Assembly: GCA_903917735.1 (NCBI GenBank)
Contig: CAIXBR010000046.1
Location: 1-64,000 of the forward strand
Source of the DNA: an uncultured Elusimicrobia bacterium
GTDB taxonomy: Bacteria > Elusimicrobiota > Elusimicrobia > Elusimicrobiales > UBA9959
DNA: 64,000 bases
Reading direction: 5' to 3'
The stretch's first letter is position 1. Every line of letters starts with the position of its first letter. The notes beneath the pieces are model-generated. The model had not been told where the DNA came from and did not search any database. It saw only the letters and a list, made by a program, of their open reading frames with translations. The translations under genes were made by a program, and so were the position numbers. This document shows, in pieces, positions 1 through 64,000 of the stretch.

Positions 1-44
1 CAATGTGTCCTGTTGCGCGGCTTGTCCTTGTGGCAGTAAGTTCC

Positions 45-74
45 TTGAATTCCACCGGCTCAGTACAGTACACT
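45..74 (+). promoter_or_regulatory. Possible sigma-70 promoter of the aldehyde oxidoreductase operon
   Basis: TTGAAT at 45-50 and TACACT at 69-74 are separated by 18 bp, about 75 bp upstream of the ATG at 150. The assignment rests on hexamer likeness and spacing alone. The rest of 1-149 holds no gene that I can support. Confidence 0.3.
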
Positions 75-149
75 ATGGTTAATCACGAAGATGCGCACTG
101 CGCTGTCAGCAAATGTTGCAATAGCTACTGGCTATCGGGGGAGGTAAAA

Positions 150-1988
150 ATGAAAGGCTGGACTGGATACATATTAAGGGTCAACCTGACCGACAAGACC
201 TGGAAGAAAGAATCCTTCACCGAGGAATTCGCCCAGAAATGGGTAGGCGGCCGCGGCTTCGCCGCTAAAATACTCTTCGACGAACTCAAGCCCGGCATAG
301 ACCCGCTCGGCCCCGAGAACAAACTGGTAGTCGCCCTCGGCCCCATCTCCGGCATCCCCGCCCCCAACACCGGCAAGGCCGTAGTGGCGGCCAAATCACC
401 GCTCACCGGCTTTTACGGCGACGGCAACCTTGGCACCCACGTCTCCAGCCAGCTGCGCCGCGCCGGCTACGACGCCATGATAATAGAGGGCGCCGCCGCG
501 AAGCCCACACTGCTCTACATCGAAGACGATAAGGTGGAATTCCAGAGCGCCGAAGAGATCTGGGGTAAAGGCACCTACGCCACCAACGAATGGATCTACG
601 CCAGGCACCCCAAGAGCACCGGCGTACTCAATATCGGCCAGGCCGGCGAGAACAAGGTCCTATACGCCGTCATCCGCAGCATGGAAGGCCGCGCCGGCGG
701 CAGGCCCGGCATAGGCGCCGTGATGGGCTCCAAACTGCTCAAGGCCATAGTGGTAAAGGGCACGAAAGCCATACCGCAGGAACGCCCCGAAGAGATGAAG
801 CAGATCGGCATCGAAGGCCTTAAGAAAGCCCGCGAGCTGGACCAGAAAAGCGGCTGGTCCAAGCAGAGCACCGACGCGGTGCTGGGCTGGTGTAACGAGG
901 TCAACGGCCTGCCGGTACAGAACATGCGGCATACCTCCCACCCCGAGGCTTACAAGCTGGACGGCGAGCGCCTTAACGACGCCCGCATCACCACCTACGG
1001 CTGCCCCAACTGCACCATGCACTGCGGCATCACCATCCACGACAAGGAAGGCCGCGAATCCGAACTGGACTATGAGAACATCGGCATGCTTGGGCCGAAT
1101 ATCAACGTGTTCGACCTCAAGCAGGTGGGCTCGCTCAACTATTTGTGCGACGATTACGGGCTGGACACCATCTCCGCCGGCGCCGTGCTGGGTTTCTACG
1201 GCGACGCCATAGAGCGCGGCGCGACGTCGGGCGACTTCAAGTTCGGCGACGCCGAAAAGGGCAAGACCTTGCTCTGGGATATAGCCACCCGCAAAGGGGA
1301 GGCCGGCAACCTGCTGGCCGACGGCGCCCTGCGCGCTGCCAAAGTCTACGGCAAGAATTCAGCGGACTACGCCATGCAGGTTAAAGGACTGGAGATGGCC
1401 GCCTATAACTGCAAGTCCATCCCCGGCCAGGCGCTGGCCTTCGGCGTGGCGGCCATCGGCGGCCACCACCGCGAGGCCTGGATCATAACCTTCGAGCTGA
1501 AGTTCAGTAAGCGCGAATCCTACGGCCCCGAGAAGGCGGCCAAGGTTATAGAGCTGCAGCGCATCCGCGGCGGCCTGTTCGAAATGCTGGTGGCCTGCCG
1601 CTTCCCCTGGGTGGAGGTCGGCTACGAACTTGAGAACTATCCCAAGTTCTTTAACGCGTGCACCGGCCTCAACTGGACGCTGAACGACTTCTGGACCGCC
1701 GCGGACCGCAGCTACGCCCTGATAAAGCTGCACTACCTGCGCGAATTCCCCAACGCCACCCGGCGTGACGACTATCCGCCGGCGGTCTGGTTCGACAAGG
1801 CCAACGCCGACGCCGAAGGCCCGCAGAAGGGCGTAGTGCTGGAATACGACAAGTACGACCAGCTCCTTCAGCACTACTACGACCAGCGCGGCTATGACAA
1901 GCGCGGCATACCCACCAGGGAACTGCTGGCTAAGCTGGGACTGGCGGATGAAGCCGCCGAGACCGAAAAATACGCGAAACTTGACTAA
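150..1988 (+). CDS. Aldehyde:ferredoxin oxidoreductase (tungsten-pterin, 4Fe-4S)
   Basis: A 612-residue member of the AOR family, which oxidises aldehydes to carboxylic acids in the cytoplasm and passes electrons to ferredoxin through a tungsten bis-pterin centre. The cluster ligands are visible as C285-x2-C288-x3-C292 plus C483 in a VACRF context, matching the spacing in the Pyrococcus enzyme (288/291/295/494). The N-terminal region has the family glycine-rich GGRGFAAK and the GIPAPNTGK-like block. I chose the ATG at 150 because GAGG at 141-144 precedes it and the length then matches the usual ~605 residues; the open frame before it is not family-like. A MoaD-like carrier gene overlaps its stop by one base, which fits cofactor supply. 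The exact substrate cannot be read from sequence. Confidence 0.9.
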   Translation: MKGWTGYILRVNLTDKTWKKESFTEEFAQKWVGGRGFAAKILFDELKPGIDPLGPENKLVVALGPISGIPAPNTGKAVVAAKSPLTGFYGDGNLGTHVSSQLRRAGYDAMIIEGAAAKPTLLYIEDDKVEFQSAEEIWGKGTYATNEWIYARHPKSTGVLNIGQAGENKVLYAVIRSMEGRAGGRPGIGAVMGSKLLKAIVVKGTKAIPQERPEEMKQIGIEGLKKARELDQKSGWSKQSTDAVLGWCNEVNGLPVQNMRHTSHPEAYKLDGERLNDARITTYGCPNCTMHCGITIHDKEGRESELDYENIGMLGPNINVFDLKQVGSLNYLCDDYGLDTISAGAVLGFYGDAIERGATSGDFKFGDAEKGKTLLWDIATRKGEAGNLLADGALRAAKVYGKNSADYAMQVKGLEMAAYNCKSIPGQALAFGVAAIGGHHREAWIITFELKFSKRESYGPEKAAKVIELQRIRGGLFEMLVACRFPWVEVGYELENYPKFFNACTGLNWTLNDFWTAADRSYALIKLHYLREFPNATRRDDYPPAVWFDKANADAEGPQKGVVLEYDKYDQLLQHYYDQRGYDKRGIPTRELLAKLGLADEAAETEKYAKLD

Positions 1989-2215
1989 TGAAAGTCACCG
2001 TTAAGCTTATAGGCCCGCTTATCTACGAGGGTGGCTTCAGCGAAAAGGCGCTGGCGCTCCCGCGGCCGATGACCGCCGGTGAGCTGTCTGCTTACGTGAA
2101 GATAGACAAGAAACGCCCGACCATCATCACCCGCAACGGGAAGGCGGTGGCGCCGGGCGATAAGCTGGAGGACGGGGACCGCGTGGTGATCTCCCATATC
2201 TATTCCGGCGGTTAA
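1988..2215 (+). CDS. MoaD/ThiS-family sulfur carrier protein
   Basis: A 75-residue ubiquitin-fold protein ending in the double glycine (HIYSGG) that is adenylated and thiocarboxylated in MoaD and ThiS. The ATG overlaps the AOR stop codon (TAATG), so the two are probably translated together. Small MoaD-like genes next to AOR genes are known, and the product is presumed to donate sulfur to the pterin dithiolene of the tungsten cofactor. It would need an E1-like enzyme; a ThiF-family gene lies 1.9 kb downstream on the other strand. A thiamine or tRNA-thiolation role is possible, but the operon favours the cofactor role. Confidence 0.85.
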   Translation: MKVTVKLIGPLIYEGGFSEKALALPRPMTAGELSAYVKIDKKRPTIITRNGKAVAPGDKLEDGDRVVISHIYSGG

Positions 2216-2224
2216 GCCGAACGG

Positions 2225-2255
2225 AAGGCTCCGGTTCATAGCCGGGGCCTTTTAT
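2225..2255 (+). terminator. Intrinsic terminator of the AOR operon
   Basis: A 10-bp stem (2225-2234 with 2242-2251, one G-U pair) with a 7-nt loop is followed by TTTAT. It lies 10 nt past the stop of the sulfur carrier gene and separates it from pilT. Confidence 0.6.
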
Positions 2256-2314
2256 CCGCCCGCGGCGAAATATGCTACATTTGGATATCTTTGAAAAGCG
2301 TTTACAGAGGTGTT

Positions 2315-3733
2315 ATGCCCCAGCTCGACAAACTAATAGATAAACTCCAGCCCGGCCAGGAAATAATCCTTGAGCCCGGCCGTGCGCCGCTCCTCAAGAG
2401 CGAAGTCGGGGCCACACCCATGCTTAGCCAGCAGCTTTCCCTTCCCCAGATCCTGGGCCTTGTGCAGGAGATAGCGCCGGCCGCCAGCCGCGACGGGGTA
2501 GCGCAGAGAAAGCCGATGAAATTCGAATATTCTTCCGGCGCGAAAACCGTCCAGGTAGCCTGTGCCGCGGAAAACGACACAGCGGCGGCAAGGATATCCT
2601 TAAGCGGCGTCCCGCCTTTACAGGCCGGGGCTGAGCAGGAGCCGGCTATTAATCTTCTGCTGCGCAAGATGTGCAAAACAGGAGCTTCGGACCTGCACCT
2701 TACGTCCAGACACCGGCCGATGGTGCGTGTGAACGGCGACATGAAGGAATTCGGCGACGAGCCCGTAATGAACCCCGAACGCCTGGGTGTCATGCTGAAC
2801 GCGATCATGCCCGTCCACAACGCGGTGCAGTTCGAACAGGCGCACGATACCGACTTCGCCTACGAGATAGACGGCCTGGCCAGGTTCCGTGTGAACGTCT
2901 TCATGGACAGGTTCGGCATCGGGGCGGTTTTTCGCCAGATCCCTATCGAGATAGTTACGGCCGAGAAGCTCGGGCTCTCCAAGGAAGTGATCGATCTCTG
3001 TTTCCTTTCGAGGGGCCTTGTGCTGGTGACCGGCCCCACCGGGTCGGGCAAGTCCACCACCCTCTGCGCGCTGATGGACTATATCAACCGCCATCGCAAA
3101 GACCATATCATCACCATCGAGGACCCTATAGAGTTCGTCCACAATAAGAAGAATTGCCTTATAAACCAGCGCGAGGTGCACGTGCATACCAAGTCCTTCT
3201 CGCAGGCCCTGCGCGCCGCGCTGCGCGAGGACCCGGACATAGTGATGGTGGGCGAAATGCGCGACCTGGAGACCATCTCCATAGCCATAGAAACGGCCGA
3301 GACTGGCCACCTGGTTTTCGGGACCCTGCACACCACCACGGCCGCCTCCACGGTGGACCGCATAATAGACCAGTTCCCCGCCGACAGGCAGGGGCAGATA
3401 AGGACCATGCTGTCCACCTCGCTGAAGGCCGTTATTTCCCAGACGCTCTGCAAGAAGATAGGCGGGAGCAGGGTGGCGGCGATGGAGGTGCTGTTCGTGA
3501 ACAGCGCCGTTTCCAACCTTATACGCGAGGGGAAGATCTACCAGATACCCTCCATCATGCAGACCGGCAAAAAGCAGGGCATGACCGTGCTCAACGACGT
3601 GCTCTTTAAATTGGTGACGGATAAACTGGTGGAGCCCGAGGAGGCTTATATAAAGTCCGTGGACAAGCCCGCCTTCGTAGCTATGTTGAAGACAAAAGGG
3701 ATAACGCTGAACCTGCAGGAGATAGAGGAGTAA
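2315..3733 (+). CDS. pilT: PilT-family type IV pilus retraction ATPase
   Basis: A 472-residue hexameric secretion ATPase of the PilT class, which disassembles pili from the cytoplasmic side of the inner membrane and powers twitching. Walker A is GPTGSGKST at residues 240-248; the Asp box contains VGEMRDLET, and the His box reads TLHTTTAASTVDRI. The core starts near residue 115 (LLRKMCKTGASDLHL). The first ~110 residues are an extra N-terminal segment beyond the usual ~345-residue PilT. I chose the ATG at 2315, behind AGAGG at 2305-2309, over an in-frame TTG at 2291. No other type IVa pilus gene is adjacent. PilU is an alternative name. Confidence 0.85.
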   Translation: MPQLDKLIDKLQPGQEIILEPGRAPLLKSEVGATPMLSQQLSLPQILGLVQEIAPAASRDGVAQRKPMKFEYSSGAKTVQVACAAENDTAAARISLSGVPPLQAGAEQEPAINLLLRKMCKTGASDLHLTSRHRPMVRVNGDMKEFGDEPVMNPERLGVMLNAIMPVHNAVQFEQAHDTDFAYEIDGLARFRVNVFMDRFGIGAVFRQIPIEIVTAEKLGLSKEVIDLCFLSRGLVLVTGPTGSGKSTTLCALMDYINRHRKDHIITIEDPIEFVHNKKNCLINQREVHVHTKSFSQALRAALREDPDIVMVGEMRDLETISIAIETAETGHLVFGTLHTTTAASTVDRIIDQFPADRQGQIRTMLSTSLKAVISQTLCKKIGGSRVAAMEVLFVNSAVSNLIREGKIYQIPSIMQTGKKQGMTVLNDVLFKLVTDKLVEPEEAYIKSVDKPAFVAMLKTKGITLNLQEIEE

Positions 3734-3748
3734 GCCGGCTTACCGAAT

Positions 3749-3780
3749 AAAAACCCCGGGCAAAAAACCCGGGGTTTTTA
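3749..3780. terminator. Bidirectional intrinsic terminator
   Basis: A perfect 12-bp stem (3749-3760 with 3768-3779) with a 7-nt loop has A/T tracts on both sides. It can end pilT on the forward strand and ppnP on the reverse strand, and it lies between their convergent stops. Confidence 0.85.
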
Positions 3781-3796
3781 TTTATGGCGGCGCGGC

Positions 3797-4081
3797 TCAG
3801 TCCACGTAGAGGCAGAGGTAGGCGGTGTCTTCGGCCACTTTAAGCTGGAACTTGGCGTTGGGGGGCACGGTAAAGGTAGAGCCCTTGGGGAAATCCTTCC
3901 AGCCGGACTCGCCGGGGAGTTTTACTGTGAGCTTGCCGCTTACCACGGTCATTATTTCCTTCTTGCCTGTGCCGAATTCGTAGTCACCGGCGGCCATCAC
4001 GCCCACCGTGGCGGGGCCGGCGCCGGCCGTGAAGGCTATGGACTTAACTTTGCCGTCGAAATACTCGTTAGTCTTGAACAT
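3797..4081 (-). CDS. ppnP: Pyrimidine/purine nucleoside phosphorylase (cupin fold)
   Basis: A 94-residue single-domain cupin of the PpnP (formerly YaiE/DUF1255) family. Members split purine and pyrimidine nucleosides with phosphate to give the base and ribose-1-phosphate. Family signatures are the N-terminal [13 protein letters not shown], the [18 protein letters not shown] block and the C-terminal YLCLYVD. Length equals the E. coli protein. The start overlaps the end of the thiF-like gene by 14 nt, so it is the last gene of the M32-thiF-ppnP operon. Confidence 0.88.
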
Positions 4082-4703
4082 TATTATCCCTCCGGATCTT
4101 CATTAAAAGTTCTACAGCTAAATTCGCCTGCATGTTGGCCACTATGGCCACTCGCGGCGCCATGGGGCTGACGCCGGGCGCGGGTTCGGACACGCCGTCG
4201 CCGCAGATATAGAGGTTCCCCATCCTCCGGGTCTTAAGCCGGGAGTTCTTGCCGTAGCCGGAGAGGCCGGAGGCCGCTATTATGGGCCTGTCGTGGTGCA
4301 TCTGCAGCCAGGCGTTTATCAGCATGCCTTTCTGGTCCGCCTTGTCGAATGCTTCTATGAGAATATCGGCCCCGCCGAAGACTTTTTCTACGCTGCCCTG
4401 ATTTATTTTTATGTCGTGCGCGGAAATTATGGTGAAGGGCGCTATAAGCTTGAGGTTGGCCCGCAGGGCTTTCACTTTGCAGAGGCCTATCTGTTTTACG
4501 GTGTACTGCTGGCGGTTGAGGTTGGAGGGCTCTATCCTGTCGAAGTCTGCGAGTATCAGCCTGCCTACCCCGGCCCGCGCCAGGGAGATGGCCGCGTTGG
4601 AGCCGAGGCCGCCGGCGCCGGCTATGCCAACGGTGGCGGCGCGCAGAACGGCCAGCACCTTGGCGTCATGGCGTGAAAAAATGCCTGCTTCCGGCTTTGT
4701 CAT
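4068..4703 (-). CDS. ThiF/MoeB-family E1-like adenylyltransferase (ThiF family 2 type)
   Basis: A 211-residue E1-like enzyme that would adenylate the C-terminal glycine of a sulfur carrier (ThiS or MoaD). The nucleotide-binding loop GAGGLGSN is near residues 29-36, followed by the acidic [15 protein letters not shown] motif that contacts ATP and Mg. The C-terminal half is short and lacks the paired CxxC zinc motifs of full-length MoeB/ThiF, resembling the short ThiF family-2 proteins. It sits between the M32 peptidase gene (3-nt gap) and ppnP (overlap). It may activate the MoaD-like protein encoded at 1988, but that link is inferred only from proximity. Confidence 0.75.
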
Positions 4704-4706
4704 TCG

Positions 4707-6212
4707 CTAAAACCCGTAGATCCTGGAATATTTGCTCTTTATATAGTCCAGGAAAGGCTCGACGCGGATGCCTTCGCCGAGCTCGCGCTTTAGCAGCTGC
4801 TCCGGCAGGTATTTGCGGCCCTGCGAGTGGATGTGCTTCCTGAGCCAGCCGAGGATGGGAGCAAACTCGCCGCGCTCAGGCAGTTCTTTCCAGCCGGGCA
4901 CGTCCTTCGTGAGTTTCTCGGCTATCTGGGCCGATATGAGGTTCCCAAGCGAATAAGTGGGGAAATAGCCGATCATTCCATAGGCCCAGTGGATGTCCTG
5001 CAGTATGCCTTCCGAATCCTTCGCGGGCTTTATGCCGAAGTATTCCTGCATTTTGGCGTTCCAGAAGGCGGGGGCGTCCGAAACCTTCAGCCTGCCTTCC
5101 AGCAAGGCCGTCTCTATCTCGAAGCGCAGCATGATGTGCAGGTTGTAATTGACCTCGTCGGACTCCACGCGTATCAGGGACGGGGCCGAGCGGTTGACGG
5201 CGACGAAAAGCTCTTCCGCGTTCACCTTGTCGAACTTGCCGGGGAAGTGTTTGCGGAGGCTCGGCAGCAGCCAGCGGCAGAAGGGGAGCGAGCGGCCGAC
5301 CACGTTCTCCCAGAAGCGCGACTGCGATTCGTGCATGCCGAGGGAAGCGCCGCCGGCCAGCGGGGTGAAGTCGAAATTCTGGGGCGTGCCCTGGCCGTAA
5401 AGCGCGTGGCCGCATTCGTGGATAGAGCCGTAGACGCACGCGGGCAGATAGTCGCGATGCGTGCGCGTGGTTATGCGCACGTCGTTCACCGAGAAGTCGG
5501 TGGTGAACGGGTGGGCGGAGCGGTCCTGGCGGCCGCGGCTGAGGTCGTAGCCCAGGGCGGCGACTATCTCGTTGGCCAGGGCCAGCTGGGCGTCCTCGTC
5601 GAAGTCGCCTTTTACAATGTCGTTGGAGACCGAGCCGGCGCGGGCGTTGATCTCTTTTATTATGGGCTTCAGACCGTCCGCCAGTTTTTTGAAGACGGGC
5701 TCGAGCATGGCCTTGGTGGCGCCCGGCTCATAAAGGTCCAGCAGCGCGTCGTAGGGGGAGGCCTTGTAGCCGAGGTATTCGGCCTTGCGCAGGTTCAGGT
5801 CCAGGATCTTCTGCAGGTGCGGCGCGAAGGCTTTGAAGTCGGAGTTGGCGCGGGCCTTGGTCCAGGCCTCTATGCCCGCCGAGACGGTGCGGGAAAATTC
5901 GCCCACGAATTCGGAGGGGAGTTTCTTGATCTTGTCGTAGTCGCGCTTAGCAGCGCGCAGGTAGGAAGCCTCGAATGAATCCTCGCCCAGGCTCTGGGCC
6001 CAGGAGTAGGCGCCCTCTATGAGGGCTCCGGTCTCGTCAGAGGTGAATTTCACGTGCGCCAGCTCCTCCAGCGCCGAGGTGGAGGCCGCCCTGGCTTCGG
6101 CGCCGCCGGAAGGCATGTAAACCTGCTGGTCCCAGCTGAGCACGGCCGCCGCTGAATTGATGGCCGACACTTCGGAGAGTTTTTTCTTCAGTTCCGCGAA
6201 TTTCTTTTCCAT
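4707..6212 (-). CDS. M32-family metallocarboxypeptidase (carboxypeptidase Taq type)
   Basis: A 501-residue zinc carboxypeptidase that removes C-terminal residues from peptides in the cytoplasm. The zinc motif HECGH is at residues 265-269, and the downstream Glu ligand lies in the GMHESQSRFWEN segment typical of M32. The family DYLPACVYGSIHECGH and EVNYNLHIMLRFEIE blocks are also present, and length matches the ~500-residue norm. A GGGGG run lies just before the ATG as a Shine-Dalgarno. It heads the operon with thiF-like and ppnP genes. Confidence 0.9.
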   Translation of the reverse strand: MEKKFAELKKKLSEVSAINSAAAVLSWDQQVYMPSGGAEARAASTSALEELAHVKFTSDETGALIEGAYSWAQSLGEDSFEASYLRAAKRDYDKIKKLPSEFVGEFSRTVSAGIEAWTKARANSDFKAFAPHLQKILDLNLRKAEYLGYKASPYDALLDLYEPGATKAMLEPVFKKLADGLKPIIKEINARAGSVSNDIVKGDFDEDAQLALANEIVAALGYDLSRGRQDRSAHPFTTDFSVNDVRITTRTHRDYLPACVYGSIHECGHALYGQGTPQNFDFTPLAGGASLGMHESQSRFWENVVGRSLPFCRWLLPSLRKHFPGKFDKVNAEELFVAVNRSAPSLIRVESDEVNYNLHIMLRFEIETALLEGRLKVSDAPAFWNAKMQEYFGIKPAKDSEGILQDIHWAYGMIGYFPTYSLGNLISAQIAEKLTKDVPGWKELPERGEFAPILGWLRKHIHSQGRKYLPEQLLKRELGEGIRVEPFLDYIKSKYSRIYGF

Positions 6213-6251
6213 TGTCCCCCCTGGTAATTGGCAGTTCGCTTAAATGATAGA

Positions 6252-6298
6252 AGAGTTTGAAAGTCGCGGGATCTTTTGGCCCTAAACTCGCAAACTCT
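6252..6298. repeat. Small inverted repeat in the 6213-6328 gap
   Basis: AGAGTTTG at 6252-6259 is inverted as CAAACTCT at 6291-6298 around a 31-nt spacer. It resembles a worn palindromic intergenic repeat. No T-tract follows, so I do not call it a terminator. Confidence 0.4.
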
Positions 6299-6328
6299 CC
6301 AGTTTAAATCGCTTACGGTCTTAAATTC

Positions 6329-6526
6329 TCAGCCGCCGCAGCCGCAGCCGCCGCCGCCGCAGGTATGGCCGCCCGGGTTCATGGGGCAGGTCCCGCCTTC
6401 CGAAGACCCGCCTTTCTTAAGGCCCGGCACTTCATCGGAGACTTTCACCACCTTGCCCAGCTTTTTGTCATAGACATAGCGGCCGGTGGCGGCTTCTTTT
6501 TTTGTTTCTTCTTTATGGTCGGACAT
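6329..6526 (-). CDS. Small protein with Cys/Gly-rich tail
   Basis: A 65-residue hypothetical protein. The first half is charged and hydrophilic with a YVYDKKLGKVVKVS segment. The tail holds five cysteines in a glycine-rich setting (GGTCPMNPGG, HTCGGGGCGCGG), which could bind metal. I do not recognise the family; a zinc-ribbon regulator of the FmdB type is a weak alternative. No Shine-Dalgarno precedes the start, and the gene lies only 16 nt from the tRNA gene, which would be transcribed before it on the same strand. Confidence 0.55.
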   Translation of the reverse strand: MSDHKEETKKEAATGRYVYDKKLGKVVKVSDEVPGLKKGGSSEGGTCPMNPGGHTCGGGGCGCGG

Positions 6527-6542
6527 AGGGAGGTTTTAAAAG

Positions 6543-6617
6543 TGGTGCGCCCGACAGGAATCGAACCTGTATAACTAGCTTCGCAGGCTAGGACTCTATC
6601 CGTTGAGATACGGGCGC
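6543..6617 (-). tRNA. tRNA-Arg, anticodon GCG
   Basis: On the reverse strand the 7-bp acceptor stem pairs 6611-6617 with 6547-6553; A is the discriminator and CCA is encoded at 6543-6545. The T-arm is GGTTCGATTCC. The anticodon stem is CTAGC/GCTAG around the loop CTGCGAA, giving anticodon GCG, which reads CGC and CGU. The 10-25 position of the D-stem is a T-T mismatch. There is no intron. Confidence 0.93.
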
Positions 6618-6691
6618 AGAGACCGAAAGAAACGACTGAAAGAATATTTTATAATTTATATGGAGGGGATAACAACCATATAGGGCCGCGT

Positions 6692-8536
6692 TTACTTTCT
6701 CAGTAGCTTTTTCCACCAGGACTTATCTTCTTCCACCATTTCCGGAAGCTGTTCGAAAACGGGCTGTTCTGTCTGGCTCTTGTAGAGGGGCATGCCCACC
6801 CGGAAGGTGGAGCCGCGGCCCGGATCGCTCTCCAGCGAGATTCTGCCGTTCTGCATTACCACCATGGCCTTGGTGATGGCCAGGCCAAGGCCGGTGCCGC
6901 CGACTTTTTCCCCGGCGGCCACCTGGACGAACTTCTCGAAGACTTTAGCCTGGTCCTCTTTCTTTATGCCGCAGCCGCTGTCCTTCACCGAGAAGAAGAC
7001 GAAGTCGGACAGCGAGTCTTTCCCCGCGTCGGCGGAGATCTCTATGGTGCCGGCCTGGGGGGTGAATTTTATGGAGTTGGAGATGAGGTTGATGAGGACC
7101 TGCACCGTGCGGCGCTTATCCGCGTAGATGCGCGGCAGGCCGGGCTCCGTAATTACTGAAAGGTCAAGGCTCTTCGTGTTGGCCCAGACTCTCATCGCGT
7201 CGGCGGCTTCTTTGGCTATTTCCTCGGCCGAAGTTTCCTCCGGGTGGAACACCAGCTTGCCGGACTGCAGTTTGGAGAAATCCAGGATGTCCGTTATTAT
7301 GGAGTTGAGGCGCTCGGCGTTGCGTATCGCTGTGTTCAGCACGCCGCGGGAGGAGTCGTCCTTGCTGGTGTCGCGGCTGATCATATCAAGGGCCGCCTTG
7401 ATGGAAGTGAGCGGCGAGCGGAGCTCATGCGTCATGTTGGCTATAAAATCCTGCTGCAACTGCTCCACCTGTTTTAGTTTTACGGTGTAGGTGGGGATGG
7501 AGACCGAGCCCACTATCTTGCCTTCCTCGTTCTGGATGATGGCCGTGGCTTTTTTTACCGTATCCGCCAGGGCTGAAGGACGCAGGTTTTCCATCTCTTT
7601 GGAAATATCGTCCTTATTCTCCGACCTTATTTCCTTGGCCAGCGATACAACCTGGCTTTCCAGCTCGGACAGGTCCATTATTTTCTTACCGGAGAGTTCC
7701 GAAAGTGGCCTGCCGGAGATGGCTTCCGCCTGCGGGTTCATCATCAGGATCCTGCCTTCTTTGTCCACCACCACCACGCCGTCGGCCATGCTGGTCATGA
7801 CCGATTCCATGCGCGCCATGTCGTTCTCGACTTTCTTTTTTTCGTGGTGAACTTCCACTAAGGCTTTTTTTACCTCTTTCTCCATCTCCTCCTTGAATTT
7901 GGCGATGAAGATATCCATTATCCGCCGCTGTTCGGCCGGATCCGAGGTGACACGGCCGACCACGGTGGCGATGGCCGTCTCAAGGCCCTGGGCCGAGATC
8001 TTTTCGGCAATCTTTTCCGCGGGTTCCCGGACCGGGGCTAAAACTGCCAGGGTCGGGGCTGAAACTGCCTGGGCCGGGGCAGGCGCGGTCTGGGGGCCGT
8101 CGGAAGCGTCCACCTTGGAGTAGACGGACTCGTTAAGCGTTATTCTTTCAATGCCCCGCTCTTTAAGGAATGCCTTGGCCTCGCCTTTGTGGGCCTGCAT
8201 CTGGCATAAGGCCAGCAGGTCGCCGCCCGAGGCGCCTTTAGCGAAGGTGATGGTCTGTATGCGGAATTTCGAGAAGAGGTTCTTAAGGGAATTAGGCAGT
8301 TTGTCGGCGGTGATCAACTGCACGCCGTTGACCAGCAGCTTGTCGGTGTCCAGGGTCAGCGAAAAATCCCCGCCGCCAAGAGCGTCGGAGATCTGCCTGA
8401 GCAGAGCCTGGCCTTCCTCGAGAGCCAACTTCACCTGCGGGTGGTCCGGCTTATACAGGTTTATCTGCACCAGAGCGCGGGTCAGGATCTTGAGGAAGTT
8501 GAACCAAAGCAGTTTCTGGTCGGGCGTTTCGCTCAT
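6692..8536 (-). CDS. Soluble PAS-domain sensor histidine kinase
   Basis: A 614-residue kinase without membrane segments. Residues 1-140 form an N-terminal domain with a YKPDHPQV start and a KLLVNGVQL strand, of a kind also seen in front of HD-GYP or kinase modules in other bacteria. A helical linker, a PAS domain (MADGVVVVDKEGRILMMN) and a HisKA domain follow, with the phospho-acceptor H370 in NMTHELRSPL. The ATPase domain has the N box NLISNSIKFTP, DSGCGI and GGTGLGLAI. It overlaps the upstream sugar dehydrogenase gene by 4 nt (ATGA), so the two are co-translated. No response regulator gene is adjacent. Confidence 0.88.
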   Translation of the reverse strand: MSETPDQKLLWFNFLKILTRALVQINLYKPDHPQVKLALEEGQALLRQISDALGGGDFSLTLDTDKLLVNGVQLITADKLPNSLKNLFSKFRIQTITFAKGASGGDLLALCQMQAHKGEAKAFLKERGIERITLNESVYSKVDASDGPQTAPAPAQAVSAPTLAVLAPVREPAEKIAEKISAQGLETAIATVVGRVTSDPAEQRRIMDIFIAKFKEEMEKEVKKALVEVHHEKKKVENDMARMESVMTSMADGVVVVDKEGRILMMNPQAEAISGRPLSELSGKKIMDLSELESQVVSLAKEIRSENKDDISKEMENLRPSALADTVKKATAIIQNEEGKIVGSVSIPTYTVKLKQVEQLQQDFIANMTHELRSPLTSIKAALDMISRDTSKDDSSRGVLNTAIRNAERLNSIITDILDFSKLQSGKLVFHPEETSAEEIAKEAADAMRVWANTKSLDLSVITEPGLPRIYADKRRTVQVLINLISNSIKFTPQAGTIEISADAGKDSLSDFVFFSVKDSGCGIKKEDQAKVFEKFVQVAAGEKVGGTGLGLAITKAMVVMQNGRISLESDPGRGSTFRVGMPLYKSQTEQPVFEQLPEMVEEDKSWWKKLLRK

Positions 8537-9834
8537 AGACGGAAAATGTTCTTTCCTTTGAGGCCTTTGGTGGCGTTCCTGGTGTCGAAGACGAGCCGCG
8601 CTGTTTTCGCGATCTTCACGTAGTCTATGCAGGAATGCGGCGTGACTATCATCACACAGTCGTAATTCTTTATTTTTTTCAGCGCGTCCTTGCTGGAGCG
8701 GCGCACTTCGCCTTCCCCCAGGTCGGTTTCGGCCACGTAGGGGTCGTAGTAGTCGGCTTTGGCGCCGGTCTTCTCAAGGAGGATCAGCACGTCGCGCGCC
8801 GGGCTTTCGCGCGGGTCGGCGATGTCGGGCTTGTAGGCCATGCCTATCATGAGTATTTTAGACCGGCTGAGGGCCTTGCCGCGGGTGTTGAGTATCTCGC
8901 CCAGGCGGGCCACCACGTGGTCCGGCATGGAGGAATTAATGGCGCCGGCCAGCTCTATGAAGCGCGGCTCGAAGTTCAGGGTCTTCATCTTCCAACCGAG
9001 GTAATGGGGGTCCAGCGGTATGCAGTGGCCGCCTATGCCGGGGCCGGGGAAGAAAGGCATGAAGCCGAACGGCTTGGAGGCCGCGGCGCCTATGACTTCC
9101 CAGACGTCCAGGCCCAGCTTGTTGCACATAAGGGCCATTTCGTTCATCATGCCGATGTTCACGGCGCGGAAGGTGTTCTCCAGCAGTTTCACCAGTTCGG
9201 CCGTTTCGGTATTGGAAACTTCCAGCACGCGGTCTATGACGGCCCCGTACAGCAGGCCGGCCAGCTCGGTGCAGGCAGGGGTAAGGCCACCGACCACCTT
9301 GGGCGTGTTCTTTACACCGTATTTCTTGTTGCCCGGGTCCACGCGCTCGGGCGAGAAGGCCAGGTAGAAATCACGGCCGGCTTTCAGGCCGCCGGTCTCC
9401 AGCATGGGTTTCACCAGTTCCTTGGTAGTGCCGGGGTAGGTGGTGCTCTCCAGAATTATTATCTGGCCGCGCTTCAGGTACTTGCGGGTTTCCTGCACGG
9501 AGGCTACTATATAGGAAACGTCGGGGTCTTTGCTCTTCCGGAGGGGGGTGGGGACGCAGATAATGACGGCGTCCTGCTTCTTAAGGCCGGTAAAGTCGAG
9601 CGTGGCGGAGAGCAGGCCTTTATTCACCATGGCCGCCATTTCCGCGGTGGGCACGTCAGGGATGTAGGACTGGCCGGCGTTCAGGTCGCGCACTTTCTGC
9701 GCGTCCACTTCAAAGCCGGTTACGGCGAAGCCGCTTTTGGAGAATTCCATGGCCAGCGGCAGGCCCACGTAGCCCATGCCCACTATGCCGATCTTCGCTT
9801 TCCTGGTCTTAATAAGTTCTTTGATTTTGTCCAT
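8533..9834 (-). CDS. UDP-N-acetyl-hexosamine 6-dehydrogenase (WecC/WbpA family)
   Basis: A 433-residue NAD-dependent nucleotide-sugar dehydrogenase that oxidises the C6 hydroxyl of a UDP-sugar twice to give a uronate used in surface polysaccharides. The Rossmann motif GMGYVGLPLA is near residues 19-28, and the catalytic C271 lies in GIGGHCIPLDPHYL, the form typical of UDP-GlcNAc/ManNAc dehydrogenases rather than UDP-glucose enzymes. The C-terminal domain has KILMIGMAYKPDIAD. AGGAG precedes the ATG. It is the first gene of an operon with the histidine kinase; no other polysaccharide gene is adjacent. Confidence 0.88.
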   Translation of the reverse strand: MDKIKELIKTRKAKIGIVGMGYVGLPLAMEFSKSGFAVTGFEVDAQKVRDLNAGQSYIPDVPTAEMAAMVNKGLLSATLDFTGLKKQDAVIICVPTPLRKSKDPDVSYIVASVQETRKYLKRGQIIILESTTYPGTTKELVKPMLETGGLKAGRDFYLAFSPERVDPGNKKYGVKNTPKVVGGLTPACTELAGLLYGAVIDRVLEVSNTETAELVKLLENTFRAVNIGMMNEMALMCNKLGLDVWEVIGAAASKPFGFMPFFPGPGIGGHCIPLDPHYLGWKMKTLNFEPRFIELAGAINSSMPDHVVARLGEILNTRGKALSRSKILMIGMAYKPDIADPRESPARDVLILLEKTGAKADYYDPYVAETDLGEGEVRRSSKDALKKIKNYDCVMIVTPHSCIDYVKIAKTARLVFDTRNATKGLKGKNIFRL

Positions 9835-9971
9835 ATTTTATTATCTCCTGTAAATTCAATTCAATTATACTAAAAAATATGTGAATTCCAGACTGCCGCT
9901 TTCCTTTGCCTTGCTGCAGTAATTCCGCCGGCTTCCCTAATAGGACTTATAATTAATATAATTATCTTCAT
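9835..9971. promoter_or_regulatory. Divergent promoter region
   Basis: On the reverse strand TATAAT (9864-9869) precedes the sugar dehydrogenase gene. On the forward strand TATAAT (9948-9953) lies 18 nt before the site-2 protease ATG, and no Shine-Dalgarno follows, so that mRNA would have a very short leader. Neither has a convincing -35. Confidence 0.4.
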
Positions 9972-10607
9972 ATGGACTGGATTTTACAGCTTCCTGTTCT
10001 ATTTTTTTCGGTAATTTTCCACGAGTTCGCTCACGGCTACGCTGCCTACCGGCGCGGGGACGATACCGCTTATCTTTCGGGAAGGCTTTCCCTTAATCCT
10101 ATCCCGCATATAGACCCGGTTGGCACCGTGCTGCTGCCGGTTGCCTGCGCCCTGATGCACCTACCTACCATCGGCTGGGCCAAGCCGGTGCCGGTCAACC
10201 CTTACCGTATGCACAGTCCCCGCGCCGACATGGCCATGGTGGCTTTAAGCGGCCCGCTTTCCAATATTTTTCTGGCCATGGTGGCGGCCCTGATCTTCAA
10301 GCTGCTGACGTTCGGTTTCCTGGGCGCGGACCTGTCCTACACCCTTATGAAGATGGCCGGCTTCGCGGTAATAATAAACCTGGCGCTGGCTATGTTCAAC
10401 CTCATACCGGTTTATCCGCTGGACGGCAGCCAGGTGGCACTGGGCCTGCTGAAGGGGGACTGGCTGGAAACCTACGAAAAACATCTGCCGTACGGGGTTT
10501 ATATAATAATGGGCCTGGTTTTTACGGGCTTATTCAAATATTTAGTAGTGCCGCCGATCGCGCTCGCGCTTGCGCTGTTGACGCATTTCGGAATTTATAT
10601 AGGCTGA
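9972..10607 (+). CDS. Site-2-protease-family (M50) membrane metalloprotease
   Basis: A 211-residue multi-pass membrane protein of the compact M50 group that cuts substrates inside the membrane. The zinc motif HEFAHG is in the first helix near residues 17-22, and the third ligand lies in NLIPVYPLDGSQ near residues 138-149. There is no PDZ domain, unlike RseP. It ends 4 nt before trpS, so it heads an operon of trpS, scpA and scpB, an arrangement found in many bacteria. Its natural substrate is unknown. Confidence 0.87.
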   Translation: MDWILQLPVLFFSVIFHEFAHGYAAYRRGDDTAYLSGRLSLNPIPHIDPVGTVLLPVACALMHLPTIGWAKPVPVNPYRMHSPRADMAMVALSGPLSNIFLAMVAALIFKLLTFGFLGADLSYTLMKMAGFAVIINLALAMFNLIPVYPLDGSQVALGLLKGDWLETYEKHLPYGVYIIMGLVFTGLFKYLVVPPIALALALLTHFGIYIG

Positions 10608-10611
10608 TATT

Positions 10612-11703
10612 ATGGAAAACAACAAGAAACCGGTGGCGGTATCCGGCGCGCGCCCTACGGGCCGCCTGCACCTGGGCAATTACTGGGGCACGCTGAAGAA
10701 CTGGGCGGACATGCAGGGCAAGTACGACTGCTATTTCTTCGTGGCGGACTGGCACGCGCTGACAACCGGCGCCGACAAGAGCGGCAACATTGCCGAATGC
10801 ACCCGCGAGATGGTGCTGGACTGGCTGGCGCTGGGCCTGGACCCGGCCAAGTGCGTTTTTTTCCGGCAGTCGGACGTTAAAGAGCACGCCGAGCTGGCGC
10901 TGCTGCTGGGCATGGTCACGCCCATCAGCTGGCTGCTCAGGAACCCCACTTTCAAGGACCAGCTGCAGGAGCTTTACAAGGCCAAGTACAAAGGCCAGGA
11001 AGACAAGATGAAGAAGGCTGAGGGCGTTACCAAACAGCTGGCCGAGGCCCACGGCGAGGACGCCGAGACCACGGCGCTGCATTCCGACATGGCCGTGCTC
11101 GGCTTCCTGGGGTACCCGGTGCTGATGGCCGCCGACATCCTGCTTTACGGCGCCAAACTGGTGCCGATAGGCCGTGATCAGCTGCCGCACCTGGAATTGA
11201 CGCGTGACATGGTGCGCCGCTTCAACCACGTGTTCGGCGGGCAGGTGCTGAGCGAGCCTGAGCCGCTGTTCACCAGCTCCCCGGTGGTGCCCGGCCTGGA
11301 CGGGCGCAAGATGTCCAAGTCCTACGGCAACACGATAGGTATTTTTGAAGACGCCAAAAGCCTTGAGGCCAAGGTCAAGAAGATGTACACCGACCCGCTC
11401 AAGATAAAGCTGGACGACAAGGGCCACCCCGAGGGCTGCGTGGTCTGCGCTTTCCACAAACTTTACAACCCCGACTGGAAGGTCCGCGAGGTGGAATGCC
11501 TGGAGGGCAGGACGGGCTGCGGCGCCTGCAAAGGTCAGCTGATCGCGCTGATGGAGAAAGAAACCGCCGTTCTGCGCGCGCGCCGGGCGGAGCTGGCCGC
11601 TAAGACCGATGTGGAGGCCCTGCTGGCCGACGGCGCTAAAAGGGCCGGGGCGGTGGCTTCGGTCACTATGAAGGCCGCCTCGAAAGCCGCGGGGCTGGTG
11701 TAA
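10612..11703 (+). CDS. trpS: Tryptophanyl-tRNA synthetase
   Basis: A 363-residue class I synthetase that charges tRNA-Trp. The HIGH signature is HLGN within GARPTGRLHLGNYWG, and the KMSKS loop is GRKMSKSYGN. The tail of the anticodon-binding domain has four or five cysteines; the last three form C-x6-C-x2-C (ECLEGRTGCGACKG), with two more 16 and 19 residues upstream. This resembles the iron-sulfur-binding motif of Thermotoga TrpRS. The gene is 4 nt after the protease and 3 nt before scpA. Confidence 0.95.
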   Translation: MENNKKPVAVSGARPTGRLHLGNYWGTLKNWADMQGKYDCYFFVADWHALTTGADKSGNIAECTREMVLDWLALGLDPAKCVFFRQSDVKEHAELALLLGMVTPISWLLRNPTFKDQLQELYKAKYKGQEDKMKKAEGVTKQLAEAHGEDAETTALHSDMAVLGFLGYPVLMAADILLYGAKLVPIGRDQLPHLELTRDMVRRFNHVFGGQVLSEPEPLFTSSPVVPGLDGRKMSKSYGNTIGIFEDAKSLEAKVKKMYTDPLKIKLDDKGHPEGCVVCAFHKLYNPDWKVREVECLEGRTGCGACKGQLIALMEKETAVLRARRAELAAKTDVEALLADGAKRAGAVASVTMKAASKAAGLV

Positions 11704-11706
11704 ATT

Positions 11707-12543
11707 ATGAGCGCTATCGACATACACCTGGAGAATTTCGAAGGTCCGCTGGACCTCCTGATGCATCTTATCAGGAAGAACAATCTGGACATCTACGACA
11801 TCCCGATATCGAACATAACTTCCGAGTACCTGCAGTACCTGGACGTGATGAAGAGCCTGAACCTGGAAGTGGCCGGGGAATTCCTGGTGATGGCCGCTAC
11901 GCTGATGCAGATAAAGGCCAAGATGCTGCTGCCGGCTCCCGAACAGCCGGAGGGCGAGGGCGGGCCGGACCCTAGAGGCGCGCTGGTGTCCATGCTGGAA
12001 GAGTATCAGCGCTATAAAGAAGCCTCCAAGGACATGAACAGCCGCTTCGCGCGCTTCAAGGACTCCTTCTACCGCGGCTCCCCGGTGTTCTCCAGCGAGG
12101 AGAAATACCTGGACCTGGATTTTTATGCGCTGATGGACGCGGTGAAGCGCGCTTTCGAGAAGGCCGAGCCCAGCCGCGAGGTGGAGGCCGACCAGTTCCC
12201 GATAGAGTCGCGCGTGGCGAAGATAGAGAAGATGCTGGAAGGGCGGGAGTGGCTGCTGCTCGACGAGGTTTTTGCTTCGGAGAAGAAGAGGCTGGGAGTA
12301 ATAACCTGCTTCATGGCCCTCCTGGAGATGGTAAAGCAGCGGAAAATAGTGATTTCGCAGGACGAGGCCTATACCGAAGTGCGCATTTATCCCGCGCCGG
12401 TGCCGGCCCCCGTACCCGTTAAGGAGCCTGTTCCCGCGGCCGCCGAACCCGCAGCGGCCGTTGTTGAGGCCGCGGCCCCGGAAGGCCCCGCCGCCGATCC
12501 GCAGGCCCCCGCAAACGAGCCCCCCGCCGGGTCCGTCAACTGA
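11707..12543 (+). CDS. scpA: Segregation and condensation protein A
   Basis: A 278-residue kleisin that bridges the SMC heads in chromosome condensation. The N-terminal signature is FEGPLDLLMHLIRKNNLDIYD, and the C-terminal winged helix ends near residue 230. The last ~50 residues are an Ala/Pro/Glu tail of low complexity, an add-on to the usual ~240-residue protein. It lies 3 nt after trpS and 29 nt before scpB. Confidence 0.94.
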   Translation: MSAIDIHLENFEGPLDLLMHLIRKNNLDIYDIPISNITSEYLQYLDVMKSLNLEVAGEFLVMAATLMQIKAKMLLPAPEQPEGEGGPDPRGALVSMLEEYQRYKEASKDMNSRFARFKDSFYRGSPVFSSEEKYLDLDFYALMDAVKRAFEKAEPSREVEADQFPIESRVAKIEKMLEGREWLLLDEVFASEKKRLGVITCFMALLEMVKQRKIVISQDEAYTEVRIYPAPVPAPVPVKEPVPAAAEPAAAVVEAAAPEGPAADPQAPANEPPAGSVN

Positions 12544-12572
12544 TTTTTGATTACGGTTTTAAGAGGTAAATC

Positions 12573-13385
12573 ATGGAAGACGCCGAACTTAAAAAAGTGC
12601 TTGAGACCCTGATGTTCATAACGGACGCGCCGCTGCCGGTGAGCCGTATAATGCAGCTTTGCGAAATAAGGAACAAGGAGCGCGTGGAAAACGCCCTGGC
12701 CGAACTCCGCAAGAGCTACGACGACGAAGGCCGCACCCTGCAGGTAATGCAGGTGGCCGGCGGCTGGCAGCTGGCCACCCGTCCCGAATACGGCCTCTGG
12801 GTGCGAAAGCTTTACCACAATAAAATGACGGTGCGCCTTACCCAGGCCGCGCTGGAAACGCTCTGCATAATCGCCTATAAGCAGCCCCTTACCCGGGCCG
12901 AGATAGAGGCCATACGCGGAGTTGAGGTTATAGGCCCGCTCGATACGCTCAGCCAGCGCAGGCTTATTACCGTGGTGGGCCGCCGCGAGAGCATAGGCCG
13001 CCCGATACTTTACGGCACCACCAGCGAATTCCTGCGCCAGTTCGGCCTGAACTCGCTGGACAGTCTGCCGAAACTGGAAAGCTTCAACATCGAGAACATG
13101 GCGGCCGCCGCCCAGTCCACCGCCGTAGAGCTGATAGAGGAAGAATCCGCCGTGGAGACCGTGGCCGAGGGGGCGCCGCCCGAAGACCCCATCCAGGCCG
13201 CGGACGAGCAGTTTCCCGCGGGAGAGACCGCGGAGGCCGCTGACCCCGCCCAGGAAGCCGAGGCCCCCTTGCAGGAACAGCCCGCTCCCGAAGCTGTCGA
13301 ACTCTCTGCGGAGCCTGCGGTGGAAGCCGCTGTTTCAGAACAGCCCGCGGAGGCCGCGCCCGAAGAGCCGCACGAAGGCAACTGA
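12573..13385 (+). CDS. scpB: Segregation and condensation protein B
   Basis: A 270-residue partner of ScpA in the SMC-ScpAB complex. Two winged-helix domains span residues 1-170, with the family block TQAALETLCIIAYKQPLTRAEIE and the RRESIGRPILYGTT segment. The remaining ~100 residues are an acidic Ala/Glu/Pro tail absent from typical ScpB, paralleling the tail on ScpA. AAGAGG precedes the ATG. Confidence 0.94.
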   Translation: MEDAELKKVLETLMFITDAPLPVSRIMQLCEIRNKERVENALAELRKSYDDEGRTLQVMQVAGGWQLATRPEYGLWVRKLYHNKMTVRLTQAALETLCIIAYKQPLTRAEIEAIRGVEVIGPLDTLSQRRLITVVGRRESIGRPILYGTTSEFLRQFGLNSLDSLPKLESFNIENMAAAAQSTAVELIEEESAVETVAEGAPPEDPIQAADEQFPAGETAEAADPAQEAEAPLQEQPAPEAVELSAEPAVEAAVSEQPAEAAPEEPHEGN

Positions 13386-13394
13386 GTCCTTGCC

Positions 13395-13432
13395 GCCCAA
13401 CTGTCTATCCGTCTGTCTGACTAACTGCTACT
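13395..13432. repeat. Degenerate 8-bp-period repeat before galT
   Basis: CAACTGTC, TATCCGTC, TGTCTGAC, TAACTGCT: near-copies of an 8-bp unit fill the gap between scpB and galT, including where a Shine-Dalgarno would be expected. Related stretches occur at 32821-32863 and 43499-43565. Confidence 0.5.
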
Positions 13433-13436
13433 GACC

Positions 13437-14420
13437 ATGCCTGAAATAAGAAAAGACCCCGTTTTCGGCCGCTGGGTTATTATAGCCTCCGAGCGCGGCC
13501 TGCGCCCCAACGACTTCCTAGGCAAGCCGGGCGACCACCTCTGTCCTTTCTGCCCCGGCAACGAGGAGCTTACCCCGCCCACCATCTATTCCCTGCCCGG
13601 AGCGGACGGCGGCTGGCGCCTGCGCGTGGTGCGCAATAAATACCCGGCGCTGGTCTCGGAAGGGACTTCCGATAACCGGCGCGACGGCATCTACGACCGC
13701 ATGGACGGCATGGGCATCCATGAGGTGGTCATAGAGACCCCGGAGCACGGCCGCCTGCTGGAGGAACTGCCCGCAGAGGCGGTTACAGACGTAATAAAGA
13801 CCTACATGCTGCGCGTCAAAGAGATAAAAAAGGATCCGCGCATAAAGTACGTGATGATCTTCAAGAACCACGGCCGCAACGCCGGGGCCACCCTACTGCA
13901 CCCGCATTCGCAGATAATCGCCATGCCCATGGCCCCGCTGCGCGTGATGCAGGAAATAGACGGGGCGGCCGAGTACCACATAGAGCGCGGGACCTGCGTG
14001 TTCTGCGATATTGTGACCGAGGAGATCGCTTTTAAAAAGCGTGTGGTGGCGGAGAACTCGTCTTTCCTGGCCGTCACGCCTTACGCCAGCCGCTTCTCTT
14101 TCGAGACCTGGATCCTGCCTAAAAAACATTTCAGCCATTTTGAGAACATCCCGGAGGCGGAGGCCGGGGCGCTGGCCGAGGTGCTCAGAACCGCCCTCGG
14201 CAAGCTCATAGCTTCGCTGCCGGACCTGTCCTACAATCTGATAGTGCACACCATGCCGGTGTGCGAGCCTGAGGCGCAGCATTACCACTGGCATATCGAG
14301 ATAATGCCCAAACTCACGCACGTGGCCGGTTTCGAGTGGGGTACCGGCTTTTACATCAACGCGGTCTCGCCCGAGGCCGCCGCCGAGATCCTGAATTCGG
14401 GGAAGCAGTATAAAGTCTAG
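13437..14420 (+). CDS. galT: Galactose-1-phosphate uridylyltransferase
   Basis: A 327-residue Leloir-pathway enzyme that exchanges UMP between UDP-glucose and galactose-1-phosphate. The zinc pair CPFCPGNEE is near residues 36-44, a second CVFC pair near residue 186, and the catalytic His block is HPHSQI. The C-terminal HYHWHIEIMPK motif is also intact. No Shine-Dalgarno is visible; a simple repeat lies directly before the ATG. glgA follows after 10 nt, suggesting a sugar-nucleotide and glycogen unit. The bacterial paralogue acting on ADP-glucose is an alternative. Confidence 0.88.
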   Translation: MPEIRKDPVFGRWVIIASERGLRPNDFLGKPGDHLCPFCPGNEELTPPTIYSLPGADGGWRLRVVRNKYPALVSEGTSDNRRDGIYDRMDGMGIHEVVIETPEHGRLLEELPAEAVTDVIKTYMLRVKEIKKDPRIKYVMIFKNHGRNAGATLLHPHSQIIAMPMAPLRVMQEIDGAAEYHIERGTCVFCDIVTEEIAFKKRVVAENSSFLAVTPYASRFSFETWILPKKHFSHFENIPEAEAGALAEVLRTALGKLIASLPDLSYNLIVHTMPVCEPEAQHYHWHIEIMPKLTHVAGFEWGTGFYINAVSPEAAAEILNSGKQYKV

Positions 14421-14430
14421 GGGAGAATTT

Positions 14431-15888
14431 ATGAAGATCCTTATCGCAGCCAGCGAAGCGTTCCCTTTCTGCAAGACCGGCGGGCTTGCCGACGTTGCCG
14501 GCGCTTTAGCCCAGGTGTTCTCCAGGGCGGAGGACGCCGAGGTGGTGCTCTTCCTGCCGCGCTACCGCAACGTGGGCGGCGGGGCTTTTTCCCTTAAAGC
14601 GGCCGGCGGCAGCTTTTTGATACCGGTGGGCAGCCGCGTGGAGACCGCCACCATGAGCCGCGTCCAGTGGGGCAAGGTCGCGGTCTACTTCATAGAGAAT
14701 TCCAAATATTTCGACCGCCCCGGCATGTACCGGAGCGCCGCCGGAGATTACGAGGACAACGACGAGCGGTTCGTGTTCTTCTCCCGCGCCGTCCTGGAGG
14801 GCGCCAAGTTCATCGGCTTCAAGCCGGACGTGATACACTGCCACGACTGGCAGACCGGCCTGGTGCCGGCCTATTTGCGCACGCTGTACCGCCTGGACTC
14901 GTTCTACGCCAAGACGGCCTCGGTTTTCACCATTCATAATATAGCCTACCAAGGCATGTTCCCCAAGGAAACCCTGCAGAAGGCGGGTTTCTCCTGGCTG
15001 GACTTCACTCCTGAAAAGCTGGAATTCTACGGCGGCCTGAATTTCATGAAATCCGGGCTGGTTTTCGCGGACCTGGTGACCACCGTCAGCCCCACCTACG
15101 CCAGCGAGATCCAGTACCGCCCGGAATTCGGCCACGGTCTCGAGGGCGTGCTGAAGCACCGCACCTCGGACCTGTTCGGCATCCTCAACGGCATAGACGA
15201 GGAGATCTGGGACCCGTCCACCGACACTTTCCTGGAGCGCGGCTACGAGCTGAAGAGCTTCCAGCGCGGCAAGGCGGCGGCCAAGAAGGCTCTGCAGAAG
15301 GAGCTGGGGCTTGAAGAGAACAAGGACCTGATATTGGCGGGCGTAGTGAGCCGCCTGGACCAGCAGAAAGGGCTGGATACGCTTTTAAAGGCCGGGCCCG
15401 ACTTCCTGGAGAAAATGCAGTTCGTGGTGCTGGGCGCGGGCGACCCTGGGCTGTCGGACGCTTTCGCGGCGCTGGCCGCGGCCAACCCGAAGCGGGTCGC
15501 CTTCAGAGCGGGGTTTGACGAGGAGCTGGCGCACCGCATCTACGGCGGCTCCGATATTTTCGTAATGCCCTCGCGCTTCGAGCCGTGCGGCTTGAGCCAG
15601 ATGATAGCTATGCGCTACGGCGCGCTGCCGGTGGTGACGCGCACGGGCGGGCTGAAGGACACGGTGTTCTACAACGGCGAACCTAAGGATTCCAACGGCT
15701 TCGCCATCGACAACTCAGACGAGGGGCAGCTGCGCTCCGTGCTGGGGCATATAGTTTCGCTTTACGGCTGGCGCGAGAACTGGAACATGATGGTGAAGAA
15801 CGCCATGCGGGGGGACTACTCCTGGGGAAAGTCGGCCGAAGCCTATATAAAACTCTTCAGCATCGCGGCCCAGCGAAGGCAGCTGTAA
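14431..15888 (+). CDS. glgA: Glycogen (starch) synthase, GT5
   Basis: A 485-residue GT-B glycosyltransferase that adds glucose from ADP-glucose to alpha-1,4-glucan. The family start KTGGLADVAGAL binds the nucleotide sugar, HCHDWQTGLVPAYL is in the N-domain, and the C-domain has the FEPCGLSQMIAMRYG motif with the catalytic Glu. GGGGAGA precedes the ATG. Length matches bacterial GlgA. Confidence 0.94.
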   Translation: MKILIAASEAFPFCKTGGLADVAGALAQVFSRAEDAEVVLFLPRYRNVGGGAFSLKAAGGSFLIPVGSRVETATMSRVQWGKVAVYFIENSKYFDRPGMYRSAAGDYEDNDERFVFFSRAVLEGAKFIGFKPDVIHCHDWQTGLVPAYLRTLYRLDSFYAKTASVFTIHNIAYQGMFPKETLQKAGFSWLDFTPEKLEFYGGLNFMKSGLVFADLVTTVSPTYASEIQYRPEFGHGLEGVLKHRTSDLFGILNGIDEEIWDPSTDTFLERGYELKSFQRGKAAAKKALQKELGLEENKDLILAGVVSRLDQQKGLDTLLKAGPDFLEKMQFVVLGAGDPGLSDAFAALAAANPKRVAFRAGFDEELAHRIYGGSDIFVMPSRFEPCGLSQMIAMRYGALPVVTRTGGLKDTVFYNGEPKDSNGFAIDNSDEGQLRSVLGHIVSLYGWRENWNMMVKNAMRGDYSWGKSAEAYIKLFSIAAQRRQL

Positions 15889-15945
15889 CCCGGCCGAGCG
15901 GAGCGTCCCGGGCCGGGGCAGTATCCGTCCGCCTGTAAAATAAAA

Positions 15946-17919
15946 ATGAGACTACCGGAAGCTTTCGGGAAGCACCGCGCTGAATATCTGACGGCTGCGG
16001 CCGTCGCGGCCCTGCTTTGCGTTTTCTTCATCAGGGAAATGCTCTGCATCTCCTACTCGTCGCCCACTTTCGACGAGGCCTATTATCCGGCATACGGCTA
16101 TTCCCTCATTAAAACCGGCGATTGGCGGCTGGCCAACGACAAGGGCGACCTGGTGCCGCTACTGACGGGGCTGCCGCTATTTTTAGTTAATGCCGGGTTC
16201 AACGCCCGCAATGAACACTGGAGGAATCTGGCGGCCGGCAAAGAATACGGCGATGTCTGCCTGTACTCCCTTGATTTTCTGCACAACAACCGGGTACAGG
16301 CGGACAAGCTGCTGTTTTACGCCAGGCTGCCGATAGTATTCCTGGCCATGCTGCTGGGGCTGGGGGTTTACGTCTGGTCTTCACGGCTCTACGGCAGGGC
16401 GGGCGGGCTGCTGTCGCTGTTCCTCTATACCACTTGCCCGAATATCCTGGCCCATGCCGGCCTTGCCACAGAGGACATGGCGGCCGCTGTTTTCGCTTTT
16501 CTCACTATTTACGGCTACAGCCGCTATAACCGCAGGAAAAGGACCTCCGACCTGCTGCTGGCCGGGGCGGCTTTGGGGCTGGCCCTGAACGCGAAACAGA
16601 CTAACATCCTGCTGTTCCCGGCCTTGGCGGGCTGCTGCCTGTATGAGCATTTTTCGCGCCGCGGGAACGGGGCGGAGTTCAAGCGCCGATGCCTTGAGTT
16701 CGGCGCCCTCTGTGCCGCCGCCGTCCTGGTCCTGCTGGCTTTCTACGGCGTGTTCCATATTGACCAATTCCTGGCCGGCTTTAAAAAAACCGCGGTTTAT
16801 GTAGGTGGCGGCCATACGACCTATCTGAACGGAAAATACTCCGTAAAAGGTTTTTGGAATTATTTTATTTACGCCATCCTGGTGAAAACGCCTCTGCCTG
16901 TGCTGATCTTCGCGGTCCTGGCCGGGGCGGCCAGGTTCAAGGAGCGGATCTGTCTGGGACTTGACGGCGTTTACCTCGCGCTTTTCCCGGTGGCCCTGTT
17001 ACTGGCCGCGTCCTTTTCCGATTTTAACATAGGCTTGCGCCACGTCCTGCCTGTATATCCTTTCCTGTTCGTCTTTTGCGGGGGGGCGCTAAGGCTTTTT
17101 AAAGGCAAAGCGGCCGTTTTTATCCCTGCTGCGCTCCTGCTCTGGCAGGCGCAGGCGTCGGCCAGCGTGCAGCCCTATTATCTGACTTATTTTAACGAGC
17201 TGGCCGGCGGCCCGGCGCACGGGGATGAACACCTGCTCGATTCGAATCTGGACTGGGGGCAGGACCTTAAGGGGCTTAAGTCTTACCTGGATAAGGAGAA
17301 AGTTTCAGATCTGGTCCTGTCTTATTTCGGTTCCACCACCCAGGGTTACATAGAACGGGATTTTCAGGACCTGTTCTCCGGCGTGGCTGACCCCGCCGGG
17401 CACGTGAACAGTCTTACGCCGTACAGGGAGTACCTGGCGGTGAGCGCTACTAATCTGCACGGGCTTTATTTCCGGGAGTTCGGCAAGGATATGCTCTACT
17501 GGCTGCGCGGTGTGGAGCCGCGCGCCGTTATAGGCAACAACATACGGATCTATGACATAACCTCGGACGCGCGCGCACACGAACATTTGGCCAATATCTA
17601 TTTCCTTGCCGGGTATCCAAAACAGGCGGAGAGGGAATGCCGGCGGGCCCTGCTGCTTGACCCGGGTTCGCGGATGGCGAGGTTCATACAGGCCCTGGGC
17701 CACATTAAAGAAAACTTTCCCGGCGGCCTGGGCCTTATGAAGGCCTCCCTGCGTGAGAACGCCTACGCCGCCCCGGCCACCCTGCCTGATTTCCTCCCCG
17801 CCCCGCTGTTCCGCTACCGCTATTCCTTCATCTCCCGATACGCAGCCCAAAAATTCCGCGAAGCCAACTCTCCCAAAGAAGCCGCAGCCATGCTGGCACT
17901 GTCAAAGCAGCTGAAGTAA
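15946..17919 (+). CDS. Polytopic glycosyltransferase (GT39/PMT-like) with C-terminal TPR
   Basis: A 657-residue membrane protein. After the first membrane helix, the periplasmic loop has SPTFDEAYYPAYGYSL, with the acidic DE pair used by lipid-phospho-sugar-dependent GT-C enzymes. About nine membrane helices run to residue ~400. A soluble part follows, with LDSNLDWGQDLKGLKSYL, a motif common in this family, and one or two TPRs (HLANIYFLAGYPKQAE...) near residues 545-600. It likely transfers a sugar from a polyprenyl carrier to protein or lipid on the periplasmic face; the acceptor is unknown. No Shine-Dalgarno precedes the ATG. Confidence 0.75.
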   Translation: MRLPEAFGKHRAEYLTAAAVAALLCVFFIREMLCISYSSPTFDEAYYPAYGYSLIKTGDWRLANDKGDLVPLLTGLPLFLVNAGFNARNEHWRNLAAGKEYGDVCLYSLDFLHNNRVQADKLLFYARLPIVFLAMLLGLGVYVWSSRLYGRAGGLLSLFLYTTCPNILAHAGLATEDMAAAVFAFLTIYGYSRYNRRKRTSDLLLAGAALGLALNAKQTNILLFPALAGCCLYEHFSRRGNGAEFKRRCLEFGALCAAAVLVLLAFYGVFHIDQFLAGFKKTAVYVGGGHTTYLNGKYSVKGFWNYFIYAILVKTPLPVLIFAVLAGAARFKERICLGLDGVYLALFPVALLLAASFSDFNIGLRHVLPVYPFLFVFCGGALRLFKGKAAVFIPAALLLWQAQASASVQPYYLTYFNELAGGPAHGDEHLLDSNLDWGQDLKGLKSYLDKEKVSDLVLSYFGSTTQGYIERDFQDLFSGVADPAGHVNSLTPYREYLAVSATNLHGLYFREFGKDMLYWLRGVEPRAVIGNNIRIYDITSDARAHEHLANIYFLAGYPKQAERECRRALLLDPGSRMARFIQALGHIKENFPGGLGLMKASLRENAYAAPATLPDFLPAPLFRYRYSFISRYAAQKFREANSPKEAAAMLALSKQLK

Positions 17920-17939
17920 GTCTGATTGGCATAGGAAAG

Positions 17940-18072
17940 GGCCTGGCGGGGGTATGGGTTCAGCGGGACTTCTCAGAGGCCGACGCTTGCGTAAGCGCTG
18001 AGGCCGAGAGTATGAGGCGCGCGTACGGTGTACGCGACGCCGGTCCCGCCGGGCCCATACCCCCGCCGGGCC
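17940..18072. repeat. Palindromic 130-bp element, copy 1 (inverted)
   Basis: The outer arms (17940-17958 with 18054-18072) pair almost fully, 14 bp without mismatch at 17945-17958/18054-18067. Inside are a 6-bp hairpin 18021-18035 (GCGTAC, GGT loop, GTACGC; loop ACC on the other strand) and a second hairpin CGCTT/AAGCG at 17984-17997. It is the reverse orientation of copies 2-4 and begins 21 nt after a stop codon, in a convergent gap. Confidence 0.85.
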
Positions 18073-18112
18073 GCCAACTGGGCATCTTGCGGTTTCTAAC
18101 TTAAAGCGATAG

Positions 18113-18150
18113 AACAAAAAAGGGGGAGCTTTCGCTTCCCTTTTTTTTGT
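18113..18150. terminator. Bidirectional intrinsic terminator
   Basis: An A-tract, GGGGGAGC, TTTC loop, GCTTCCC and T-tract form a strong hairpin with U-runs on both strands. It sits between the convergent glycosyltransferase and RND pump genes. Confidence 0.85.
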
Positions 18151-18165
18151 TTGGCTTGGCGAGCC

Positions 18166-21100
18166 TTATGCTTTGCCCATGTACTTCTTCCGGAACCAAG
18201 TTTCCAGGTCGTCGAAGAGGGTGTAGGTGACCGGGGTCATCAGCAGGGTGATCAGCAGGGACAGCGACTGGCCGCCGATGATGACCCAGGCCATGGCGCG
18301 GCGGGAGCCGGAGCCGGCGCCCGTGCCCAGCGCCGTCGGAATCATGCTCGCCACCAGCGTCAGCGTAGTCATCAATATCGGGCGCAGCCTTGTCTTGTTG
18401 GCCAGTATCGAGGCCTCGTGCCGCGCCATACCCTTCGCCCGCAGCGTGTTCGTATAGTCCACCTGCAAGATGGAGTTCTTCTTCACGATGCCGAACAGCA
18501 TGAAAATACCCATGATGCTGAACAGCGTCATGCTCTGCCCCGCCACGAACAGCGAGATCACCGCGAACGGCAGCGTCAGGGGCAGCGCTATCAGGATGGA
18601 GATAGGATAGACGAAGCTCTCGAACTGGCTCGCCAGCACGATGTAGATGAAGATGAACGACATGGCGAAGGCCATGATAAATCCCTTCAACATGTTGCCC
18701 AGTTCCTTGGCGCGTCCGGCCGCGCCGCCGGTGTACTCCGCGGGCGGGTTCTGCTTCTTGAATTCCGCGTCCGCTTCCTTAATAAGCTGGCCCAGCGGCA
18801 TGCCGTTGGTGTTGGCCTCTACGGTGATCTTCCTCTGGCGGTTGAAGCGCTCTATCTGCGTGGGGCCGAAGCCCTGCACCACCTTGGCCACGCTGTCCAG
18901 GCGCACCATGCGGCCGCCGGTAGCTGGGATCACCATCGCCTCAATAACTTCCTTCCTGTCGCGGAAGCTCTGGTCAGCGCGCACGCGCACCTGGTAAAGT
19001 TCGTCCGCGTCCTTGAACTTGGTAATGTCCTCTTCTCCGCCCACCAGCGTGCGCAGGGAGAAGGCGATGTCCTCGATCTTCACGCCCAGGTCGTGGGCCC
19101 GGTCGCGGTCTATCTCCACGCGGTACTCGGGCTTGGCGTTGGAGAAGCTCGAGTCAACGTCCACCACGCCTTTCAGCGTCTTCAGGTGGTCGGTCACGGC
19201 CTTGGCGTAGGCCTGCAGTTTGTCCAGGTCCGGCCCGGTCAGGTTGTACTGCAGCTCCTTTTCGCCGCCGCCGCCAAAGCCGCCGATGGGCGCCACGGCG
19301 ATGCGCAGGCCCGTGTACTTGCTCATCATTGCGCGGGAGGTCTCGATGATAGTGTTGAGCTTGGGGCGCTTGGACAGGTCCACCAGCTCTACCAGCACGT
19401 AGCCCTCGTTGGTGGCGGAGGAGCCGGCATGCGAGCCGACGCCCGTGCCTATGGAAGACAGCGTGTTGACCACGTAAGGGATGGCCTTCGTTTCCGCTTC
19501 TATCTGCGAGAACAGCTGCTTCATCACTTCCAGGTTGGTGCCTTCAGGCGCCTTGATGGTGATCTGGTACTGGCCGGTATCGTCCTGCGGCATGAAGTCC
19601 TTGCCGATGAACATGAACAGCGGGACCATGGACAGCATGATGCCGATGGAGCTGACCACCATGACCTTGCGGTGCGACAGCGCCCATTCCAGCAGCACGA
19701 TGTAGCGGCTCGCCAGCCACTCGTTGATGTGGTCGGTAAATTTCTGCATCTTCTTTTTTTCGGACTGCTTCACCTTAAGGAACAGCGAGCACAGCATCGG
19801 CGTGAGCGTCAGCGCCACGAAGGTGCTGATGGCTATGGCGAAGGCGATGGTGAGGCCGTAGCTCTTCACGAAGCGGCCCACTATGCCGCCCATGTAGGCC
19901 AGCGGCACGAAGATGACGATAAGCGAAGCCGACATCGCGATGACGGCGAAGCCGATCTCGTTGGCGCCTTCCAGCGCGGCCTTCACGGGGGAGATCTTAT
20001 GCTCCTCCATGTGGCGGTAGATGTTCTCGAGCATGACGATGGCGTCGTCTATGACTATACCCACGGCTATGGTCATGCCCAGCAGCGTCATGTTGTTGAG
20101 AGTGAAGCCCGCCTGGTCCATGAAAAAGAACGTGGCGATGAGCGAGGCCGGGATGGCCAGCGCCGAGATGATGGTGGAGCGGAAGTCGCCCATGAACACC
20201 AGCACCATAAGGCCCGCCAGCAGCGCGCCCAGCATCAGGTGCTCTTTCACCGTGTCCACCGAGCTCTGGATGAACTCGGACTGGTCGCCGATGATCTTTG
20301 TGTGGATGTCGGAGGGGATGATGGACTGCATCGCGGTGAGCCGCGCGCGGATGTTCTTTACCACCTCCACCGTGTTGGTGCCGGACTGCTTCTTCACCAC
20401 CAGCGTAACGGCGGGTTTGCCGTTCAGGTAGGAGGCCGTGGTCGCGTACTCGCCGGTGTCTTCCACACGGGCTATATCCGAGATGCGGATCGGCGTGCCG
20501 TTCACATTGGAGATCACTATCGAGCTGAAATCCTTAACGTCCTTGATGCGCCCTAGGATGCGGAGCACGAAGTCCTTATCCGTCTGCTCCACCTTGCCGC
20601 CGGGGATCTCTATGTTCTGCTGGGTGATGGCGTCTTTCAGCTGCTTGGTGGAAAGGTTGAGCGAGGCCATTTTAAGAGGGTTCACCACGATGTGGATCTC
20701 GCGCTCGCGGCCGCCCACCATGTCCACCGAGCCCACGCCGCTCACGGTCTCGATATTCTCCTTGATCTTCTTCTTGGCGAAGCGGGTGAGGTCCACCATG
20801 TCCCGGTCACCCGAGACCACGATGTTCACCACGGCCACGGCGCCGATGTCGAACTTGGACACCACGGGCTGGTCGGTGCCCTGCGGCAGCTGGGCCAGCA
20901 CGGCGTTGATCTTGTCGCGCACTTCCTGCGCGGCCACGTCGCCGTCCTTCTCCAGTACGAACTTGATCATCACCATCGACATGCCTTCGTAGCTGGTCGA
21001 GGTGAGCTCGTCTATGCCCGAGATGGTGTTGACGGACTCTTCTATCGGCTTGGTGATGGAGGATTCCACTTCTTCGGGGCCGGCGCCGCGCAGCGTGGTC

Positions 21101-21243
21101 TGCACTATCACGTACGGAAATTCCACATTGGGGAACAGGTCCACGCCCAGGCGGAAGTAGGAAAATACCCCCAGCACCACCAGGGCCGAGATCATCATGG
21201 TGGTAAGAATGGGGCGTTTAACCGCAAGGTCTGTTATTTTCAT
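18166..21243 (-). CDS. RND-family efflux pump, inner-membrane transporter (HAE1-like)
   Basis: A 1025-residue proton-driven exporter with the AcrB layout: a first helix (ILTTMMISALVVLGVFSYF), a large porter loop, six helices, a second loop, and five further helices. TM4 carries GIVIDDAIVMLEN with the paired Asp residues of the proton relay. The family GSSATNEGYV and LFLKVK regions are present, and length is typical. It is the last gene of the operon behind the TetR-TolC fusion and the adaptor, giving a complete tripartite pump. Substrates cannot be told from sequence. The ATG lacks a clear Shine-Dalgarno, and a palindromic repeat fills the gap before it. Confidence 0.93.
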   Translation of the reverse strand: MKITDLAVKRPILTTMMISALVVLGVFSYFRLGVDLFPNVEFPYVIVQTTLRGAGPEEVESSITKPIEESVNTISGIDELTSTSYEGMSMVMIKFVLEKDGDVAAQEVRDKINAVLAQLPQGTDQPVVSKFDIGAVAVVNIVVSGDRDMVDLTRFAKKKIKENIETVSGVGSVDMVGGREREIHIVVNPLKMASLNLSTKQLKDAITQQNIEIPGGKVEQTDKDFVLRILGRIKDVKDFSSIVISNVNGTPIRISDIARVEDTGEYATTASYLNGKPAVTLVVKKQSGTNTVEVVKNIRARLTAMQSIIPSDIHTKIIGDQSEFIQSSVDTVKEHLMLGALLAGLMVLVFMGDFRSTIISALAIPASLIATFFFMDQAGFTLNNMTLLGMTIAVGIVIDDAIVMLENIYRHMEEHKISPVKAALEGANEIGFAVIAMSASLIVIFVPLAYMGGIVGRFVKSYGLTIAFAIAISTFVALTLTPMLCSLFLKVKQSEKKKMQKFTDHINEWLASRYIVLLEWALSHRKVMVVSSIGIMLSMVPLFMFIGKDFMPQDDTGQYQITIKAPEGTNLEVMKQLFSQIEAETKAIPYVVNTLSSIGTGVGSHAGSSATNEGYVLVELVDLSKRPKLNTIIETSRAMMSKYTGLRIAVAPIGGFGGGGEKELQYNLTGPDLDKLQAYAKAVTDHLKTLKGVVDVDSSFSNAKPEYRVEIDRDRAHDLGVKIEDIAFSLRTLVGGEEDITKFKDADELYQVRVRADQSFRDRKEVIEAMVIPATGGRMVRLDSVAKVVQGFGPTQIERFNRQRKITVEANTNGMPLGQLIKEADAEFKKQNPPAEYTGGAAGRAKELGNMLKGFIMAFAMSFIFIYIVLASQFESFVYPISILIALPLTLPFAVISLFVAGQSMTLFSIMGIFMLFGIVKKNSILQVDYTNTLRAKGMARHEASILANKTRLRPILMTTLTLVASMIPTALGTGAGSGSRRAMAWVIIGGQSLSLLITLLMTPVTYTLFDDLETWFRKKYMGKA

Positions 21244-21269
21244 AAGAAAGATGAGTACCGCATTTTTAT

Positions 21270-21429
21270 TTCACCGCAGAGGCGCAGAGGAGGATGAGTC
21301 AAAAAGAAAAGAATGTGAACGCGAGAAAATAATTTTCTGAATTTTTCTCTTTTCCCCTCCAGCCTCCTCTTCCTCTGCGTCCTGTTAGATACGGCTGAAT
21401 TGCGTCGCTTCGTTCCACCCCGCGGTGAA
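21270..21429. repeat. TTCACCGCAGAG-type palindromic repeat, copy 1
   Basis: TTCACCGCAGAGGCGCAGAG (21270) is mirrored by CCTCTGCGTCC near 21370-21382 and closes with CGCGGTGAA (21421-21429). Related repeats lie at 36296 and 56312. It occupies the gap between the adaptor and pump genes. Confidence 0.7.
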
Positions 21430-21435
21430 TTCTTG

Positions 21436-22326
21436 TTAGTTCTGCACCTTTATCTTGCTGCCGTCCTTCAGGCCGTACAGGCCGAAGGTTATCAGCTCGT
21501 CCCCGGCCTTAAGCCCGGCGGAGATCTGTATCGTGTCGTCGTTGCGGATGCCGGTCTTTATTTCGCGGCGCAGTGCCGTCCCGTTGACGGGCACAAAGAC
21601 GTAAGGCTTGCCGTTCTCGTTGAGGACCGCGGATGCCGGCACCGCCACCGCGCCGCTCTTGGCGCCTACCACCAGGCGTATTTCGGAGAACATGCCGGAT
21701 TTGAGCCTGCCGGTGGTGTTATCCGCCAGCAATTCTATGGCCGCGCTCCTGGTTTTGGTGTCCACCACGGGGCTGACCCTGTAAACCTTGCCGCGGAACA
21801 GCGTGTCCGGGTAGGCGTCAACCTTGATGTAGGCCTCCTGGCCCATAAAAACCTTGCCCACATAGCGCTCGGGCACGTCCACCACCACGCGCACCTGGCC
21901 CTGACTTACCACCAGGGCTATCGGGGTGGCCGGCGTGACGTTGGAGCCGGAGTCCTGATAAACGCGGCCTATCACTCCGGTAAGGGTGGAGGGCACCGGC
22001 GCCGGCTCGTAAACCACGCCGGGCTCGTCGCGCTCTATCAGCGCAACCGGCTGATCCTTCGTTACCGCGTCGCCTTCCGTTACCAGGTTCTTCAGGAGTT
22101 TCCCGGAGACCCTGGGGAAAAGCACGGCCTCGTCCATGGCTTTCACCGAGCCCACAAGGATTAGGTAATCCTCTATGTTCTTTACCTGGGCTTTGTCGGT
22201 CTTTACCAGGAAGCGGTCCTTTTCAAGGCTGTTGAAGGCGGCCAGGTCCTTGTTCTTGCAGCCGGCCGCGGCAGCCGCGGCGGCCGCCAGCGCTAAAATA
22301 AATATTCTGGTTTTAATGTTTTTCAT
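21436..22326 (-). CDS. RND efflux periplasmic adaptor (membrane fusion protein)
   Basis: A 296-residue adaptor that would link the RND pump to its TolC-type channel. The N-terminus is a signal peptide with a long alanine run ending AAGC, so it may be a lipoprotein. A split lipoyl/beta-barrel core follows (LFPRVSGKLLKNLVTEGDAV, then GVIGRVYQDSGSNVTP) and the membrane-proximal domain near the C-terminus. It lacks the long alpha-helical hairpin of AcrA, hence the short length. AGAGAGA precedes the ATG. Confidence 0.87.
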   Translation of the reverse strand: MKNIKTRIFILALAAAAAAAAGCKNKDLAAFNSLEKDRFLVKTDKAQVKNIEDYLILVGSVKAMDEAVLFPRVSGKLLKNLVTEGDAVTKDQPVALIERDEPGVVYEPAPVPSTLTGVIGRVYQDSGSNVTPATPIALVVSQGQVRVVVDVPERYVGKVFMGQEAYIKVDAYPDTLFRGKVYRVSPVVDTKTRSAAIELLADNTTGRLKSGMFSEIRLVVGAKSGAVAVPASAVLNENGKPYVFVPVNGTALRREIKTGIRNDDTIQISAGLKAGDELITFGLYGLKDGSKIKVQN

Positions 22327-22378
22327 AAATTCTCTCTGTACTTTGTAATGATTCCCGATTCTCGACTTCCGGTCTTCC

Positions 22379-24265
22379 CTATTCCCCCAGCGTCCACTTC
22401 AGCTGCGCGTCCGCGGAGCAGGTGTCGTGCTGGGCCTGCGTGTAAAGGGTCTGGGACTTGTTCAGCGCCAGCGAGGCGTCGTTGAGCTCAAGCTGGCTGG
22501 CCAGGCCGTTCTTGAACCTGACCTCCGTTGCGGTCAGCGCCTTGCGCGCCTGCTCTACGGCGGCGGTCTGCGAGGCAAGCCTTTCGGAGGCTTCCGTTAT
22601 GCTGAGCCAGGCCTTCTTGACCTCTATTTTCACGGCGCGCTCCAGTTCCGCCAGGTTCGTCCGGGCTATTTCGGCCTGCAGCTCGGCCTGCTTGGTCCTG
22701 GAGGTTATGGAGCCGCCGGAGAAAAGCGGCAGGGAAAGGCTTAAGCCGGCGGAGGTGCTCCAGTTTTGGGCTGCGGCTCCGGGGAAGCCCGACTCGCTCT
22801 GTGCCTGGAACTGCCTGGAGGCGAAGGCGCTCAGGTAGGGGAAATGCCCCGCCCGTTCTATTTTTATCATTTCGGTGTAGAGGGCCAGTTGGTACTTCTG
22901 GTTGCGGTACTCAGGGCGGTTCATCAGCGCCTGTCTGTAAAGCTCCGTTACTTCCCCGGGGCCTGCTTGGCAGTCGAATTTACCTGACAGCGAGATGTCG
23001 GTCTCGGGGTCAAGACCCAGCAGGTTCTTCAGGTCTATCAGGCCCTCCTCGTACAGGTTCTGGGCCTGGGTGAGGGCTGGTTCTGTATTGGAGACCTCTA
23101 CTTTCTGTCTGAGGACCTCCAGGTCGCTGGCTACGCCCTGCTTATATTGCGCGTCTATCATGTCCAGATGCTGCCGGGCCAGGTCCAGCGACTCTTTCTG
23201 TATGCCGGCCATGGACTTAGCCAGCAGTACGGAGTAATAGACCTGTTTTACGTCTTTGGACACTTCCTTCTGGGCGGTCTTCAGCTGTTCGTCGCTGGCC
23301 CTGGAATAAAGATCGGCCATTTTTATGCCGGTGCTTACCTTGCCGCCGGCCCAGAGCACCTGGTTCAGGTTCAGGCCGGCTGTGTAGGCGTTGTTCAGCC
23401 CCATCTTCACCTTGGCGGAGCCCAAAAAGAAAACGGGGGATTCTATGTTGCGGGTATACTGGGCGCTGGCGCTGAGCTGGGGATAAACCGTGCCCCAGTA
23501 TTCCGTGACCTTTTCCTTATATATAGCGCGGGTCTCTTCTGCGGTTCTCACGGTGGCGTTGTTCTTAAGCGCGGTCCGCACCGCGCCGTCCACCGTCAGG
23601 TCCAGCGCGCCGGCCCTGGCCAGCAGGGGGGAAAGCAGTATTATTACCAGCGCCGCCTTGAGATTTTTCACCCCGGCCGCTATCAGTTTGGCCATGCGCT
23701 GCGGCAGGTCCTTGGGCAGGCTATCTATGCCGCGTTGGCGGGCCTCTATCATTAAATGAGTTATTACCGCGCTTATCATGTGCATGACGGTGTCCGCGTG
23801 GGAGCGCGAGAGGCCGTCTTTGCCGGTGCCCTCGCCCAGGATCCTGGTAAGGTTCTCGCGGTTCTGCTCCTTGAGTTCCAGCGCCATGGAGTTCAGCACA
23901 CTGTTGGAAGGGGAGGCCATGATCTTCAGCGCGCATTTGGGCATGTTCGGATAGCGCTTTATGAAGTCCACGTGGTTGGAGAAGATCTTGGCCAGTTTCT
24001 GCTCCAGCGTCAGGCCGGGCTTGCTTATTTCAGCCTGCAGTTCCCTGAAATGTTTCGTCCCCTCTATGAAGGAGGCCTTTATCAGCTCATCTTTGTCCTT
24101 GAAATAATAGTAGAGGACGGGCTTGGTGATCTTCAGCTTGGCGGAGATCTCCCGCATGGAGACCGCGTCCGGGCCCTTCTCGGCCATCAGCGCGGAAGCC
24201 ATTTCTATTATCCGCTGGCGGGTCTTGTCGCCCTTGGTTATCTTGAGGGATATTTGTTGGTTCAT
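22379..24265 (-). CDS. In-frame fusion: TetR-family regulator + TolC-family outer-membrane channel
   Basis: A single 628-residue frame with two incompatible halves. Residues 1-198 are a TetR/AcrR regulator: helix-turn-helix SMREISAKLKITKPVLYYYF, then a helical ligand domain. From residue 199 (a GTG codon at 23671-23669) the sequence reads VKNLKAALVIILLSPLLARAGA, a signal peptide, followed by a ~410-residue TolC family channel with two repeats and periplasmic coiled-coil helices. There is no stop between them. Either both are made as one chain, or TolC starts at the GTG, possibly coupled to translation of TetR, or a stop has been lost. The adaptor and pump genes follow, so the unit encodes a self-regulated tripartite efflux system. 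Confidence 0.88.
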   Translation of the reverse strand: MNQQISLKITKGDKTRQRIIEMASALMAEKGPDAVSMREISAKLKITKPVLYYYFKDKDELIKASFIEGTKHFRELQAEISKPGLTLEQKLAKIFSNHVDFIKRYPNMPKCALKIMASPSNSVLNSMALELKEQNRENLTRILGEGTGKDGLSRSHADTVMHMISAVITHLMIEARQRGIDSLPKDLPQRMAKLIAAGVKNLKAALVIILLSPLLARAGALDLTVDGAVRTALKNNATVRTAEETRAIYKEKVTEYWGTVYPQLSASAQYTRNIESPVFFLGSAKVKMGLNNAYTAGLNLNQVLWAGGKVSTGIKMADLYSRASDEQLKTAQKEVSKDVKQVYYSVLLAKSMAGIQKESLDLARQHLDMIDAQYKQGVASDLEVLRQKVEVSNTEPALTQAQNLYEEGLIDLKNLLGLDPETDISLSGKFDCQAGPGEVTELYRQALMNRPEYRNQKYQLALYTEMIKIERAGHFPYLSAFASRQFQAQSESGFPGAAAQNWSTSAGLSLSLPLFSGGSITSRTKQAELQAEIARTNLAELERAVKIEVKKAWLSITEASERLASQTAAVEQARKALTATEVRFKNGLASQLELNDASLALNKSQTLYTQAQHDTCSADAQLKWTLGE

Positions 24266-24272
24266 AAAAAAC

Positions 24273-24286
24273 TTACCTACCGGTAA
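24273..24286. promoter_or_regulatory. Candidate TetR operator over the ribosome-binding site
   Basis: TTACCTACCGGTAA has TTACC/GGTAA arms and a TACCGGTA palindrome, and ends only 8 nt before the ATG of the tetR-tolC gene. On the coding strand the same bases give TAGGTAAG, the only Shine-Dalgarno-like stretch, so repressor binding would fall at the 5' end of the message. Autorepression is inferred from TetR family habit. Confidence 0.55.
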
Positions 24287-24424
24287 ATAAATTATAACAG
24301 ACCGCGGCTCGGGTTGTCAATAGGGCCAAAGGGCCTATTCCGGGGTAGGTCTTAATATTTATTGTTTTTGGGCCCTATGCCTCTATTGTCTTTTGTCAAA
24401 GAGGTATAGAATTATCACCGTAGT

Positions 24425-24500
24425 GTTATGTTACCCTTGTAATCCCCCGAAAACAGGCGGGGGAGAATCCACCGGTGGGCCTTAACCCGCTGTAACCAGG
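24425..24500 (+). ncRNA. Structured leader, possibly a riboswitch or attenuator
   Basis: Three stems can form a three-way junction: an outer stem CCCTTG/CAGGGG, a hairpin CCCCCG/CGGGGG around 24446-24465, and CGGTGGG/CCCGCTG with G-U pairs near 24474-24493. A terminator hairpin follows at once, then the gene at 24559. I could not match it to a riboswitch class that I know. TATAGA near 24405 may be the -10. The rest of 24287-24424 shows only a short hairpin near 24320-24342. Confidence 0.4.
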
Positions 24501-24537
24501 GGAAACGGATCAGAAATGATCTCGTTTCCTTTTTTTG
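24501..24537 (+). terminator. Intrinsic terminator in the leader of the gene at 24559
   Basis: GGAAACG-GATC (24501-24511) pairs with GATC-(T)-CGTTTCC (24518-24529), followed by seven or more T. It lies 22 nt before the ATG at 24559, so it would either end an independent small RNA or attenuate the downstream gene. Confidence 0.75.
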
Positions 24538-24558
24538 CTTTGGTTAAATGGATAAAAA

Positions 24559-25458
24559 ATGAAAAAAAACCTGACAATAGCCCTGTTCCTCGCGGTCTGC
24601 TGCGCTGTTCCCGCTCTGGCGGAAGACACCCCCGATACTGCCCGGTCCGCCGCCAAGGTGACGGAGGCTAACCCTTTTTCTGATCCTGAATTCCAGGATA
24701 TGATGGAGACCTCGGATGGCTATCTCAATTCCAAGAACACCATGAAGGTGCGCTCCGACTTCAGCGATTTCCGCGACTCCCCGGTTTCAACGCCCGCCCC
24801 CAGCCTGAAACACCCGACTCCGGCCAAGGTTCAGGCCGCGGCGGCCCCGAAAACCGTCAAGGCGGAAGGCCCGGCGTTCCCGGCCGGGCATTACAAGGTC
24901 ACTTTCGCCGGTGACGCCGGCCCGGTGGGGTCTTTCGTCTGGCCGATAGGCGAGGGGCCGAAGAATTATGCGCGCGAATACGTTTTCCTCAGCGTCCAGC
25001 TGGAGGAGAAGGACTATTCAAAGATACTCCCCAGGCTTGAGGCTGACGCCGGGTTCAGGTTCGTCGGCGAGAAAACTTACTATTCCAGAAATTCACAGAA
25101 AACTACCATCCTCGGCTGGGCGCCTTCCGCCAATTTCTCCAAAATCATGAAAATGAAAGGCGTGAGCGGAGCCGCGGTGGAGAAAAAAACCGCCGGGATG
25201 CCGCTTAAAACAAAAGTGCGGTTTACGCTGAAGGTGCCCTACCAGAACCGCCCCAACGCCTTCGTGCCTGATTTTATAAAGCAACTTACCGAGCAGAACG
25301 GCTTTGCCGCGGAAAACTGGTTCCGCCTGCCTCAGAAATCCGCGGACTCCAAATTCAGCGTTTTCGGAGTGACCGGCACCATCCCGGTGGGGATGATAAG
25401 CGAACTATCCCGCTCGCCGTTCGTGGCCTCGGTGGAATTCAACGACCCCGCGCTGTAA
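24559..25458 (+). CDS. Exported protein of unknown function
   Basis: A 299-residue protein with a clear Sec signal peptide (MKKNLTIALFLAVCCAVPALA, cleavage before EDTPD). A flexible Pro/Ala-rich linker (residues ~75-110) leads to a C-terminal region of about 180 residues with two similar alpha/beta segments: one around LEADAGFRFVGEKTYYSRNSQ, the other around QLTEQNGFAAENWFRLPQKS. This suggests a duplicated small domain. I do not recognise the family. It is a one-gene unit: a leader with a terminator precedes it and a terminator follows. Confidence 0.75.
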   Translation: MKKNLTIALFLAVCCAVPALAEDTPDTARSAAKVTEANPFSDPEFQDMMETSDGYLNSKNTMKVRSDFSDFRDSPVSTPAPSLKHPTPAKVQAAAAPKTVKAEGPAFPAGHYKVTFAGDAGPVGSFVWPIGEGPKNYAREYVFLSVQLEEKDYSKILPRLEADAGFRFVGEKTYYSRNSQKTTILGWAPSANFSKIMKMKGVSGAAVEKKTAGMPLKTKVRFTLKVPYQNRPNAFVPDFIKQLTEQNGFAAENWFRLPQKSADSKFSVFGVTGTIPVGMISELSRSPFVASVEFNDPAL

Positions 25459-25480
25459 ACGCGCCGGACGGCGCCGCAGG

Positions 25481-25511
25481 ACAGGCCGCGAAAGCGGCCT
25501 GTCTTTTTTTT
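25481..25511 (+). terminator. Intrinsic terminator
   Basis: ACAGGCCGC, GAAA tetraloop, GCGGCCTGT, then eight T after one C. It ends the gene at 24559. Confidence 0.9.
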
Positions 25512-25529
25512 GCCCTCCCGCTGCTTCCA

Positions 25530-25553
25530 GTCGCCGCCCACAAAAGTTATAAT
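25530..25553 (+). promoter_or_regulatory. Possible promoter of the ftsX-envC-ctpA operon
   Basis: A perfect TATAAT at 25548-25553 lies 71 nt before the ftsX start; the -35 (about 25525-25530) is weak. Support is from the -10 alone. Confidence 0.35.
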
Positions 25554-25624
25554 CAAGATATGCCCGGCGGCTGTTGGGCCGGCTTGAACTCTGCGATCTC
25601 CGACCTGATCGGTGTAACAACTTT

Positions 25625-26425
25625 ATGGAAGAACATAAACATCATCACGACACGCCCGCACATGCGCACAAGCCCAGAAAAGGCTACAGGGTGGCTTTCC
25701 TGCTGGCTTTTTCCGCCGGACTGCTGGCCGAAATGCTCCTTTTCATGCAGGCGCAGATGCGCGAGATCTCCCTGCTGCTTAAAGACGATTTCCGGATCAT
25801 AGTGGTCCGGGATGAAAGATCGAAAGAGACGCCGGAGATCATAGGCGCGGCTCTCTCCGCGATAAAAGGAAGTTCCCAGGTGGTTTACGTGAACCGGCAG
25901 GACCGGCTGGCCAGGCTGAAGGCCGATGAGCCGGAGTTGGTCGCTTCCGTGCTTTCCCCGGGCTCCAACCCGATGCCGGATACCTGGGAGATCACCATAG
26001 CCGAAGAGTCTCTGGGCGATATGAACTCCTGGACCGACGCGGTTTGGCGCGTGCCCGGCGTCGCGGACATAAAATATAAGCCGCTGGAGGCTTACGCCAT
26101 AATGCATTCGGTCTTTTACGGCCACCTGATAACGCTGGGCCTGGCGCTGGCTTTCCTGGCCTTCATGATAATGGCCGCGATGGTGATGACCCACGGCCAC
26201 ACTCCCGCCACGCTGGCCGCCTCGCTGGGCGCCGACAAGGCCTGGTTCATCGCCGGGGCCTGCGGCGGCGCGCTATCGGCGCTGGCAGCCTATGCCGTGG
26301 TCTACCCCGTAAAATATTTAAGTCCCGTCTGGATCTGGCCCAACCCGATGTGGCAGGCGGCCGTCATAGTTTCGGGCTCGCTGCTCGGCTGGGTGCTCTG
26401 CCAATGGAAAAACGACAGGTACTGA
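25625..26425 (+). CDS. ftsX: FtsX-like cell division permease
   Basis: A 266-residue membrane protein with the FtsX plan: one helix (residues ~22-45), an extracytoplasmic loop of about 110 residues (IIVVRDERSKETPEIIGAAL...), then three helices. FtsX passes conformational signals through the membrane to peptidoglycan hydrolase activators. The adjacent envC-like gene overlaps its 3' end by 22 nt and strongly supports the call. The N-terminal tail is rich in histidine (EEHKHHHDTPAHAH). The usual ATPase partner ftsE is not next to it. I chose the ATG at 25625 because upstream in-frame residues do not look like FtsX. Confidence 0.8.
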   Translation: MEEHKHHHDTPAHAHKPRKGYRVAFLLAFSAGLLAEMLLFMQAQMREISLLLKDDFRIIVVRDERSKETPEIIGAALSAIKGSSQVVYVNRQDRLARLKADEPELVASVLSPGSNPMPDTWEITIAEESLGDMNSWTDAVWRVPGVADIKYKPLEAYAIMHSVFYGHLITLGLALAFLAFMIMAAMVMTHGHTPATLAASLGADKAWFIAGACGGALSALAAYAVVYPVKYLSPVWIWPNPMWQAAVIVSGSLLGWVLCQWKNDRY

Positions 26426-27561
26426 AGCTCATACTCCTCTTTCTGCTCGCCTGCCCGGCCCTTTGCGCCGCGCAGTCGGCCGTCGACGCCAAAAAAAAGA
26501 ACCTGGACGAGATAAACCGGCAGCTTGAGGAAAAGAAGAACGAGCTGGACCGCTACCGCGCGGAGGAAGAGCGTATTTCCGCAGAACTGGCCGGCCTGAA
26601 AAAAGAAGAGAAGCAGGCTGCCTCCCGGCGCCAGGAACTAGAGGGGCAGCTCCAAAAGTCCCGCTCCCGCGCCGGCGAGTCCAGGCAGAAATACGAGTCC
26701 CTCGAAAAAGCGAAAAAAGAGCTTTCCGGGGATATTACCGGCGAGCTGGTGATGTATTCCCTGCAGAAGGATTTTTATTTTCCGTATTACGGCTCACGCG
26801 ATATCTCCAAGGACATGCTGATGCGCTCGGCCATGCTTAACAAGCGTGCGCTGCTGACCCGCATAAAAGGCGAAAGCGCCCGCGTGAATAAGGATATCGA
26901 GACGCTCAAGCGCAAGGGCGAAGAGCTCAGGTCCCGTCAGGAACTGCTGCGCCGGCAGAGTTCGGCGCAGAAGACCATAATGAAAAGCAAGCAGGGCGAG
27001 CTTGAATATACCCGCGAACAGCAGGTCAAGCTCAACCGGGAGCTTGAGACCCTGCAGAACGCCGCCCTGGGCCTTACCCGCCTGGTTAAAAAGCTCCAGA
27101 AACAGGCCCCTTACCGCACGGAGGGCGTCAGCGACTCCCTCCCGGTACCCAGGGGTTCGCTGGTCTGGCCCGCCAGGGGCAAGGTTATAGGCCGCTTCGG
27201 CAGAGAAGAGGTGCCGGCGCTTAAAACCTGGATAGTCCGCGAGGGCATACGCATAGCCACCGAAGAGGGCGCGGTAGTGCACGCGGCGCTGGACGGCAAG
27301 GTCATATATGCCGGGCCTTTCCGCACTTACGGGAACGTGGTCATACTGGACCATGAAAAAGGCTTTTTCACCATCTACGGCCTGCTGAGCCGCATAGACG
27401 CTGTGAAGGGGCAGAGCGTTCCCGCCTCCGCCCCCATAGGACTGGCTGGCGAGGATACCCAGGCCATGAGTTCAGGGAAGAAAGCTCCCGGGGCTGCCGT
27501 GTACTTCGAGATACGCAAGGGGGACCGCGCCATAGACCCCCTAAAATGGCTCCCAAATTAG
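26404..27561 (+). CDS. envC: EnvC-like murein hydrolase activator (degenerate LytM domain)
   Basis: A 385-residue exported protein: signal peptide (LILLFLLACPALCAAQ), a long coiled coil to about residue 230, then a LytM/M23 fold. The zinc ligands of active M23 enzymes are replaced: the loops read EGIRIATEEG, TIYGLLS and VYFEIRK where His is expected. It should therefore activate amidases rather than cut peptidoglycan, as EnvC does. The start at 26404 lies inside the end of ftsX, indicating coupled translation. ctpA follows after 80 nt. Confidence 0.85.
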   Translation: MEKRQVLKLILLFLLACPALCAAQSAVDAKKKNLDEINRQLEEKKNELDRYRAEEERISAELAGLKKEEKQAASRRQELEGQLQKSRSRAGESRQKYESLEKAKKELSGDITGELVMYSLQKDFYFPYYGSRDISKDMLMRSAMLNKRALLTRIKGESARVNKDIETLKRKGEELRSRQELLRRQSSAQKTIMKSKQGELEYTREQQVKLNRELETLQNAALGLTRLVKKLQKQAPYRTEGVSDSLPVPRGSLVWPARGKVIGRFGREEVPALKTWIVREGIRIATEEGAVVHAALDGKVIYAGPFRTYGNVVILDHEKGFFTIYGLLSRIDAVKGQSVPASAPIGLAGEDTQAMSSGKKAPGAAVYFEIRKGDRAIDPLKWLPN

Positions 27562-27641
27562 ATATAATCGGATAATATAGCAGCCGGCCGCGCATAGCGC
27601 CGGTTTAAACCTTTTTTTGGGATTTTTAAGGAGCGGCATAT

Positions 27642-28919
27642 ATGAAGAACGCGCGCAAAATAATATTAGTCACCCTGTCGGCCCTGGTCATAGGCGCGGT
27701 TTTCCCCTATGTCAACTTCGCCCTGGACCAGACCTACCAGCAACTGAAGGTGATAGTGGACGTGATGGAGCTGATAAAAGACAGCTACGTGGAGCAGATA
27801 GACCCCCAGAAACTGGTTTACGGCGCGGCCAAAGGCATGGTGGGGGAGTTGGACGATTTCTCCCAGTTCATGGAACCGGACGTGTATGAGCGGGTGAAGA
27901 GCGATACCGAGGGGGAATTCGGCGGCATAGGCATAAGGGTGGACACGAAAGACGGCTGGCTTACTGTGGTAACCCCGCTGCCTAACACCCCGGCCTGGCG
28001 CGCCCAGATGATGCCCGGGGACAAGATCATAAAAATAGAAGGCGTGTCCACCAAGGACATGATCATAGACGACGCCATAAAGAAGCTGCGCGGCAAGCCC
28101 GGCACCCAGGTGAAGATCACCACCGCGCGCGAGCCCGAGGATAAGAACGCCGAGTATGTGACGCAGGAGCTGACGCTGACCCGCGAACTTATAAAATCCG
28201 AGAACGTCAAATGGCGCATGCTGGATTCCAAGACCGGCTATATAAAAATAGTGGAGTTCACCGGCCATGTTACGGAGAATTTCGACAAGGCCCTGGGTGA
28301 GCTCAAGGGCAAGGGTATGGAAGCGCTGGTGCTGGACCTGCGCTATAACCCGGGCGGCCTGCTTTCCGCGGCCGTGGATATATCCAAGCTGTTCCTGAAC
28401 GGCAACAAGATGATAGTGTTCACCAAAGGCCGCAAGCCGGAGAATTACCAGGAGTTCCGCGCCAGTGGTTCGGGGCCTTACGAAATGCTGCCCCTGGTGA
28501 TACTGATGAACCGCTATTCGGCTTCCGCCAGCGAGATCGTGGCCGGGGCCATGCAGGACAATAAGCGCGCCGTGGTAGTGGGCGAGCGCTCCTTCGGCAA
28601 GGCCAGCGTACAGTCGATGATCCCGCTGTCCGACAAGTCGGCCCTGCGCCTGACCATCGCCAAGTATTACACGCCCAGCGGCAAGTCCATCATGCACGAC
28701 GCCACCAACGAGCACGGCGGCATCTACCCGGACATAGAGGTAAAAGTGCCGCTGGAGACCGAGAAGAAGCTGATCCTGCAGGCGGACGAGATCTACTTCC
28801 CGGGCAAGGACGATAAGACCGACAAGAAGAAGGACCTGGCGGCGGATGACGTACTGCTCCGCGCCGTGGAACTTTTGAAAGCGCGCGACGTGCTCGGGAA
28901 CCTTAAGCCGGGTAAATAG
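27642..28919 (+). CDS. ctpA: C-terminal processing peptidase, S41 family
   Basis: A 425-residue periplasmic serine protease with an N-terminal signal or anchor (ILVTLSALVIGAVFPYVNFA). A PDZ domain occupies about residues 85-175 (GGIGIRVDTKDGWLTVVTPL). The catalytic Ser lies in NRYSASASEIVAG (around residue 293) and the Lys in GERSFGKASVQ. CtpA-type enzymes trim exported proteins and control cell-wall hydrolases, which fits its place behind ftsX and envC. AAGGAG precedes the ATG. Confidence 0.93.
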   Translation: MKNARKIILVTLSALVIGAVFPYVNFALDQTYQQLKVIVDVMELIKDSYVEQIDPQKLVYGAAKGMVGELDDFSQFMEPDVYERVKSDTEGEFGGIGIRVDTKDGWLTVVTPLPNTPAWRAQMMPGDKIIKIEGVSTKDMIIDDAIKKLRGKPGTQVKITTAREPEDKNAEYVTQELTLTRELIKSENVKWRMLDSKTGYIKIVEFTGHVTENFDKALGELKGKGMEALVLDLRYNPGGLLSAAVDISKLFLNGNKMIVFTKGRKPENYQEFRASGSGPYEMLPLVILMNRYSASASEIVAGAMQDNKRAVVVGERSFGKASVQSMIPLSDKSALRLTIAKYYTPSGKSIMHDATNEHGGIYPDIEVKVPLETEKKLILQADEIYFPGKDDKTDKKKDLAADDVLLRAVELLKARDVLGNLKPGK

Positions 28920-28920
28920 C

Positions 28921-29003
28921 GTCGAGAGTCGTGAGTCGAGGGCCGGGAGGCAAAGATCTTATCCCTCCGTCCCCCGACTCCAGACCCGCGACCCCCGACC
29001 CTT
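28921..29003. repeat. GAGTCG-type palindromic repeat
   Basis: GTCGAGAGTCGTGAGTCGAG at 28921 is mirrored by CCCCGACTCCAGACCCG and CGACCCCCGACC up to 29003. It fills the gap between ctpA and tsaD, leaving tsaD with no Shine-Dalgarno. A related stretch lies at 39836-39892. Confidence 0.65.
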
Positions 29004-29008
29004 ATCCG

Positions 29009-30049
29009 ATGAAGATACTCGCTTTCGAGACCACCTGCGACGAGACTTCCGCAGCGGTGCTGGATGGCCGGGTACTGCGCTCAAATTCCGTTTTCTCCCA
29101 GATCAAACTCCACCGAAAATACAGCGGCGTAGTGCCCGAGCTGGCCAGCCGGGCGCACCTGGAAAAAATGCCCTTCGTGCTGGGCTCCGCCCTGGGCGGC
29201 GCCGGAATAAAGCTGCCGCTTAAGCCGGGAGCCGTCGACGCGGTAGCCTTCTCGCGCGGGCCTGGGCTGCCGGGGGCTCTGATGGTGGGCCGCGTAGCCG
29301 CGGAAGCCGCGGCGGAACTGGCCGCGGCGCCCCTTATAGGGGTGAGCCACCTGGAGGGGCATCTGCTGGCCTGTGAATTTGAGAACGGTCGGGCTTCGCG
29401 GCCGCTGGACTTCCCGCTGGCCGCCCTTATAGTTTCCGGCGGCCATACGGAATTATGGCACGCCCGCGGCTATGGGGATTACCGCGTACTCGGCCGCACC
29501 CGCGACGACGCCGCCGGGGAGGCCTTTGACAAGGTGGCGAAACTGCTGGGCCTGCCGTACCCGGGCGGCCCGGAGGTGGAGAAAGAGGCCGCCAAGGCAA
29601 GGGGCAAGATCCATGATTTCCCCAGGCCCTTCATGGCGGGCACGCGCGATTTTTCTTTCAGCGGGCTTAAAACTTCGGTCAGCTATTACCTGGCTGGCCG
29701 CCTGGGACAGGATTTTTATAAGCGCGGCCTGCGCCTGCCGCCGGCCGCCAGGGCCATGGTCTGCCGGGCTTTCCAGAACGCCGTGGTGGAAACGCTGGTC
29801 AAGAAGACCGCCGACGCGGCGCGCTCGCTGGGGCTTAGGCGCATAGCCATAGGCGGCGGGGTTTCGGGCAACGGCGCGCTGCGGGCCGCCTTCTCCCGGC
29901 TAGAAGGTTTCGAGGTGCGGTTCTCCGAAAAGGCTTATTGCTCAGATAACGCCGCGATGATAGCCCTTTGCGCCCTGCGCCGCCTTGAGACCGGCAGGTT
30001 CAGGAACAGCCTGCGGGTGGCGCCGGAGTTGTCGGTCCCCGGCTGGTAG
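29009..30049 (+). CDS. tsaD: tRNA N6-adenosine threonylcarbamoyltransferase
   Basis: A 346-residue enzyme that transfers threonylcarbamoyl to A37 of tRNAs reading ANN codons. The N-terminal FETTCDETSAAVL, metal-binding H114 and H118 (HLEGH), the GGHTELW phosphate loop and the late CSDNAAMIA motif with a metal Asp are all present. The ATG at 29009 was chosen because the protein family begins exactly there (MKILAFETTCDET); the 26 in-frame residues before it are repeat-derived. Confidence 0.95.
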   Translation: MKILAFETTCDETSAAVLDGRVLRSNSVFSQIKLHRKYSGVVPELASRAHLEKMPFVLGSALGGAGIKLPLKPGAVDAVAFSRGPGLPGALMVGRVAAEAAAELAAAPLIGVSHLEGHLLACEFENGRASRPLDFPLAALIVSGGHTELWHARGYGDYRVLGRTRDDAAGEAFDKVAKLLGLPYPGGPEVEKEAAKARGKIHDFPRPFMAGTRDFSFSGLKTSVSYYLAGRLGQDFYKRGLRLPPAARAMVCRAFQNAVVETLVKKTADAARSLGLRRIAIGGGVSGNGALRAAFSRLEGFEVRFSEKAYCSDNAAMIALCALRRLETGRFRNSLRVAPELSVPGW

Positions 30050-30059
30050 CCGGAATTCG

Positions 30060-30092
30060 CGCAATATATAGTTAACAGCGCGTTGCTATAAA
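30060..30092 (+). promoter_or_regulatory. Phased half-site promoter 1 (before the solute-binding-like gene)
   Basis: CAATA (30062-30066) and TTAACA (30072-30077) are phased at 11 bp. Nine nt later comes TATAAA (30087-30092). The ATG is at 30100, so the message would be nearly leaderless. The same arrangement is found at 34424, 49749, 54254 and 58432. Confidence 0.55.
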
Positions 30093-30099
30093 TTTAAAG

Positions 30100-31278
30100 A
30101 TGATAATCTGGCTGCTTTCGGACTACGACCACAGGAAACATCTGGCTTTCAAGAGCCTGTTGACCAGGTTTTCCGCGGCCTTTCCGTCCGCCCAGGCCGA
30201 ATTCTCCGTAAAAAGCCGGCACAGCCTCTGGGAAAGCCTTTTCGCGCACCTGCGCGACCCCAAGCGCAACCCGTTGGCCGACATTATAGAGATTCCGCAG
30301 AACTGGACCGAGCTGTTCTCGAAGCTCGGCCTGCTTGCCGACATCTCCTCAAAAATAGAGGCGCTGGCCCAGCGGCGCTACCCCGAATTCATACTGAAGG
30401 AACTCTGCCACGAGGACGCCCGCGCTTTTTCGGCCCCGTGGTGGTTGGAGGCTCCCGCGCTGTTCTACAGGGCGCAGGCTCTTAAAGGCGCGGTCTCCGA
30501 CCCGGAGACCGAACTGGCTTCCTGGGAGGGGTTCCGCGCCGCCCTCGACCGCGTGGGCGCCGGGGCCAGGCGGGGGAATTTCCGCGCGCTTTCCGTGCCA
30601 GGCTCTTCGGGCTCCGTTTCCGTGGCCGACGTGCTGCCGCGCGTCTGGGGCCGCCGCGGCGGGCTTTTCTCGGACGATTTCAACAGGGCCACCTTCACCA
30701 GAGAAGAGACGGCCGGCGGCATAGAGGACTGGCTTGAACTGGCCGTCAGCGGCAAGATAGAGCTGTTCAGCCCGGACCGTTTTGAGAACGGTCCGCGGAC
30801 TCCGGAGGAGTGCGCTTTCATGATCTCCTCCCGGAAGATACAGGGTTCCGGGCGCATCGGCCTGAAGATGCTGCCGTATCCCGGCTATCCTTCGGGCGGC
30901 GGGCTGATGCTGGTCTATAACCTGGCCGTTTCGGCCTCCAGCCGCGTGCCGGACGAGGCGCAGGCTTTCGTGTCCTGGGCCATGGAGCCGCGCAACGTGG
31001 CGCCGTTCACCGAAAGTTTCGGAGTGTTCCCCTGCCTGAAGCCGGTGTTCGAGGAGCACCTGCGCGACGAAAGGGAATCGGACGTTTACAGGAGGCTTTT
31101 CTCGGCCCCGGAGCTGAAGCCGAACATCATGGTCTATCCCACGGCCGAGCTGCTGCTGGAGCGGGCGCTGTGGAACCTGTCGCTTAAAATAGCCCGCAGG
31201 GATTACGAGCGCGAAGACCTCACCCGGGAGCTGATAATGGCCCAGGGCGAGGCGGATTATTTATTGTCGCTGTATTGA
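30100..31278 (+). CDS. Cytoplasmic solute-binding-protein-like protein
   Basis: A 392-residue protein with features of ABC-type sugar-binding proteins: an opening strand (MIIWLLSDYDHRKHLAFKSL) followed by a helix, a WWLEAPALFYR segment where binding proteins read a similar motif, and an AQAFVSWAMEPRNVAPF segment near residue 290. It has no signal peptide or lipobox, so it should stay in the cytoplasm. The gene for a diguanylate cyclase starts 10 nt after its stop, suggesting a ligand-sensing role in c-di-GMP control. That role is inferred. The -10 is only 8 nt before the ATG. Confidence 0.65.
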   Translation: MIIWLLSDYDHRKHLAFKSLLTRFSAAFPSAQAEFSVKSRHSLWESLFAHLRDPKRNPLADIIEIPQNWTELFSKLGLLADISSKIEALAQRRYPEFILKELCHEDARAFSAPWWLEAPALFYRAQALKGAVSDPETELASWEGFRAALDRVGAGARRGNFRALSVPGSSGSVSVADVLPRVWGRRGGLFSDDFNRATFTREETAGGIEDWLELAVSGKIELFSPDRFENGPRTPEECAFMISSRKIQGSGRIGLKMLPYPGYPSGGGLMLVYNLAVSASSRVPDEAQAFVSWAMEPRNVAPFTESFGVFPCLKPVFEEHLRDERESDVYRRLFSAPELKPNIMVYPTAELLLERALWNLSLKIARRDYEREDLTRELIMAQGEADYLLSLY

Positions 31279-31287
31279 ACCGGAAAA

Positions 31288-32817
31288 ATGAAAAAGAGCG
31301 GAAAGATCTTATACGACGCGGACCCCGGCCGGGCTTTTTACGAAGGGCGTGACGCGTTCCTTAAGGCGGCCCTGGAAGCCGTCTCGCAACAGTTCTCCCT
31401 GGACGGCGCGTCTTTCTACGAATATGAGGAGAAGACCGGCCTGCTGCGCCTGAAGCACCGCTGCGCCGCCGGCGTCTCTTTCGAACACGAGGAGAACCTC
31501 AGGCCCGTCCCCGGGTCGGCCGCCGCGCGCGCCATAGAGACTCTCAAGGCGGCGGTCTCGAAGTCTCCCGGCGGCAGCTTCCTGTACTCCCCTTTCAGGT
31601 TCGACTACTGCGACCCCGCCGGCGGCCGCAGCGTCATCCCCTGCTTCGGCCTGGTGCGGCTGGAGCGCTCGCCCCGGAAGCGCCGCTTTTCCCCGGCCGA
31701 AACGGCCCGCGCCGACGCCTACCTCAGGTCTTTCCTGCGCGATTATTACAAGGCCGAGTTCTTCTCGCTCTACCGCAAGTACGACAAGAACGTGGCGGCC
31801 ATAACCGAACTCACCGAAGTGTTCGCCACGGCGCTGCGCGTGCGCGACAGCTTCCGGCATATCCTTTCCGGCATACAGACTTATTTCGGCTTCGACCGCG
31901 TGCGCCTGTACCTGATAGACGAGAAGAACCGCAAGCTCAAAGGCGAGCTATCGGCGGACATACGGGGCCAGATAAAGAGCATAGCCTACGAGGAGATACC
32001 GCTGGAGCCCGGCGCGCACCGCTTCGCGGACATAGTGCTGGGGCGCAGTTCGGGCGCTTTTATGGAGCGCTACAAGGACTGCGTGCTCTATATGCCGATG
32101 GCGGTGCAGGGCGTGACCATAGGCCTTTTGATAGTGGACAATCTGCTGAGCCAGCAGAGGATAGAGCCGGAGGAACTGGCCATGCTGAAGTCCTTCGGCG
32201 GCCAGATAGCGCTGGCCGTGGACAATTCGCGCCTGTTCGACAAGGTGGAGGAACTCTCCCTTTACGACGAGCTCACCAAGCTGCCGTTGCGCCGCTATTT
32301 CAACCAGCGCTTCCAGGAGGAGTTCTACCGCGCGGAGCGCTTCAAGCAGCCGCTGGCGCTGATCTGGGCGGACATAGATTTTTTCAAGGAAGTCAACGAC
32401 ACCTACGGCCACCAGATCGGCGACAAGGTGCTGAAAGAGACAGGCCGCCTCATACTTTCCAACCTCCGCAAGATAGACTTTCCGTGCCGCTACGGCGGCG
32501 ACGAGATTATAATACTTCTGCCGCAGGCCACCGGCGCCGAGGCCACGCGCCTGGCGCAGCGCCTGAGCCAGGAGCTGGCGGAGCTGCGCATCCCGGTGCC
32601 TTTCTCCAAAACGCGGGAGCTCAGGGTCACCATGAGCATAGGCATTTCCACCTTCCCCGCCGACGCCTCCACGCAGGACGCCCTGCTTGAAAAAGCCGAC
32701 GACGCGCTGTACTGGGTAAAGTCCCACGGCCGCGGCAAGATCTCCCTTTATTCCGATGTGGCGGAGGAGAAGAAAAAGGCCGAACAGGCCGGAGGAAGCA
32801 ATAATGCAGTTAAATAG
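31288..32817 (+). CDS. GAF-domain diguanylate cyclase
   Basis: A 509-residue soluble enzyme that would make c-di-GMP from two GTP. Residues ~20-145 form one degenerate GAF-like domain, residues ~170-320 a GAF domain (YFGFDRVRLYLIDEKNRKL), and a GGDEF domain fills the C-terminus. The active-site loop is YGGDEII, preceded at the right distance by an RKID inhibitory I-site, so product inhibition is likely. The substrate-binding DIDFFKEVNDTYGHQIGD block is intact. The next gene starts inside its 3' end. Confidence 0.92.
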   Translation: MKKSGKILYDADPGRAFYEGRDAFLKAALEAVSQQFSLDGASFYEYEEKTGLLRLKHRCAAGVSFEHEENLRPVPGSAAARAIETLKAAVSKSPGGSFLYSPFRFDYCDPAGGRSVIPCFGLVRLERSPRKRRFSPAETARADAYLRSFLRDYYKAEFFSLYRKYDKNVAAITELTEVFATALRVRDSFRHILSGIQTYFGFDRVRLYLIDEKNRKLKGELSADIRGQIKSIAYEEIPLEPGAHRFADIVLGRSSGAFMERYKDCVLYMPMAVQGVTIGLLIVDNLLSQQRIEPEELAMLKSFGGQIALAVDNSRLFDKVEELSLYDELTKLPLRRYFNQRFQEEFYRAERFKQPLALIWADIDFFKEVNDTYGHQIGDKVLKETGRLILSNLRKIDFPCRYGGDEIIILLPQATGAEATRLAQRLSQELAELRIPVPFSKTRELRVTMSIGISTFPADASTQDALLEKADDALYWVKSHGRGKISLYSDVAEEKKKAEQAGGSNNAVK

Positions 32818-34234
32818 AAGTCGGACGGTTGGACGGATTGACGGATTTACGGTCAGGCGGGGAAACCGCTGTTTCTTCCCTTCCGTGGCCTTCTGTGGCT
32901 TTCTGTTGTTTTCTTTTGCCTATTCCGCCCGCGCCGCTTTCGAGGATATTCCTGCCGGGGCCAGGGAAGCCGGTTTCGGCGGACAGTCCGCAGCGCTTGA
33001 GGACCCGCTTTCCTTTTTCTCGAACCCGGCCCTCCCGGGTTCTATCCGTAAATTCGAGACCGGCGCGTTTTTCCTGGCCTCCAAGCGCACCACCCAGGGC
33101 CCGGCCGACTTTAACGCTTCAGGGGCCTGGCTGACCCTCCCCCGCACGGGCGTCGGCAAGCCGGCCACGTTTTCAATAGCGGGGCTCTACCGCGGCGACG
33201 CCGGGATTTTTACCCAGAAAACCCTGCTCCTGGGCTGGAGCACGCTGAATAAGGTCCGCAACGACTCCGGCATGGTGGATTTCGGCGCTAACTTCAAGAT
33301 AATGCAGGCCGCGGACAAGGCGGGGGAGTCTGCCGCCGGCGTGGCCCTGGACCTGGGAACGGTTTTCAAGCCTGACGACAGGCATGCGGTGGGGTTTTCG
33401 ATACTGAACCTCAATAATCCGTCCTTCAACGTGGGAACGCTCAAGGACAAGGCGCCGCTGGTGATAAGGCTGGGTGTTACCGAGCGCCGTGAGGACTACA
33501 CGATGGCGCTGGACCTGGCCAAGCGCACGGCCTCGGCCGGGCAGAACGGGAACGTCAGCCTGAACCCCGGGGTGGAGCATGTCTGGCGCACCGAGCGCGC
33601 GGGTCTGCTGTTCTCCAGGGCCGGCCTGAACCTAGCAGAGCGCGCCACGGCGCTCAGCGCGGGCTTCGGCTGGAAACACCTGGCTTCGGAGTTTTCCTAC
33701 GCCATCTCGGTGCCGCTTACCGGCGCCGTGGTGCCGGCCCATTCCCTTACCCTGGCGCTGCGCTTCGGGGACCGGGATGTTACGTCGGAGTACGAACGCC
33801 TGATCAGGCAGGAGATAAAGTACCGCAAAGACCTAGTGGAGGCGCTGGACGAATCGGCCGAGCGCGAGAATCTTTTGAAAGAAGAACTGGCTTCGATGAA
33901 GGGCGAAATAGACTCGCTTAATTCCAGATTGAAGGACACGCAGGAACAGAAAGCCAGCGCGGCCAGCGAGAAAGAGCGCTTGGCCGCCGTAATAAGGCGG
34001 CAGGCCGCGGCGGAGGCCGAGCTTAAGGCGATGGCCGAAAGGAACAAGGTTGACAAGCTGAGCCAGCTCAAATACAATTTCAGCGTGGACTGGCAGGCTT
34101 ACCTCAAGCTGAAAGGCGGCGGGGCCCCTGATGAAGTTCTGAAAGGCTCCCTGCAGCGCCTGGTGAGCCAGTACCAGGACTCCGGGGTGGACATGAGCCA
34201 GGCCACGGTAGAACTGCAGCAATTGGTGAAATAG
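32804..34234 (+). CDS. PorV/PorQ-like outer-membrane protein with C-terminal coiled coil
   Basis: A 476-residue protein. After a signal peptide (CGFLLFSFAYSARA) the mature chain begins AFEDIPAGAREAGFGGQSAAL and continues LSFFSNPALPGS, the hallmark of PorV/PorQ (UPF0164-like) beta-barrels. The barrel ends near residue 330; a long coiled coil follows, then a short helical tail. GGAGG at 32791 supports the ATG at 32804, which overlaps the cyclase gene by 14 nt. The signal peptide's N-region is coded by a simple repeat also found between genes elsewhere. It may be an outer-membrane partner of the c-di-GMP operon; function unknown. Confidence 0.7.
   Translation: MQLNRSRTVGRIDGFTVRRGNRCFFPSVAFCGFLLFSFAYSARAAFEDIPAGAREAGFGGQSAALEDPLSFFSNPALPGSIRKFETGAFFLASKRTTQGPADFNASGAWLTLPRTGVGKPATFSIAGLYRGDAGIFTQKTLLLGWSTLNKVRNDSGMVDFGANFKIMQAADKAGESAAGVALDLGTVFKPDDRHAVGFSILNLNNPSFNVGTLKDKAPLVIRLGVTERREDYTMALDLAKRTASAGQNGNVSLNPGVEHVWRTERAGLLFSRAGLNLAERATALSAGFGWKHLASEFSYAISVPLTGAVVPAHSLTLALRFGDRDVTSEYERLIRQEIKYRKDLVEALDESAERENLLKEELASMKGEIDSLNSRLKDTQEQKASAASEKERLAAVIRRQAAAEAELKAMAERNKVDKLSQLKYNFSVDWQAYLKLKGGGAPDEVLKGSLQRLVSQYQDSGVDMSQATVELQQLVK
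32821..32863. repeat. 8-bp-period repeat inside the signal peptide coding region
   Basis: Near-copies of GGACGGTT/TGACGGAT run through codons ~6-20 of the gene at 32804. The stretch resembles the intergenic repeats at 13395 and 43499. Confidence 0.5.
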
Positions 34235-34241
34235 CGGGGCG

Positions 34242-34370
34242 GGCCAGCCTCAGGGACCGGGTTATCAAAACGCGGTCGGCCACACCGTGGCCTCCCTCAT
34301 CATTCGGGCTCGGCGCTATGCAAGCCTCGCCCTCATGAAGGTTTTGCTAACCCGGTCCCTGAGGCTGGCC
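34242..34370. repeat. Palindromic 130-bp element, copy 2
   Basis: Perfect 23-bp inverted arms (34242-34264 with 34348-34370) enclose a hairpin at 34278-34292 (GGCCAC, ACC, GTGGCC) and a second weaker hairpin near 34311-34331. It begins 8 nt after a stop codon. A further segment at 34378-34388 can pair with 34260-34270 and so compete with the outer arm. Confidence 0.88.
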
Positions 34371-34423
34371 AAGCGTGTTTTGATAACCGGGTCCCCGGGT
34401 CAGGCCCCGAGACCGGGTGTTCT

Positions 34424-34477
34424 GTAACCTTTTGTTAACAATTATTTCACTGCCGGTTAATACCCCCCTGCTAAACT
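34424..34477 (+). promoter_or_regulatory. Phased half-site promoter 2 (before the coiled-coil/propeller gene)
   Basis: TAACC (core at 34426), TAACA (34437), a weaker TCAC (34448) and TAATA (34459) recur every 11 bp. Nine nt after the last comes TAAACT (34472-34477), taken as the -10. The ATG is 49 nt further on. Confidence 0.6.
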
Positions 34478-34525
34478 AAATATAGAGAAGCCAGACAGCC
34501 GGAAGGCCGGGCGGCTCATTAATCT

Positions 34526-36277
34526 ATGGAAAGCAAAGATATCGACAGGCACCTCAACGAGCTCTGGAAAAAAGTAGCCGGGAACGAGTACGTCCCGGAT
34601 TCTTCGCCTCTGCCCCCGGACATCCGCCAGTCCAACATGGAAACCATGCGTTTCCTGCGCGATAATTTCTCCAAGGCCGAGAGCGAATGGAAAACCCTGG
34701 TGGCGGGTAAGGACACCCAGCTGCGCGACCTGAACGCCCAGCTCGAGGAGACCAAGGCTCACCTGAGCGAGCTGAAGCAGCATTACCAGGAAGCCCATGA
34801 AAAGACGCTGAACGAGGAGCTGTCGGCGGCCCTGGGGCTTGAAGAATCCAAGAAAGTGCTGGACGCGCAGAAGAAGAACCATGCGCGCGAGACGGACCTG
34901 ATGAAGGAGATTCTGGAGCGCACCAGGACCGAACTGATGACCCTGCAGTCTAGCCTGCAGGGCCGCATAGACGCGCTGCGCCTGGAGCGCGACGAAGCGC
35001 GCCGCAAGGCCGATTCCTACTCGGTAGAAAGGGCGGACCTGGCCGACGCGAAGGCCGGGCTGGTGGCGAAGCTCGCCGGCTCGAAAGAGGCGGTGGAGAA
35101 GACGCTGTCCGAACTGCTGAGCGAGCGGAAGAACCGCCGCGACGACCAGGTTAAAATGCGGGACCTGGAAACCAAGATCAAAGATCTGACCGGCCGCCTG
35201 GAAGGTGCCAAGACCAATTGGGACGCCGAGCGCGTGCAGTGGCGGGAACTGTGGGACCGCGAGCGTTCCGTTTGGGAGACCCACAGACAGGAATTCGCTG
35301 TGTGGGAGGAGCGCCTGCGCTCCGAGCGCGAGGCCTGGACGTTTAAAATGCGCGAGCAGGAGGCGAAAGGCTTGGAAAGCGCCACCGGCCTGACCAACAT
35401 ACTCAAGGAGTCCAGCCAGTGGTCCGAGAAGGTAACGCAGATACTGAAGCTTTACGCGCTTAAAGGTGTGGAGCTGCCCAGCGTTTTCGTTTCCGCCGGG
35501 CCCGACCAAAACTTCGTCCGCGCCCGCAATAACGTGACCCGCGTGCTGGCTATCGGGCTGGCCGGCATTATGCTTATGAGCGTGGCCGCCTGGCAGATAT
35601 ACGGCTGGCGCGCCAAAGTCCATTACACGCTGCTCTCCAGCGCTCCCATAGACCTGCAGAGCCCTTCAGGGCTGGCCGTTACCAAGGACGGCGTCTGGCT
35701 GGCCGACTGGAACAGGGGACTGATCCTGAAAGACGGCAAGGACATGACCACTCTGCGCGTGCTGGCGCCTGCCGCCGAAGAGCCGGTGAGGGCCGGGGCG
35801 CTGTCCGCCTCGGACTCGGGCCTATGGACGCTGGACATGGCGCAGCTGCGCTATGCCCGCCAGGACCTTAAGGACGGCAAAATAATAGAGACCGTAAAAA
35901 CTCCCGGCCCGGCCCCTCAGGGCGCGGCCTGGGACGGCTACAACCTCTGGGCTTTCGACGCCTCCTCCGGCCTGCTGTACAAGTACGGACTGGACCCTAA
36001 GGCCGGGGCTTCCGCCACTTACCAGCTGGAAGGGCTGAAAAGCCTGGTCTGCATGCAGTGGGACGGCGCAACGCTGTGGACCCTGGACGGCAAGAACATG
36101 CTGGGCCGCTACGCTCTTAAGGACGGAAAATTTGAGAAGCTCTCAAGCCAGCTTTTCGGGCATAAACAGGCCACCGCCATTTGGGTGGCCGGGAACGTCC
36201 TGTGGTCGGTAGAAAAGTCCGGGGAACTGTCCGGCGGATATGAACTGAAAAGTTATTCGCTGAAACTGTATAATTAA
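34526..36277 (+). CDS. Coiled-coil membrane protein with C-terminal beta-propeller-like domain
   Basis: A 583-residue protein of unknown function. Residues ~1-300 are highly charged coiled coil and lack a signal peptide, so they are cytoplasmic. One membrane helix (VLAIGLAGIMLMSVAAW) lies near residues 335-355. The rest would be periplasmic and consists of repeated strands with Trp at the blade ends (GVWLADWNRGLILK, GLWTLDMAQLRYA, NLWAFDASSGLLYK, TLWTLDGKNMLGRY), as in WD- or NHL-like propellers. It follows a phased half-site promoter. The layout suggests a link between a cytoplasmic scaffold and a periplasmic binding surface. Confidence 0.7.
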   Translation: MESKDIDRHLNELWKKVAGNEYVPDSSPLPPDIRQSNMETMRFLRDNFSKAESEWKTLVAGKDTQLRDLNAQLEETKAHLSELKQHYQEAHEKTLNEELSAALGLEESKKVLDAQKKNHARETDLMKEILERTRTELMTLQSSLQGRIDALRLERDEARRKADSYSVERADLADAKAGLVAKLAGSKEAVEKTLSELLSERKNRRDDQVKMRDLETKIKDLTGRLEGAKTNWDAERVQWRELWDRERSVWETHRQEFAVWEERLRSEREAWTFKMREQEAKGLESATGLTNILKESSQWSEKVTQILKLYALKGVELPSVFVSAGPDQNFVRARNNVTRVLAIGLAGIMLMSVAAWQIYGWRAKVHYTLLSSAPIDLQSPSGLAVTKDGVWLADWNRGLILKDGKDMTTLRVLAPAAEEPVRAGALSASDSGLWTLDMAQLRYARQDLKDGKIIETVKTPGPAPQGAAWDGYNLWAFDASSGLLYKYGLDPKAGASATYQLEGLKSLVCMQWDGATLWTLDGKNMLGRYALKDGKFEKLSSQLFGHKQATAIWVAGNVLWSVEKSGELSGGYELKSYSLKLYN

Positions 36278-36295
36278 CGACAGCGGATCTTATTG

Positions 36296-36410
36296 TTCAC
36301 TGCAGAGACGCAGAGGACGCAGAAGAGGAAAAATATGAAAGAATTTGAGATTGTGTTCTTTGTCTCAACACTCGAATATTTCTTTGCGCTCTCTGCGCCT
36401 CTGCGGCAGA
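36296..36410. repeat. TTCACCGCAGAG-type palindromic repeat, copy 2, in a 301-bp gap
   Basis: TTCACTGCAGAGACGCAGAG (36296) is mirrored by CTCTGCGCCTCTGCGGCA ending near 36408. The remainder of the gap (36411-36578) is AT-rich, with a repeated AGCGGTC (36481 and 36502) and a short T-run at 36515-36522; I see no gene in it. Confidence 0.7.
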
Positions 36411-36578
36411 TTTTGCGGTTTTGTTATTTATATTGATTTATATATGAGGAAAATGTCAAAATTCTGTAATTATAAGATAAAGCGGTCCGCTGATTCTGAT
36501 AAGCGGTCTGCCCTCTTTTTTTGAGGCCGTTCGTGGCCGGTGGCCTATGATCCGGCGACTTCAGAGGAATGGAAGATT

Positions 36579-39500
36579 ATGCGAAAACAACTGATTTCAT
36601 TGTTTGGCGCTCTGGCCGTACTGGCCGGGCTGTCCGCTTCCGCATCCGCCCAGCAGCTCTATATAAATAAAGTCGACGTAGGCGACGGCGGCAACGAATA
36701 CTGCAACGACGGCACCCTGGGGGCGCTGTCGCGTTCTTTCTATACCGGCCTGACCGGAAATCCTTGGACCGACTCGGCGCTCATAGAGTTCGAAAGGCCC
36801 CGGCTTGGTACTGGTGGCGCCGGCACTTATAAATACCCCGGTAACTGCCTGGCCATGTGCGCCAGTATACAGTGCGTAATCGCCAGTACACCGTCCACCT
36901 TCGGTATAGATGAACTCACTTTCGAACTCTTCAAATTCGGCTCCGGATCCAATCCGCTGGACCCGTCCTCCACCCCGCCTATAAAGACCATTTCAATGTA
37001 CAACATAGGGACCTGCGGATGTCCCAACGCCGCCACTCCCGACGCTACTAATTGCGCGAATCAATCCATCGATATAGGCACCTTTTGTTCCAACTGGGAC
37101 GCCTCATATAATCTCAACGGCATATTCGGCAAGACCAACGGCCAGTACGGCTTCAGGGCCAAGGTCAAGACCAACCAGGTAAGCCAGCAGGCCGGCAATA
37201 TCTCCATAGAACAGACCGTGGCCTATCCCGGCCAGAACCAGATACCCATACAGGTGAACGTGACCAATATACACACGGTGCGCTCCAGCCCCACCGTGGT
37301 GGGCAGGATTACCGGTGTGGCGGCCCAGCCGTACAATATCCTTTACCGCCTTTCCAAGGACGCCCTGACCAGCATAACTATTTATGACGCCAACACCCCC
37401 GGCACCCTGCACACCGATACCCCGGTGCGCAACATTATCACCGATACCGCGCGCGCGGGCGAAGGCACGCCCGACGGCACCCTTACCAACGGCGACTTCT
37501 GGGACGGCCGCAACAATCACGGCGACATGATGCCCCCCGGACTTTACCTGGCGCAGATAGACGCCAAAACCAACGACATGTGGACCGACGCTTCTACCGG
37601 CTCCGACTTGGCTTTCCCTACCACGGTGCAGATAGCGCTGGACCCGCTGCAGGTGACCGACGTGGCCATAAAGCCGCTGGGCGCTTCCTCCACCGACCTG
37701 GCTACCATCAGCTACCTGCTTACCGAGGCGGCTACGGTTTATGTGGAGATCTATAGCCCCGGAACGTCCTTCTCCAGCGTAAATGTGGCGCCTCCGGTGC
37801 TTTCCAGCGGCAAGCTGCTGCGCACTTTTATGGAGGAGAAAGAAAGCCGTAAACAGGTCACCACCTACTGGGACGGCCGCGACAATACCGGCAGCCCGGT
37901 CTGCGACGGCAATTATGTTTACGCCATTTACGCGGTGCTGCCTTCCCCCGCCCAAACTTCCGCACCCGTCGGCCAGATATACACCATGCGCACCATGACC
38001 GGCACGGTGCCGGTGAACCGCGGCAGCGTGATAGCGCTGATGAGCCCCTCCCAGACGGTTATAGGCTCTTCGCCTTCGGTGGCCGGCCTGGAGCCTTTCT
38101 ATTTCCGCTATACCCCGGTACGCGACACTTATGCCAGCCTTACGATAAAGAAGATGGACGGCATCACGGTGAAGCGCAAGGTTATGGATAACGAGATGCG
38201 CTTCGCCAACTTCTCCAACCGCGAAGCCTGGGACGGCAAGGACGACTACGGAGTTTATGTTGCCAGCGGGCCCTATCTGGCCGAGCTGGTCACTACCGAC
38301 CCCTTCGTTTGCGCGACGCAGAAAACCTCCACGGTGACGGCTATTATCCCGGTGGATATGTTCCGTACCGTGGACGTGCAGCAAAAAGCCCTGCTGGGCG
38401 GCACCTCCGAAATGGCCAGCATCAGCTTCGAGTTTTCCGAGCCGATGTACATGGACCTGAATGTCTACCCGGTAAGCACCGTAATAGACCCTTCCCCCTG
38501 GCCTCCCAACCCTTCCTCACTGCCTTCCCCCGTTTATAACGTGCAGGGCATGCGCCCCGGCCGCTTCAAGATAACGGAATACTGGGACGGGCGCGACAAT
38601 ACCGGCCTGCTGGTGCCGGACGGCCGTTATCCTTTTACGCTGGTGGCGCACAGCACCGGCACGGCCCAGACCATGTACGCCACCGACCAGACCTACGGCT
38701 ACGTGGACATTTCGCGCGGCCAGATAATTTTCACGGAGTTCGAAGTAACGCCGACCATCCCGCAGATGTACAGCTCCTCGGACGTGGTGAAACTGCCGCC
38801 TTTCGAAATAGACTACGGCGTTACCAGGCAGTCTTCGGTTACTGTGGAGATACTCACGCTGGACATTAATCCCCGCCTGGTGGCCACGGTTACGGCCGGC
38901 CAGGTGCGCGACGGCGACCTGGGCTACAAGGACTTCTGGGACGGCAAGGACGCCCTCGGCAATTTTGTGCCGGGGGGGGCCTACAACGTGAGGGTACGCG
39001 CCCAGGATATCTCAACGCAGCAGCTGAACTCCAAAGCCACGGTGCAGATGACCATAGACGTTTACCCGCTGCGCCTCTACGACGTTTCCATAGTGCCGCT
39101 AACTATGGATACGCCGGCCGCGGTCTCCTACCAGGTGGCGGAGCCGATGAAAGTGGTGACCAAGATCTATAAGCCGGGAACCTCCTTTATAGGCACCGAG
39201 GCCTATCCGCCCGAGGCCAGCAGCCTGGTGAAACGCATTATAGGCGTAAGGCCGGCCCGCACGCAGATAACCGAATATTGGGACGGCACTGACCTTACGC
39301 TATCCAAGGTGCCGGACGGCAACTATGTGTTCAAGGTTTACGCTTCTACCATGACGGAGGCGATAAGCACGCTGACCGGCATCCCCGACCCTCTGCTCTG
39401 TCCCAACGGCTCGTGTCTTGCGGACGACATAATAACATCTAATATCCCGGTAACCAAGGGCGGCACAGCCGACCTCTGCGCCGAGTTCGAGCACGACTCT

Positions 39501-39824
39501 TTCTTCGCGCCTAACCCGTACAACAACGGCAACGGCGGCTGGTTCAATATACCGCTGATCATGAACGGGCGCGTCACGATGAAGATCTTCGACCTGGCCG
39601 GCGACCTGATTTACAGCAGGGATTACGGCATAAAGGGCGGCGGTGACAACATAAACGGCAGCGGCAAGTGCTCGGTCACCCACACCGATCCCGCCTGCTG
39701 GCCCAGGGTCAACCGCTCCGGCAAGACCGTGGCGCCGGGCGTCTACTTCGCCGTAATACGCTTTGAGGCCACGGAGGGAACGCGAGACGTTTGCCAGACG
39801 GTGAAGAAGATATTGATACCGTAG
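36579..39824 (+). CDS. Large exported protein with FlgD-type Ig repeats and sorting-domain-like C-terminus
   Basis: A 1081-residue protein with a signal peptide (LISLFGALAVLAGLSASASA). It holds six FlgD-Ig-type units, each with a WDGRDN-G--VPDG-Y signature (for example YWDGRDNTGLLVPDGRYPF and FWDGKDALGNFVPGGAYN). The last ~110 residues (APNPYNNGNG ... VTMKIFDLAGDLIY ... KTVAPGVYFAVIRFEA ... KKILIP) resemble the C-terminal sorting domains of type IX secretion cargo. A PorV-like gene follows, which fits that comparison. A beta-rich N-terminal domain with Cys pairs precedes the repeats. It may be a surface adhesin of the pilus island. The ATG at 36579 follows AGAGGAA. Confidence 0.75.
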   Translation: MRKQLISLFGALAVLAGLSASASAQQLYINKVDVGDGGNEYCNDGTLGALSRSFYTGLTGNPWTDSALIEFERPRLGTGGAGTYKYPGNCLAMCASIQCVIASTPSTFGIDELTFELFKFGSGSNPLDPSSTPPIKTISMYNIGTCGCPNAATPDATNCANQSIDIGTFCSNWDASYNLNGIFGKTNGQYGFRAKVKTNQVSQQAGNISIEQTVAYPGQNQIPIQVNVTNIHTVRSSPTVVGRITGVAAQPYNILYRLSKDALTSITIYDANTPGTLHTDTPVRNIITDTARAGEGTPDGTLTNGDFWDGRNNHGDMMPPGLYLAQIDAKTNDMWTDASTGSDLAFPTTVQIALDPLQVTDVAIKPLGASSTDLATISYLLTEAATVYVEIYSPGTSFSSVNVAPPVLSSGKLLRTFMEEKESRKQVTTYWDGRDNTGSPVCDGNYVYAIYAVLPSPAQTSAPVGQIYTMRTMTGTVPVNRGSVIALMSPSQTVIGSSPSVAGLEPFYFRYTPVRDTYASLTIKKMDGITVKRKVMDNEMRFANFSNREAWDGKDDYGVYVASGPYLAELVTTDPFVCATQKTSTVTAIIPVDMFRTVDVQQKALLGGTSEMASISFEFSEPMYMDLNVYPVSTVIDPSPWPPNPSSLPSPVYNVQGMRPGRFKITEYWDGRDNTGLLVPDGRYPFTLVAHSTGTAQTMYATDQTYGYVDISRGQIIFTEFEVTPTIPQMYSSSDVVKLPPFEIDYGVTRQSSVTVEILTLDINPRLVATVTAGQVRDGDLGYKDFWDGKDALGNFVPGGAYNVRVRAQDISTQQLNSKATVQMTIDVYPLRLYDVSIVPLTMDTPAAVSYQVAEPMKVVTKIYKPGTSFIGTEAYPPEASSLVKRIIGVRPARTQITEYWDGTDLTLSKVPDGNYVFKVYASTMTEAISTLTGIPDPLLCPNGSCLADDIITSNIPVTKGGTADLCAEFEHDSFFAPNPYNNGNGGWFNIPLIMNGRVTMKIFDLAGDLIYSRDYGIKGGGDNINGSGKCSVTHTDPACWPRVNRSGKTVAPGVYFAVIRFEATEGTRDVCQTVKKILIP

Positions 39825-39835
39825 GGGAGATAAGA

Positions 39836-39892
39836 GTCAGGGAGTCACACACGACTCTTGACAAGAACAGTCTCGCGTTGCCCGACTCCCAG
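39836..39892. repeat. GAGTC/GACTC palindromic repeat
   Basis: GAGTCAGGGAGTC at 39836 is mirrored by ACGACTCTTG and CCCGACTCCC up to 39892. It lies in the gap before the PorV-like gene and relates to the repeat at 28921. Confidence 0.5.
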
Positions 39893-39907
39893 ATAGGCGG
39901 TAATTTT

Positions 39908-40882
39908 ATGAGACATATAACAAAAACCATCCTGGTCGCCGCGGCCTTTCTGGCTTTTTCAACCGCCGGTTACGCCGCCGATTCGAATATAGGTACCGAA
40001 GGCGCGGTTTTCCTGAAGCTTCCCACCGGCAGCCCCAGGGCGCAGGCGCTCGGCGACACCGGCGTTTCTATATTGGAGGGCGGCGAGGCCATGGGGATAA
40101 ACCCGGCCGGTATAGCCTCCGCTCAGATGCGCGAGGTCTCTTTTTCCTATCTGAGCTGGCTGCAGGGTTACGGCGGTCAGTACATGTCCTACGTGCACCC
40201 TATCGGGCAGTCGGTTATTGGGATCAACCTGGCGTATTACGGCATCACGGGCTTCGACGTCCGCGACTCGGACGGCAAGCCGCAGTACGGCACCGACGTA
40301 AAGGTGCGCAACGGCTATTCCTCCATTTCCATCGCCAAGGGCTTTTTCCTCGAGAAGTTTCTGGTCGGGGTAAGCGCCAAAGAGGTGATGGAGGATAATT
40401 CCGCTGCCACGTACAGGAACCTGGTCTTCGACATGGGCGCCATCCTGCACCTGGGCCGCAAACTTTCGCTGGGCTGGGCCGGGCAGAATTTCTCCGGCAA
40501 GAAAAGCCAGGTGGTGAAGGTGCAGCGCCTGGGCGGGGCGTTCGCTTTTAACCCTTTTTTCACGGTGGTTCTTGAGCAGAAAACCTATTCCGACAGTTCC
40601 GGCCATCTCGGCGGCGGCGTAGAGCTGAGCCTCCCCGAGGAGGTGCTGCAGGTGGGCCGCGTGTCCCTGCGCGCCGGCTATTCTCCGTCCAACAGCCACG
40701 GCAAGAACATGACCGACAAGACCATAGACACCCTCGGTATGAACGACTTGTCCGGGTGGGCGTTCGGCGTGGGGCTCTACAGCGCGCAGGCGCTGGGCTA
40801 CGGCATGGGCTTCGATTATACCCTGGCGCCTTACGGCGCGCTGGGCAAAACCAGCCAGCTGGCGCTGAAGTTCCAGTTCTAA
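39908..40882 (+). CDS. PorV/PorQ-like outer-membrane beta-barrel protein
   Basis: A 324-residue protein: signal peptide (ILVAAAFLAFSTAGYA), then the PorV-family opening with GSPRAQALGDTGVSILEGGEA and the INPAGIA segment, followed by a barrel ending in the aromatic C-terminus LKFQF. PorV-type proteins shuttle secreted cargo at the outer membrane in type IX secretion; family members also occur in phyla without a proven system. It lies between the FlgD-Ig protein and the pilin genes. I chose the ATG at 39908, since the frame upstream is repeat sequence. Confidence 0.8.
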   Translation: MRHITKTILVAAAFLAFSTAGYAADSNIGTEGAVFLKLPTGSPRAQALGDTGVSILEGGEAMGINPAGIASAQMREVSFSYLSWLQGYGGQYMSYVHPIGQSVIGINLAYYGITGFDVRDSDGKPQYGTDVKVRNGYSSISIAKGFFLEKFLVGVSAKEVMEDNSAATYRNLVFDMGAILHLGRKLSLGWAGQNFSGKKSQVVKVQRLGGAFAFNPFFTVVLEQKTYSDSSGHLGGGVELSLPEEVLQVGRVSLRAGYSPSNSHGKNMTDKTIDTLGMNDLSGWAFGVGLYSAQALGYGMGFDYTLAPYGALGKTSQLALKFQF

Positions 40883-40894
40883 AGGACGCGCGCA

Positions 40895-41068
40895 ATGACC
40901 ATTCGCAGGAAGCGCAACGGCCAGACGGCGATAGAGTATCTGCTGGTTACGGTTTCCCTGCTTTTAGTTTTTGTGATGATGTACAAGGCGCTGCAGTACT
41001 CGCTTGCCAACCAGTTCAAGCGCGGCGGCATGGTGATAATAAGGATGTATAAGGAAGACCCCTGGTAA
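40895..41068 (+). CDS. Small class III prepilin-like protein
   Basis: A 57-residue protein starting MTIRRKRNGQTAIEYLL: a short basic leader, then a GQ-x2-x-EY motif and a hydrophobic stretch (LLVTVSLLLVFVMMY). This is the class III (Flp/archaellin type) prepilin signal, cut by a TadV/CpaA-like peptidase. The tail is basic and ends MYKEDPW. It lies 12 nt after the PorV-like gene and 42 nt before the main pilin. It could be a minor pilin. Confidence 0.75.
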   Translation: MTIRRKRNGQTAIEYLLVTVSLLLVFVMMYKALQYSLANQFKRGGMVIIRMYKEDPW

Positions 41069-41110
41069 AAGACAGGGCACGATCTGAAATTGTTCACGGA
41101 GGAATACAAA

Positions 41111-41302
41111 ATGAATAAGCTGTTCAAGAACCGGAAAGGCCAGAATACCGTTGAATACCTGCTGATGCTCGCGGTCGTAGTGGGCGTCGTGCTTATAGCG
41201 GGCGTTGCGCTCAAGAAGTATATGCCGCAGTTGTTCGGAAGCATACAGGGCATGATCAACGGCGCTGCCAGCACGCTGGGCTCTTCCGCCGGCAACAATT
41301 AA
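41111..41302 (+). CDS. Flp-type major pilin candidate
   Basis: A 63-residue prepilin: leader MNKLFKNRK, class III motif GQNTVEYLLML, a hydrophobic helix (AVVVGVVLIAGVALKKYM) and a small Ser/Gly-rich end. GGAGG precedes the ATG. Size and motif match Flp pilins of the Tad system. It shares its signal core with the pilin at 58513. High expression would be expected of the main pilin but cannot be read here. Confidence 0.85.
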   Translation: MNKLFKNRKGQNTVEYLLMLAVVVGVVLIAGVALKKYMPQLFGSIQGMINGAASTLGSSAGNN

Positions 41303-41412
41303 AGCCGCAGTCCGCGGTCGCGGTTGGGCCTCGGCGGTAAAACCGCCGGGCCCGGAATTTCGCGGTAAGGCCCCGGCCGGAAACAGGCTCCGGGGGGGCC
41401 GCAGGATATTGC

Positions 41413-41934
41413 ATGAAACGCTCAGCGTTAGGCGCATCCCCCCTTTCCGGTAAACCCGGGGGGCTTTGGGCCAGGGCAAAAAAGACGGGACAGGTGACCG
41501 TAGAACTGCTGCTGGTGCTGCCGGTTTTCATGCTGCTGCTGTTCTTTATAATGGAGATGGGGAATATGGGCTTCCAGACCATACTGGCGCATCACTGCGC
41601 GTATGAACTGGCGCGCATAGGCTCCCTGGTGGCGGGGCCTAACGGGGCCGGCACCGGCGGCGGGCAGAGCCTGGCCCAGACAAAGATGAAGAGCGTCCTG
41701 GGCCAGATGTTCCCCGCATCCCCGGGGGTAAGTGTGGACAGCACCATGGTGGATACGCTTAAGGACCCCCAGTCCGGCCAGATGGGCCAGGACCTGCTGG
41801 TCACGCTGACGTATACGGCCAAGCTTATCTTCCCGGGTTCCAGCTATTTTTTATCGGACCCGCCGAAGGGCAGCAAGAAGAAGAAGATAATAGTGCGGGT
41901 GCGCATGCCGGTGGAAAAGCCGTACTTCCAGTAG
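41413..41934 (+). CDS. TadE-like pseudopilin
   Basis: A 173-residue protein with a ~27-residue leader, the motif GQVTVELLLVLPVFML and one membrane helix, then AHHCAYELARIGSLVAG, typical of TadE/TadF pseudopilins. The rest is a periplasmic domain with a Lys-rich end. It sits between the pilin and cpaB, as in Tad loci. Confidence 0.78.
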   Translation: MKRSALGASPLSGKPGGLWARAKKTGQVTVELLLVLPVFMLLLFFIMEMGNMGFQTILAHHCAYELARIGSLVAGPNGAGTGGGQSLAQTKMKSVLGQMFPASPGVSVDSTMVDTLKDPQSGQMGQDLLVTLTYTAKLIFPGSSYFLSDPPKGSKKKKIIVRVRMPVEKPYFQ

Positions 41935-42008
41935 GAAGCGGCCGGGTGGATTTTAAGATTTAATACGGATTTAACGGGAAGTCAATAATTTAACTGGAGA
42001 ATATCTAT

Positions 42009-42764
42009 ATGGAAAAGAAAGGCATGCTCGTCCCTGTGCTGCTGGCCCTGGCGGCCGCAGGCATATACTGGTGGGTGCTGACTTCCAAAGAGCGCGCAAT
42101 GTCCGCCCAGCACGAGAACGCCACGGTGCTGACCGCGCGTTTCGACCTGCCCGCGCGCACCATCATGAACGTGGACCTTGTCGAGACCAAGGTGGTGCCC
42201 CGCATGTACGTGGAGCAGGACGCCTACGAGGTCAAGAGCCAGTCCGATATCAAGCTGGTCTCCAACCTGGTCACTTCCATCCGCATCCCGAAAGGCAACC
42301 AGATCACCGAGTCCGCGCTGGTCTCGCTCAGCCCCGAGGCGGGCCTGAGCGTAAAGGTTCCGCCCGGCTACCGCGGCTGCGTGGTGCCGCTGGAGAACGA
42401 TCTGCTGCGGCTTATAAAGCCCGGCGACCGCGTGGATATACTTGTTACCTTTGACGCCGTGATGGGGGACAACCGCAAGGAAAAGGTCACCGCCACCATA
42501 CTCCAGAACGTGCTGGTGCTGGGTGTGGGCGGCAACCTCGGCCAGGGGCTTTCGGGCGCCCAGGCGAAATCCAAGGCCTCAGCCGAAGCGGCCGACCAGG
42601 CTTTCTCCGAGAAGGCCGCGCTCAGCTTGGCGCTTAATCCCAACGAGGCCCAGTACCTGTCGCTCTCCATCAAACAGGGGGCGGTGGACGTAATAGTGCG
42701 CGGACTCGGCGACGTGGAGCTGCACCCGATGGAAATAGCCTCTTTCAAGCGGCTTATAAAATAA
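42009..42764 (+). CDS. cpaB: Tad pilus assembly protein CpaB/RcpC
   Basis: A 251-residue periplasmic protein with one N-terminal helix (MLVPVLLALAAAGIYWWV) and a SAF domain (TVLTARFDLPARTIMNVDLVETKVV), followed by PGDRVDILVTFDAVMGDN, the RcpC/CpaB core. CpaB works with the secretin. TGGAG lies just upstream. The secretin-like gene follows after 12 nt. Confidence 0.87.
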   Translation: MEKKGMLVPVLLALAAAGIYWWVLTSKERAMSAQHENATVLTARFDLPARTIMNVDLVETKVVPRMYVEQDAYEVKSQSDIKLVSNLVTSIRIPKGNQITESALVSLSPEAGLSVKVPPGYRGCVVPLENDLLRLIKPGDRVDILVTFDAVMGDNRKEKVTATILQNVLVLGVGGNLGQGLSGAQAKSKASAEAADQAFSEKAALSLALNPNEAQYLSLSIKQGAVDVIVRGLGDVELHPMEIASFKRLIK

Positions 42765-42776
42765 GGCGGATAACCT

Positions 42777-43499
42777 ATGAAAAAGATCATCTTTGCCGCA
42801 GCCGCGCTGGCCCTGCCCGCGCTTGCCGCGGCGGAAACCACTCAGATGGTGGCCGTCAGCGCCGATATCGTGGAAATAAGCGGTTCCATACAGAAAACGC
42901 GGGGCTTCTCCTGGAACCAGTTCTTCGATTTCAGCGAAAAGACCATTCCGGGCATAATAACTGTGGGGGATTTTGAGCGCAAGACGCAACTGGCCGCTTC
43001 TATCAAACTGCTGGAGACGGAGGGCAAGGCGCAGATGCTGTCCAACCCCAAGGTCATCACCAAGAGTGGCACGCAGGCCAACTTCACCGTCGGCGGCGAG
43101 ATACCGGTCCCGTATTCCAACAACCAGGGCGTGGGCGCCGAGTTCAAGAAATACGGCGTTATTCTTGTGGTGCTGCCGGTGGTAATAGCCGAAAAAAAGG
43201 ACACAGTGGACGTGCAGATACAGCTGGAGGTCTCGAACCCCAACTATTCGCAGACCGTGGTCGCTTCCGGAACCACCATCCCCTCGATGATAACGCGCCA
43301 GATCCAGACCGAGGTGGAGCTGAAGAGCGGGGAAACGCTGGTCATCGGCGGCCTGAAGAGCAGCAGCCGCGACATTTCCAAGAACAGAGTGCCTATACTG
43401 GGCAGCCTGCCGCTTATCGGCGCGCTGTTCAGTTCCACGGATATCGTGGAGAAACAGAGTTCGCTGTTCCTGTTCGTGACTTTCGATATTATTAAATAG
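42777..43499 (+). CDS. Short secretin (CpaC/RcpA-like) lacking N-domains
   Basis: A 240-residue exported protein (MKKIIFAAAALALPALAAAE). Nearly all of it is the secretin C-domain: LLETEGKAQMLSNPKVITKS, GGEIPVPYS, YGVILVVLPVV, TEVELKSGETLVIGGL and VPILGSLPLIGALFSS. The N0/N1 and BON regions of CpaC, usually 200 residues or more, are missing. It is next to cpaB and the TadZ-TadA fusion, so it is the likely outer-membrane gate of this Tad system, with N-domain functions perhaps supplied elsewhere. Confidence 0.82.
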   Translation: MKKIIFAAAALALPALAAAETTQMVAVSADIVEISGSIQKTRGFSWNQFFDFSEKTIPGIITVGDFERKTQLAASIKLLETEGKAQMLSNPKVITKSGTQANFTVGGEIPVPYSNNQGVGAEFKKYGVILVVLPVVIAEKKDTVDVQIQLEVSNPNYSQTVVASGTTIPSMITRQIQTEVELKSGETLVIGGLKSSSRDISKNRVPILGSLPLIGALFSSTDIVEKQSSLFLFVTFDIIK

Positions 43500-43565
43500 A
43501 CGGGTGGATAACCAAATCGACGGATAGCATGTTTTAAACTGTCCAACAGTCTAACTGGCCAACTG
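43499..43565. repeat. 8-bp-period repeat before the tadZ-tadA gene
   Basis: GACGGGTGGATAACC and CGACGGATAG, then TGTCCAACAGTCTAACTGGC: opposed near-copies of an 8-bp unit fill the 72-nt gap, leaving no Shine-Dalgarno before the ATG at 43572. Confidence 0.5.
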
Positions 43566-43571
43566 ATTTAT

Positions 43572-45791
43572 ATGGACGAACAGAACCTTGCCCCAAGAGT
43601 TATAACTTTCTCGGGCCCCAAAGAGGGCGTGGGCAAGACCTCCATCGCCATGAACCTGGCGCTGGCCTGGGCTAATTATCAGAAGCGCAACGTCCTTATC
43701 CTGCCGCTGGACCCCATGTGCCGCGCCGAGCACGCGCAGTTGCTGGGCCTTAACCCGCCCTCCATGGCCGAGCTGATACAGTCCGTCGGGCGCGAGTCGG
43801 TAGGCGCCCTGGGGGCCCTGCTGAAGGGCAAGATCCCCATCTCGCAGTGGGGCGTGGGCGTGCTGCCGCTCTCGAAGCGGCGTTCCGACATAGCCAAGAT
43901 GTCGCCGGACATCATACTGCCGATGCTGTCCCGCCTGTCGCAGAACTTCGACATTTTTATAGACGTGGACCCGTATTTCCCCATGCAGGTCTTTTCGTTC
44001 GATATTTCAGACCTGGTGTTCTGGGTCACCAATTCCAACGTGTCGTCCCTGAACGCCACCGCCGGCATCTTCCGCGAGATCAACGAGCTCCACTTCCCAA
44101 TGAACAAGTTCGAAGTGGTGGCGAACCTTTACGATATGCCGGGCGCCGTTCCCCCCAAGGAAGTGGAGAAGTTCTTCAAGCAGATGGGCAAGGATATCCT
44201 CGCCTTCATGCCCTGGGAAGACGCCCTGCCCGCCTTGGCCAACCAGAATAAGGTACTTATAACGGAACAGCCCAATACCCAGTGGGTGCGCATGCTGCGC
44301 GTGCTGCTGGGGCGGCTGTCCGACCTGAAGCCCTCGGAAAAGCAGTGGGTGTCCAACGTCTCCACCGCCGAGTTCTCTCACGGCTCCGACATGCTCTGGC
44401 GCCAGACCGAGAAGGAAGCCCCGGCCTCCTCCGCTCCCGCGGCCTCGCAGGCGCCGGGGCATCAGGCCGCCCCCCGCGTGGACGTGCCTGCTTTCTGGGA
44501 AGAGCTCAAGATGAAGGTGCACCGCAACGTGGTGTCCGCCCTTGAGACCGAGCGCATCAAGATCACCGACGACGCCGCCGGCAGCGCCGAGACCCGCAGG
44601 AAGGTGGACGGCATCATAAACAACCTGCTGCAGAAAGAGGCCGGCACCCCGCTGACCCGCGAGCAGCGCGTAAAGTTCATAAATGAACTCTTGGACGAGA
44701 TCCTGGGCCTGGGCCCGCTGGAAGAGCTGATGCGCGACCCGGCCGTCACCGAAATAATGGTGAACTCGGCCGACAAGGTCTATATAGAGCGCGCCGGCAA
44801 GCTGACGCTGACCAAATATAAATTCCGCAACGACGAGCAGATCATGCAGGTGATGAAGCGCATCGTGGCCCCGCTGGGCCGCCGCATTGACGAATCCGTG
44901 CCGCTGGTGGACGCCCGACTGAAGGACGGCTCGCGCGTCAACGGCATCATCCCGCCGCTGGCCGTATCGGGCCCCACGCTCACTATCCGCCGTTTCTCCG
45001 CTAAACCCTTTACCGACGGTGAACTGATAAAGAAAGGCAGCATCTCGCAGACGGCCGTGGACTTCCTGAAAGCCTGCGTGCGGCTCAGGAAGGATATCAT
45101 CATCTCCGGCGGCACCGGCACCGGCAAGACCACTTTCCTGAACATGTTGTCCAGCTACATTCCCGAGGACGAGCGCATAGTGACCGTGGAGGACACCGCC
45201 GAACTTCGGCTGCAGCAGGAGCACTGGGTGCGCCTGGAAAGCCGCCCCCCCAACATCGAAGGCAAAGGCGAGGTCAGCATCCGCGACCTGGTGAAGAACT
45301 GTCTTCGTATGCGCCCCGACCGCATAGTTGTAGGCGAGGTCCGCGGTTCCGAGGCGCTGGACATGTTGCAGGCCATGAACACGGGCCACGAAGGCTCGCT
45401 GGCCACCATCCACGCCAACACCGCCCGCGACGCGCTGACCCGTATGGAGGCCATGTGTCTGATGGCCGGCGCCGACCTGCCCATCTGGGCTTTGCGCGAA
45501 ATGATAGCTTCCGCCGTACACATGGTGGTACAGCTGACGCGCTTCTCCGACGGTACCCGCAAGATCACCGGTATCACCGAGATCACCGGCCGCGAGGAGA
45601 ACCAGATCACCATCCACGATATTTTCAAGTACCACCAGACCGGCATGGACGAGAACGGCAAGGTGGTAGGGTACTTCACCGCCACGGGCGATCCTCCCAA
45701 GTTCTACAAGGACTTCGAGACGCACGGCATGCACGTGCCCATAGAGATGTTCTGGACCGAGGAGCAGAAGCGGGCCAGGGCGGGGAAGTAG
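43572..45791 (+). CDS. TadZ-TadA fusion: ParA-like localisation domain joined to Tad secretion ATPase
   Basis: A 739-residue protein. Residues ~8-260 are a MinD/ParA-like domain with a deviant Walker A ([11 protein letters not shown]), as in TadZ/CpaE, which places the Tad apparatus at the pole. A linker rich in Ala/Ser/Pro follows. From about residue 310 it is TadA/CpaF: the N-terminal [18 protein letters not shown] block, Walker [10 protein letters not shown] at 513-521, and the [16 protein letters not shown] and [11 protein letters not shown] motifs. Usually these are separate genes. The classic Tad neighbours cpaB, secretin, tadB and tadC surround it. Confidence 0.92.
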
Positions 45792-45808
45792 GGCTGCGGA
45801 CCCAAAAT

Positions 45809-47368
45809 ATGAGGAAACTGCTGGCAGTAATATTCTTGCTCGGCGCTTTCGCGGGGAAACCCGCGGTCGCCGGAGTATTTACCCAGGAGGAGATGGACCA
45901 GATCTCCTGCTCCGCCATGAAGACGCAGCTTTTCTATTATTACCTCTCTCCCGACCGGGATCCCAAGGTGCTGAATTTCAATATGACCTGCAAGGGGTCC
46001 AAGATCACACTGGAGATGCCCAAGTGGGTGGAGGCGGCGGTGCCCGAGATGGTAGGCCGCAAAGTGTGGCGCGACCCGGAGGAGGGGGAAATCTCCGAGG
46101 CGTCCCTGTGGCAGACCCCGGTCTCCATCCTTTACGAATACCTCGAACTGACCCGCAAAACCTTCCCGCCCGAAGCGGGGGGCGCCAGCATACAGCCCGG
46201 CCTGCTGGTCAAGGAATACGCCGACATCCGCATACGCTTCCAGATGGCGATGGACAGGCTTTACCGCGCGCGCACCAAGGACCTGAACATGGGGGATTCC
46301 ATGAACGGCCGCGGCCGCACCATAATGGCCCAGTATGCGCTGGTGCTGAGGGAGATGGAATCCATATCGGACGCCATCTCCAGCACTAACTCCCGGCGCT
46401 ACGCCGAGGCGGTAACAGCCTCGGCCGTGCTGTGCGAGGATTCCTTCCGGACGCTGTTTCGGGCGCCCCGCAAGTACGAACCGCCGACCCCGGAATCCAA
46501 CGCGTCGCGCGTGTTTACCACCGCCCTTTCCATCCTGGGCATAATACTCATGTTCCTCGCCGTACAGGCTTTCTTCGCGCTGAACGATTCCAAGACCAAC
46601 GCCATGATGGGCGACTATTCCAAAAAGGTGGAGGTCTTCACCGAGGCTTTCTCCCGCCAGTTCATAAATATCAACGTCAAGTACCTGGTGCTGGGGCCGG
46701 TCGTCGTTTGCGCCTTCATCGGCATGCTGACGATGAACATACTCGCTTTCCTCGTGCTGAGCGCGCTGGGCCTCGCCATCGGTCTCCGCACGCCCAATTT
46801 CGTGCTGAACTATATGAAGAGCGCGCGCGGCCGCAAGATAGATACCCAGCTGATGGACGGCCTGATCCTGCTCTCCAACTGTCTGCGCTCCGGCCTCGAC
46901 GTGGTGCAGGGCTTCGAGATGGTATCCAAGGACCTGATGCCGCCCATTTCCGACGAGTTCGCGCTGGTGATAAAGAACTACCAGCTGGGCATGTCGTTCG
47001 AGAAGGCGCTGGGTGTGATGGAAGACCGCGTGGATTCCAAGATGCTCGCGTATATGATCCGCGCCATCGTGCTGCAGCGCCAGATGGGCGGCAACCTGAC
47101 CAAGGTTTTCGAGCGCATAGTGGTGGACATCCGCGAGGAGTCCAAGCTTGAGGAAAAGACCAAGGCGATGACGGCCCAGCAGAAGATCCAGTCCATAGTG
47201 GTCGGAATAATGCCCTGGGTCATGGTGGGCGTCATGTTCATGTTCCAGCCCGAGACCATGATAAAGTTCTACGGCAGCCCGCTGGGTATGGCCGTTTTCA
47301 TCTTCTGCGCCATCTGGATAGCCATAGGCATGAAAGTCGTGTCCAGCCTGGGCAAGATAAGAGTTTAA
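45809..47368 (+). CDS. tadB: TadB-like inner-membrane platform protein with extra N-terminal exported domain
   Basis: A 519-residue protein. Residues 1-22 are a signal peptide (LLAVIFLLGAFAGKPAVAG). About 210 residues follow that match nothing I recognise (two or three Cys; an SILYEYLELTRKTF helix). After a helix near residues 235-255 comes the T2SSF/GspF platform (IDTQLMDGLILLSNCLRSGLDVVQGFEMV, then MAYMIRAIVLQRQMGGNLTKVFERI). TadB normally lacks the first part. It starts 17 nt after the ATPase gene and ends 3 nt before tadC. Confidence 0.87.
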   Translation: MRKLLAVIFLLGAFAGKPAVAGVFTQEEMDQISCSAMKTQLFYYYLSPDRDPKVLNFNMTCKGSKITLEMPKWVEAAVPEMVGRKVWRDPEEGEISEASLWQTPVSILYEYLELTRKTFPPEAGGASIQPGLLVKEYADIRIRFQMAMDRLYRARTKDLNMGDSMNGRGRTIMAQYALVLREMESISDAISSTNSRRYAEAVTASAVLCEDSFRTLFRAPRKYEPPTPESNASRVFTTALSILGIILMFLAVQAFFALNDSKTNAMMGDYSKKVEVFTEAFSRQFININVKYLVLGPVVVCAFIGMLTMNILAFLVLSALGLAIGLRTPNFVLNYMKSARGRKIDTQLMDGLILLSNCLRSGLDVVQGFEMVSKDLMPPISDEFALVIKNYQLGMSFEKALGVMEDRVDSKMLAYMIRAIVLQRQMGGNLTKVFERIVVDIREESKLEEKTKAMTAQQKIQSIVVGIMPWVMVGVMFMFQPETMIKFYGSPLGMAVFIFCAIWIAIGMKVVSSLGKIRV

Positions 47369-47371
47369 CGT

Positions 47372-48271
47372 ATGACTCCGGATAAAATAACCAGCGCTCT
47401 CCTTATAATACTGTCCGTAGCCGGCTCCTTCGCGGCTTTCACGGCGGTGCAGCGCTTTTTCGCCCCCCGCAAGGAGGAACGCTCCGCCATCGGCGACATC
47501 AGCGACATGGAGGGCAGAGAAACCTCCTTCTTCACGAAGCTGGACGGCAGCAAGAACTTCTGGGACAAGCTGGACCTGTTCTTCGCCCGGCAGATGGGCA
47601 TGGAAAAGAAACTGGAAGAGACCTACATGCTGCTGGGCCGCCCGCCCGGCACGGACCCGCTGAAAATGCTCCACCTCAAGCTTATCGCCGGCGCGGTGCT
47701 GCCGCTTGTCTCCTTCGTCTTGACCCAGTCCCCTTTCACGCTGGTCCTGGCGCCGCTGGGTTTCCTGCTGCCGGACGCGGCCATCTACTCCGGGCGCATA
47801 CGCAGGCGCCAGGAGGACATCATCCGCAACTTCCCCACTTTCGTCGACCTGGCGGCCCTGATGATAGAGTCGGGTCTGGACTACATGACCGCCTTCGACC
47901 GCATAGTCAAGATAGCCCCGGTAAAGACCGGGCTTGAGCTGGAGATAGAGCGTACCATCAACGAGGTCCAGCTGGGCTACTCGCGCCGCGACGCGCTCAG
48001 GCGCCTGTCTTTGCGCACCGGCCTGCAGGAAGTGCGCTCTTTCGTCGGCCTGATAGTGCAGTCGGACGAGCTCGGCACCAGCCTGGTGGAGCTGCTCCGA
48101 AACTACTCCACGGACATGCGCTTCCGCCGCCTCAACAAGGCGGAAAAGCTGGCCGCGCAGGCCTCCACCAAGATGCTTATCCCGCTTTTCATCTTCATCT
48201 TCCCGACGGTGTTCATACTGATGCTGTCCCCCATGATCAGCGACCTGATAACGGGCGGCATGCCGTTCTAG
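47372..48271 (+). CDS. tadC: TadC-like inner-membrane platform protein
   Basis: A 299-residue T2SSF-family membrane protein. After one helix, a cytoplasmic loop carries FPTFVDLAALMIESGLDYMTAFDRIV and RTGLQEVRSFVGLIVQSDELGTSLVELL, the usual TadC pattern, then a C-terminal helix pair (FIFIFPTVFILMLSPM). It partners TadB in the assembly platform. The TPR gene begins 11 nt after its stop. Confidence 0.9.
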   Translation: MTPDKITSALLIILSVAGSFAAFTAVQRFFAPRKEERSAIGDISDMEGRETSFFTKLDGSKNFWDKLDLFFARQMGMEKKLEETYMLLGRPPGTDPLKMLHLKLIAGAVLPLVSFVLTQSPFTLVLAPLGFLLPDAAIYSGRIRRRQEDIIRNFPTFVDLAALMIESGLDYMTAFDRIVKIAPVKTGLELEIERTINEVQLGYSRRDALRRLSLRTGLQEVRSFVGLIVQSDELGTSLVELLRNYSTDMRFRRLNKAEKLAAQASTKMLIPLFIFIFPTVFILMLSPMISDLITGGMPF

Positions 48272-48282
48272 ACGAGGCTTTT

Positions 48283-49596
48283 ATGAGAAACCTACTTTTT
48301 CTTTTTATTTTCGCCGCCGGCATGCCGTGCGCGGCGCAGGAGAAGGCGCGCGTTAAAAGCGAGGAATCCCTTTTCCTGAACCTGCAGAAGACCGGCCTGG
48401 GGAGCTTGGGCGAACTTGAGGAGAAGAAGAAATTTCTGGAGACGATAAGGCTTGAAAAGGCGAAGATCCAGGAACAGATGCTCGGCAACGTCTACGAGAA
48501 CGCCTTCGAATATTACCGCCAGGGGAATTACGAGGACGCCAAGGACCTGGCCGCTAAGATATTATCTATAGACCCCAATTACCAGGACGCCCAGATGCTG
48601 CTGGAAGCTTCTAACCAGCTGCGCGGGAGCCCGCGCCCCGGCATGAGCGAGAAGCTGATGCTGGAAGACCGCTTCAAGACCGCGTTGTCTTATTACACCG
48701 AGGGCCGCATCGTGGAGGCGCATACCAAGATGCAGGAAGTGGTGAAGCTCTCCCCGAACAACATCAAGGCCAAGTACTGGCTGGCCCGCATGAAGGACGA
48801 CCTGAAGGAATACTATTTCCAGAAAGGTTCCGAGTCATACGCGGCCCGCGACCTGAAAGAGTCGCTGGACAATTTCTACAACGCCCTGATGATAAAGCCC
48901 AGGGACGCCCTGACTATAGAGTGGATAACGCGCATCGAGGACGAGCTCCGTCAGCAGCGGGCCAACGACAGGCTCAAGGAGGCGCTTGAGTTCTACGCCC
49001 AGGGCCGCCTGAACGACGCTTACGAGGGGCTGAAGCGCGCGCTCGAGATACAGCCTGGCGACTCCAAGGCCAACAAGCTCCTGGCCGAGGTTAAGCTGGA
49101 GATAGAGAACGGCTACCTGGCCGTCGGCAAAAAACTTTACGGCGCCCGCCGCTACCCGGAGGCGATAGGGGAGTGGGACAAGGCGAAGCCCTATACCGCC
49201 AACATGTCCTACCTGCAGAAGCTCATTACGCGCGCCCGGGAACAGATGAAGCTGGAATCCGAGGACAAGAAGCGCCGGGCGGAAGACTCCGCGCGCCGCG
49301 CCAAGGCGGAAGAGGAGAAACAGGCCAAGGAAGAGGAAGACCGGAAGAAGGCCGAGGCGGAGGCCAAGCAGAAGGGCGTGACCGTAGAGGAAATGACGAA
49401 GAAGCCGCAGGGCATCAGCGAGGAGAACAGGCTGGCCGGCCAGCAGCATTATCTCGAAGGGCTGAAATTCTTCCAGAATTCCAATTTCGAAAAAGCGCGC
49501 GACGAATGGACCATAGCCAAGCAGCTGGACCCCGGCAACGCCGACGTGGCCCTGGGCCTGAAGCGCATAGAACAGATACTAGCGGGCGGGCAGTAG
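48283..49596 (+). CDS. Exported TPR protein of the Tad operon (TadD-like)
   Basis: A 437-residue protein with a signal peptide (NLLFLFIFAAGMPCAAQ). Around five TPRs span residues ~65-310 (EYYRQGNYEDAKDLAAKILSIDP, ALSYYTEGRIVEAHTKMQEV, ALEFYAQGRLNDAYEGLKRA). A charged Lys/Glu helix follows (~310-370) and a last TPR (HYLEGLKFFQNSNFEKARDEW). TadD proteins are TPR lipoproteins that help place the secretin; this one lacks a lipobox. It is the last gene of the core Tad operon. Confidence 0.82.
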   Translation: MRNLLFLFIFAAGMPCAAQEKARVKSEESLFLNLQKTGLGSLGELEEKKKFLETIRLEKAKIQEQMLGNVYENAFEYYRQGNYEDAKDLAAKILSIDPNYQDAQMLLEASNQLRGSPRPGMSEKLMLEDRFKTALSYYTEGRIVEAHTKMQEVVKLSPNNIKAKYWLARMKDDLKEYYFQKGSESYAARDLKESLDNFYNALMIKPRDALTIEWITRIEDELRQQRANDRLKEALEFYAQGRLNDAYEGLKRALEIQPGDSKANKLLAEVKLEIENGYLAVGKKLYGARRYPEAIGEWDKAKPYTANMSYLQKLITRAREQMKLESEDKKRRAEDSARRAKAEEEKQAKEEEDRKKAEAEAKQKGVTVEEMTKKPQGISEENRLAGQQHYLEGLKFFQNSNFEKARDEWTIAKQLDPGNADVALGLKRIEQILAGGQ

Positions 49597-49607
49597 GGGC
49601 CCGCTCC

Positions 49608-49736
49608 GGTCGGATGGGGTATGGGCCCGGCTGGCACCGCGTCGCGCACACCGTGCGCGCGCTCCTCTCTCAGTCGCCGCGCTTACGCAAGCGGCTCCTT
49701 CCGACAGGGCCCGCCGGGCCCATACCCCACCCGACC
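49608..49736. repeat. Palindromic 130-bp element, copy 3
   Basis: Arms of 24 bp with one mismatch (49608-49631 with 49713-49736) enclose hairpin 49644-49658 (GCGCAC, ACC, GTGCGC) and hairpin 49680-49693 (CGCTT, ACGC, AAGCG). It begins 12 nt after the stop of the TPR gene and ends just before a phased half-site promoter. Confidence 0.88.
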
Positions 49737-49745
49737 TCCGCAATA

Positions 49746-49812
49746 TTTAATATTTAGGTAACACTCCGTTAACAGGCGTTTTGTAGACTATAGGTGCGGG
49801 CTCTAAGCCCGC
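49746..49812 (+). promoter_or_regulatory. Phased half-site promoter 3 (before the HAMP-PAS sensor)
   Basis: TTTAATA (AATA at 49749), GGTAACA (AACA at 49760) and GTTAACA (AACA at 49771) are phased at 11 bp. Nine nt later comes TAGACT (49784-49789). The expected transcript start coincides with a hairpin GCGGGCT-CTA-AGCCCGC at 49796-49812, 24 nt before the ATG. Confidence 0.65.
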
Positions 49813-49836
49813 CAAATTTGGGGCAAGGACCTATTT

Positions 49837-50952
49837 ATGCGGCTTACAATGAAGTGGATGCTGTGGTTCGTCGGGATAGGCATCTACGTGATGTTCTTGG
49901 GCGGCGTATTCTATTACAACCTTTTCAAGTGGACCTTCGACGCGAAGCTGAAGCAGGACGTGATAGACAACGTCAAGGTCTACGCCCCGACAATGCGCAA
50001 CGGCCTGCTGAACAACGCCTCGGCCATCTCCTTCGAGGAATACGACATCATGATGACGCTGATCAAGGACGAGCGCATCACCTCCGTGCTTTACCTGAGC
50101 CGCCAGGGCAAAGTGCGCTGGCACAAGGACGCCCGTTTTATCGGCATGACCTGGGACGATTTCAAGGCGCAGATCCCTCCACCCACGGATGCCATCAGCC
50201 AGGCCTACCTTTCGAAAATGCCCAAGGTCCGGCAGGTAAACGGCGAGCCCTTTTATGAGATAGCCATCCCGTTCTCTGTGCGCGGCGAGATAATAGGCAT
50301 AGTGGACCTGCTGGTGTCCAGGGCCGGGGCGGAGGTGCTGATCGGCTCGGCCATGCGCAAGTATGTCTTCGGCGCCGTGGGCGTGCTCTTCCTGCTGGGG
50401 CTGCCGCTCTATTTCTTTTTCCACCATTACGTGATCTCCCCGATGGACATGCTGCGCGACAACGTCGAGGGGGTCTCGCTGAAGAATTTCGACCTGCGCT
50501 TCCCGGCCCGTTCCGACGAGCTTGGCGAGCTTGCCGGCGCTATCACCCGGCTGATGGGCAAGATGAAGGTGGAGATAGAGGGAATATCAAACCGCGACCT
50601 CACCTACAAAGAGGCCGAGCAGCGCTGGTGGCGCTCGCTGCTGAACGTCATAGTCCCCGGCAACAACTATGTCATTGTCGTCGACGAGAATAACACCATC
50701 CTTTACGCCAATTTCGAGCTCGCCCAGGGGATGGACGCCAAGAACATTCACCTGCTGGACGTGGTGGACAGCCAGCAGCAGACCCTCCTCCGGCTGGTAG
50801 GCCAGGCTTTCGAGATGCCCGACCATCCCGTGGAAGGGGAGACCGTTTTTAAGAACCAGAACCTTAACGTCAAGATCCTGCACGTAGGACAGACCGCGGA
50901 GACCAACCGCACGCTGATACTGTTCTACCCCAAGCAGGGCGTATCGATGTAG
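49837..50952 (+). CDS. Membrane sensor with HAMP and PAS domains, no output domain
   Basis: A 371-residue protein. TM1 is near residues 8-27 (LWFVGIGIYVMFLGGVFYY). A periplasmic sensor of ~140 residues with a single-Cache-like pattern (VLYLSRQGKVRWH, FYEIAIPFSVRGEIIGIVDLL) follows, then TM2 (YVFGAVGVLFLLGLPLYFFF), a HAMP domain (SPMDMLRDNVEGVSLKNFDLRF) and a C-terminal PAS-like domain (NVIVPGNNYVIVVDENNTILYAN). It ends without kinase, cyclase or methyl-accepting regions. It may signal to the kinases encoded downstream. Confidence 0.8.
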   Translation: MRLTMKWMLWFVGIGIYVMFLGGVFYYNLFKWTFDAKLKQDVIDNVKVYAPTMRNGLLNNASAISFEEYDIMMTLIKDERITSVLYLSRQGKVRWHKDARFIGMTWDDFKAQIPPPTDAISQAYLSKMPKVRQVNGEPFYEIAIPFSVRGEIIGIVDLLVSRAGAEVLIGSAMRKYVFGAVGVLFLLGLPLYFFFHHYVISPMDMLRDNVEGVSLKNFDLRFPARSDELGELAGAITRLMGKMKVEIEGISNRDLTYKEAEQRWWRSLLNVIVPGNNYVIVVDENNTILYANFELAQGMDAKNIHLLDVVDSQQQTLLRLVGQAFEMPDHPVEGETVFKNQNLNVKILHVGQTAETNRTLILFYPKQGVSM

Positions 50953-51056
50953 GAAACAGGCAGCAACTGGAGGCCGGCAGGCCGCGCAGCGCAGCGGAAA
51001 GCGGGAAAGGGTGAAAGATCCCCGCCTTACGCCGCTGTGATTTTCAGCGATTTGGC

Positions 51057-51095
51057 CGTCCATAAATATTAAAAATAATGTATTATTATTGGACG
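51057..51095. promoter_or_regulatory. AT-rich dyad before the small membrane protein gene
   Basis: CGTCCA (51057-51062) and TGGACG (51090-51095) flank a 27-nt A/T core. It could hold a promoter or an operator; no clear hexamers can be assigned. The remainder of 50953-51138 is GC-rich and holds no gene that I can support. Confidence 0.3.
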
Positions 51096-51138
51096 GGCGC
51101 GCATAGCTCCGCCTGCTGTTACTTTATATGGAGGGAAA

Positions 51139-51435
51139 ATGAAACTTGAAGTGCGCAATATCAGCGTAGGTTCACTGGTTACCTCTTCGGTCCCCATCGT
51201 GGTATTCATCCTGGCCCTGCTCGGCGGCGTAATAACTTTCATGATAGTGCCTAATCTTCAGCTGGCCCCTATGAGCTTCATGCAGAAGATCATGAGCGTC
51301 GGCCTTTACGCCCTTCTTTATGTCGTCCTTACCACGGCCGTTATGGTGTTCGTCGCCTTCGTGTATAACGTGTTTACCGGCGTGCTCGGGCTGCGCGGCG
51401 TAACTTTTGAAATAGAAGAAGTGCATCAGGAATAG
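51139..51435 (+). CDS. Small two-helix membrane protein (DUF3566-like)
   Basis: A 98-residue protein with a polar N-terminus (MKLEVRNISVGSLV) and two membrane helices (residues ~17-37 and ~53-78), ending in a short acidic tail. The opening and helix spacing resemble DUF3566 membrane proteins, of unknown function. GGAGG precedes the ATG. It lies between a sensor and a winged-helix regulator. Confidence 0.6.
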   Translation: MKLEVRNISVGSLVTSSVPIVVFILALLGGVITFMIVPNLQLAPMSFMQKIMSVGLYALLYVVLTTAVMVFVAFVYNVFTGVLGLRGVTFEIEEVHQE

Positions 51436-51583
51436 CGGATAGCGCGGGTCATGAGATCGAAGGATCCCGCTGATATGGCCGGGACAGTTCATTCCGGGGC
51501 CTATCTTTCCGATGTCCGCTTTGAATCCGCATTAATCCATGTTGTACTGCGGAATTCGTGCCATTCGCAACTAGGAGAACGCT

Positions 51584-52342
51584 GTGAAAATCAACATCAT
51601 TTTCGCCTCAAAAGACCTTTCGAGGGCATCTCTGATACTTGAGATGCTTTCGCGCCAGGGCTATTCGGTCGCCACCGCGAACCGCTCCCGCGAGGTCATG
51701 GGGATGCTGGCCGAGAAATCCTTCGACATGGTCATGGTCGGCCAGAATCTGGCCGACGAGGAGGGGCTGACCTTCCTCAAGAACCTCAGGGCCAAGAACA
51801 AGAACATCCCGGTAATAGCCATGCTGGAATCTCCCGACACCTTTCTGGACCATATGCCCTCCGGGCTTACCGCCGAGACCCTCATGCCGCACGGCCCCTC
51901 CGGCCGAGAGGCCCCCAAGATCTCCTATAAGCTGGCCTTCTTCCAGCTTGGCGCGGACGAGTGTCTCTCTTACAGCCAGGACCTGCACGAAAGTGTGGCC
52001 CGTGTAAGGGCCGTCGTGCGCCGCACCGTCAACGTGCAGGCGGACGAGGTGCTGAAGATGAACGAAATAGATCTCAACATGTCCAGCTATACCGTGAATA
52101 TCGCCAAGAAGGAGATCACGGTAACGGCCAAGGAATTCGACCTGCTCTACGTGTTCCTGAGCTCCCCCAACCGCGTGCTGTCTCGGCCCTACCTGATAGA
52201 GCGCGTGTGGGGCTACAACTATTTCGGTTCGCCGCGCACCGTAGACGTGCATGTGCGCAGGCTCAGGTCCAAGATGGGCAAGGCGGCCCGGTACATACAT
52301 ACCGTGCCGTGCGTCGGCTACAAATTGGTGCCCTCTAAATAG
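51584..52342 (+). CDS. OmpR/PhoB-family regulator with non-phosphorylatable receiver
   Basis: A 252-residue protein. Residues 1-150 have the receiver fold, but the acidic pair (IFASKDL) and the phospho-Asp (G53 in FDMVMVGQNL) are missing, and the Lys of strand 5 is replaced (CLSYSQDL). A ~25-residue insertion (around TAETLMPHGPSGREAP) follows strand 4. The C-terminal winged helix is intact (EITVTAKEFDLLYVFLSS, RPYLIERVWGYNYFG, TVDVHVRRLRSKM). It starts at GTG behind AGGAGA. It is the only OmpR-type DNA-binding protein in the window and so is the leading candidate to bind the 11-bp-phased half-sites; that link is inferred. Confidence 0.82.
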   Translation: MKINIIFASKDLSRASLILEMLSRQGYSVATANRSREVMGMLAEKSFDMVMVGQNLADEEGLTFLKNLRAKNKNIPVIAMLESPDTFLDHMPSGLTAETLMPHGPSGREAPKISYKLAFFQLGADECLSYSQDLHESVARVRAVVRRTVNVQADEVLKMNEIDLNMSSYTVNIAKKEITVTAKEFDLLYVFLSSPNRVLSRPYLIERVWGYNYFGSPRTVDVHVRRLRSKMGKAARYIHTVPCVGYKLVPSK

Positions 52343-52405
52343 CCCGGAGTTAGGGCGGATAGCTGGTGGCGTTCCCGAATCTGATCTGCGGAACTGGAGG
52401 ATAAG

Positions 52406-52786
52406 ATGGCTGCACAGAAAATTCTGGTAATTGACGACGATACCCAACTGCGCGAGAGCCTGGCCGAAGTGCTGGAGCTGGAGGGCTTTAAATGCTTCCA
52501 GGCCGGCAACGCCAAGGGGGGCATAGCTTCCGCCAAAAAGAGCGTTCCCGAAGTGGTGATAATGGACATACAGCTGCCGGATTCCTCCGGCTTCCAGATC
52601 TGTCAGGAGCTGCGCAAGTTCTCCAAGGATTTCATCCTGATAATGATGACCGGGCGCTTTCTCTCGGCGGAAGAAAAAACGCAGGGCTTCGCGCTGGGCG
52701 CGGACGAGTATATAACCAAGCCTTTCGACATACAGGAACTGTCCATACGCATACGCCAGCTGCTGAGCAGGAGGGGAAATAAATGA
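52406..52786 (+). CDS. Single-domain response regulator receiver
   Basis: A 126-residue CheY-like receiver with all key residues: IDDD acidic pair, phospho-Asp in VVIMDIQLPDSSG (near residue 53), Thr in MMTGRF, Lys in TKPFD. There is no output domain, so it would act by binding a partner. GGAGG precedes the ATG, and the next gene overlaps its stop by 4 nt. It lies right behind the dead-receiver winged-helix gene and might supply the missing phosphorylation step. Confidence 0.88.
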   Translation: MAAQKILVIDDDTQLRESLAEVLELEGFKCFQAGNAKGGIASAKKSVPEVVIMDIQLPDSSGFQICQELRKFSKDFILIMMTGRFLSAEEKTQGFALGADEYITKPFDIQELSIRIRQLLSRRGNK

Positions 52787-54258
52787 ACAGAACCGCCGCC
52801 CTGCTCCTCGCGTTCCTTCTTTCGGCCCCTGCTTTCTCCCAACAGCCGGCCGCCCCGGCGGCCGCCAGGCCGGCGGTTCCCGCCGCCGCTAAAAGCGCGC
52901 CCTCCGCCGGCAGGCTGGAGCTTTACCTGGAGGCCATGGACGGCCAGGGCTGGCAGTGGTTCTTCCTGGCCGACACGGTGCGGCGCAATCTGCCCTCCTC
53001 CGAACTGAAAGTGTACCCCCTGGTCTCCCGGAACGCGGACGGCTCTTTCGCCGCCCGGCGCGGAGATCCGGAGCTGGCGGAATCCATGCGGATGGCCGTT
53101 CTCTCCAAAGATTACCCCTCCAAGCTGATCAGTTATCTCAACGGCAGGTCCCTGAGCCCCTCGGCGGACGGCTGGCGCGACGCCGCACTGTTCGCCGGCA
53201 TCAATCCAGACGAACTGGATAAACGCCTTGCTTCAGAAGGCGCCGCCGCGCTCGGTGACGTTTATAAAAAGACCTCCGCCGCCGGCCGAACCGAGGCTGT
53301 ACTTCTCCTTGACGGCAAACCCTATACCGGCTCCCAGCGCCTGCTGCCGCTTTACGACGCGGTCAACGCCGCGCTGCCCGCCGCCAAACGCGTGGCGCCG
53401 CCCGCCGGCTACAAGCCCGTGCCCAAGCCCCCTCCGCCCGGCTTCTGGGTGGTGGTCAGTTCCGGCATAACCAAGAACGACGCCCTTGTCGGGGTCTTCG
53501 ACAGGTTCTTCGAGGGCATAAAGCCCGTGGTGCTGGATTACGGCTCCCCCGAGCGGGCCGCCAAGTTCCCGGAACTGCAGTTCCTGCCGTCTTATATCCT
53601 GCCCGCTACCGCGGACGTGAAGGTCCGCCTGGAGAACGAGATAAAGGCCGGCCTCTTCGTAGAAAAGGGCGGCTATCTTGTGTACGAGGACCGCCAGCAC
53701 AAGGGGTACTATGCCTCCCGGCCGGAGAAGAAGAACAAGCTGGAAGTTTTTGTGATGAGCATGTGCCCGTTCGGTGTGATGGCCGAGGCCTCACTGCTGG
53801 ACGCGCAGAAGAACAAGCTGTTCCCCGACGGCGTCACTCTGGAAGTGCATTATATAGGCGACGCCAAGAAGAACGAGAAAGGCGGCTGGGACTTCAACAG
53901 CTTGCATGGCCCGGCCGAGGCGGAAGAGGATGCCAGGCAGATCTCCATTTCCAAAAATTTCCCGGACAAATTCACGGCCTATCTGGCGGAGCGCAATAAG
54001 GAAATAACCTCTCCCGACTGGAAGAAGGCCGCCGCGGCCGCCGGTATCGACGCCGCCGCCGTGGAGGCCAGTTCCGAAACGGCCAAGGCGCTGCTGGCGG
54101 AGGATTTCGCCGCCACCACGGCCCTCGGCATAGGCACCTCGCCCTCTTTCGTGGTCGGCGGTCGGGAGTTCATGGTGGGGCTGAACGAACTTGTAAAAAT
54201 GCCCGGCTTCGAGGGTGTCCCGCCTCCGGGGCAGCCGGCCGCCGGCTGCAATAAATAA
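52783..54258 (+). CDS. Exported thioredoxin-fold protein with CPFG motif
   Basis: A 491-residue protein with a signal peptide (AALLLAFLLSAPAFSQ) and an Ala/Pro linker. The middle (~50-300) has repeated alpha/beta segments where thioredoxin-like sheets are plausible (RLELYLEAMDGQGWQWFF; PPGFWVVVSSG) without cysteines. The C-terminal third is a DsbA/GILT-like domain, with FVMSMCPFGVMAEASL near residues 324-340 and the cis-Pro loop GIGTSPSFVVGG near 448-459. The first motif has one Cys (CPFG) instead of CxxC, so disulfide exchange, if any, would be monothiol. It could handle cysteine-bearing pilus proteins; that is inferred from position. Confidence 0.65.
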   Translation: MNRTAALLLAFLLSAPAFSQQPAAPAAARPAVPAAAKSAPSAGRLELYLEAMDGQGWQWFFLADTVRRNLPSSELKVYPLVSRNADGSFAARRGDPELAESMRMAVLSKDYPSKLISYLNGRSLSPSADGWRDAALFAGINPDELDKRLASEGAAALGDVYKKTSAAGRTEAVLLLDGKPYTGSQRLLPLYDAVNAALPAAKRVAPPAGYKPVPKPPPPGFWVVVSSGITKNDALVGVFDRFFEGIKPVVLDYGSPERAAKFPELQFLPSYILPATADVKVRLENEIKAGLFVEKGGYLVYEDRQHKGYYASRPEKKNKLEVFVMSMCPFGVMAEASLLDAQKNKLFPDGVTLEVHYIGDAKKNEKGGWDFNSLHGPAEAEEDARQISISKNFPDKFTAYLAERNKEITSPDWKKAAAAAGIDAAAVEASSETAKALLAEDFAATTALGIGTSPSFVVGGREFMVGLNELVKMPGFEGVPPPGQPAAGCNK

Positions 54259-54341
54259 GGGCGCAACAATTCCGTAACAGGCTTTTGGGATAATATATCT
54301 GTCGGAGATCATGCCGCAGGCTTTAGCCATAAGCCTGCGGC
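54251..54341 (+). promoter_or_regulatory. Phased half-site promoter 4 (before the histidine kinase) and leader hairpin
   Basis: AATA (54254), CAACA (AACA at 54265) and GTAACA (AACA at 54276) are phased at 11 bp. Nine nt later comes GATAAT (54289-54294). The first half-site overlaps the upstream stop codon. The leader then holds a perfect 11-bp hairpin (54313-54323 with 54331-54341), 71 nt before the ATG. Confidence 0.62.
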
Positions 54342-54411
54342 GGAGCAGTTTGAGACTTGCGGCCTGTGGCGCGGCCGCGCGGTGGCATGGGGCAGTTGCT
54401 GTACCGATTTT

Positions 54412-56307
54412 ATGACCGAAGCTCCCAAAAAAAGAGGAAGGCTTTTTTATAAATTGCTCCTCATTTTTCTCATAGTTTCGCTGGTGCCGCTGGGAATAGT
54501 AGGATATTACCTGGTAAACCTTAGCCAGATAACGCTGAACAAGGCTATCTCGCGCGATCAGGAAGCGCTGGCCGTAGGCTTCGCCGACACCGTTTCAAGC
54601 TACATTATAAATTTCCGCAACGTTCTTTTCGACGCTGCCCATCTGGAAGATTTCGCCTCTATGAACGTGGTGAAGCAGCAGGGGCTGGTTAACCACATCA
54701 TGCAGCTGCACCCGGCGTTCTTGGAGATATCCGTTATAGACGCTTCGGGGGTTGAGACAGTGCGCCTGGGGCGCTTCGTGCACGACAACAAGATGCGCGA
54801 TTTCTCGAACGACGACCTTTTTAAGAAGGTGATCAGGGCGGGGGAGATAGTCGGCGGGCTGGAGAAGTACATGGGCTCCTACCCGGCTATAACCATGGGT
54901 GTACAGATAATAAACCCGGCCACCAACCAGGCCGTGGGCGCGGTGCTCGCCAAGATGAGCCTGACGGCGCTTTCAAGCCTGCTTAAGACCGGCTTCCCCG
55001 AGGCGACCCATACTCAGGCCGCCGTGATAGATTCCAGCGGGTTCCTGATAGCCCATTCCAACTCCAAAGAGATCTACAAAGCCGACGCCAAGCTCCCCGA
55101 CGACGTGCTGCGCATCCTGTTGCAGAACGACGCCAAGACCGGCGGCGGCGAGATCATCCTCGAGTCCACCGGCGAGCGGGTGCTGGGCGCCTTCGCCGAG
55201 GTCACGGAGCTGGGCTGGGTAGTTTACATACAGCGCTCCGTCTCGGTGGCCTACCAGGCCTCCGACGACATGCTCAAGCGCACCTGGCGCATGATGCTGA
55301 TAGTCACCGTTTTCGTGCTGTTCCTGGGCTACGCCGTTTCGCTGGTCATCACGCAGCCCATCCAGGCCCTGCGCGAGGCCGCCATAAAGCTGGGCGAGGG
55401 GGACTTCGACTACCTGCCCGACCTCAGCATGCCCAACGATGAAATAGGGGAGCTCGCGCATACGTTCATGCAGATGAGCGAGAGCCTGAAGGTAAAGACG
55501 GCGGAAATAATGTCGGCGAAGACCGAACTCGAACGGCTTAACCGCAGCCTTGAGAACCGCGTAGAGGCCCGCACGAGGGAACTTAAATCCGCGCAGGATG
55601 AGCTGATCAAGAAAGAGCGTCTGGCCGCCATCGGGCAGATGGCCTCCGTAGTAGGCCACGAGATCCGCAACCCGCTGGCCGTGATCAACAACTCCATTTA
55701 TTTCATCAAGACCAAGAACAACCTGATGCCCAACCCGGAGCCCAAGGTGATCAAGCACATCGCCATCATCGAGTCCGAGATCCGGCAGGCGAACGGCATC
55801 ATCGACGAGATATTGGGCTTCGCCCGCACGCGCGAACTGAATCCGAAGCTGGTGCGCCTGAACTCCTACCTGGAGGACCTGACCATGTCCTACCCGGTGC
55901 CGCCGCAGATAGAGATGATAAAGACTTTCTCTCCGGACAACCCGACGGTGAACATCGACGCGGACGAAATGACGCAGGCGCTCAGGAACTTGATAAAGAA
56001 CGGCATAGAGGTTATGCCTGAGGGCGGCAAGATCTACGTCAGGAGCGAGCTGGTGGACGCCGGCACCGTACGCATAGACGTGGAGGATACGGGCTGCGGC
56101 ATGCCTAAGGAAACCGCTGAAAAGATCTTCGCGCCGTTCTTTACCACCAAGGCCCGCGGCACCGGCCTGGGTCTGGCCGTGGTGAAGAAGGTGGCTGACC
56201 GCCACAAGGGCAAAGTGGAAGTGACCAGCGTGGTGGGCAAAGGCACCTGCTTCAAGTTCTTCATCCCGGTGGTGCAGAACCCGCCGCCGCCCGCGCCGCA
56301 AGGATAA
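54412..56307 (+). CDS. Membrane sensor histidine kinase (Cache-HAMP-HisKA)
   Basis: A 631-residue kinase. TM1 (LLLIFLIVSLVPLGIVGYYL) and TM2 (MLIVTVFVLFLGYAVSLVIT, near residue 300) flank a ~250-residue periplasmic double-Cache-type sensor (FLEISVIDASGVETVRLG, AAVIDSSGFLIAHSNSKE). HAMP, coiled coil and HisKA follow, with the acceptor His in VVGHEIRNPLAVINNS. The ATPase domain has NLIKNGIEVMP, EDTGCGMP and GTGLGLAVVKKV. The ATG at 54412 puts a basic leader before TM1. A receiver-kinase hybrid and a NarL-type regulator follow as likely partners. Confidence 0.9.
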   Translation: MTEAPKKRGRLFYKLLLIFLIVSLVPLGIVGYYLVNLSQITLNKAISRDQEALAVGFADTVSSYIINFRNVLFDAAHLEDFASMNVVKQQGLVNHIMQLHPAFLEISVIDASGVETVRLGRFVHDNKMRDFSNDDLFKKVIRAGEIVGGLEKYMGSYPAITMGVQIINPATNQAVGAVLAKMSLTALSSLLKTGFPEATHTQAAVIDSSGFLIAHSNSKEIYKADAKLPDDVLRILLQNDAKTGGGEIILESTGERVLGAFAEVTELGWVVYIQRSVSVAYQASDDMLKRTWRMMLIVTVFVLFLGYAVSLVITQPIQALREAAIKLGEGDFDYLPDLSMPNDEIGELAHTFMQMSESLKVKTAEIMSAKTELERLNRSLENRVEARTRELKSAQDELIKKERLAAIGQMASVVGHEIRNPLAVINNSIYFIKTKNNLMPNPEPKVIKHIAIIESEIRQANGIIDEILGFARTRELNPKLVRLNSYLEDLTMSYPVPPQIEMIKTFSPDNPTVNIDADEMTQALRNLIKNGIEVMPEGGKIYVRSELVDAGTVRIDVEDTGCGMPKETAEKIFAPFFTTKARGTGLGLAVVKKVADRHKGKVEVTSVVGKGTCFKFFIPVVQNPPPPAPQG

Positions 56308-56311
56308 TAAG

Positions 56312-56386
56312 TTCACCGCAGAGAGCGCAGAACGAGGAGAAATAAATGTTCTTCATCTGCGGCCTCTGTGCCTCCGCGGTGAATTC
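56312..56386. repeat. TTCACCGCAGAG-type palindromic repeat, copy 3
   Basis: TTCACCGCAGAGAGCGCAGA (56312) is mirrored by GGCCTCTGTGCCTCCGCGGTGAA ending at 56383. Only 4 nt separate it from the stop of the kinase gene. It is the shortest of the three copies. Confidence 0.72.
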
Positions 56387-56423
56387 AGTAAAATCCGCTC
56401 AAACCGACCCCATTATATTTTGC

Positions 56424-56452
56424 TTGTAGCTGGGCCATAAATTAAGTATAAA
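56424..56452 (+). promoter_or_regulatory. Sigma-70 promoter of the receiver-kinase/NarL operon
   Basis: TTGTAG (56424-56429), a 17-nt spacer and TATAAA (56447-56452) lie 41 nt before the ATG at 56493. Confidence 0.5.
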
Positions 56453-56492
56453 TATAAAGAGAGTCCGGCCCGTGCCGGAACGCCTTAACCCC

Positions 56493-57662
56493 ATGGAAAG
56501 CAAAATTTTAATAGTTGACGACGACGCGCATCTGCGCGAAACCCTGCGCGACCTCCTGGAGATGGAGGGCTACAAAGTGTTCGAGGCCGGCAGCGGCGCC
56601 GAGGCCATGAAGATGGTCGTCTCCGATTTCTTCCACATCATCCTGATGGACTTCAACCTCACCGACAAGACCGGCATAGAGGTGATCAAGGATATCCGCA
56701 AGCTCAATACCGACAGCCAGATCCTGATGATGACCGCCCACGCGTCGCTCGACACGGCGGTGAAGGCCATACAGGAGTCCGTCTACGATTTCCTGATAAA
56801 ACCCGTAGATTTCAACTACCTCCGCCGCGCCATCAAGAAGGCCGAGGAGAAGCTGTACCTCGAGCAGGAGAACAAGCGCCTGATCGACATGCTGAAGCAC
56901 AACAACGAGGAGCTGGACCGTCTGAACGGCATGAAGTCCAAGTTCATGTCGATGGCCTCGCACGACCTGTCCAATTCCCTGATGACGCTGCAGATCAGCT
57001 TCGAGATGCTGGCCGCCACCATCAGCCCCAACGCTGACCAGAAGAAGAAGATGGATTTCATCAACACCAGCATCTCCCAGATCTCCCGCCTGATAGGCGA
57101 CCTGGTGGACTGGGCCTCCATAGAGCAGGGCAAGTTCCGCCTCGAGAAGAACTACTTCGAGATGGACAAGATGGTGGAGGAGCTGATAGCGGGCCCCAAG
57201 GCCCGCGCCCAGCAGAAGAACATAGATATCGCCGCCGAGGTCTCTCCCGGCCTGAAGATGGTCTGCGCCGACAAGCGCCGCATCGGGCAGGTGCTGATGA
57301 ACCTGCTGGAGAACGGCATCCGTCACACCCAGCGCGGCGGCAGGATAGTGGTGCACGTGGGTCCGCTGGAAGACTCGGTCTGCGTGTCGGTAAAGGACAC
57401 CGGCGAGGGCATAGACCCCGAGGTTCTTCCCAAGCTTTTCCAGAGCTTTTACCAGCCAGCCGGCGGCAAGGCGCCGCACGGCAGGCTCGGCCTGGGTCTG
57501 TCCATCTCCAAAGAGATAGTGCAGAGCCACGAGGGGAAGATCATAGTGGAGAGCGAGGGCGTGGGCAAAGGCTCCACCTTCAAGTTCACCATCCCCTTCG
57601 CCAAGGAACCGCCTCCGGCTGAAACGCCCAAGGACGGCAAGCAGAACGACGGGTATCGCTAA
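56493..57662 (+). CDS. Receiver-histidine kinase hybrid
   Basis: A 389-residue soluble protein. An N-terminal receiver has IVDDD, the phospho-Asp in IILMDFNLTD and Lys in LIKPVDF. A coiled coil leads to HisKA, with the acceptor His in SMASHDLSNSLMTLQ, and an ATPase domain (NLLENGIRHTQ, KDTGEGI, GRLGLGLSIS). This order (receiver first) fits a kinase whose activity is set by phosphorylation from another kinase, perhaps the Cache kinase encoded before it. The NarL-type regulator gene follows after 24 nt. Confidence 0.9.
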   Translation: MESKILIVDDDAHLRETLRDLLEMEGYKVFEAGSGAEAMKMVVSDFFHIILMDFNLTDKTGIEVIKDIRKLNTDSQILMMTAHASLDTAVKAIQESVYDFLIKPVDFNYLRRAIKKAEEKLYLEQENKRLIDMLKHNNEELDRLNGMKSKFMSMASHDLSNSLMTLQISFEMLAATISPNADQKKKMDFINTSISQISRLIGDLVDWASIEQGKFRLEKNYFEMDKMVEELIAGPKARAQQKNIDIAAEVSPGLKMVCADKRRIGQVLMNLLENGIRHTQRGGRIVVHVGPLEDSVCVSVKDTGEGIDPEVLPKLFQSFYQPAGGKAPHGRLGLGLSISKEIVQSHEGKIIVESEGVGKGSTFKFTIPFAKEPPPAETPKDGKQNDGYR

Positions 57663-57686
57663 TTACAGAGTACAAGGAGCTGACTT

Positions 57687-58361
57687 ATGGCCGTTGCCAA
57701 AAAAAACGTTACCGTGCTGATAGCGGACGACCAGACCCTCTTTAGGGAAGGCATCAAGGACCTCCTCGAGGATGAGAAGGGTATAACCGTGGTGGGCGAG
57801 GCCTCCAACGGCCCCGAAGTGGTAGCCATGGCCAAGAAGCTCAAGCCTGACGTCATCCTGATGGACATAAAGCTGCCGCAGATGGACGGCGTGTCCGCCA
57901 CACGCGTCATCCGCAAGGAATGCCCCAACACCAACGTGCTGATCCTTTCCAGCTACGAGGACGAAGCCCATGTGACCGAGGCCATACAGGCCGGCGCCAA
58001 CGGCTACCTGTCCAAGATGCTGCCCGCCTCCGAACTGGTGCACGCGCTCAAGACCTTCACCACCGACGGCGTGATGATACCCCAGCCCATCATGGGCAAG
58101 CTGATACAGGGCCTGCGCCAGATGGGCAGCCCCGGCTACGACAGCTCCCCGGACTCCCTGACCGCCACCGAGATAAAGGTTATGGCGCTGCTCGGCAAGG
58201 GCAAGAGCAACAAGGAAATAGCCGCCGAGCTGGGCTGCAGCGTGAAAACGATCAAAAACCACCTCAACAGCATCTTCCAGAAGCTGGGTGTGAACAACCG
58301 CACCGAAGCCGTAGTGAGGGCCATAGAGAAGGGCCTTATCTCCCCGGAAGACGGCCGCTAA
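57687..58361 (+). CDS. NarL/FixJ-family response regulator
   Basis: A 224-residue regulator: receiver (IADDQTLFREG, phospho-Asp in VILMDIKLPQMDG, Lys in YLSKML) and a LuxR-type helix-turn-helix (LTATEIKVMALLGKGKSNKE, then AAELGCSVKTIKNHL). CAAGGAG precedes the ATG. It is the probable output of the receiver-kinase gene just upstream, and a terminator follows. Its DNA target cannot be read here. Confidence 0.93.
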   Translation: MAVAKKNVTVLIADDQTLFREGIKDLLEDEKGITVVGEASNGPEVVAMAKKLKPDVILMDIKLPQMDGVSATRVIRKECPNTNVLILSSYEDEAHVTEAIQAGANGYLSKMLPASELVHALKTFTTDGVMIPQPIMGKLIQGLRQMGSPGYDSSPDSLTATEIKVMALLGKGKSNKEIAAELGCSVKTIKNHLNSIFQKLGVNNRTEAVVRAIEKGLISPEDGR

Positions 58362-58380
58362 GAACCGTCTTCCCATAAAG

Positions 58381-58411
58381 CGGCCGGTCCTGCAAAGGCC
58401 GGCCGTTTTGT
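58381..58411 (+). terminator. Intrinsic terminator of the kinase/NarL operon
   Basis: CGGCCGG (58381-58387) pairs with CCGGCCG (58399-58405), then TTTTGTT. Confidence 0.8.
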
Positions 58412-58429
58412 TATGGTATGCGCTTTTAG

Positions 58430-58461
58430 GTAACAATAAAGTAACATTAGCATGGTAGACT
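58430..58461 (+). promoter_or_regulatory. Phased half-site promoter 5 (before the second pilin operon)
   Basis: GGTAACA (AACA at 58432) and AGTAACA (AACA at 58443) are phased at 11 bp, and nine nt later comes TAGACT (58456-58461). The -10 is identical to that of promoter 3. It serves the pilin, TadG-like and TadE-like genes. Confidence 0.65.
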
Positions 58462-58500
58462 TGAATTATGCCGTTTTCGGTGGTATAACATAAGGGAAAA

Positions 58501-58634
58501 AAAGGCTAAAGGATGAAGGCTAAAGGCTTAAGGGCCGGAATATCGTTGTCCGATCTTTTGCTGGATATTAAACTCCGGGCTTATGCTTGCGGCTTACATC
58601 CTTTATCTTTAGTCCTTCAGCCCTCATTCTTCAG
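58501..58634. repeat. AAAGGCTAAAGGATGAAGGC palindromic repeat
   Basis: AAGGCTAAAGGATGAAGGCT at 58502 is mirrored by CATCCTTTATCTTTAGTCCT and TTCAGCCCTCATTCTTCAG up to 58634. The repeat contains the ATG at 58513 and the whole coding stretch before the pilin signal. Confidence 0.7.
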
Positions 58635-58788
58635 GCGCCGCCGCGGGCAGACCACAGTTGAATACCTGCTGATGCTGGCCGTGGTGGCGGGTATGGCGGC
58701 CATGATGGCCGTTATGTTCCACAAGCGCATCATGGGCGGCATCTTCACCATGATAGGGCTGATAATAGGCGCGGGGACGCCGAAATAG
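58513..58788 (+). CDS. Second Flp-type pilin, with repeat-encoded leader
   Basis: A 91-residue frame whose C-terminal half is a Flp pilin: RRRRGQTTVEYLLMLAVVAG, a hydrophobic helix, and IGLIIGAGTPK. The signal core matches the pilin at 41111 nearly exactly. Residues 1-40 are coded by a palindromic intergenic repeat and would make an unusually long leader. The true start may be an unusual codon nearer the Arg run, but no ATG or GTG with a Shine-Dalgarno is visible there. The upstream promoter belongs to the half-site set. Confidence 0.72.
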   Translation: MKAKGLRAGISLSDLLLDIKLRAYACGLHPLSLVLQPSFFRRRRGQTTVEYLLMLAVVAGMAAMMAVMFHKRIMGGIFTMIGLIIGAGTPK

Positions 58789-58814
58789 GCGGCGCGGGGA
58801 AAAGCCGGATTCCT

Positions 58815-59969
58815 ATGAAGAGGATGACAGAAAAAAAATTTGGAGGAAGATGGCAGCCGGCCGCGCGGGCCGGGCAGATCCTTATTCCCTCGCTGCTGAT
58901 AATCCCGTCGCTGCTGCTGTTCGTCTACCTGCTGTTCGAGACCACCAAGATCTCCCGCGAGAAGATCCGCCAGCAGTTCGCCGTGGACTCCGCTGCTTTC
59001 ATACAGATGGGCGACTACACCAACCTGCTCAACCGCACGGCCTACGTGGACGGCGCCTTCCCGTACCGCATCTTCAAAGAGGCCTACGAGTGCCCGCCCG
59101 AAACCCCGATGCAGCTGACGGACCAGAGCGGCCAGATATGCCCTTACGACATGCTTTACGCCGCCGGCGCCATCCCGAAGTACAAGAACGACGTGAAAGG
59201 GGCGCAGCCGGCCGCGCTGGACGACCAGAAAAAATGGGAAATAGCGTTCGACCCTACGGCCCGGCCGGAATTCCTCACGAACCCGACCTCCAAAGTAGAC
59301 AAGCCGCAGTTCGACCTTATCACGCAGGACCAGGGCGTGAAGATCATGCTGGAGTGGGGCACGGCCATAGGCTATTACAAGTTCTACGCACAGGTCTACA
59401 GCCTGCTGGGCTCGGTGGAAGAGTCGCAGTGGACCGTCTTCGACCGCCTTACCGAAAGCTTCAATTTCTTCCGCAAATCCTACTATCTCAACGCCAATAC
59501 TCCGGACTGCGTGAACAATCCCCAGACTTGCGGCAACGACGGGCTGTACAGCTCCGGCGGCTTTTACGCCAACAAGCTGGTGAAAGGGCACAACTTTTTC
59601 GAGCACTATGTCCAGAAGATCCTGTTCTACGCCAAGGTGTTCACCGGCGGCAGCCTGCCCCCGTACTACCTGGGCAAAACCAACCCGCCCATGGACATGA
59701 CCAGCATGTCCCCCGACGGCCTTTTCCAGCTGGCCACGGTCACGGATTCCGCGCTTAAGAAGCTGGGCGACGGCCTGGACGTGTACCAGGGCTGGGACGC
59801 CCCCTCCAACTATTTCAACGTGGATTTTAGCGTTATAGCCAAATGCAAGGAGACCGGCCGCCCGTGCGTGCACGCGCGGATAACTACGCAGTGCCCGGCG
59901 CTGCAGAACGGCAATAACTGCGTGTGGCCGGACCCTACGCCCAAGTACCAGACGAGGCTGTACCCGTGA
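58815..59969 (+). CDS. TadG-like protein
   Basis: A 384-residue protein with a basic ~20-residue leader, the motif AGQILIPSLLIIPSLLLFVY and then KIRQQFAVDSAAFIQMGDY, the pattern of TadG-type N-termini where the hydrophobic helix is followed by a DSAA segment. The rest is a large periplasmic domain with several Cys (CPPETP, CVNNPQTC, CPALQNGNNC), likely disulfide-bonded. It overlaps the next gene by 4 nt (GTGA). Confidence 0.68.
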   Translation: MKRMTEKKFGGRWQPAARAGQILIPSLLIIPSLLLFVYLLFETTKISREKIRQQFAVDSAAFIQMGDYTNLLNRTAYVDGAFPYRIFKEAYECPPETPMQLTDQSGQICPYDMLYAAGAIPKYKNDVKGAQPAALDDQKKWEIAFDPTARPEFLTNPTSKVDKPQFDLITQDQGVKIMLEWGTAIGYYKFYAQVYSLLGSVEESQWTVFDRLTESFNFFRKSYYLNANTPDCVNNPQTCGNDGLYSSGGFYANKLVKGHNFFEHYVQKILFYAKVFTGGSLPPYYLGKTNPPMDMTSMSPDGLFQLATVTDSALKKLGDGLDVYQGWDAPSNYFNVDFSVIAKCKETGRPCVHARITTQCPALQNGNNCVWPDPTPKYQTRLYP

Positions 59970-60559
59970 ACCCTATGAGGACCGTAATAAAGACCATATC
60001 GGGGCGCCTGGGGCGCGCGGCCTCTTGCCTGAGGGCCGGCAGGCCAGGCCAGGCCATGACCGAGGTGGTGCTGCTTTTCCCGCTGTTCCTGGTCATTGTC
60101 TTCATAACCGCCAAGATCTTCGCGCTGCTGGTGCTGGTGCAGAAGCTGGAGATAGCCTCGTATTACGCCGCCCGCAGGTGGCAACTGGAGTCGCACCTGA
60201 ACGCCGACTACGCCGGCTGGGACGACGGCACCCTGAAGAAGGACATAGAGAAGGCGGTGAGCGGCTACATAGGCTTCGATAGCCCGGCCGTTACCAAGTT
60301 CCTTAATCTGAAAGACATCAAAATGGACGTGGTCAGGACCCAGGTGTGGAACGTTATAACCATTACCGTCACCACCAACCCGGCGGGCGTTAAAATGCTC
60401 TGCAAGTACCCCAAACAGGCCGTCTGTACCGCCCCCTACGGCCAGGCCTGCATGGACGGGCACGACTATATCTGCAAGGGCGGCAAGCAGCTGGAAGTGA
60501 TAAAATACGTGCCCAACCGCGACCGCCCCATACAGTTCGTGCTGCCGGGGCTCAAGTAA
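59966..60559 (+). CDS. TadE-like pseudopilin
   Basis: A 197-residue protein with the class III-like signal RPGQAMTEVVLLFPLFLVIV, one membrane helix and EIASYYAARRWQLES, typical of TadE. The C-terminal part has four Cys (KMLCKYPKQAVC, GQACMDGHDYIC). I chose GTG at 59966, overlapping the upstream stop, because GAGG at 59954 is 8 nt before it; ATG at 59975 is the alternative. The palindromic element copy 4 begins 8 nt after the stop. Confidence 0.78.
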   Translation: MNPMRTVIKTISGRLGRAASCLRAGRPGQAMTEVVLLFPLFLVIVFITAKIFALLVLVQKLEIASYYAARRWQLESHLNADYAGWDDGTLKKDIEKAVSGYIGFDSPAVTKFLNLKDIKMDVVRTQVWNVITITVTTNPAGVKMLCKYPKQAVCTAPYGQACMDGHDYICKGGKQLEVIKYVPNRDRPIQFVLPGLK

Positions 60560-60566
60560 TGGCGAA

Positions 60567-60733
60567 GGCCGCGCCACATGGACCGGAACGCAAACACATG
60601 GGTTCGCCGCGTCACCGTGGCCGGAACGCAAAACGCGCTCGGCCACACCGTGGCCTCGCTCATCTCTCGGGCTCGGCGCTATGCAAGCCTCGCCCTCAAG
60701 AAGGTTTTGCTAACCCGGCCCCGGCGCCGCGGC
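60567..60733. repeat. Palindromic element, copy 4 (degenerate arms)
   Basis: The core 60635-60722 matches copy 2 closely, including hairpin 60641-60655 (GGCCAC, ACC, GTGGCC) and the GGCGCTATGCAAGCC block. Outer arms are worn: GGCCGCG at 60567 can pair with CGCGGC at 60728-60733. CGGAACGCAAA is duplicated at 60583 and 60622. It lies between a TadE-like gene and the FtsH-type gene. Confidence 0.75.
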
Positions 60734-60757
60734 TCCAGACAATATAATGAGGAAAAC

Positions 60758-62386
60758 ATGTTCTGGTTCAAACTAAAGCTCTTCTTCCAGCACCATTGGA
60801 TAGCCATTTCCGTGGTCGTCCTGACCGTAGTGGCGGTGGTCTTCCCCGTCTGGTACCTGGCCGGCGTGGAGGAGAATACCCGCCGCTATATTATCAGCAT
60901 GAACGTGGCCAGCATGCCGTGGATGGTGCTGAACACTATTATTTTCGTCGGTTTTCTGTACCTCATGCAGTCCGGCGGCTTCAGCGCCCTGAAGAAGACC
61001 AAAATAGACGCCGGGCTGGTCAATATCAAATTCACCGATGTGATAGGCCTGGGCGAGGCCAAGCGCGAGGCCTGGGAAGTGGTGCAGCTGATAAAGGACC
61101 GCACTCGCGTGAAGGCCATAGGCGGCAAGATCCTGAAAGGCGTGCTGCTGGTGGGGCCCCCGGGCTGCGGCAAGACCATGCTGGCCAAAGCCGTGGCCAC
61201 CGAGGCCGGCGTGCCGTTCATCTCAATTTCCGGCTCCGAGTTCGTGGAGGTGTTCGTCGGGGTGGGCGCCAGCCGCGTGCGCAAGCTGTTCAAGCAGGCC
61301 AAGGAGTACGCACACGCCCACGGCTCCTGCATCATTTTTATAGACGAAATAGAAGTTATAGGCCGCAAAAGGGTGCTGTACGACGCCTTCGGCGGCGGCT
61401 CCGAGACCAACAGCACCCAGAACCAGCTGCTGGTGGAGATGGACGGCCTGGAATCGGAGGCCAACGTAGTGGTCTTCGCGGCCACCAACGCCCTGGAGGA
61501 CATCCTGGACGACGCCCTGCTGCGCCCAGGCCGCTTCGACCGCAAGATCTTCGTGGGCAGGCCCAACCTGGACGAGCGCGAAGCGCTGTTCAACTACTAC
61601 ATGGGGAAGGTGAAATACGACCCGGAAATAGAGATACCGCGCCTGGCCCGCAAGGCCGTGCACAAGACCCCGGCCGAGATAGAGAACGTGGTCAAAGAGG
61701 CCGCGCTGATAGCCGCGCGCAACACCCGCGACAGGGTTATCTACAAGGATTTCAGTGAAGCCATCGAGCGGGTGGAGCTGGGCGTGGCGCACCGCCTGAG
61801 CCTGAACCCGCGCGAGAAGGAGATGACCGCCTACCACGAGGCGGGCCACCTGCTGGCGGTTTACCTTACCCACCCAACCAACGACGTGTTCAAGGTCTCC
61901 ATCCTCAACCGCGGCGGGGCGCTGGGCGTGGTGCATTCCGTGCCCACCGAGGAAATTTACGCCGCCGACAAGAATACCCTGCTGGCCCACATCCGCACCG
62001 CCATGGGCGGCTACGCGGCCGAGAAGATCAAGTACGGCGTCACCACCGAGGGGGTGCGCTCCGACTTCGCCAAGGCCACCACCCTGGCGCACGACATGGT
62101 CTGGCGGCTGGGCATGGGCAGGTCCGGTTTTATGGGCGATTTTACCGTTATTCCCGAACATGAGCGCTCCAGCGACATAAGCAACGCCCTTAACCGCGAG
62201 GCGCAGGAAATGATCAAGGGCGAGTATGAGGCCGTGGACCTGCTGCTTAAAGAGAACTGGCCCATAGTGGAGCGTTTTGTGAATGAGCTGCTGGCCCGGG
62301 AAGAGCTGGACTACGACGAAATAGCCTCCGTCTTCAACGAATACGGCAAGCCGCCGCGGCCCTTGAAAAGGGCTGTCGAAAAGTAA
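60758..62386 (+). CDS. FtsH-type AAA+ membrane zinc protease (paralogue)
   Basis: A 542-residue protein: two N-terminal membrane helices (IAISVVVLTVVAVVFPVWYL; MVLNTIIFVGFLYLM), an AAA+ domain with Walker A GPPGCGKT at 133-140, FIDEIEVIGRKR, SRH LLRPGRFDRKIF, and an M41 protease domain with HEAGH at 360-364 and a third ligand in the EGVRSDF region. It is shorter than standard FtsH (~640) and its periplasmic loop is small. I chose the ATG at 60758 after TGAGGA; the open frame upstream runs through a repeat. It may control the quality of pilus proteins. Confidence 0.88.
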   Translation: MFWFKLKLFFQHHWIAISVVVLTVVAVVFPVWYLAGVEENTRRYIISMNVASMPWMVLNTIIFVGFLYLMQSGGFSALKKTKIDAGLVNIKFTDVIGLGEAKREAWEVVQLIKDRTRVKAIGGKILKGVLLVGPPGCGKTMLAKAVATEAGVPFISISGSEFVEVFVGVGASRVRKLFKQAKEYAHAHGSCIIFIDEIEVIGRKRVLYDAFGGGSETNSTQNQLLVEMDGLESEANVVVFAATNALEDILDDALLRPGRFDRKIFVGRPNLDEREALFNYYMGKVKYDPEIEIPRLARKAVHKTPAEIENVVKEAALIAARNTRDRVIYKDFSEAIERVELGVAHRLSLNPREKEMTAYHEAGHLLAVYLTHPTNDVFKVSILNRGGALGVVHSVPTEEIYAADKNTLLAHIRTAMGGYAAEKIKYGVTTEGVRSDFAKATTLAHDMVWRLGMGRSGFMGDFTVIPEHERSSDISNALNREAQEMIKGEYEAVDLLLKENWPIVERFVNELLAREELDYDEIASVFNEYGKPPRPLKRAVEK

Positions 62387-62420
62387 TTCCGCTGCGCTTG
62401 ACGCTTTTCTATTCTGGGTC

Positions 62421-62449
62421 TTGAAATATGGGATTTCCTCTGCTATAAC
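62421..62449 (+). promoter_or_regulatory. Sigma-70 promoter with a ~115-nt leader
   Basis: TTGAAA (62421-62426), a 17-nt spacer and TATAAC (62444-62449) lie 121 nt before the ATG at 62571. The leader is GC-rich, with GCGC-type hairpins near 62500-62525; no known riboswitch was recognised. Confidence 0.5.
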
Positions 62450-62570
62450 ATACGGTAACGCAAAGGCCTTGGAGATGGTTCCTCTGCCAGGCCGTTCAGC
62501 GCGCAGCGCTTTACGGCGCAGGCATAGCCAGTCCCCAGACCTTATGTTTTTTTGTATTCCAGGAGGGCGT

Positions 62571-63818
62571 ATGGCTTGCGAAGAAGATGACGATAAGGGC
62601 GCCGCGGCGCCCGGCGACAAGTCAAAGAATCGCTGGTGGCTGACATTGGGCCTGCTGCTGCTTTTCCTGGCCGGCGGCGGCTATTATACCGTCAGCTCCA
62701 TGCGGGCCGCCGCCCATAAGCTGGCGGAAGGCGCCAACAACGGCGCCCTCGGAGAGGACAGCTCCGTTTCCAGCGGCGACGCCGCCGGCAAGAAAGAAGA
62801 CCTTTTCGCCTCCGGCGAGGCGGCCCCCGCGAAGCAGAAGGCCTCCGGCTCAGCGCTTAACGACAAGCTCAGGCCGGGCTGGGTTAAAGAGATGATAGCG
62901 GAAAGGGCGGCCGCAAGGCAGAACTCCGACGGGTCAGGCGCTTCCCCGGTGACGGCGGAGGCCGCGCAGGAAGAAGAGCGGGCGCGGGCCTCGGGCGGCG
63001 CGTCCGCTACGCAGCATGCCGGCGACAGTATGGGGGCCAAGCTGCAGGCCAAGGGGTCTTTCGGCGGCCATTCCGGCGCGGCCGGTCCTTCAAAAGGCGC
63101 GTCCACTGCCCAGGCGGGCGATTTTGATTCCGGCGAAGCTTCTTCGGGCAAGCCGCTGATACAGAAGAATACCCAGGCCGGTCTGCCCAGGAAGGGCGGC
63201 GGCGGCGGCGTGATGGACGCACTGAAAGGCGCGTTCCGCGCCTCCTTCTACGGGGCCCGCATAGCGTCGCAGGACTCGGCCAAAAGCTGGGTGGCCAAAA
63301 CTTTCGACGCCACCGCGGACTCGAACACGTCCATAGAATACGACGAGAAAATGCGCGCCAAGTTGGATGTGGTGAACCCCAACTCCATTCCCAAATTCCT
63401 GCGGGACCAGGACGTGAACTCCGCTGAAGCCAAAACCCTGGCGCCGGGCAGCGTCAGCTCGCCGCAGGGCGACAGCCAGGGCACCAGCGAAGCCCTCAAA
63501 ATAGACAAGGATTACCAGAACAAAAAGGCGATGGGCGGCATCGCGGACGGAATGCTTAACGGCCTGTATTCCGGCGTTTCCGGCGGGTCTTCCGGGGACA
63601 GCAAAACCGTGATCAACCTGCAGACCGACGTGGACTGGGATGAAGACCCCACGCTTGACGGCGTGGACGGGACGCTTCCCACTCAGGTGCCCGGCGCGGA
63701 CGGCATCACTTATATTTTCGGCGCCGACGGCACGCTGCTCGGCTGCGACGACGGCAAACAATGCCTTTTGCCGGGCGCGTCCGGCTGCTCCGCCGGCACC
63801 GCGCAGGCCAATCCATAA
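62571..63818 (+). CDS. Low-complexity single-pass membrane protein
   Basis: A 415-residue protein of unknown function. A short acidic cytoplasmic tail, one helix (WLTLGLLLLFLAGGGYYTV, residues ~24-42) and a long extracytoplasmic region rich in Ala, Gly, Ser and Lys follow. The last ~60 residues are more ordered (VDWDEDPTLDGVDGTLPTQV, then IFGADGTLLGCDDGKQCLLP) with three Cys. AGGAGG precedes the ATG. It lies after the FtsH-type gene and before a lipoprotein gene, in the same direction as the second pilin set. Confidence 0.7.
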   Translation: MACEEDDDKGAAAPGDKSKNRWWLTLGLLLLFLAGGGYYTVSSMRAAAHKLAEGANNGALGEDSSVSSGDAAGKKEDLFASGEAAPAKQKASGSALNDKLRPGWVKEMIAERAAARQNSDGSGASPVTAEAAQEEERARASGGASATQHAGDSMGAKLQAKGSFGGHSGAAGPSKGASTAQAGDFDSGEASSGKPLIQKNTQAGLPRKGGGGGVMDALKGAFRASFYGARIASQDSAKSWVAKTFDATADSNTSIEYDEKMRAKLDVVNPNSIPKFLRDQDVNSAEAKTLAPGSVSSPQGDSQGTSEALKIDKDYQNKKAMGGIADGMLNGLYSGVSGGSSGDSKTVINLQTDVDWDEDPTLDGVDGTLPTQVPGADGITYIFGADGTLLGCDDGKQCLLPGASGCSAGTAQANP

Positions 63819-63828
63819 CGGAGGACAG

Positions 63829-64000
63829 ATGTACCGACTATTGATCGCATCACTGTTGCTTGCCGCCGGCTGCTACGGCGACAAGGCCGACCCGGAAGAG
63901 ATAGCCAAAGTGTTCGCCAGGCACAGTTTCGCCGCGGACGACCCAGCGGCGGTTAAAAAGGCCTTTGGGTCGGGGCGCGCCTCCCTTATAATGCCGCTAG
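63829..64000 (+). CDS. Lipoprotein (cut by the window end)
   Basis: An open frame of 57 codons running off the window. It begins MYRLLIASLLLAAGCYGDKA, a lipoprotein signal with lipobox LAAGC. GGAGGA precedes the ATG, 10 nt after the previous stop, so the two are one operon. No family can be named from the visible part. Confidence 0.75.
   Translation, partial: MYRLLIASLLLAAGCYGDKADPEEIAKVFARHSFAADDPAAVKKAFGSGRASLIMPL

Follow-up and report, generated by a model that had tools for sequence, protein, structure and literature searches.

A TetR-type repressor and a TolC-type channel in one reading frame of Elusimicrobiota: a likely polyprotein at the head of an RND efflux operon

The final destinations of a DNA-binding repressor and of an outer-membrane channel lie at opposite places in the cell. 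When both are encoded on one chain, either the chain must be cut at an internal signal or the repressor must be membrane-bound, and either route, if true, would be an uncommon bacterial coupling of protein export to gene control. Such a chain is encoded in a 64,000-nucleotide stretch of DNA from an uncultured Elusimicrobia bacterium, the whole of which is hereafter called the window. Local TetR regulators are the norm for tripartite pumps (PMC8277102). A fusion of repressor and channel could link the export of a pump with the control of its genes. The locus raises the question of how the two halves are made and separated, and of whether the repressor half still works.

The gene occupies positions 22379 to 24265 on the minus strand as a single open frame of 628 codons, which begins with ATG and is free of stops throughout. 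The encoded chain opens with a TetR-family repressor and closes with a complete TolC-type channel; between them lie a short linker and then a signal-peptide-like segment. The initial annotation had described one frame joining a repressor domain to TolC, and the open reading frame and its Pfam domains bear this out. The TetR/AcrR-type repressor domain (residues 1-186; 23708-24265) matched TetR_N (PF00440) over its helix-turn-helix (HTH) at residues 19-64 with 52.6 bits against a cutoff of 24 (E 3.8e-14). In the junction (residues 187-203; 23657-23707), the last TetR helix continues into a basic n-region, which is followed by the internal signal-peptide-like segment (residues 204-221; 23603-23656), with A-x-A preceding the mature channel. 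The channel (residues 222-628; 22382-23602) contains two OEP repeats (PF02321, 212 bits in two stretches, E 7.6e-63, the best stretch being 441-623). Both the TetR and TolC folds were intact in an AlphaFold model, in which helices at 71-178 formed part of the TetR ligand-binding/dimer domain, a helix at 187-209 ran across the junction, and pLDDT was below 50 at 203-218. Foldseek matched the repressor half to HapR (TMt 0.75) and the channel half to Escherichia coli TolC and OprM (TMt 0.67-0.74; 1ek9, 0.72). The channel is encoded together with the other components of a pump, since genes for an RND periplasmic adaptor (membrane fusion protein, MFP; 21436-22326; TIGR01730 RND_mfp, above cutoff) and an RND inner-membrane pump (18166-21243; ACR_tran, PF00873, E 5.7e-270) lie downstream on the same strand.

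We consider it fairly likely that this first gene of the RND efflux operon encodes a polyprotein in which an internal Sec signal peptide connects a functional TetR-type autorepressor to a TolC channel. Translation would start at the ATG at 24265 and cover the whole frame. The hydrophobic segment (204-221) would direct the C-terminal part into the Sec pathway, and signal peptidase I would cut after A-x-A, whereupon TolC would move on to the outer membrane. What remains in the cytoplasm would be the TetR part, with the signal peptide at its C terminus as a short stub in the membrane that may be trimmed afterwards. As a dimer, the TetR part would occupy TTACCTACCGGTAGGTAA at the promoter of its own operon, and in some genomes at other efflux promoters, until released by a ligand. 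One repressor molecule would be made per channel subunit. Export, cleavage, the stub, and the location of the repressor are read from the sequence, with cleavage judged by motif only. It counts against this reading that a folded 200-residue N-terminal domain ahead of a Sec signal is unusual.

A full-length, stop-free TetR-TolC frame was present in 47 of the 59 genomes of the family, a count that was taken from the search table and leaves out the second type of fusion described below. These frames span ten genera and are 34-78% identical to that of the window; the fused frame also occurred in two other families of the class (G169, 45%; G212, 43%). The junction first noticed in one contig is thus in frame in other genomes, and the same frame in 47 genomes of the family rules out chance, an assembly error, or a stop lost in one assembly. 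Within the genus, 30 of 32 genomes carried the fused frame, the two without it being G007 and G022. A tree built on the TolC part contained a supported 43-row clade, made up of 40 fused, two partial, and one split form. The split row was the sister species G079, in which two genes overlap by ATGA (ACATGAAAATG; L146:3616-5615 (+), the same locus as L022) and which provides a natural control for the fusion. The sister family f2 also has split forms, and these fell outside the fused clade. One fusion followed by one re-split in G079 fits the 43-row clade best, and the relation of G169 and G212 to this clade is less certain. The initial annotation had taken separate genes in close relatives as grounds for refuting the fusion. 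Separate genes do exist, in G079 and in another family of the order; however, the conserved fusion stands, because the former is a nested re-split and the latter an outlying split form. The arrangement is an old one in Elusimicrobiota; it has been conserved and is apparently functional.

A second TetR-TolC fusion, 26% identical, was observed at L119:4180-6102 (-) (G028:C51) and L143:3554-5500 (-) (G074:C27). Adaptor and RND pump genes follow this fusion, and a further TetR gene immediately precedes it. The TolC part of these two loci clusters with split relatives (SH-aLRT 99%), so TetR and TolC were fused on at least two separate occasions. Searches under strict E-value cut-offs of a partial sample, namely 395 Bacteroidota genomes and 395 genomes of another phylum reached from a deltaproteobacterium, yielded no similar fusion in this TolC subfamily.

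The persistence of the fusion may have no regulatory meaning. One stop may have been lost between adjacent in-frame genes, and the product tolerated because the signal peptide works internally. We regard this as a possible, though not the likelier, account; it concerns why the fusion persists and is compatible with the polyprotein mechanism. It is consistent with family f2, in which tetR and tolC often share one frame with a single stop between them, and with the re-split in G079. It also agrees with a headless paralogue in the window's own genome (C47, L111:6395-7930 (+)), in which an in-frame deletion removed the recognition helix and the ligand domain; what is left remains joined to a TolC on which selection is strong (dN/dS 0.08 versus L082). 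In G163 (L148:3938-5458 (+), the same locus as L020), the C-terminal half of TetR was kept, and the HTH and the operator were lost. These two variants indicate that TolC needs no intact TetR and that an upstream TetR remnant is tolerated, which leaves room for a neutral origin. On the other hand, the fusion was retained across at least ten genera with one clear re-split in the 43-row clade, and a second, independent TetR-TolC fusion arose in the same phylum. In the C47 operon, the operator was degraded and a clear -10 box was not seen.

The initial annotation had also raised the translation of TolC from a GTG at the junction (23669-23671), so that one gene would give two products. Initiation inside the gene, close to the junction, would then supply some or all of the TolC, with the long form acting as the repressor. 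We find this unlikely. The GTG at 23671 is present with a very weak Shine-Dalgarno sequence (duplex -1.7 kcal/mol), and the nearest relative of the same genus, L082 (78% identity), has an isoleucine codon in its place, with other codons elsewhere. In 20 of the 42 fused loci, the 20 codons preceding the hydrophobic segment contained no ATG, GTG, or TTG, and in 12 loci none occurred within 30 codons. The GTG start was thus not upheld, and the comparison of codons across the fused loci rejected it as a conserved feature. Shine-Dalgarno strength at the junction codons was near the internal background (mean -3.5 versus -2.6). The junction showed zero indels within the genus, and its synonymous rate was not depressed, a result that also rules out a hidden ribosome-binding element there. 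Moreover, the repressor form would still bear TolC, and cleavage would be required anyway. In favor of two products, approximately ten relatives have an ATG or TTG directly ahead of the hydrophobic stretch, and split genes, such as those with the ATGA overlap in G079, place the TolC start at this point. A possible start within 20 codons in 22 of the 42 loci counts against the polyprotein, and six loci had a fair Shine-Dalgarno sequence within 30 codons. Additional internal initiation in some species is possible.

Because no stop divides the halves, every TetR molecule starts within a TetR-TolC chain. The lack of a stop, together with that of a conserved internal start, favors translation of the whole frame, export through the internal signal, and putative cleavage by signal peptidase I. 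The junction is composed of basic residues, a hydrophobic run, and then A-x-A ahead of the mature channel. The uncharged run is 13 residues long in the window and mostly 13-18 across the fused loci, and A-x-A was present in 36 of the 42 loci; the six without it weigh against the polyprotein. A hydrophobic run of this length with A-x-A is more like a cleavable signal than an uncut transmembrane helix. The idea that an internal signal-like segment could be cut to free both parts is thereby corroborated at the level of motifs. The segment is internal (204-221) and not at the N terminus of the primary translation product, a position that is usual for TolC and other outer membrane factors without strictly defining them.

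The signal may alternatively be left uncut, or the stub may matter, such that the protein is a membrane-anchored one-component regulator whose TetR part is active only at the membrane and reports the success of TolC export. This appears doubtful, and more so than the two-product reading. In its favor, A-x-A is lacking in G071 and G064, where the hydrophobic stretch follows the last TetR helix without a break, and selection acts on TetR while it is fused. However, the usual run is short for an anchor, most loci keep A-x-A, TolC has to reach the outer membrane, and the sister species G079 manages without a fusion. A more speculative reading is a built-in export checkpoint, in which the repressor would be activated, released, or held at the membrane according to the translocation and cutting of its own TolC half, with operon transcription set by export success and by the one-to-one supply of repressor per channel subunit; we think such a checkpoint improbable, though somewhat less so than internal initiation.

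Judged by its sequence, the repressor half is functional. In pooled close pairs, dN/dS was 0.084 in the HTH, 0.165 in the ligand domain, and 0.22 in TolC, which places the TetR half, and its HTH in particular, under strong purifying selection. The HTH residues K48, P49, Y52, and Y53 were invariant in 34 sequences. Although C47 and G163 lack parts of TetR, these dN/dS values, the invariant residues, and an operator that is conserved and co-occurs with the gene lead us to reject the reading of the TetR half as a dead remnant, which we regard as very improbable.

That operator lies directly upstream of the gene. A sigma-70-type promoter, TTGACA-N18-TATAAT, with 12 of 12 consensus matches was located at 24320-24291 and was the sole minus-strand promoter match within 21000-24500. 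The palindrome TTACCTACCGGTAAATAA (24273-24290; consensus TTACCTACCGGTAGGTAA) adjoins its -10 box and ends 7 nt before the ATG, such that the upstream region reads promoter, TTATTTACCGGTAGGTAA, and start codon 7 nt further on. With up to 4 mismatches allowed, every one of the 42 fused loci examined had the consensus between its promoter and its ATG, and -35 and -10 motifs were each found in the same place in 39 of them. At up to 2 mismatches, 29 of the 32 genus genomes contained the site (chance expectation approximately 0.06 per 3 Mb), and a reversed-pattern control gave 0 in all. At this threshold, the site was not found in G007 and G022, the two genus genomes without the fused gene, or in G030, which carries the gene. 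The operator core also precedes tetR in many split loci of family f2. We infer that the TetR part binds this palindrome at its own promoter and responds to a ligand.

The fusion shares features with several known systems. As in repressors of the AcrR/TtgR/MtrR type, a TetR fold goes with a palindromic operator over the pump promoter and with a pump operon as the probable target; however, those repressors are separate and usually divergently encoded proteins, whereas the repressor here forms the N-terminal portion of the channel protein. The channel resembles TolC and OprM in its two OEP repeats, its fold, and its operon with an MFP and an RND pump, but differs in having a 200-residue cytoplasmic DNA-binding domain in front and an internal signal peptide. 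FbcH of Bradyrhizobium is a cytochrome b-cytochrome c1 polyprotein from a fused gene, the product of which is cut at an internal signal peptide. Both FbcH products are membrane-bound respiratory proteins, whereas one product here would be a transcription factor. ToxR and CadC are membrane-bound one-component regulators with a winged helix, a periplasmic sensor, and a true membrane anchor. In them, too, a single chain crossing the inner membrane carries a DNA-binding domain and an exported part, but they do not combine TetR with an outer-membrane channel. In two genomes of the Bacteroidota phylum (L189:847-5517 (-) and L190:163-5070 (+); 1557 and 1636 aa), an RND-type pump is joined to a C-terminal TolC, and the partner is thus also part of the pump system, but a pump rather than a repressor. 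No description of a TetR-TolC fusion was found in the literature searched, which was of limited coverage. As far as searched, the joining of TetR to TolC through an internal signal, under a conserved autoregulatory operator, is new, local TetR repressors and TolC themselves being standard; these proteins may already be present in protein databases under a generic name. With the conserved operator, several trans targets, and fused, re-split (ATGA), and headless variants all available in one family, the question can be tested directly.

The window's genome contained three operator sites at up to 3 mismatches versus approximately 1.2 expected by chance: at the fused operon, at the paralogous RND operon (C47), and at a TolC-MFP-MacB operon (C84). 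Apart from the truncated paralogue, the other TetR proteins of this genome showed no likeness to the repressor beyond 36% over short stretches. The MacB-type operon carried the operator site in five other genomes as well, mostly directly after the -10 box, such that promoter-operator units precede TolC-MFP-MacB operons in six genomes altogether. The repressor probably acts in trans on other efflux operons, because the same unit precedes operons of the MacAB-TolC and MlaC-TolC-MMPL types. The latter was observed in G016 (L178:2832-7440 (+)), where the unit heads an MlaC-TolC-MMPL operon and suggests a wider envelope-efflux regulon. In G029, an operator site was similarly located ahead of an operon with MlaC.
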